Assembly (NCBI RefSeq): GCF_000003605.2
Contig: NW_003157229.1
Location: 251,949-281,198 of the forward strand
From: Saccoglossus kowalevskii
Lineage: Eukaryota; Hemichordata; Enteropneusta; Harrimaniidae
Direction of reading: 5' to 3'
Length of the DNA: 29,250 nt
Shown here: piece after piece, positions 1-29,250 of the stretch
Layout: each line of letters begins with the position of its first letter
How positions within the stretch are numbered: the first letter of the stretch is position 1
The notes under the pieces: generated by a model
Told to the model about the DNA's origin: nothing
Seen by the model: only the letters and a program-made list of their open reading frames with translations
Databases searched by the model: none
Made by a program: the position numbers and the translations under genes

Positions 1-63
1 AAAATATTTTGAGCATTTAATGAATCAGGGTCAATCAGGTGATAATATAATGCAGTGTAGTAC

Positions 64-208
64 CTGTATCTGGAGTAGAAGAGACTTGCTGTGCGGCAGG
101 GTCAAACCTCTCGTGCCAATCTATGGTCTTATGGTAACTCATCATGACTTCCCACAATGCTTTGCACAAATTCACGAGGCACGGGATGTACGTATCCACA
201 GTGATATG
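64..208 (-). CDS. VPS50: VPS50 coding exon 14 (last exon in window)
   Basis: Encodes [33 protein letters not shown] and a divergent tail [15 protein letters not shown]. It ends one base into a codon before GTACTA. The divergent Ser/Thr/Ala-rich end corresponds to the acidic, poorly conserved linker of the vertebrate protein. Confidence 0.93.
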
Positions 209-3200
209 CTGCGTGTGTGCAAATAAAAAAATAGAACAGCATTGTTAGATTGGTTCATAATGTACATCCTACACACCTGTTGTACTTTTTTTATTAGAAG
301 CACACTTACAATTAAATGGCAGAGGTATGTCTATGGTCATATTTTAATGATCTAATACACAAAATTATGAGTCCTTCATTTGTAAATATTTATATGAATC
401 TTGCTGATAGCCATGTGTTCTCTTCAAGTAGAAGCTTAGTTAATTGCAAAAACTTTTGCGGTAATAATAATAGACTGAATTACATTACTTAGTCTTCCTA
501 GTTTAACATTTTGAAATGTGGTTTGACACAGATGGATTTAGAGATTTGTTATATGAGCAGTAACTATGTCAACTGCACATACAGATGTCTATCCCGAGTA
601 ACAAAGCTTACAGCTATGCATACTTAGTGACACCATCATTTTTGTACATGACACATACTAGATCAAATATACCAAGTGATAAATTTTAAAATTCAAGACT
701 CACCCCACAAAGATCCCTGTACGGCATCTTCTGAAAATTAGTATTGTCACTTCCTGCACATAGCTCTACATATCCTAACACGATAGTAAATGCTGTATTG
801 TGTATTGCACTAGTAAAATGCATATGGAGTTGATCCATTGCTGTCTGAAATCAACAACAAATATTAATGATATAATACAACTGCTCTCACCAGGCAGAAA
901 CTTCTTAATATAGTCAGTAAAATTTAATGGATGCAAGATCAATAACTCTATTTCACCTGGCATGCTTTTAAATCATGAAAATGACACATCATAAAAACTG
1001 AACAGACCTGTAAAATTAGGACTGTTAAATCTATGATGTAATTACGTATTATATAAAGATGATTTGGTAACTAGCTTTCCAATTTAGATTTCATGTAACT
1101 ATAAGTTTGACATGGATTAAAAATACAACGATTGAAAAACCCCTGGGCCAGTAAATTGCAATTATACATTTTACATATAGCGGTATGCACCATTACTCAG
1201 CCAAGTACTTAACACTAGTTGCAAACATTTGACAGCAGATTATAGGATTACAGGAAGAATGAGTCATTACCTGTGTTTTTCCCAGCAGTCTGTAAGCTGT
1301 CTGGACTTTGTTATAATGATGTGTATCAAAGTTTAAACATGTCTTAGCAAGAGCTTGATCAAGTTGCTCCTGAAACACAAAACATTATAATGCATTAGGC
1401 TGACACACTGGTGTGTAAGCAAACATGAAATAGTAATAGCAGTAATGAAGCATGCATAATAATGGTATGTAATAGTACATTGTGTGATGTAATAGTGTGT
1501 ATGTATGAAGTTTGAAGTGAATTGCTCAAGGCATGTCTAAAATAGAATTTATCAAATACAAAATGACCGTCATTTGGCCTTTTGATTCGAAATTACAAAT
1601 CAAAGTGGCATGCAAAGCTACTTATAGTGGTTAATCCTTCTACCAGGTTTGAAGTAAATCAACCACTACATGTCCAAGATCTGGTTCCGGATATATCAAA
1701 ATACCTGATTTTAGTGTATTTTTACAACAAAAATGTCCGCCAAAATGACCATCTTTGACCAAATCAAAAAAATCACTGCATAATTATCAAATAAGGTATT
1801 AAGTATGTGTGAGATTTGAAGAGAATTGGCATTAAAAAGTATGTAGGTCAAATGTATTTATTTTGTAATTCCATCATTGTAACATGGAAACTCTCTGCTC
1901 TACCTACTTGGGTTATTTGAAATCCTGCCCTGGTTGTTGGTTGAGGAACACCTGATGCATTGTTTGTTTTTTTTTCAATCCATGTATGAATACAGAGCCA
2001 AATTGAATAGAATGTTATGAAAGACAAGCTAGCTACACAAGTAAACAACACTTTAGACAGCTGACAATCTCTAACAATACACAAACAGTATTTCATGTTG
2101 ACATCCTCCTATCTCTTTGATACATGAAGTAGGGTAATGTCATTTATATAGGTATATATATATTACCGGTAGGTATTTGTAATTGCACACTTATATTACA
2201 CTTAAAAAAATATATTCTTTGCCTGGCCAACTGTTAAAATGTTTAATTAACCAAGCTTTTATAAACAACAAAAGCTCCATTCAAAAACAAGTCCATGTTT
2301 ATTACTGAAAATGCAACCACAAAAATCAAAGTTTGCCATCTACAATGTACATAAAATATCCACTTTGCATCAAACATAATACCTGTCAATTTTTGGCAAA
2401 CAAACCGAGTGTGCCCACTGCATTCCCTTTTTTTGTTACTATTATTTTTCAGAAAGTTTTCTGGTTGGTCTACCTATCTACAGTACATCACTTGCTCTAT
2501 GTATTATATGCAGTTCAAGTGAAATTAACATTATTCACGTTTATAATTAAGTACTTTAGCATTAAAAAAATCTTTAAAAATGACCAAAACACAACACATT
2601 TTGAAGTTACTAACTGTGAATGAGATGCACCTTGTTCATGAGAGAATTAATATTTAGAATATCCTTATTAACTTACCTCTATCATTTCTAATGTATCTTG
2701 AAGTTTGGAATTCAATTCACTACAAGACAAGAAAAGAAAAAATAGTCAGACATGATATATGAAGAATGGTATCACTTATTTAAATGTTTAATATCTTTGT
2801 TTATGTATAAAATGAATACAAAAATAATAATATTTTGATGAAACATATTACACATTTATACATGTATGTTATTTTTGTGTATAATTCCCCCTTGGCAACG
2901 GGTCTTGGTCAAAATTTATGAAAAAACTATGGAAAAAAATCATCGCTTGAAAAAAACCAAAAGTTGGTGTTTTAAATACAAGTCTAATGTACCTTATGCA
3001 TGTGAAATGTTTAAACGTACTGGCAGCTTTTTGACATTCTAAACATAACTGGATCGCTCCAGGGTAGTCTTCCTCCTGGAATAACAAAAAAAAAGTCGGT
3101 TCAATGACGATATGTTTAATATGTACTTTACTGCTCTTATCATTACTTGAAAGTATCACATATTTAACAGCAATTTACAGGAACATACAGGCATACTAAT

Positions 3201-6200
3201 GATAAATGATGTAATCATGACCTACCTCCATCATTTCACGTAACCTGATATCTGTCCTTTGCTGTCAAAACAAAACAATTACAAGAGTGAGACAATCACA
3301 AAATAATTATGTAAACTGAATCACTGTTGCAGTCACGGAAATACACATTCAGACTGGAAGTTATATATTCATTGACAGGAACATTTCTGTTAAAGCATCC
3401 GTGTCATTGTACTGCATCATGTGTTTGGTATGGCTCCTATGTGGTGCTTAAGAATACATCTGTATATCTATAACATGATGTAGAATGAATATATAAAATT
3501 GTAAGTCAAATCATGTCAGAGATATGGCTCTAGAACCACAATCATTATAACAAAATTTAAATCCGATCTGAAAAACAAAATGACGTGCATCAAGGTCCCA
3601 TAATGTCCAACATATGCACCAAGTTTGAACAAAATCCATCCATAAATGCTTGATTTAGATGATTTTTCAGCACAAAAATGTCCACCATTCGACCATTTTG
3701 AATCAGATCGTTAAACAAATTGATGTGCATATGTACAATATTATGTTTGAAGTTGTAATGTAATCAGTCCAGGCATGTCTAAGATATAGGTCTGGATGCA
3801 CGCACAGACAGACACAGGGACGCACAGAGGTCAAACCATAAGTCCCCGTTTTCGCACTGCATCCGAACAGAGACTAAAAAATCATTATTACAGGGTTACT
3901 TTAATGTAGAGAAATTGGAGCACGTAGCACTGCTGGTTCATCTTTCCACTAGTGAAATATATTCTGTATATACACATGTATTACCGGTACCGTTATTTAT
4001 AATTTGGGAAGGGTAGAGATTATTAAATGTGCAAAGTGAACTGATCATTTAGGTGTTGTGAAGTCTTACCAATGTTTTAATTGTATGAAGCGATCTCATC
4101 AAGCTGACTAGCTGTAATCGTTTTCTGTGATTAGATAAAATACTTAAAGATGCTACGGTAAAGTCTTTCTTAGCCAGTGACAGTTGTCTGCAAGAAATGA
4201 ATGAAGGAATAAATGAATATTTAAACAATATTGATTTATTTTTGACCAACAGCTGATGTGGGTGGCTGACTTATGCGACTCTGTACTAAATTTGTACATT
4301 AAAATCTTAGTATATGAATACAAACATTTGTTTGGATTGTTCAGGTATGTTGTGGTATGCAATGAGCATAATTTCAGCAAGAATGTCATTATTTACATTT
4401 CATTGTTTGTACAAGATACTCGGATATCCCAAAAATAGGAATAAATGTCAAGTGAGAATTGAGCTTAAACTGAGAAAAGACACAACCCAAACTGCAAATA
4501 TATATTCTATTTCAGGATACAATTAGGAAAAGCTTTTAACATGGGGAAGTTAAATCTATGTACATGACATAGGGTGGTCTATGAGGGTGTGAAAAAGTTA
4601 TGAGCAAGTGTGGTAAAAATTACCTTCTACCATTTGCACATATCACATTTGCTGTCTGTAAATTTGTCTGCAACTCCATCACTCTTTGCAGCTCCTGAAA
4701 ATTTAAGGAAATCCTAATCGTCTTAAAATCATATCATATCATACAATGAAGTGAATTTAAAGGATTATGGTGATGAACACAATCATGATAATGAAAATAA
4801 ATCTGAACATGGATTATCTATTATCATGATTATATAAAAATAGTGAACTCCCACTACAATAAAGTGTCATGTGATTTAATATCAGGCTTGATAGTTTATT
4901 TATATGCCACTGTAGTAGAGCCTGAAACTATGACAACTAAAGTTGATTGACATCATCAGCGCCTACCTTGACATATGCAGATTGGTTTTCCAATACAAGA
5001 TCCGATACTTTTTTAGATACCTGAATAAGTAAGAAGGCAAGTGAAATTAGTAAACATATCATAGCATGTTTGGAAATGGCAGTATGTATTTTTTTAAATT
5101 AAGCAAGATGTATGGCCTTACTCAGAAAAAGAGATGAATGGAGCAATTAGAAGTTGTTGACAGGTAGACTTTGAAACAAGGCATGTACACACACTTCTAA
5201 TACATGCATAACTATACTAAGCAACACAGATTTTGGTATTCACAAGTTGTTACTCTTTAAAACCAAATTTTTTTTTTCTAGGCTACACTTCTTGCTTTTT
5301 TTGTTTTAGTTGATAAATGCAATTGCATGTTATTGTACACACTAGTCTCCAAAACATAATATTAAGTTTTTGGAAGGCAGGGCAGACTGTACTGACGGTA
5401 AAGTGCTCTGAGAATCAAAGCCATAACCTCCCTGATGTGTGGTGAAAACATTAAGTACTGAACTATCACTTGGGTTCAGATGAGTTCACTTGGGTTCAGA
5501 TGAGTTCACTTACTGCCTGTAACTGTTTTCTTAGCACATCTCTGTCTTCATCCATCTTATCTAAATCAATAGGTTGTGTACTGTCCAGTTTCTAATGAAA
5601 GCAAGTAAAAGAACATAATTATATATTAAATAATTATTCCCCCCTGATTGGATTTGAGGTCAAATATGTAGTATTGGGTACTGACAGCCATGACACCAAA
5701 TAATCACGTTTAATGTGTACTATAACAATACTATAAATATTGATATTTTGGGGAAATATTTTTTTTTTATAGCAAGACACTTCACTATGGGCGTCATTCA
5801 AAATCAGTGACAATCATTCCCAAAGACATTTATTTACAATTTTATAAACCTAAACTTGCTGGGTAATTCCCCATCATCAATAAGATTTTGTTGACTTTTC
5901 AGGCCCATTTTAACAAGTTCAAAATCACTGAGGATATTTTTGTAATAATGCGGGGGACTTGCTGGAATTTTTTTTTATTTTTTGGAAATATATTCACTGA
6001 CATTAATTTTGTGTTTACATTTTCCCAAATTACATTTCATAAGAAGTTCAATTTTTCTTTCTTTTCTCCTTAATGAAACCCTTCACCCCACCTCAGTTTT
6101 TAAATGTAGAACCAATTATGGTATAATTAGTAGAGAATCAATATAGAAACATTTGCAGTATATCATATTCAGTGCTTGTATGTTGTGTTTTACAACATAA

Positions 6201-9200
6201 ATGCCACCATTTTTTTATGGTTGAATATTGCGAATTTGTTTACAAATCTGCACCAAGGTGTTTAGAATGAATTGGTGTTCAGTAAATAAAGGTGTTCAGT
6301 ATATAAAGATGTTCAGCATAATAAAGGTGTTCAGTATACAAAGGTGTTCAGTATACAAAGGTGTTCAGTATACAAAGGTGTTCAGTATACAAAGGTGTTC
6401 AGTATATAAAGGTGTTCAGCATAATAAAGATGTTTAGTATAGAGGTGTTCAGCATATAAAGGTGTTTAGTATATAAAGGTGTTTAGCATAATAAAGATGT
6501 TTAGTATAGGTGTTCAGTATATAAAGGTGTTTAGTATATAAAGGTGTTCAGCATATATAAAGATGTTTAGTATAGAGGTGTTCAGTATATAAAGGTATTC
6601 AGCATATATAAAGATGTTTAGTATAGAGGTGTTCAGTATATAAAGGTGTTCAGCATATATAAAGATGTTTAGTATAGAGGTGTTCAGTAAATAAAAGTGT
6701 TTAGTATATAAAGATGTTCAGTAAATAAAAGTGTTAGTATATAAAGATGTTCAGTATATAAACATGTTTAGTATAGAGGTGTTCAGTATATAAAGGTGTT
6801 CAGTATATAAAGGTGTTCAGCATATATAAAGATGTTTAGTATAGAGGTGTTCAGTATATAAAGGTGTTTAGTATATAAAGGTGTGCAGCATAATAAGATG
6901 TTTAGTATAGAGGTGTTCAGTATATAAAGGTGTTCAGTATATAAAGGTGTTTAGTATATAAAGGTGTTTAGTATATAAAGGTGTTTAGTATATAAAGGTG
7001 TTTAGTATATAAAGGTGTTTAGTATATAAAGGTGTTCAGTATATAAAGGTGTTCAGTATATAAAGGTGTTCAGTATATAGAGGTGTTCAGTATATAAAGA
7101 TATTTAGTATAGAGGTGTTCAGTATATAAAGGCATTCTGAGTTTATACAAATTTTCTGTTTACACAAGCCCTATGTAATATCTGCTCCAAAAAAAAAAAA
7201 GCAGCATCATTACTGCTTAATCCCTTTGAGAAATGATGACCAATTGGTCCACAACTGGCAAAGAAATTATAGAAATTACATAAAATGACCAGAATGTTGG
7301 TAGGAAACATTTTATCATGCAAAGTACTCACCTTAAGCTCGTATCGAGAAGAGTCAAAACTGTCATCACTGAAATAAACATCCTCTATACTGGAAATTAA
7401 CTGTAATTTAACCAATATAATAAACAATAAGCTTAATAGTTGACTGACTTTATTAAACTCACAGGATCTGAGATTAAATTTTAACAGCTATTTGCATGTG
7501 CTGGTACATGACAATTCAAACAAGCAGCCTGTCGGCTGAGATAGCTCCGCTGTTAGCAATGCACATTTCAATTAAAGAACTGAAGATATTATTAGAAAAT
7601 AAACAATATGTATAGTATCAAAGCAATCAGACTTGCTGTTTTCAACAAAAATGTCAAAAATATTCATTAAAATTAGATAATTGAAGATATCATCACAAAA
7701 TGAACAAATTTGAGAGAGGTCTACCTGAGGTACCTATATGTATAGTATCAAAGCAATCAGACTTGCTGTTTTCAACAAAAATGTCAAAAATATTCATTAA
7801 AATTAGATAATTGAAGATATCATCACAAAATGAACAAATCTGAGAGAGGTACATGTACATGTAGTACCTATATATGCAATATCAAAGCAATCGGACATAC
7901 GGTTTTTAACAAGAAAATATCACTTTTTACCAAAAATGACAAAAATATTTACCAAAATTAGAGAATTGAAGATATCATCATGAAATGAACAAATCTAAGA
8001 GAGGTCTACCCAAGGTACATATACACCAAGTATCAAAGCATTCTGGCTTGTAGTTTTCAAGAAGTCAAAAAAGTAAAACATTGACACGGACGCCGACGAC
8101 GGACAATCACTCATATGATAAGCCCCGCTTGACAAAGTCGACAGCGGAGCTAATAAAATATGTTAGTGTTAGAACTCATATATTTCATGAACATTTGTAA
8201 TTTTTGAATGAATATCAAATAGTGTGTATGGTTATGAATGATCATTTACCTCAGCCTGCTCCAAGGGATCTCTGGCAAACTCGCGATCTTCTTCCTGAGA
8301 TACAAAAACCTTTGATTAATTGATGAAGTAATTTGCTCTTAACATGTGGCAGTCATTTCTAACTAATTTACATACCAAGTCTCGCTTTTGGGTCCCCTAT
8401 AAAATACATACTATTTGCCTCTGATACATCCATTAATGTGAAAGGCTTGAAACACAAATAATCATTAATGGACGCTGTATGATAAAAGTAAATTAGACTG
8501 TCCACTACACTGTGTAATGGAGGATATATACATAATAGTTGAAGTACACACAAGACTGTAGTTTTGTGATTTTTGCATGGGGTGTAATTTCACAGGTATT
8601 ACTTTATTTATCTGAAAAATCAACCACTGCAAAAGATCACCCATTGGCGATGTTTCAGCACCTGAGCGATCTTTTGGTACCACAAAAACAGTTGAATATC
8701 GGTTGTAAGACACATTTTTTTTTTGAGAACACAAATTAATAAGATACAAATCAGCTTTGGCAGGTTTAGTGAGAACACAACAACACTATACAAGCAAACA
8801 CACAAACCTGGTCCAACACAAGTATGTTTTCACTGCATTAATACACAATATATAAACAAGAATGACATCACCTGTCATCATTGTTACAACTTCATAATAT
8901 CATATAAATTTAGAAACAGTGTTGTTTACACCTCTAAACGTAATTTTTTTTAAATTAAAAACAGTTCAACTGTATCTTTATTTCACAATTTACATACTTT
9001 TTTCGACCCAACTGTTTCAAACAACAAATGTTTCAATTCTATAACAATCAGAACAGTGAAAATATAAATGAAAGATGAGCTGGATATTGTGAATATTTTT
9101 TTTTTTTTCAAAAAATGCCTGCTGTGAATAGGTTTCCATTTTAAGAGCTCTAATCCCCACCTCTAATCATGATCATTGAATCTTTGCCCAAAATAATTTT

Positions 9201-10730
9201 TGAACATGTCAAATACACAATGCACAATACACAATGAATCATTATTCCCAGACAAAAACTATGGCTGCAACATCTGTCCTCATACCATGTAACAAGAACA
9301 CCGTTTTCAAAGTTTTGCAATCTGACACTAGATTTAAAGATGAGCAAAGGGGAAATTTTCATACCACTGGTTTTCATATTTGGTTGCCCCATGACAAAAG
9401 TGGTTGTCAGGGACAACCAATCATCCACATTTTATTTCAATGATTACCGAGACATGCATCCTAACAAAAAAAAACTTCCACCAACAACTCCAAATAGATG
9501 TGAATGCAGTCTGTACCTTGTACTTGTAAATCGGCTCGTAGCCTGGACTTGACTGATCATCGTCTAAAGATGAACTCCTCTGCTTTGAACCCTGTTGTAA
9601 TATAGTTTAAATAAAAGCATTCAATACATTAAATCTTGATGAAGACACTGGATATTTATCATGGAACATTTTGGGAGATGCCCATATTTTATAGTTTCCA
9701 GTAAATCGAAATACAGTTAACTGTTTATTAACATTTGAGTTACTAAATTTGAATGTTAAAAAGAACAAAAAAATCTATGTTACCATTAACTCAATGTTTG
9801 GTTAACTGTTAATTAAAGTTTGAGTTACTAAATGCGACATTCAACAACAGTAACAATTTATGTTGCTCGTAACTCAAAGTTTGGTTAACTGTTAATTGAA
9901 CATTGAGTTACAATTTGTGTGTAGTTTCCCAAAAGTGGGTGTGGTTTTATTTTAGTGATCGTCAAGAAACACTGGAAAACTCTAATGTACACACTCGCAC
10001 TGATTGTTTTGGTAAGCACGACAATCAACATATACATGTATGTGTATTAGTGTTGTTATCAAAAGGAAACTTGTGGGCTGCAATAGGTAGTATAAAATGT
10101 TTTCACTCTTATCGTACATTTATATATTAGTACTTGCCTCATCAAGTGTAACTCGCTGGCCTGAAGATTATGTTGAATATTGATTGAAAGCTATCTCACC
10201 ATACATGACAGCATGTTTGTCAACTCCACCCACCACCCATGCATCCTACCAGCTAACCCGGCCCCTGAATGACCAAACCGAAGGGGCACTAATCTACAGT
10301 AAGTGCCTCGATCTTGTCAAGTGTCATAGAAATCATGATCCATACTCACTTCCCGTACAAAACTATACCGCCCGTTTTGGCAAAAGTAATCAAATACTAC
10401 ACTCTCTTGTCCAACCATCGGACACTATTGTAAAATTCACAATTACGGGTAAGCACTGTATTACACAAGATGTGCCCGTACTACAGTTCTTCAACTACAT
10501 CCGGATGTCCAACTGCCGCAAGTGATAATTATAGAACGATTTATTTTGTGGAGTAAGTCAGAAATATCTTCATACTATCACTAAGCCTGTCGTTACTAAA
10601 TGGAATTGCTTTCCTAATAATAATATTCGAAACTGTAAAGGTGTTAAACGCTAGTCATACAATTTATTATGAAAAACGAACGAAATACACTTACTGGTAA
10701 TAAGGATCTGATTTTCTTTCGCAACGCCAT
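64..10730 (-). CDS. VPS50: VPS50/syndetin, N-terminal 14 coding exons (partial gene)
   Basis: VPS50 (syndetin, CCDC132) replaces VPS54 in the EARP tethering complex, which returns endocytosed cargo from endosomes to the plasma membrane with VPS51, VPS52 and VPS53. I joined exons at 10695-10730, 9517-9591, 8250-8294, 7332-7400, 5514-5591, 4967-5020, 4624-4694, 4070-4187, 3226-3261, 2993-3075, 2677-2719, 1271-1369, 704-844 and 64-208. All introns are GT-AG and all phases agree, giving about 364 codons, roughly the first third of a protein of about 960 residues. Signature stretches include [60 protein letters not shown] and [16 protein letters not shown], matching the coiled-coil Vps54-N-type region of animal VPS50. 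There is no stop or frameshift in any exon, so the gene looks functional. The remaining exons lie left of the window. Confidence 0.96.
209..703 (-). other. VPS50 intron 13
   Basis: AT-rich intron between exons 13 and 14. I see no repeat family, conserved ORF or RNA structure in it. Confidence 0.6.
704..844 (-). CDS. VPS50: VPS50 coding exon 13
   Basis: Forty-seven codons starting [19 protein letters not shown], then [11 protein letters not shown], a variable SDNTNFQK stretch, and YRDLCG before GTGAGT. Phase 0 on both sides. Confidence 0.95.
1271..1369 (-). CDS. VPS50: VPS50 coding exon 12
   Basis: Thirty-three codons, [19 protein letters not shown] then [14 protein letters not shown], phase 0 on both sides, donor GTAATG. 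A strongly conserved block. Confidence 0.95.
1370..2676 (-). other. VPS50 intron 11 with a degenerate family-B fragment
   Basis: Large AT-rich intron. About 1500-1850 carries decayed words of the family-B interspersed repeat (AAATGACCGTCATTTGGCC, AAAATGTCCGCCAAAATGACC, and gtgtgagatttgaag-like phrases), without the terminal hairpin. The rest (1850-2660) shows nothing I can assign. Confidence 0.45.
2677..2719 (-). CDS. VPS50: VPS50 coding exon 11
   Basis: Completes the serine codon split from exon 10 and encodes [14 protein letters not shown]. Acceptor TAG, donor GTAAGT. The small size (43 bp) and phase 2-to-0 behaviour fit the neighbouring exons exactly. Confidence 0.92.
2993..3075 (-). CDS. 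VPS50: VPS50 coding exon 10
   Basis: Encodes [19 protein letters not shown] followed by TFKHFTCI and the first two bases of a serine codon. Donor GTACAT. This is one of the most conserved blocks of VPS50 and makes the gene identification secure. Confidence 0.96.
3226..3261 (-). CDS. VPS50: VPS50 coding exon 9 (micro-exon)
   Basis: Only 36 bp: [12 protein letters not shown], acceptor CAG, donor GTAGGT, phase 0. It lies exactly where the family has QRTDxRLxEMLE and joins exon 8 to the EEDYPGAIQ exon. Confidence 0.92.
3400..3880 (+). repeat. Family-B interspersed repeat, single copy with terminal hairpin
   Basis: Lies in VPS50 intron 8. It shares phrases with 15.0-16.26 kb: tcagagatatggctctagaa, caaggtcccataatgtc, accaagtttgaacaaaatcc, and a CGCACAGACAGACAC-type stretch. 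It ends at AAGTCCCCGTTTTCGCACTG followed by ATCCGAACAGAGACT. The hairpin arms are slightly mismatched here. No coding capacity. Confidence 0.75.
3881..4069 (-). other. Rest of VPS50 intron 8
   Basis: Short AT-rich stretch between the family-B copy and exon 8; nothing assignable. Confidence 0.5.
4070..4187 (-). CDS. VPS50: VPS50 coding exon 8
   Basis: One base plus 39 codons. It encodes [20 protein letters not shown], then [19 protein letters not shown], then a GTAAGA donor. The LLxNxRKR-LL-SLRTIKTL pattern is typical of VPS50. Confidence 0.94.
4188..4623 (-). other. VPS50 intron 7
   Basis: Open frames on the plus strand here (for example 4256-4438 and 4314-4526) have AT-driven composition, no similarity I recognise and no splice context. 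I treat the stretch as intron with nothing else in it. Confidence 0.55.
4624..4694 (-). CDS. VPS50: VPS50 coding exon 7
   Basis: Encodes [20 protein letters not shown] and then NGRR, with the last arginine codon split (AG at the exon end, A at the start of exon 8). The donor is GTAATT. Conserved coiled-coil segment ending in the VIC-NGRR signature. Confidence 0.93.
4967..5020 (-). CDS. VPS50: VPS50 coding exon 6
   Basis: Eighteen codons, [18 protein letters not shown], phase 0 both sides. Nearly every position fits the conserved VSKKV-DLxLE-Q-AYVK segment of animal VPS50. Confidence 0.93.
5467..5511. repeat. 20-bp tandem duplication next to an exon 5 splice donor
   Basis: Two exact tandem copies of CACTTGGGTTCAGATGAGTT, followed by a partial third (CACTTA) that forms the minus-strand GTAAGTG donor of VPS50 exon 5. 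The intronic copies therefore repeat part of the donor neighbourhood. Confidence 0.85.
5514..5591 (-). CDS. VPS50: VPS50 coding exon 5
   Basis: Twenty-six codons from [10 protein letters not shown] to VLRKQLQA, phase 0 both sides, donor GTAAGT. This is the start of the coiled coil. A 20-bp tandem duplication begins within a few bases of the donor on the intron side. Confidence 0.9.
5592..6265 (-). other. VPS50 intron 4, unique part
   Basis: AT-rich intron sequence preceding the minisatellite. The plus-strand open frame at 5888-6073 is phenylalanine-rich and composition-driven. Nothing assignable. Confidence 0.5.
6268..7132. repeat. 17-bp minisatellite, about 50 copies, in VPS50 intron 4
   Basis: Tandem array of AGGTGTTCAGTATATAA with variants: GTTTAG for GTTCAG, TATACAA for TATATAA, AAAGATG for AAAGGTG, and a contracted unit TTTAGTATAGAGGTG. 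The contracted unit recurs at roughly regular intervals between about 6430 and 6920, so a higher-order unit of several 17-mers seems to have been copied as a block. The run at about 6940-7075 is nearly homogeneous, pointing to more recent expansion. Open frames across it simply reflect the lack of stops in the unit. Confidence 0.95.
7332..7400 (-). CDS. VPS50: VPS50 coding exon 4
   Basis: Twenty-three codons beginning [16 protein letters not shown] and ending SSRYELK before GTGAGT. The IE-VYF-DSFD-YEL pattern is the most recognisable N-terminal signature of VPS50. Confidence 0.93.
7522..8156 (+). mobile_element. Family-A non-autonomous element, copy 1 (VPS50 intron 3)
   Basis: Starts CAGCCTGTCGGCTGAG then ATAGCTCCGCTGTTAGC, and ends GTCGACAGCGGAGCTAATA. 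The AGCTCCGCTGT near the left end is the reverse complement of ACAGCGGAGCT at the right end, so the element has short subterminal inverted repeats. Between them are three degenerate tandem units of about 120-150 bp containing CAATCAGACTTG, a run of AAAATGACAAAAATATTC, and AATTGAAGATATCATCA. No ORF. Copies also lie at 18990-24670 (interrupted) and 25868-26700. Confidence 0.8.
8250..8294 (-). CDS. VPS50: VPS50 coding exon 3
   Basis: Fifteen codons, [15 protein letters not shown], phase 0 at both ends, with acceptor CAG and donor GTAAAT. It leads directly into the conserved segment of exon 4, as the acidic DPxxEQE-like stretch does in other VPS50 proteins. Confidence 0.8.
8295..9516 (-). other. 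VPS50 intron 2
   Basis: Several overlapping short open frames on both strands (for example 8465-8749 and 9150-9428) lack splice sites or recognisable motifs. I see no repeat family or gene here. Confidence 0.5.
9517..9591 (-). CDS. VPS50: VPS50 coding exon 2
   Basis: Twenty-five codons in phase 0, acceptor CAG, donor GTACAG. It encodes a Ser/Asp-rich linker ([12 protein letters not shown]) and then GYEPIYKYK. This is the poorly conserved part of VPS50, so it is assigned by phase and position rather than by strong similarity. Confidence 0.75.
9718..9914. repeat. Degenerate 85-90-bp tandem repeat
   Basis: Just over two units built around GGTTAACTGTTAATT and TTTGAGTTACTAAAT, which recur with alternating GTTAAC palindromes. 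Intronic (VPS50 intron 1), no coding capacity. Confidence 0.6.
10205..10525 (+). other. Unassigned 106-codon open frame in VPS50 intron 1
   Basis: An ATG-started frame on the plus strand ([18 protein letters not shown] at the start, YIRMSNCRK at the end) in slightly less AT-rich sequence than its surroundings. It has no domain I recognise, no signal peptide and no obvious promoter. Position antisense inside an intron makes a real gene unlikely, but composition is more even than in the other intronic frames. Confidence 0.15.
10695..10730 (-). CDS. VPS50: VPS50 coding exon 1 (start codon)
   Basis: Twelve codons, [12 protein letters not shown], followed by a GTAAGT donor. The ATG sits in a good context (GACATGG) and is the only one that leads in frame into exon 2. 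The basic, short N-terminus resembles the basic start of vertebrate VPS50. A first coding exon this short is common when most of the transcript leader is in the same exon. Confidence 0.85.
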
Positions 10731-10870
10731 GTCAAACTACAAGATATACCAGAAATTGTGATTTTGTTGGTGGACGAGCAATCATATAAATCCGGAGGTA
10801 GCCATCTTGGAACAGACAATCACATGACCTTTACATCTGGGCTATAGAGGGCGTGTTTAGCTTGCCTTTT
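10731..10870 (-). promoter_or_regulatory. Putative VPS50 promoter with YY1-like and E-box motifs
   Basis: On the minus strand, an AAGATGGC motif (10801-10808), which matches the YY1 core often found just downstream of animal start sites, lies about 75 bp upstream of the ATG. A TCATGTGA box (10820-10827), of the MITF/TFE M-box type, lies about 20 bp further upstream. No TATA box is evident at a convincing position. Both motifs are short and their use is inferred; the link of TFE-type boxes to endolysosomal genes makes the second one suggestive only. Confidence 0.35.
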
Positions 10871-11835
10871 ACAACACCGGACTGACGCACAATCGCTTGT
10901 AACAAAATAGTAGTTAAGGTAGAAGTCTACTAATCATTTTTGAGAAAATTGGTCATAAATTGCATGACAATGTTCATTGGTTTATCATGTATATTATTAT
11001 CATGGAGCTATTGTCCAATGGCACCTTAAAATAGCATTCTTTTGTGTGTTACAGTGACCTATTTTGAGAAACTTGTGATATTTTTTCAAAAAATCGCTAT
11101 TTTTAGAACAATTCTATAGAGCATAATGTTAAACAAAAATTGCATTTTTTGACACTTTTTACAACCCAGATTTTTGTAATAATTCAGGAAAACAAAAAGT
11201 ACCCCATCATTAACAATATATTAATTTTTCAGCCTATGTCACCAGCCTACACTTTGAGATATGGCATAATATCACTGCCATAGGAACCTAATGTAAAAGC
11301 ACTATAATACTTCCAAAATGGCCATTATCCACTAAAATATAACCACCATTTTCTCAAAAATTATGCGGGTGACCCGAACTTTTTTTTTTTTTTTTTTGCC
11401 CGGAAGCACAATTTATTAAAAATGGATAAATTCTGGGTATTTGAATTCAAGTTCATGAGCAGGCTTCTACCTTGAATACGACTTTAATCAAACATCTGTT
11501 GACCTTTCTGTGTATAAGAAATTGTATCATTTTTTATGTCGTTTGATTCCGAATGTGTACAGATGTGAACTCAAGAATTTAATAATTTGGCAGTGGCGAA
11601 TAGAATAATATCACCATGAAGAAAGTTTGACATTTTTTTGGTCACAATGTCGAAATTGTTAGAGAAATGAATGAAATTATGATAGACTGTACATATTTAC
11701 AAAATTAAAAGGGTTATACACAGTGATACCATCGCTTTCCATGAATTTGTTTATGTGTTAATTTCGCTTGAGCGCGGACCTGAAATGTTCATCATCACGG
11801 TTCATCATATTTTGATGATCTGGATATAACAGCAA
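10871..11835. other. Intergenic stretch, no gene seen
   Basis: AT-rich sequence upstream of VPS50 with a poly-T run at about 11381-11397. No conserved ORF, repeat family or RNA structure that I can support. Confidence 0.5.
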
Positions 11836-11839
11836 AGAT

Positions 11840-12462
11840 CCCGAGGTCAAGACAATATCACCTACATCTGGGTATAACCGCAATGATCAGACCACAAGTT
11901 CCAGATATAACCACAAGAATCCATACTCCGAAGTTCAGATAATATCACCTACACCTGGATATAACCGCAATGATCCAGACCCCGAAGTTCAGACACTATC
12001 ACCTACACCGGGATATAACCGCAATGATCCAGACCCCGGAGTTCGGGCAATCTCAACTACATCTGGATAAAACCACAGGGATCTAGACCCGGGGTCCAGA
12101 TATAACCAGAAGAATCCATACCCCGAGGTCCAGATATAACCGCAAGAATCCAGACCTCGAAGTCCAGATAATATCACCTACATCTGGATATAACCACAAA
12201 GATCCAGCCCCCGATGTCCAGGTGTAACCACGGAAATCCATAGCCCGAGCTTCATATATAACCACAATATTCCATACGCCGAGGTCCAGACAATATCACC
12301 TACATCTGGATATAACCGCCAGGCCCTTGGGTCCAGACAATATCACCCACATCTGGATATAACCGCCAAGATCCAGGCCCTGGGGTTCATACAATACTAC
12401 CTACATTTGGATATAACCACCAGGATCCAGGCCCGGGGTCCAGACAATATCCCCTATATCTG
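11840..12462. repeat. Composite 34/54-bp minisatellite upstream of VPS50
   Basis: Built from two interleaved units. The longer, about 54 bp, contains AATATCACCTACATCTGGAT and then ATAACCGCAATGATCC; the shorter, about 34 bp, contains CCAGATATAACCACAAGAAT and then CCATACCCCGAGGT. Both share ATATAACC and CCGAGGTCCAGA. It is markedly more GC-rich than its flanks. The minus strand reads open through much of it in two frames (G/W/Y/L-rich periodic peptide), a by-product of the unit. Confidence 0.9.
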
Positions 12463-13474
12463 CATGAGTTCAGTGTTTACTAACAATTATAAATTAGTGT
12501 GACATCGTTGAAAAATATTCGAAAAATTGGGAAGATATCATCAGAGTGCTCCTCCAATACACCTGTTCTAAAGGCGCCCTCTTACGACACTACTGTGAAG
12601 TTGTAAATGAAATGAAGGTAGTTCTCAAAGTCGCTATGGTCTATGCAAAACGCTACTTACCACAGTACCTCTATATAAGGACTGTATACAAAATTATGCC
12701 ACTTGATTTCATTGACTCTTTTAGTATCTTAGAACGCAGACATTTTTTGAACATACAAAATTCAAAATTATACATTCAATTAACGTGTGTAGAACTTTTC
12801 TATTGTTTTAATAGTGTCGTAAAGAAAAACAGGGAAAGAAACTTCGAGTACGTTCATGGGTCGGCGACGCAAACGCCGCAGCGTATTCGAAAAAAAACGT
12901 AGTTCCACAGGGACAAACATTATGCAGAATAACGGTATACTGTCAAAATGAAAAATAATTGAAAATAAATCGTATACTAGGTTTCGTCTTTGTTAAAAAA
13001 AAAAACACTTTAAAATCTCGGTCTGACTTCCGTAACTGTATAATTAATCAAGTCACCATGCTTTTCAGATTCCGTTACGAGAATTGTCCCCCCCCCCCTA
13101 ATCCAGCTGATTGATACATTAAACAACAAGCGTTTCCAGATTAGAGACAAAGGGAATACGTGCTGGTATATAACAAATCATAATTGTTTAGGATATGCTA
13201 CATTTTCACCTCGTTGCTAGGGGTGCAAGTTATATATATAAAATATATATATATAAGTTATATATATAAAATAATTCATTTGTGTGTGTTCTTACACGTA
13301 GAACCACATATCACAGCGTCAAAACTATTGGAGGTTTTGTAAACGAAAGCTCCACAACTTGAAATAAAATTGCATATTTTTTTGTTATGTTTCTTGTACA
13401 TGTATTACTTAGTATTTGTTAACTATATATTTATTGTTAACAACTGATAGGAATGTTTTCCAAAGATAAAATAA
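12463..13474. other. Intergenic stretch with one unassigned open frame
   Basis: Contains a plus-strand frame at about 12546-12902, Lys/Tyr-rich, ending RIRKKT, with no recognised motif and no support for expression. Also a poly-C run at about 13089-13097 and an imperfect palindromic TATA-rich run at 13231-13273. Nothing else assignable. Confidence 0.4.
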
Positions 13475-13672
13475 CATATTCAGTCTGTTATTGTTACCGT
13501 GTGGCTAACGCAGGACACCTCACTCAATACATCGACAACGTCTTTTGTAGTAACTGTTCGAGGAGCTCGGGTACGAGCTACTTTCACCCTATCTGAAGCA
13601 ATAAAAGAAGGAGTACGGCACCATCAAGTGTTCAAAGTACACATGACATGGCAACCATTCGCTGTCTTATAA
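13475..13672 (+). CDS. Unassigned exon-like open frame left of the gap
   Basis: Open on the plus strand from 13475 to a TAA at 13670-13672. The segment after a possible CAG acceptor at 13511-13513 reads DTSLNTSTTSFVVTVRGARV, then RATFTLSEAIKEGVRHHQVF, then KVHMTWQPFAVL. Composition is balanced and protein-like, with evenly mixed charged and hydrophobic residues. The minus strand is also open across 13500-13600, so the coding strand is not certain. I do not recognise the family. It stops 60 bp before the assembly gap, so neighbouring exons may be missing. Confidence 0.28.
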   Translation, partial: HIQSVIVTVWLTQDTSLNTSTTSFVVTVRGARVRATFTLSEAIKEGVRHHQVFKVHMTWQPFAVL

Positions 13673-13732
13673 CACTGATTAATATTTATTGCTTTTAATT
13701 TGCGTAACTACTATACTCCAATCTGAGAATGT

Positions 13733-13782
13733 NNNNNNNNNNNNNNNNNNNNNNNNNNNNNNNNNNNNNNNNNNNNNNNNNN
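13733..13782. other. Assembly gap (50 Ns)
   Basis: Exactly 50 Ns, a length often used as a placeholder for a gap of unknown size. It lies where the 3' exons of the ZGRF1-like gene would be expected, so real sequence, possibly kilobases, may be missing. Confidence 0.95.
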
Positions 13783-13856
13783 CTTCAATTGTTATAGGTG
13801 CCACGGATTTTAACATAACTACAACTTGACCCGTGTTAAACCCAAACCATGCGTAC

Positions 13857-14099
13857 ATGACAACCATCACCCTACACACGGTTACTCAACGAATACCGTA
13901 CTCTACAGTAGACATTTTTCGCTCTCCAAAAATAGAATGGTTTTATTTCATATTAGTTGTGTCTGTGTCAGTGTCGTATTTGATTTCACATGTTTGGTTC
14001 GATCTTGTTTATGGTGGACATTATTACTACGCGTATGTATTATTACCAATTTTATATGGCCGTGTGATCCACCGTATTTTTTCAACGGTCGTTCTATAA
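13857..14099 (+). CDS. Unassigned hydrophobic open frame right of the gap
   Basis: From the ATG at about 13857 the frame encodes roughly 80 residues: a short polar start (TLHTVTQRIPYSTVDIFRSP), a likely membrane helix (IEWFYFILVVSVSVSYLISH), VWFDLVYGGHYYY, and a second hydrophobic stretch AYVLLPILYG, ending RIFSTVVL. The pattern looks like a small two-helix membrane protein or the terminal exon of one. No homologue comes to mind, and splice sites on the left are not clear. It could be a chance frame. Confidence 0.25.
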   Translation: MTTITLHTVTQRIPYSTVDIFRSPKIEWFYFILVVSVSVSYLISHVWFDLVYGGHYYYAYVLLPILYGRVIHRIFSTVVL

Positions 14100-14174
14100 A
14101 TTTCTGATTGTATTTATTCTTATTTTAACATCATAAAAAACAAAAATGATACACTTGTACATGAAACAGTAGGT

Positions 14175-14360
14175 AATGAACTGTAAATGCGGGCGGTTGC
14201 GCTGTCAGGCGAGCGAGCGAGCGATTGCGCGAGCGGATACTTCTGGATTTGCGCGGTCGAAAAAAAAGCGGAAATTGCGCGGTCGAATTGAACAAAGCGA
14301 GCGAAAAAAAAGCGATCGAAATCCGGAAGCGGGCGGGAGGTTCGGCGAAATGAGTACTGT
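14175..14360. other. CG-rich island fused to a family-B tail
   Basis: A run of GCGAGCGAGCGAGCGATTGC, then repeated GCGCGGTCGAA and GCGAGCGAAAAAAAAGCG words, in otherwise AT-rich DNA. It adjoins a truncated family-B repeat at about 14350. Open frames on both strands follow from the simple composition. It resembles the body of a degenerate simple-sequence expansion rather than a gene. Confidence 0.55.
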
Positions 14361-14456
14361 AATCAGTCCAGTCATGTCTAAGATATATATGCAAGCACGC
14401 ACGGACGCACAGAGGTCCAACCATAAGTCCTCATTTTCGACCGAACGGGGACTAAT
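14348..14456 (+). repeat. Family-B repeat, truncated 3' end with hairpin
   Basis: Carries the family-B tail: GTAATCAGTCCAGTCATGTC, then a CGCACGGACGCACAGAGGTC stretch, then AAGTCCTCATTTTCGACCGA and ACGGGGACTAATAAG. The hairpin is shortened here by loss of part of the stem and loop. Confidence 0.7.
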
Positions 14457-14563
14457 AAGCTTAATGTTTTACAGTTAGTACTTATTTCTTGATTTTTTTT
14501 TTCATATCAAGTTTTTTTCAGTTTTGCTGTTATTTTATTATAATATCTTTTCTGTGGTAACAG

Positions 14564-14650
14564 TTAGACATCGCTAAACGTTTTGGAGGAAAGCTCCCGT
14601 GGGAATGGTACCACTCAGAATACCTAATGCCACCATATGTACAATTGTAG
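14564..14650 (+). CDS. Possible terminal exon of an unidentified plus-strand gene
   Basis: After a good acceptor (TTTTCTGTGGTAACAG) the plus strand reads 28 codons, LDIAKRFGGKLPWEWYHSEY then LMPPYVQL, and a TAG stop. The residue mix (two Trp, a GGK turn, PPY near the C-terminus) looks like a real protein end. There is no canonical AATAAA close by and no confirmed upstream exon, though 13475-13672 or 13857-14099 could belong to the same gene. It would run antisense to the ZGRF1-like gene. The family is not recognised. Confidence 0.33.
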   Translation, partial: LDIAKRFGGKLPWEWYHSEYLMPPYVQL

Positions 14651-14742
14651 TTTAATATATAGTTTCATACGTAAGTATAGGGAAAGACCAGTTTCTAATT
14701 TAACACTGAAATTTGAATTCAGTCCAACAATTTAATACTTAC

Positions 14743-14954
14743 TTGCTGGCTTGTAAATGAAGACTTATTCTTGATAACTGTGCTTTATACAGTGTAATGA
14801 CACCAATATATTTAGGATCTACCCCATGATACACCAACGCTTCTATTAATAACACTACAAACTCAGCTTCTTGATCATTATAATAACTACCAACATTTCC
14901 ACATAGTTCCTTACCATCAGCTACATTATAAAAACACAGAGTGGGGAAAATATC
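14743..14954 (-). CDS. ZGRF1: ZGRF1 exon, last one seen
   Basis: Seventy codons plus two bases: DIFPTLCFYNVADGKELCGN, VGSYYNDQEAEFVVLLIEAL, VYHGVDPKYIGVITLYKAQL and SRISLHLQAS, donor GTAAGT. The next exon should begin with one base completing an AA-N codon and reach motif V (VDAFQG-type) within about ten residues. No such exon is visible to the left. Confidence 0.93.
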
Positions 14955-17900
14955 CTGAAAGATAGTAGAACAAGCCATGCATGGCACGGTCCCAGTTAGT
15001 TATCAAATTTAAGATATATAGTTTTGTTTATAGTAATGTAGCTGGAATATAACCATGTCAGGAATATGATTTTTTAACATTAAAATGATTGACATTTGTA
15101 TCTGATCGTCAAACAAGTACTTGTCCATATTGAGAGATATTGCTCTGGAACAGCATTCAAAATCAGCCATTTTGAATACATGTATATATATAACATGATG
15201 TATAACAAATATATAAAATTTAAATATAATAAGTCAAAACATTTAAGAGATATGGCTCTAGAAGCCCAACCATTAAAACGAAATGGCCGCCAGTCAGCTA
15301 CTTTGAATCCAATCCGAAAAATAAAATGACAAGCATCAGGAACCCGTAATGTCTAATGTATGTACCAAGTTTCAACGAAATCCACCCATAAATGCTTGAT
15401 ATTTGATGATTTTTTAGCAGAAAAATGACCACCATTCAGCCATTTTGAATAGGATAGTCAAACCAATATATCTGTTATCTACGACATGGTGTATAATGAA
15501 TTTAAAATTTGAAAATATTATCAGTCAAAACAAGTCAGAGATATGGGTCTCGAAACCCATTCATTAAAACAAAATGGCCGCCAGACAGCCATTTTGAATC
15601 CAATCTGAAAAATAAATGATGTGCATCAGGAACCTGTAATGTCTAATATATGTACCAAGTTTGAACGAAATCCATCCATAAATGTCAGAAATGCTTGATA
15701 TTTGATGATTGTTTAGCACAAAAAAGGCCACCATTTGGCCATTTTGAATAGGATCGTCAAACTAATATATCTGTCTATCTATGACATGATGTAAAATGAA
15801 TATTTAAAATTTGAACATAATCAGTGAAAGCAAGTCAGAGATATGGCACGAGATCCACATTCAACAATACAAAATGGCCGCCAGTCGGCCATTTTGAATC
15901 TTATCTGAAAAGCAAATTAAAGTATTTGCATCAAGGTCCCATAATGTCTAATGTATATACCAAGTTTGAACAAAATCCATCTGTAAACAGCCAAGAAAAT
16001 GGTTGATTTTTAGGATTTTTTAGCACAAAAATGGCCGCCATTCAGCCATCTTGAATCAGATCATGAAACAAATTGACGTGCATATGTATAATATCATGTA
16101 TGATGTATGTGTGAAGTTTGATTGTGATTGGTCCAGGCATTTCTAAAATACAGGTCCAGACGCACGCACGCACGGACACACACATGCACGCACGGACACA
16201 CAGAGATCAAAACATAAGTCCCTGTTTTCGGACTGCGTCCGAACAGGGACGAATTAAGCTGAAAACATGTGTACACACATCTACAAATAATTGACGAATA
16301 TGTTGGCAAAAGTTTGAAAGCTTGCCTGGAATCAGAGTGTAATAAATTGTTTCCTATTATTGTACAATGTATCAGGGTAGTTTGAGCCGAATTCAAATTT
16401 TGCTCTACTGAGTTTGTTACTGCACATATATGTAATGCATTGTGGGAGGGAGTTTACCAACTATATAATGGAAAATTATTACATGTATTACCCTTGAAAC
16501 TAAATTATATGTCATTTTTTTAAATTTATATTAATAACATATGGCTTTTTAATCCCAAATGCCAATTTTGATCTTTTTCCATGACATTTCAGAATCTTGT
16601 ATCTTGTCTGGTGACCCCAATTTTTGTTTTGAAGTTGGCTAAAACCTGATTAAGAAGAGACAGCAAGTATTTTTGTTTGCTAAATTAGATGGTTTATATC
16701 AAAGACATGTTTCCACACTTGATAGTAAGAATTGTTGCTGTAAAAAAAAATCTTACCGCCAATGGCTGTCTGTCTTTCTCTGACACTCCATTTATCAATT
16801 GATTATCATAAAATAAATCATTTGCAATAGCACTGATATTTGGATGACATCTGTATTGAGTTCGCAGCAATGTTGGTTCATGACCCTGTGCAAAAAAAAA
16901 TGAAAATAACAAAATGATGAAAACAATTTTATCATTTTCCTATGATTCAATAATTATGTAGATTACTAGAGACCTGATTGAATACACATGATTAATCTGT
17001 TGCTCACAACAGATGAATGTAAACATAATGTATTGAGTTGTAACCATGGTACAGTGAACACTAACATTACTGATTTACTAATGAATTTCTGGTAGTAAAA
17101 ATACTTATCTTTAATATGCAGCCAAAGAAAGAATGAATACTAATTAATACAAATAAAAAAGAGGCCTTATGTTTATATCATGCATAAAAGTTGTAAGTTA
17201 ACAATTTGGGGAGTGGTCACGACAACATGACAGTGTGAAAAATTTAATTCAGAAGTGACTGACAGTTTTGTCATACTCTATATTGTTTTTGTTTCTTTCA
17301 TGTAATTGCATGATTCCCATGCTGAGTTACATGTATGTGTTATATGTGTTATACTATTTTACAGCTGTGATGACAGATTGCAAATTAAAAAGATATCCCA
17401 TATTTGTCGTAATACTAATACATGAGCTTATGTACCGTACTCGACCGCGTTAGTGCCCAGGGGCCTCAACTCAGAAAATCACGATTTTGTAGGGGTGGGC
17501 GCTTACCCGAGCACCCACCTCGAAAAAGAGTGCAAATGACAATTTTGATTCATCAAGTGACAGATTACGTCTTTGAGGGAAAATCAAATTACTAAATTAG
17601 TTTGCGTCGTCATTGATTTTCACAATGAAGAAACAGAAATGATCACAAAAAATATGCACATTACAATATTAATTACGTTACATCATAATTTACGGAATTA
17701 AAAACATTTGAGTCTGTTGGAACACAGTCGAAGTCAAAATTGTCATATTATTTCCACTGACGAATTTGTTGGATCGTACGCAAACTCTCGATGAAAATCA
17801 CTTTCCGCCATGATGCAATTGCAGATTTGACCTACAGCAGCGTCGCTTGATCTAATGGGTCAAAGTTGGTTATTAACTAATCAGAATGCTGTGTTGTACT

Positions 17901-20900
17901 GACGCAATTCTTCGGAAATTCCCGAAGACTTTCCAGTAACGCAATGCGGAAGTGGATAATCGATGTCGAAGTACGATCTGTTGGAATTGATTTCAGCGAA
18001 TAAACGACATGGTTTTTCCAAAAAAACTAGTAACTATCCATTTTTGAGAGGTAAACTGAATATGGCATGAAATATGTATCGCATTTTACTTGTATTAACA
18101 GGTCATTGTTGAAGCGTAGTTTACGCACGGTTACCGTGTTCTACTCATTCACAACATGTTCACAGCGTCGATGTCCACACTGTATCATATAAAAACGATT
18201 ACCAAGATTCGTTACGCAAGACCAAGTTTTAAATTAGTTGCATTTTGAAGGGGTGGGCGCATTGCCGAATGTGACCCCTAATATAAAAATTGCGCAAAAG
18301 TGGGGGGTGGGTGCTTGCCCGGGCATGGGCGCTAACGCGGTCGAGTACGGTAAATGACATAAAGAGTGTACATGTATAAGGTCAATTAAAACATATTTTT
18401 CAAATGACTCAGAATACAATACATGCAATGTTTCTATTAGAGATGTGCTTCTAATAGCAATTAGCATAGATTAAATCTGATACAAAATACAGTGACTATA
18501 AAACTCATGTCTGCTGACATCAAACTAATTAAAAGATATTTTTTGAATTAGTTCTGAAAAAACTCACCATTTGAATGAACCTGTCAAATAATGTTTGTTG
18601 TAGACCTGATTTGTGCAATGGTTCTGATCCCTGTATGGTTGGATTCAACTGCTTGGGATCTCCCACAAGTATCAATTTCTCACATTCAAATCTGGCAATG
18701 GGTAGCAAAGATGTGGGTTCTGTCATCTGACTGCACTCGTCCAACAACACAACCTATAATGAAAAAAGTACATCTATTCAGTAAATTACTTCACATAAAA
18801 AATACCATAATAACAGATGCTCAGACCAATCCCATAATTATATTGCAGTTAATTTCAGCATATGCTAATTATCCTTCTAAATATTCATGAGCAGAAAATC
18901 TTCAACCAGGACATATTGCTGTCTTGTTCTGGATAGATAGAGGTTAAAAGAACAGTTGAAGAATGGATAGTTTTGGTTATAAAATTAAACAGGCAGCCTG
19001 TCGGAAGAAATATCTCCGTTGTTAGCAATGAACAGAACTATTAGGGTTGTACAAACCCGTTTGTTTACCTAATCTAATCATACCTACATGTACCAGCAAG
19101 TCTGTGGAAACAATAAATTCCATTTATTACTCGTTAGGCTTAACTAAAGATTATAGCCCCGATCAGGAACTATTAGGGAATATACCCTGTTCACAAAGAA
19201 CACCTTGAGGTAGCATTCCCTATAGAAAAAAGGCCTCTTCAAACGGGTCACCCTCAGGGTGCTCACGCTCGTGAGGCCTGATCCAATCATTCTCACAAAC
19301 GTTTTCACTACACCAATGGGCCGCTGGAAGCTTGTGGGGAGGTGGGCGGTTTCCACAGACTTTCTGGTAGGTATGATTAGGTAAACAAACGGGTTTGTAC
19401 AACCCTAATAGTTTACTACATCACCTACCAGAGTGTCCGTGGAAATAATAAATTCCATTTATTACTCCCAGGATACTTAGGCGACTCTTCACTTGGAAGG
19501 TCTTGGAAGGTCTTGGAAGCACTTGGAAGTCTCTCAGGTAATAGTTAATGAAGACATTCTGAGATCTCCAGAACCCTGCTCGAAGCACCTGCTTGAGCGA
19601 GGCCCCGAACATCAAAGCCAATGAGTTAGCTACCCAGCGCATCTCGTGTGCCTTCCCCTGGTGGCGTTCCAACGAACCGATGAAGAAGCAGTTAAATTAT
19701 ACGCTTCCACGACCGTATCAACAATCCACCGCGAAATGGTGATATTTGAAGCAGGGTGGCCCTGTTTGCCCCGCCCACAAACATGCGCTTCTCACTGTCC
19801 CTAGACACCTTGGTGCGGTCCAGTACCAGCTCAGAGCTCAGAGCTCAGAGCTCAGACCGGGCATAGAATCCGTTCCTGACGGCCCTCCTTGCCCACTATG
19901 TAAGTGAGGCGTGGGATGACGATCGGATCAGGGTCCCGCCCTGAGATTCTTGGAAAGAAAGCCCAGCCGAGTCTTCAAAATAACTAGTTAGTTCATAAAG
20001 GAGGCACATCCGTCACTAAAGGACAGTGCTCTTATATCTGAGCACCGCCTACCTGACGCTAGAGCCAAAAGAAAAACTGTTTACATAGTGACATACTTCA
20101 TGTCCGCCTTATCCATAGGCTCGAAGCGGAGTGTCGTAACGCCGTTAGAACCAATGACAAGTCCCAGTCAGGAGGATTGGCTAGCCCCTTGGTGTGTGGC
20201 CCCTTCGAACGGAAAGACTAAAATAGTTGTATCATAATAGAACTCAAAGCCAGTTTCAGTCCAGCAGATTCTGCTAAAACTGGGAATAAAACTGATCAAT
20301 ATCCAAGAATTGTCGATATAGATTTTCCTTGATCAAAAGATATAGGAAAAAAATTGCCTACCTTGCTAATAGAGGGACTGAGATGATCAATCTCCCTTCC
20401 GTCACACCAATCAATGTACAGTCTCCATCTGGATTCGTACAAACGTCTGGTGCCGTCCAGCTGTGCCAAAGCGAGGAACTTGGACAACTCTGCAGAAAAG
20501 CAAAGTGCTTGCATGAGTTTATTGACAGCCTCCACGCGTGATTATGGAATAGCGTGAGACTCATCGGTAGAGTGCCGTCCGACTGGGACAACAGATCCGG
20601 AAGATCCGGCGACTCGACTAGAAGTTCCATCAACATTGGGAGCCAGACCTTCACTGGCCCATTGGGCGGCACCAAAGTCAGAGTCAGGTGGGCTCAAGTC
20701 GTAATTTCTCCAACACTTGGTGCCCAGTTGGAAGTGTCCATGAGACTCCAAGAGATCGATAGAGCGTCCGTGGCGAAAGCGCTCGTCTCTGGTAGGAGTG
20801 ACATGTACGTCGGCATTCCAGTGATTGGCAAACAGGACGAAACCACCCATTTGGGGGGGGGTCTGCCACTCGGTGTTCTAGAACCGAATGCGTCGCAAAA

Positions 20901-23900
20901 TGGCGCCCGCAGCGCTGTTGCATATCTCCGGAAGGCGGTGCGCCGATAGCTCCACCTGGTTATCGAGGCCCTAAAGGAGACTCTCCTCCGCTAGCTTCGA
21001 CAATGTGGGGGAACGCGTCCCTCCCCTCCTTGTAGATGTACAACACTACTGAGGTGTTGTCTGTCCGAAGCAGGACTCTGTGGTGGTGTGTGACTTCCTG
21101 AAAAAATTTCAGAGACAGTAGGACAGTCTACAACTTCAACCAATAGATGTGGCAGTCCTGAAGGTCCCTCAGATGACCGCCCCATCCCTGGAGCGACGCA
21201 TCTGTAATGAGAGTTAGCGAGGGAGTCGTCAGATCTAGGGGTGTTCCCATTTCCAAGTACCATGCGTCCTTCCGCCAAAGAAGGGCCATCATCGATTAGT
21301 TCGACGATTGAACCCTGAACGTCAGGTGCCACATGTGGATCCTGTAGTCCAGTAAGCACCTCTGAATCGGATGAGACCGGAGAGCTGCTAACGGAACCAG
21401 ACGACGAACTTAAGTCATTAGCAATAGGCCGCATTAGTTCGCGCATCAAAACCTATCCCGTCGACTGGAGTTGGCTGGCGAACTCTACAAATGAACTTGC
21501 ATCGCCCTTGCTCCGTGTTGAACTGCATACACACCCAGAAAAACCAGGCTGTGGGACGATATTGGGTTGGATTTAGCAATATTTATTAAAAAGCCCAACT
21601 CGTGGAGGAGCATCTGCGTCAACCGAGGGGAAGGGCGGTAAACTCGTAAACTTTGCCCTCTAATGGAAATCTGAGATACTGGCTACATGAGTGGTGAACG
21701 GGAATGTGGAGGTAAGCGTCGCTCAAATCCAGCGTTGAATTCCACAAACCAGTTCAGCCGACTGAGGTCTAGGACTGGACACCCCCCCCCAAACTCTTGG
21801 GAACGAGGAAGATGTGGGAAAGAACCCTGGCAATAAATGGGGGTTCCCCACTAGGTGTATCGCCCTTTTCTCCAGAAGCCTTGCTACTTCCTGTCGGATC
21901 GTCTCTGCCTTGACGTCATCTTTTGGCAAAAGACCTGAGGGAGGGTGAGGAGTCAGAGGAGAACGCCCATCACCATCACCACGTTTCTTGGGTTATCTCT
22001 GACGCCTCCGGCCTGGGCTGCCTTGCGGTTTCGTTTGAACCGTTGAGCCGAAGTACACAAATAGCCGGTCATGCCCCTGAGGCCCTTTCCACAGGCGATC
22101 AAACTAGTCTCATGCTGGAGTAGGATAGGCGCACAGACCCAGAACTGCCTCACACTCAGCCGAAACCGCTCCTGCCAAGAGGCTAGTATGGACTTGCAAG
22201 ATATCGCACATAGCGAATCTCTGCGCCGCCAGGAACTGGCCCATCTGCCCCAGGATTGAGGTCTGTTGCTGAGCACTCAGACGGTCAGAGGTACATGCAA
22301 GGTGAGCTGACCCTCTAACACTAAAGAAGCCCATTCTATAAACTTGATGGTCTAAGTTCCGCCAGTAAGCCTGATACACTTGTAGGCATTGGTGCCGGTC
22401 AAATGACCACGCAACCTGGCTTTCCTGATTCACACTACCTGCCTTAACAAAGGTATGAGTACCGGGATCATGATTGGGAACCCGTAAAGTTTTATTTTTG
22501 TTCAGGCTGTGGTACCGCTTGAGTGTCCCGCACGGGGGACCCATCAACAGTTCGCATAGCCCCAATAGGATATTGAGTCACCCAACGGAAGGCATTGGAT
22601 GTGACTACTCCGAAACCAGGTTCAAGCCGTTTGTCCTTTTCTCGCTAAGGGTAACAATCGACCCCTCCATCGCCCTCTGAGCCCCCTCCCGTTTGGGCCA
22701 CACAAGACACCCATGGGAGTTCGCCAGCAGGAGTGGTCTCCACGCTGGCAGTAGGAGAGGAGAGCGCCGATGAAAATGTGTCCAACAGCGACTCTTCCAT
22801 CCGGTGGGTGGGATTACCACCGGCTCTGTATAAAACCAGAGTCTCGCGGCCATCACTGCCTGGTTCACAAGCTGCGACCTTAACTGCATATTAGTAAGGG
22901 ACAGCTGGGCTTTGGTTGGTTGGGTATCCTGTGACTGCCCTGACAAAGTGGAGACGTGGTAGCTGCACCCATAAGAGGGTTGCATACCACCCTGAGACTG
23001 CAGAAAGGAGTTGACTTTTGAAGCCAGATTACGCATCCAGGCTTTCCAAGCCATCTCTTCACCCTGGGAGAGCTGGCCACCTTGACTAGTACCAGTAAGG
23101 GAAGGCAACGGGGCCTGTCCCTGTGATTGCACAAGTCACTCAGGCTGTGTTGGTACCAATAAAGCCCTGGTGGATTGAACCGGTTAAATCTCTAAAGGCT
23201 GTGCAGATTCCACCTCGGAACTCGGTGTCGATGTCAGCGCCCCAGTGGGAACACGTTGTTTATCAACATCGGTAACCGTGGTGACAGGAAACTCTGATCT
23301 CCCAGCAAAGTGGTTGAACGGTGTTTGTTAGCCTCGGTAACATCCAGTGGGGAGGATTCAGATCAGCCTCTGCTACCTCAACGGTAAACGGTTCTGAAGG
23401 TCTTGTCTCAATCAACAACCCCGCTACCTTGAGCAGGGAGTCAGATCGTGACAACACTCCAACAATCTTGGCGATTACCAAGTGGAGGGAGAGATTTTCT
23501 TCACTCATTGAATCAGACATTACATCGCTAGCCTGCGGCTAGGGATTTCCCCTTTTTCGCAACTGTTACCATTGGACTATTACCATTGGATTATTACCAG
23601 CTTTTAATCGCTTGCCTTCAGCTTTCCACCTTGCCTCGCAATGTAACTACGTTTTAGGATCCCATCGATCGCAGAGACCCTCTAGACAATGCCCCGAGTC
23701 CCTGACACAACCGAGACATGAATGGCAACATGCCGGTCCCAAACAGGCATTTGTTTAAGGCAGGATGAGCATGTCTTGTGTCTTTTTTACGACTTAGGCA
23801 TATTGCAGTCAAAAAAACTTACAAGAAACAAGAAAATTCATAGCGCCAGAATTCGGAATCCGGGTGAATAAAAACTGAGCCGGCGATTCAACTAAAACAG

Positions 23901-25999
23901 GTAAAAACAGGGGCCCCTAATAATGGAAAGCCTTTACCGTAATGGAGTCGATCACCAACACTAAATTCCTAAATAATCTCAGTCATAAAACTGTAACCTG
24001 CACTCTTGTCCATGCATAGCCGAGGAGCTGAAAAATATCTGCACCCATTGGTCACGAAAACAAGAGAGAATGATTTGATCAGCGTGAGCGTGAGCACCCT
24101 GAGGGTGACCTCTTAGGAGAGGCCTTTTTTCTATTGGGAATGCTACTCTAAAGTGCTCTTTGTGAACAGGGTATATTCCCTAATAGTTTCTGATCGGGCT
24201 GTAATCTGTAGTTAAGCCTAACGAGTAATAAATGGAATTTATTATTTCTACAGATGGAAATAATGTAGGTGATGCAGTGATCTGGAGATATCATTAGAAA
24301 ATGAACAATATGTATAGTATCACAGCTGTTTTCAACATGAATTCAAAAATATCACATTTTACCTAAAATGACAAAAATATTCATCAAAATTCAAGAATTG
24401 AAGATATCATCACAAAATGAACAAATCTAAGAAATTTCTACCTGAGGTACCTATATATATGTAAGTAATATCAGACTTGTGGTTTTTACTAAGAAGTCGA
24501 AAATATCACTTTTTACCAAAAATATTCATCAAAATTAGAGAATTGCAGATATCATCATGAAATGAACAAATCTGAGAGAGATCTACCTGTAGTACCTATA
24601 TGTATAATATCAAAGCAATCGGACTTGCAGTTTTTAACAAAAGTCAAAAATGTCACTTTTCACCAAAAATGCTGTTATTGTTGAACTCTTACAGAAATGC
24701 AGAAGGGTTGAACACAATAAAGGAAACAAAAATTAAATCTGAGAAGAGTTTTATAGAAGGAAATTTTCTAACACAAATCCTGGTACACAAAGAATGAAAT
24801 ATAAACACATTTCTAGAGGACAGGACAGGACATTTTACTACCATGTTGACTCATTTTATTTATCAAAGTTCAATAAAACTCACAGGAAATTTCAGTTTCT
24901 TCATACAGGGGAAATCACAGGCTGCACATGTTACCCCAACAACTCTAACATTGGATAACTTGGCTTTGTTTTTCCCAAGACGATGTTTCTCTATTGCTTT
25001 CCGGACAAGTTGTTTTTCTGAAGGAATGAGATCACCTTTCAACATATCTTGTAATTCTCTTAACTCCTGACTTTCAGATCCTGTAGCATGGACACTGGGG
25101 GTAAGATAACAAGAAAAATATTGATGCATGTGCTCAGAAAAGTTTTATTTTATCAGAATGACTAATAGTAATATACATATAGGTATATAGTACCCAAAAA
25201 ACTCTTCATGAGCAACTCATTTAGATTAAATCCTTAAGGGGGTGGCTATATCGTTTTTATGCTTTCGACAATATTTTTTGGCTTTCAACCAACATTTTCA
25301 ACCCACTTTCATAAATGTCATCTGCACTTTAGTCTGTAATCCAATGAATCACAATGGCATATCAAGTTATATTTTTTTTTTAAATTGCCAATATACTGAA
25401 ATATTTTTAAATTAATCAATAGATTTATATATTGCCATGTTCCAATGCAATGCAAGTAAAAGAACAGTAATCCACTATGTGTGATGTTTTTTGATGAAAT
25501 CTGCTTATAAAACAAGTCTGAGGACAAACATGTTCACCAGTCAATCAAACATCAGTGAATCGAAATATGTACATAGTATCCTTTTGTGATCAGGTTGTGT
25601 ACCAGAAAAACGGATAGTGGCATGTCCAAGACAGAACCCAAACCAAGTTCCTATTTCCAAATTTGGGATTAGAATCAATCATACCTGTATGGTAAAACTT
25701 GTTTGGCTATTTTCTTCATACTTCCCACTCTGACAAAATCTTCAAATCCTACATCCAATAATCTATACATTTTATAATAGTTAATATACTTAAAATAAGA
25801 CACCATCAGTAATACATTCAACAATTACTGCTGACTGTAAAATCCATACTAATATTTAAACTACTTAACAAGCAACCTGTCGGCTGAGATACCTCCGCTG
25901 TTAGCAATGCACATTTCAATTAAAGAACAGAAAATATCATTAGAAAATTAATGATATCATCATGAAATGAACAGATTTGAGAGAAGACCTTCTGTAGTA

Positions 26000-26078
<79 letters not shown>

Positions 26079-26957
26079 AAAGCAATCAGACTTGTGGTTT
26101 TTAACAAGAAGTCCAAAATATCACTTTTTTACCAAAAATGACAAAAATATTCTTCAAAATTAGAGAATTGAAAATATCATCATGAAAAGAACAAATCTGA
26201 GTGAGGTCTACCTGTAGTACCTATATGTATAATAGCAAAGCAATTGGATTTGTGGTTTTTAACAAGAAGTCCAAAATATCACTTTTTACCAAAAATTACA
26301 AAAATATTCTTCAAAATTTGAGAATTGAAAAAATCATCATGAAAAGAACAAATCTGATAGAGGTCTACCTGTAGTACCTATATGTATAATATCAAAGCAA
26401 TTGGACTTGTGGTTTTTAACAAAAAGTCCAAAATATCACTTTTTACCAAAAAATACAAAAATATTCACTAAAATTAGAGAATTAAGATATCATTACGAAA
26501 TGAACAAAGCTATATACCTATATATGCAATATATGAAAGAAAATGAACAAATCTGAGAAAGAATCAACCAAGGTACTTGCATATCAAATTTGAAAACATT
26601 CCGACTTTGAAGAAGAAGTTGAAATTGTAAAGTTGACAACGACGGACAATCAGTAATACGAACAGCTCCCGCTGTGTTGACTTTGTCGACAGTGGAGCTA
26701 AAAAATATGGTTTTCATCTTTCTTTTCAAAATTCAGCCATCTCCAAAAATACTCATTCCTGGTGTAATTAGAAAGCAACAGAAGTGAAAAAATTACATAA
26801 ACTGCATACCCTTGAAGGATTCTATCAACAGCTACATTTGTTGTTGATGATATCAGAAGTTTCCAATGATAGTTAGAGTCTTCTTCCATGTTGAATAGTT
26901 GAACCAGAAACACGATAACAACAGCGAGTAAGAAACTCTTACCAGCACCAAATACAC
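14743..26957 (-). CDS. ZGRF1: ZGRF1-type superfamily 1 DNA helicase, helicase-core exons (partial)
   Basis: ZGRF1 is a nuclear 5'-3' UPF1/AQR-like helicase that unwinds branched DNA structures and supports homologous recombination and crosslink repair. Exons at 26810-26957, 25685-25762, 24884-25094, 18568-18753, 16757-16885 and 14743-14954 join with intact phases (about 321 codons) and GT-AG introns. Motif I is GVFGAGKS, Ia STTNVAVDRIL, II VVLLDECSQ, III ILVGDPKQLNP, IV LRTQYRCHPNISAIANDLFY, followed by IGVITLYKAQLSRI. The RVVGVTCAACDFPCM segment and the spacing between motifs match animal ZGRF1 closely. No stop or frameshift is seen. The 5' exons (GRF zinc finger and long N-terminal region) lie right of the window. 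Motifs V and VI should follow 14743 but are not found before the gap. Motif III has Asn where Pro is usual. Confidence 0.94.
15030..16256 (+). repeat. Family-B repeat array, about 300-bp tandem units with terminal hairpin
   Basis: Lies in the ZGRF1 intron between 14954 and 16757. Three-plus tandem units of about 296-300 bp (anchors gagatatggctctagaa near 15246, 15540 and 15836) each carry AAAATGGCCGCCAGTCGGCC next to ATTTTGAATC, which is itself an inverted repeat, and CCAAGTTTGAACGAAATCCA. The array ends with a CGCACGCACGCACGGACAC stretch and AAGTCCCTGTTTTCGGACTG then CGTCCGAACAGGGAC. Open frames here only read through the unit. Confidence 0.85.
16257..16756 (-). other. Rest of ZGRF1 intron between 16256 and 16757
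   Basis: AT-rich intron sequence with no repeat family or ORF I can assign. Confidence 0.5.
16757..16885 (-). CDS. ZGRF1: ZGRF1 exon with motif IV (YRCHP)
   Basis: Forty-three codons: GHEPTLLRTQYRCHPNISAI, ANDLFYDNQLINGVSEKDRQ and PLA before GTAAGA. QYRCHPxISxxxNxxFY is the motif IV region of UPF1-like helicases. Confidence 0.95.
17433..18352. mobile_element. Non-autonomous DNA transposon (MITE-like), about 0.92 kb, TA-flanked
   Basis: Left end TACCGTACTCGACCGCGTTA followed by GTGCCC; right end GGGCGCTAACGCGGTCGAGT followed by ACGGTA. The arms are inverted and match over 26 bp with one difference. If the outer TA on each side is the target duplication, the element proper starts CCGTACTCGACC, consistent with a Tc1/mariner-like TA target. 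Subterminal GGTGGGCGC-type words occur near both ends. No transposase ORF; the interior (about 17550-18240) is richer in CpG than the host intron. Confidence 0.82.
18568..18753 (-). CDS. ZGRF1: ZGRF1 exon with DEAD-like box (motifs II and III)
   Basis: Sixty-two codons in phase 0: VVLLDECSQMTEPTSLLPIA, RFECEKLILVGDPKQLNPTI, QGSEPLHKSGLQQTLFDRFI and QM. DEC is Walker B. The motif III Gln (KQL) is kept, but the next position is Asn rather than the Pro-Pro typical of this family. The preceding intron holds the DIRS-like element and is over 6 kb long. Confidence 0.95.
18990..19035 (+). mobile_element. Family-A element, copy 2, left fragment split by the DIRS-like element
   Basis: Reads GGCAGCCTGTCGGAAGAAAT then ATCTCCGTTGTTAGCAATG, the family-A left end. 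It breaks off at the DIRS terminus and resumes at about 24279. Confidence 0.75.
19101..19295 (+). repeat. DIRS-like left inverted terminal repeat
   Basis: Begins near TCTGTGGAAACAATAAATTC, runs through TTATTACTCGTTAGGCTTAA and GGGAATATACCCTGTTCAC, and ends around CCAATCATTCTC. It pairs as an inverted copy with 24065-24255, with scattered substitutions and small indels. Outer sequence 19036-19100 is left-specific and is matched only in the internal complementary region. Confidence 0.9.
19349..19470 (+). repeat. DIRS-like internal complementary region carrying both ends joined
   Basis: The left arm (19349-19413) is the reverse complement of the left terminus, including GGTTTGTACAACCCTAATAG against CTATTAGGGTTGTACAAACC. 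The right arm (19414-19470) is the reverse complement of the right terminus (TACATCACCTACCAGAGTGT and AATAATAAATTCCATTTATT). The arms meet at about 19411-19414, so this block reads as the two termini ligated. In DIRS-1 the equivalent region is thought to template joining of the ends into a circular intermediate. Confidence 0.88.
19421..20535 (-). pseudogene. DIRS-like tyrosine recombinase, broken
   Basis: The N-terminal core-binding part reads TRRLYESRWRLYIDWCDGRE (20400-20470), followed by NPPDWDLSLVLTALR near 20160. The catalytic C-terminal part includes HEMRWVANSLALMFGASLKQ then VLRAGFWRSQNVFINYYLRD (about 19530-19640). The HxxR pair and the following tyrosine in NYYLRDF are the expected active-site residues. 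Between the two parts are several stops and frame changes, so no full enzyme is encoded. Confidence 0.85.
20560..21450 (-). pseudogene. DIRS-like RNase H and following region, broken
   Basis: Reading across frames on the minus strand shows short RNase H-type blocks near 21050-21100 (RTDNTSVV-like, with a TDN core), LDNQVELSAHRLP near 20960, an FATDALSISW-like block near 20790, and LPMLMELLVESPDLPDLLSQ near 20600. These are blocks of the DIRS RT-RNase H polyprotein in correct order. Stops and frameshifts are frequent. I do not see the adenine methyltransferase-like domain reported in some DIRS elements. Confidence 0.7.
21480..21935 (-). pseudogene. DIRS-like reverse transcriptase remnant, catalytic core deleted
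   Basis: Minus strand: EVARLLEKRAI, an FLVPK-like segment, PVLDLSRLNWFVEFNAGF (typical of DIRS reverse transcriptase), a VYEFTALP-like segment, and LLHELGFLINIAKSNP then a VFLGV segment near the end of the domain. The stretch that should hold the catalytic Tyr-x-Asp-Asp motif between ALP and LLHELGF is absent, and the remaining pieces lie in different frames. The enzyme cannot work. Confidence 0.82.
22000..23520 (-). pseudogene. DIRS-like gag-type ORF, broken
   Basis: Minus-strand frames start MSDSMSEENLSLHLVIAKIV at 23520 and continue as a Gln/Ser-rich segment (22605-23132, with SLTGTSQGGQLSQGEEMAWK and LTNMQLRSQLVNQAVMAARL) and a hydrophobic helical segment (22110-22565, with LGQMGQFLAAQRFAMCDILQ). 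Position upstream of RT and the low-complexity start fit the gag-like first ORF of DIRS elements. At least several frame changes separate the pieces. Identification rests mainly on position. Confidence 0.6.
24065..24255 (-). repeat. DIRS-like right inverted terminal repeat
   Basis: Reverse complement of the left repeat: GAGAATGATTTGATCAGCGT at its inner edge, GAACAGGGTATATTCCCTAA in the middle, and CGAGTAATAAATGGAATTTA near the outer edge. The terminal 24256-24278 (GTAGGTGATGCAGT) is right-specific and appears again in the internal complementary region. Confidence 0.9.
24279..24670 (+). mobile_element. Family-A element, copy 2, right fragment
   Basis: Resumes family-A sequence: GAGATATCATTAGAAAATGA, ACAATATGTATAGTATCA, then degenerate tandem units with AATTGAAGATATCATCACAA and CAATCGGACTTGCAG. 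The right terminal GTCGACAGCGGAGCT is missing; similarity fades at about 24668. Confidence 0.75.
24884..25094 (-). CDS. ZGRF1: ZGRF1 exon, pre-motif II segment
   Basis: Completes serine, then VHATGSESQELRELQDML, a helical charged stretch (SEKQLVRKAIEKHRLGKNKA), and RVVGVTCAACDFPCMKKLKF with a final proline, phase 0, donor GTGAGT. The VVGVTCAAC segment precedes the DExx box in ZGRF1. Confidence 0.95.
25095..25684 (-). other. ZGRF1 intron 25095-25684
   Basis: AT-rich intron with no repeat family, ORF or structure that I can support. Confidence 0.5.
25685..25762 (-). CDS. ZGRF1: ZGRF1 exon, VGFEDFVRVGS segment
   Basis: Seventy-eight bp; completes the glycine codon, then LLDVGFEDFVRVGSMKKIAK and QVLPY, and ends with the first two bases of a serine codon before GTATGA. 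This is the insert between motifs Ia and II in the UPF1-like group. Phase agrees with both neighbours. Confidence 0.94.
25868..26700 (+). mobile_element. Family-A non-autonomous element, copy 3
   Basis: Starts CAAGCAACCTGTCGGCTGAG then ATACCTCCGCTGTTAGC and ends GACTTTGTCGACAGTGGAGC. Internal tandem units of about 156 bp (anchors CAATCAGACTTGTGG at 26085, CAATTGGATTTGTGG near 26239, CAATTGGACTTGTGG near 26398) are cleaner than in copy 1. A TA microsatellite sits near its left end. No coding capacity. Confidence 0.8.
26001..26075. repeat. (TA)n microsatellite
   Basis: An almost uninterrupted TA run of about 74 bp inside family-A copy 3, expanded from the short CTATATATA seen at the same place in the other units of the family. 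Confidence 0.95.
26810..26957 (-). CDS. ZGRF1: ZGRF1 exon with Walker A
   Basis: Completes a glycine codon from the preceding exon, then VFGAGKSFLLAVVIVFLVQL (Walker A, motif I), a variable FNMEEDSNYHW stretch, and KLLISSTTNVAVDRILQ (motif Ia). It ends two bases into a glycine codon at a GTATGC donor. The Lys-Ser of GKS is the nucleotide-binding pair. Confidence 0.95.
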
Positions 26958-27061
26958 CTAGATAAAAAAATTAAATGCACTAGTGAAGTAGTTTTAGTTT
27001 TCAAGTAATATGAAAAATGGAAATGTAGGTGGTCCCAACGAAACTGTAAAGTCACTGAATT

Positions 27062-27189
27062 TCTTGTTTTTCACTGCTGAAAAGCAAATTAAAGAAAGCT
27101 TAGAAAGAACTCCTGTGCGCTGAGCATTGGAAACACATTAAAATTAATTCAAAACTACTTGTACTTAAGATATTGATAGACAAGTCATT
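27062..27189 (+). repeat. Family-C repeat fragment
   Basis: CTTAGAAAGAACTCCTGTGC, CACATTAAAATTAATTCAAA and TACTTAAGATATTGATAGA recur at 28830-28920 with a few changes. Confidence 0.65.
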
Positions 27190-28176
27190 GTTAATGACAG
27201 TCCCCGTTCAAAATTTTGTGATCTGACATATCAATTCGATGCTGATGAAGTCATTGAGATTAGATTGAAACCATTAATAGGAGATGGATTTGTGAAAAAT
27301 TATGATTTAGTGCTTTTACACGAGAATTGAACATTGGGCAGTCATATTGAATCAAATTACAAAAATAATGTTCATGTTGATGTATCTATTGGTATACTGT
27401 CTTTGTACAAAATTTGAACAAAAATGTTCATTGCATTCATGGGAAAGTAGGCATGGGTATCATGAAAAACAAAATGGCCACCAGTCAGCCATATTATTTT
27501 GAATCACAGAAAAAATATGACATGCAACTATAACCTAATATGTATGATCATCATACCAACTTTGATTTAAATTGGCCTTGTCATCTCTGAGAAACAGCTC
27601 CACTCCAGACATGCAAAAATTAGGATTTAGCACTTTTACATGTAAATTGGGCATTGGCCGGCCATATTGAATTGAATCACAAAAATAATGTTGGTACAAA
27701 TGTATCCCTCGGTATATTATCTTTGTACAAAATTTAAAGAGAAACGTTTATTGCATTCAAGAGAAAGTAGCATGGGTACCATGAAAAACAAAATGGTCGC
27801 CAGTCAGCCATATTTGTTCGAATCACGAAAAAAAATGACGTGCACCTATAACCCAATATGTATGATCAACATATCAACTTTCATCTAAATTAGCATAGTC
27901 ATCTCTGAGAAACAGCTCTGGACATGTAAAAAATGACTAACGCTTTTACAAGAAATTTGGGCATCGGTCAGCCATATTGAATCGAATCACAAAAATAATG
28001 TTGATACAAATGTATCCATTGGTATACTATCTTTGTACAAAATGTTGTCTTCATGTAAAGTTTGAATGAAATCTGTCAATGGGTGTCCGAGATATAGCTC
28101 CGGACGGACAGACAAACAAACAGAACGAACCCAAATTAATAGTCCCCGTTTTCGGACTTCGTCCGAACGGGGACTA
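27190..28176 (+). repeat. Family-B-related array with the best-preserved terminal hairpin
   Basis: Three tandem units of about 315 bp (anchors TTGTACAAAATTTGAACAAA, GCATGGGTA, and AACAAAATGGCCACCAGTC near 27470, 27790 and a shorter last unit). It ends with GATATAGCTCCGGACGGACA and then AGTCCCCGTTTTCGGACTTC followed by GTCCGAACGGGGACT, a 17-bp stem around a short loop with one bulge. Units differ from those at 15.0-16.26 kb but share the terminal module. Confidence 0.8.
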
Positions 28177-28189
28177 TAAATTTGGAACT

Positions 28190-29190
28190 GACTAATTATG
28201 CAAATCAGGTGAGTAATATGCATTGATTTAAGTGTAAAACAAACAAAGGTCTGTGCAATGTCACAGACCTTCTATGTTCCAAGTTTCATTGAAGTGTAAT
28301 TAGAACAAGAAAATATGAATTATTATGCTAATTATGGAATTAACCCAAAATCAGGTCCGTCATGGAGCATCTATGTACTAAGTTTCATTGGAATGGAATA
28401 ATTAGTATCGGTACTTGAGATATCAGTGTGAAAGATGAACTGAACTTTAAATTTCATAAGTATTTCAAGATGAAGTTACACAGTTTGAAAAAATAATGCT
28501 TTTTTGTCAAGGCTATATACTAAATTCTTTTATTTTCTGGGCATTTTTTGTCAAGTGTACATGTATGTATTAAAATATGTATACCATTAATATTATCAAA
28601 ACTTCAAATGTAATCATAGTACAAATGTAAAGTAAACAAAATTATCAAGAGTGATTTTGGATTTGTTGAAAAATAGCCAAAATGCTGTGACATTGTCTAA
28701 TTGGTGGTGGGAATTGGCCAAGCCAGTTTATAAAATACATGTAGCGAATACAAATTTTCGTAAATATTACTGACTGCGAAAGACACCCAGTGTCTTGTTA
28801 AATATTAATATAAATTATGAATCAAAGAAAACTTAGAAAGAACTCCCGTGTGCTGCGAGTATTGAAGACACATTAAAAATTAATTCAAAATTACTTGTAC
28901 TTGAGATATTGATGGAATAGCTGAAAACTAATTATGTAAATCAGGTAACTGATATGAACAGATTTAAGTGTAAAACTAATAAGGTCTGCACAATGTACCA
29001 AGTTTCATTGAAATGTGATTAGAACCCAAAAAATATTAATTATTATGCTAATTAGAGAGTTAATATGAACAGATTTTAACCCAAAATTAATCAGGCCGTC
29101 TATTGTCCTAGAGCATTTATGTACCAAGTTTTATTCAAATGTGATGATGATCAATACTTGAGATATCAGTATTAATTAATTATGTTAATT
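28190..29190 (+). repeat. Family-C direct repeats, about 730 bp apart
   Basis: GATTTAAGTGTAAAAC, AAGGTCTG, CAAGTTTCATTGAA and ATTATTATGCTAATTA occur in the same order at 28225-28335 and again at 28965-29055. The 28375-28430 segment (actaagtttcattgga, acttgagatatcagt) has a match at 29120-29175. Non-coding; part of the intron upstream of the Walker A exon. The separating 28440-28815 stretch is unique AT-rich sequence. Confidence 0.65.
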
Positions 29191-29250
29191 AAGTGATTAA
29201 GAAGCATACATATTTACCAAAAACTAATATGGTGTATAGTCCTAGGTTCA

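Follow-up and report, generated by a model that had tools for sequence, protein, structure and literature searches.

Unequal end triplets in decayed copies of a DIRS1-like retrotransposon of Saccoglossus kowalevskii

Introduction

Can a block that looks like the ligated ends of a retrotransposon tell which nucleotides at the joint belong to the element, which belong to the host, and how the element came to be inserted? The question is raised by a stretch of 29,250 nucleotides of Saccoglossus kowalevskii (NCBI RefSeq assembly GCF_000003605.2, contig NW_003157229.1, positions 251,949 to 281,198), which is called the window here and numbered from its first letter. The textbook DIRS intermediate is a double-stranded circle, and to our knowledge the DIRS route from cDNA to inserted copy is only partly known; a study from 2020 reportedly argues, going by its title, for linear single-stranded cDNA. 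In the model of Cappello (1985) and Poulter and Goodwin (2005), as outlined in parts of PMC3266345 and PMC5633606, the ends that the RNA lacks are rebuilt and united on the internal complementary region (ICR) as template, after which the recombinase integrates the joined product at a matching triplet.

Results

The block unites the two ends of an inverted-repeat element

Both outer ends of a 5.2-kb inverted-repeat element have their complement in one block, at 19349-19467, as the original prediction had proposed from the letters alone. The structural features are as follows.

19036-24282, minus strand: decayed DIRS1-like retrotransposon, delimited by inverted termini, ICR, sister-copy ends and empty sites
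19036-19038: AAC triplet at the element 3' end, host-derived according to empty sites and sister copies
19039-19078, minus strand: 3' (right) extension, shared by the 3' terminus and the ICR, with no alignment to the other terminus
19101-19270, minus strand: 3' inverted terminal repeat, 90-93% complementary to 24086-24254
19349-19413, minus strand: ICR half for the element 3' end, complementary to 19036-19111
19411-19413: junction triplet, GTT on the plus strand, AAC in the element sense
19411-19467, minus strand: ICR half for the element 5' end, complementary to 24223-24282
24086-24254, minus strand: 5' inverted terminal repeat, complementary to 19101-19270
24280-24282: ATC triplet at the element 5' end, AAC in most copies and read as a later mutation

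In the first half of the block, 19375-19413 matches the reverse complement of 19036-19074 exactly (39/39, ungapped), followed by two small gaps, and 19349-19369 pairs with 19091-19111 at 95%; in the second half, 19415-19467 pairs with 24223-24278 in a gapped alignment. Local alignment of the 119-nt ICR with the two termini gave scores of 97 and 58, whereas the highest scores among 1,000 dinucleotide shuffles per terminus were 29 and 27; when other 119-nt blocks were sampled at 30-base steps between 19471 and 24050, the best score against both termini was 16, compared with 58 for the ICR. Read on the opposite strand, the ICR is GGTGATGTAGTA-AAC-TATTAGGG; the left terminus is AAC-TATTAGGG and the right terminus GGTGATGCAGTG-ATC. 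The GTT at 19411-19413 lies where the junction had been expected, at about 19411-19414.

The element was assigned to the minus strand because the ICR of DIRS1-like elements sits near the 3' end; its coding sense is thus the minus strand, and its length is 5,247 bp counting both terminal triplets. Two segment pairs make up the inverted repeats (19158-19270 with 24086-24198, 90% complementary, and 19101-19159 with 24196-24254, 93%), and the 3' extension of about 40 nt (19039-19078) is matched by the ICR alone. The left end falls at 19036-19038, as predicted; the right end, which had been placed at 24278, is at 24279, or at 24282 with the triplet, that is, one to four bases further out. Between the two terminal repeats of the window copy the K2P distance is 0.079, within the 0.02-0.13 spanned by 14 copies. 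An insertion that appeared to be common to both termini and absent from the ICR was dropped after comparison with sister copies; of the 3' ends compared, only that of the window copy has a TAATC duplication and an ATGTAC insertion.

Sister copies carry the same block and the same ends

The host assembly (572 Mb, 4,830 contigs) was searched for relatives. At least 119 matches to the 3' terminal region were found, with 40 of 160 candidates scored; besides the window, eight of the matches listed span exactly 19036 to 19467, and relatives with the same joint number dozens in the host genome. Our comparison set comprises 35 sequences, the window and 34 fetched loci, two of which (L019 and L032) are apparently a single locus in duplicate. 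The ICR block recurs in sister copies, which end at the same places, so that the termini proposed for the window copy hold in other copies. The ICR junction could be aligned in 29 of the 35 sequences and is GTT in all 29 (the L027 row in this count is a second ICR within the same locus). In viral contigs, the exact junction had no match, and a recombinase-end pattern had 28 matches, none of which was confirmed.

Some copies are rearranged. In L034 (G000 C4261, ~146936-147342), the 3' terminal block, consisting of extension, repeat and one ICR half, is apparently inverted in place and is bounded by two triplets, host AAA outside and GTT inside; this copy appears to be an inversion isomer between terminus and ICR. 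In L036 (G000 C2261, ~2875933-2876251), the 3' end has the 5'-end type of extension (GTT-TACTACATC), and the matching ICR half is missing. At G000 C3163:403781-403975, a 5' end with AAC and a 3' end with GAA of the same element family have little between them; judged from coordinates only, this is a possible mini-element of about 180 bp.

Coding remains of the DIRS1-like element

The coding part of the window copy is decayed, in agreement with the original prediction: its reverse transcriptase (RT) piece scores below cut-off and its YLDD segment is missing. The remains are as follows.

19526-19696, minus strand: candidate C-terminal end of a tyrosine recombinase (motif-like stretch)
21182-21217, minus strand: RNase H fragment LTLITDASLQGW (motif)
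21593-21639, minus strand: site of the absent YLDD-bearing RT segment, where TALPLG (21622-21639) adjoins QMLLHELG (21593-21616) in another frame
21622-21753, minus strand: RT fragment (RVT_1, E 0.011, below the curated cut-off)

Searches of Pfam with 20 pieces of the window copy returned this RVT_1 match and four weak matches below cut-off (Phage_Orf51, 0.0023; DRMBL, 0.17; Ydr279_N, 0.11; ATP-synt_Z, 0.06), which we took as unrelated. The window RT piece had no match among PDB sequences. In sister copies L012, L022 and L035, RVT_1 was found above the curated cut-off (E 2.5e-10 to 1.4e-8), and the best PDB match of the L022 RT is Ty3 RT (E 0.006). Seven sister copies have YLDD in an RT context; the window copy is without that RT stretch. 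The 21182-21217 fragment is presumably RNase H by its motif; the RNase H signal is weak in sister copy L027 too, with an RT_RNaseH_2 match at E 0.005, below the curated cut-off. No methyltransferase domain was matched by Pfam in the window and sister pieces searched.

The stretch at 19526-19696 lies near the ICR, at the position expected in a DIRS1-like element, and from its motifs KAHEMRW (19634-19654) and YYLRDF (19526-19543) we take it to be, probably, tyrosine recombinase. Profile, sequence and fold searches gave no recombinase match for it: its only Pfam match is the Phage_Orf51 one, the structure model of the putative recombinase end is poor (pLDDT 58.3, pTM 0.31), and Foldseek with that model found nothing better than E 9.6. 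Next to this stretch, at 19467-19518, the match with several sister copies stops and resumes about 360-440 bp further on in those copies, compared with 51 bp in the window; on this alignment, therefore, a deletion seems to have cost the window copy some 300-400 bp between ICR and coding part.

These observations bear on two other readings of the locus. The block contains a partial palindrome (87% pairing of 19350-19372 with 19423-19445), as would suit a small palindrome inserted independently of the element, or an inverted repeat that arose by chance; the block with its GTT joint recurs, however, in 29 of the 35 sequences, mostly beside the same 3' terminal region, and shuffled sequences never come near its alignment scores. 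Since all 29 alignable joints read GTT, the block is no palindrome peculiar to the window copy, and the chance that it is foreign to the element is, in our estimate, negligible. An origin in one of the other tyrosine-recombinase groups seems just as improbable: PAT, Ngaro and VIPER likewise encode a tyrosine recombinase, to judge from parts of PMC3266345, but PAT-like elements and Ngaro have split direct repeats, whereas the element here has inverted termini and an ICR. Among the repeats found in the element there was no A1-B1-A2-B2 arrangement of split direct repeats, and the sole direct pair at its ends, 19091-19132 with 19426-19467, consists of terminal repeat and ICR. The DIRS-like identity originally proposed is borne out by the inverted termini, the ICR, the 3' extension and the sister copies with RVT_1.

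The element lies in a host repeat without target duplication

On both sides, the window copy is flanked by a host repeat of which unoccupied copies occur elsewhere in the window.

7519-7609, plus strand: empty paralogous site, target AAAG-AAC-TGAAG
18988-19035, plus strand: left flank, host repeat, without 11 nt present in paralogues
24283-24620, plus strand: right flank, the same host repeat continued (by comparison with empty paralogues)
25867-25957, plus strand: empty paralogous site, target AAAG-AAC-AGAAA

When the flanks are joined, they give the unoccupied sequence with one AAC and without target duplication; the left flank has an 11-nt deletion. Matches to the right flank in the fetched DNA have AAC at the target in 11 of 12 cases (the other, a 23-bp match, has AAT), and the ATC at the right end is therefore best read as a mutated AAC. 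Matches to the left flank have AAC in 1 of 13 by ungapped extrapolation; they fail to give AAC because this flank is without the 11 nt. Elsewhere in the window, a long array of 17-bp tandem repeats occupies 6252-7172.

Empty sites of other copies were read in the same way, the triplets being extrapolated 0-12 nt beyond the end of the alignment. AAA was found in 31 of 32 empty sites of L014 and in 17 of 20 of L020, and AAC in both of those of L038 (2/2); the 3' triplets of these copies are AAA, AAA and AAC, respectively. In all four copies with informative empty sites (window, L014, L020 and L038), the 3' triplet thus equals the target triplet. Matches for L029 (CAT, TTG) and L041 (TAA) disagree with the 3' triplet, and their alignments end 3-11 nt before the joint. 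For L012, a search with joined flanks matched only its own two flanks. Across copies the preferred target is R-AAN-T, with A in 15, G in 7 and C in 3 of 25 copies before the triplet and T in 13 of 17 after it; it resembles the element's own A-AAC-T, and the match between target triplet and junction is only partial (AAN).

The two ends carry different triplets

Among the fetched copies, the 3' end reads AAC in 7, AAT in 7, AAA in 5 and another triplet in 6 of 25 (TAA, CAA, GTT, AGC, GAA and GAC). The ten sequences omitted from this count of 35 had lost the end (L026, L028, L035), were rearranged (L034, L036), had no 3' end (L037, L039, L040, L042) or duplicated another locus (L032, a duplicate of L019). 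The 5' end reads AAC in 14 of the 17 copies scored out of 35, including L030, the others being ATC in the window and in L013 and AAT in L028; L042 was read by eye (TAC) and kept outside the test, L040 has lost the end, and in the rest the end is absent or beyond the fetched stretch. The third base is C in 9 of 25 copies at the 3' end and in 16 of 17 at the 5' end (Fisher p 2.7e-4).

Genome-wide exact patterns, which are independent of the chosen loci, gave the same picture. The pattern for 5' ends and ICRs produced 56 rows, sorted by eye from the following bases into 27 of ICR type (C3952:139406 was sorted by its position and a deletion) and 29 of 5'-end type; the pattern for 3' ends and ICRs produced 46, sorted from the preceding bases into 18 of ICR type and 28 of 3'-end type. 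AAC is the triplet in 26/27 and 18/18 of the ICR-type rows and in 24/29 of the 5' ends (others GAA, AAT, TGG, TTT and GGG). At the 3' end, by contrast with the 5' end, AAC was found in 6/28 (Fisher p 4.1e-6), with AAT in 7, AAA in 6, AAG in 1, GAA in 3 and TAA, GAG, GTT, TGC and TGT in one each, which makes 8/28 non-AAN overall; the C4261 row among these 28 comes from the inverted block of L034, and the pattern misses ends with C nine bases out. Reversed patterns gave 7 matches versus 56 and 2 versus 46, respectively; with 7 chance matches in the control, some of the 29 5'-end rows may therefore be chance.

Twelve copies have a 3' third base other than C and a 5' end that could be called. The 5' third base is C in 11 of them, and none of the copies read at both ends has the reverse polarity at this base; four of the pairings (C4465, C1562, C3952 and C3493) rest on coordinates, and the 5' call of C1562 rests only on the position where the alignment ends. 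The exception, on contig C2978 (G000 C2978:45324 and 49410), has AAT at its 3' end and GGG at its 5' end, 4.1 kb apart, and this GGG is probably real. The window copy itself has AAC at its 3' end, ATC at its 5' end and an AAC target.

Since 3' ends are mostly AAN and match the landing site in four copies, the element triplet is assigned to the 5' end and the target triplet to the 3' end. As far as these sequences allow, the comparison shows that the 5' end mostly keeps the triplet of the element, which is AAC on the plus strand and GTT in sense, and the 3' end mostly that of the target. This modifies one point of the original prediction: AAC is indeed present both at the left junction and inside the block, but the left AAC is not a copy of the one in the block, since the left triplet follows the host target; across copies it is the right end, the element 5' end, and not the left one, that carries the block's AAC.

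Discussion

We consider it very probable that the element is a dead DIRS1-like tyrosine-recombinase retrotransposon, with the whole account of ICR, insertion and end polarity given here. As a structure, the window element is a known one, correctly described in a dead copy; the asymmetry of the ends goes beyond the textbook description of DIRS elements and offers one testable clue to mechanism.

Tyrosine recombinases cleave each strand 5' of the core. Recombination would need only a partial match between the target (R-AAN-T) and A-AAC-T in the element. Exchange of the sense strand alone would then leave flank-GTT(element)-element-NTT(host)-flank, which is the polarity seen; exchange of the antisense strand alone would leave the opposite polarity, and unbiased exchange of both strands a mixture. 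Cleavage 5' of the core, taken with the polarity seen, would make a single strand the decisive one, which is what a single-stranded donor should give; the donor would be single-stranded, or double-stranded with an outcome always set by the sense strand. The end triplets thus suggest that the sense strand decides recombination, through a mechanism whose intermediate we infer rather than observe and whose chemistry is that known from tyrosine recombinases generally. In the insertion of integron cassettes, a tyrosine recombinase acts at a GTT/AAC triplet and a single-stranded donor makes one strand decisive. The analogy is one of mechanism only. We propose tentatively, with rather less than even confidence, that in DIRS integration, too, the donor may be single-stranded or splinted and its sense strand decisive, and that the dead copies record this polarity.

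Two other origins of the unequal ends have to be weighed against a decisive sense strand. The copies are old (terminal repeats at K2P 0.02-0.13 in 14 copies), and all 3' triplets might have been AAC at insertion and have decayed since. Against this, the 12 bases just inside the 3' end have changed at about 7% per base, yet the third base of the triplet is non-C in 16 of 25 copies (p 1.7e-12 at a decay rate of 7.7% per base, a rate slightly raised by out-of-register bases of L030, which works against the host-triplet reading). Moreover, 5' ends in the same copies are mostly still AAC, and the empty sites of L014 and L020 read AAA. By these counts decay alone is refuted as the origin of the 3' third base, and a general decay of AAC ends is highly improbable; position 1, non-A in 5 of 25 copies (p 0.04), could be partly decay. 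The other alternative is a double-stranded circle that exchanges both strands and is mismatched at both ends, biased repair or replication then keeping the element base at the 5' end and the host base at the 3' end. Circular intermediates have been reported for Dictyostelium DIRS-1, according to parts of PMC5633606, and a complete bias in the double-stranded route would yield identical final sequences. This route requires, however, opposite outcomes at the two ends every time, and unbiased segregation would leave about half of the copies reversed, whereas 11 of 12 have the 5' C and none read at both ends is reversed; we give it a possible but minority place. Old copies would preserve in their end triplets a ready-made record of the strand exchanged. 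The asymmetry makes the strand question testable on existing genomes, and a consistent polarity, if found in other species, would directly constrain the step from cDNA to insertion.

Comparison with known DIRS elements

The element has inverted repeats, an ICR that matches two ends, a 3-bp junction, an extension at one end (3'), no target duplication and a Ty3-like RT, all common in the DIRS1-like superfamily (Dictyostelium DIRS-1) as described in parts of PMC3266345. Its size falls in the 4.0-6.3 kb range given there for DIRS1-like elements (Piednoel et al., 2011; PMC3266345), and its GTT start is that of SkoDIRS2, GaDIRS1 and GaDIRS2. According to the same parts of PMC3266345, the terminal trinucleotide is complementary to the junction in almost all DIRS elements; here, unlike in that description, copies differ in their 3' triplet according to the target. 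The section around Table 3 of that paper has no comment on end asymmetry, and we found no discussion of it in the parts of the DIRS literature searched; the original accounts of Cappello, Goodwin and Poulter may contain it.

Table 3 of PMC3266345 includes 28 DIRS elements, of which 26 have a 3-bp junction and 18 match it at both ends. By our count from this table, the eight mismatches at one end concern the 'end', on the 3' side, in seven elements (AcDIRS1, AcDIRS2, AmDIRS2, BmDIRS1, NveDIRS6b, TnDIRS1a and XtDIRS2) and the 'start', on the 5' side, in one. This one, AcasDIRS1, is extended on the left and not on the right. The published elements in this table thus lean toward the polarity seen here (7 versus 1; sign test p 0.07 two-sided, 0.035 one-sided). 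In TnDIRS1a of Tetraodon (GTT/GAT/AAC) and XtDIRS2 of Xenopus (TTT/TAT/AAA), as listed in PMC3266345, the start matches the circular junction and the end does not; there the mismatch is in the middle base, whereas in the Saccoglossus copies it is mostly in the base next to the element body.
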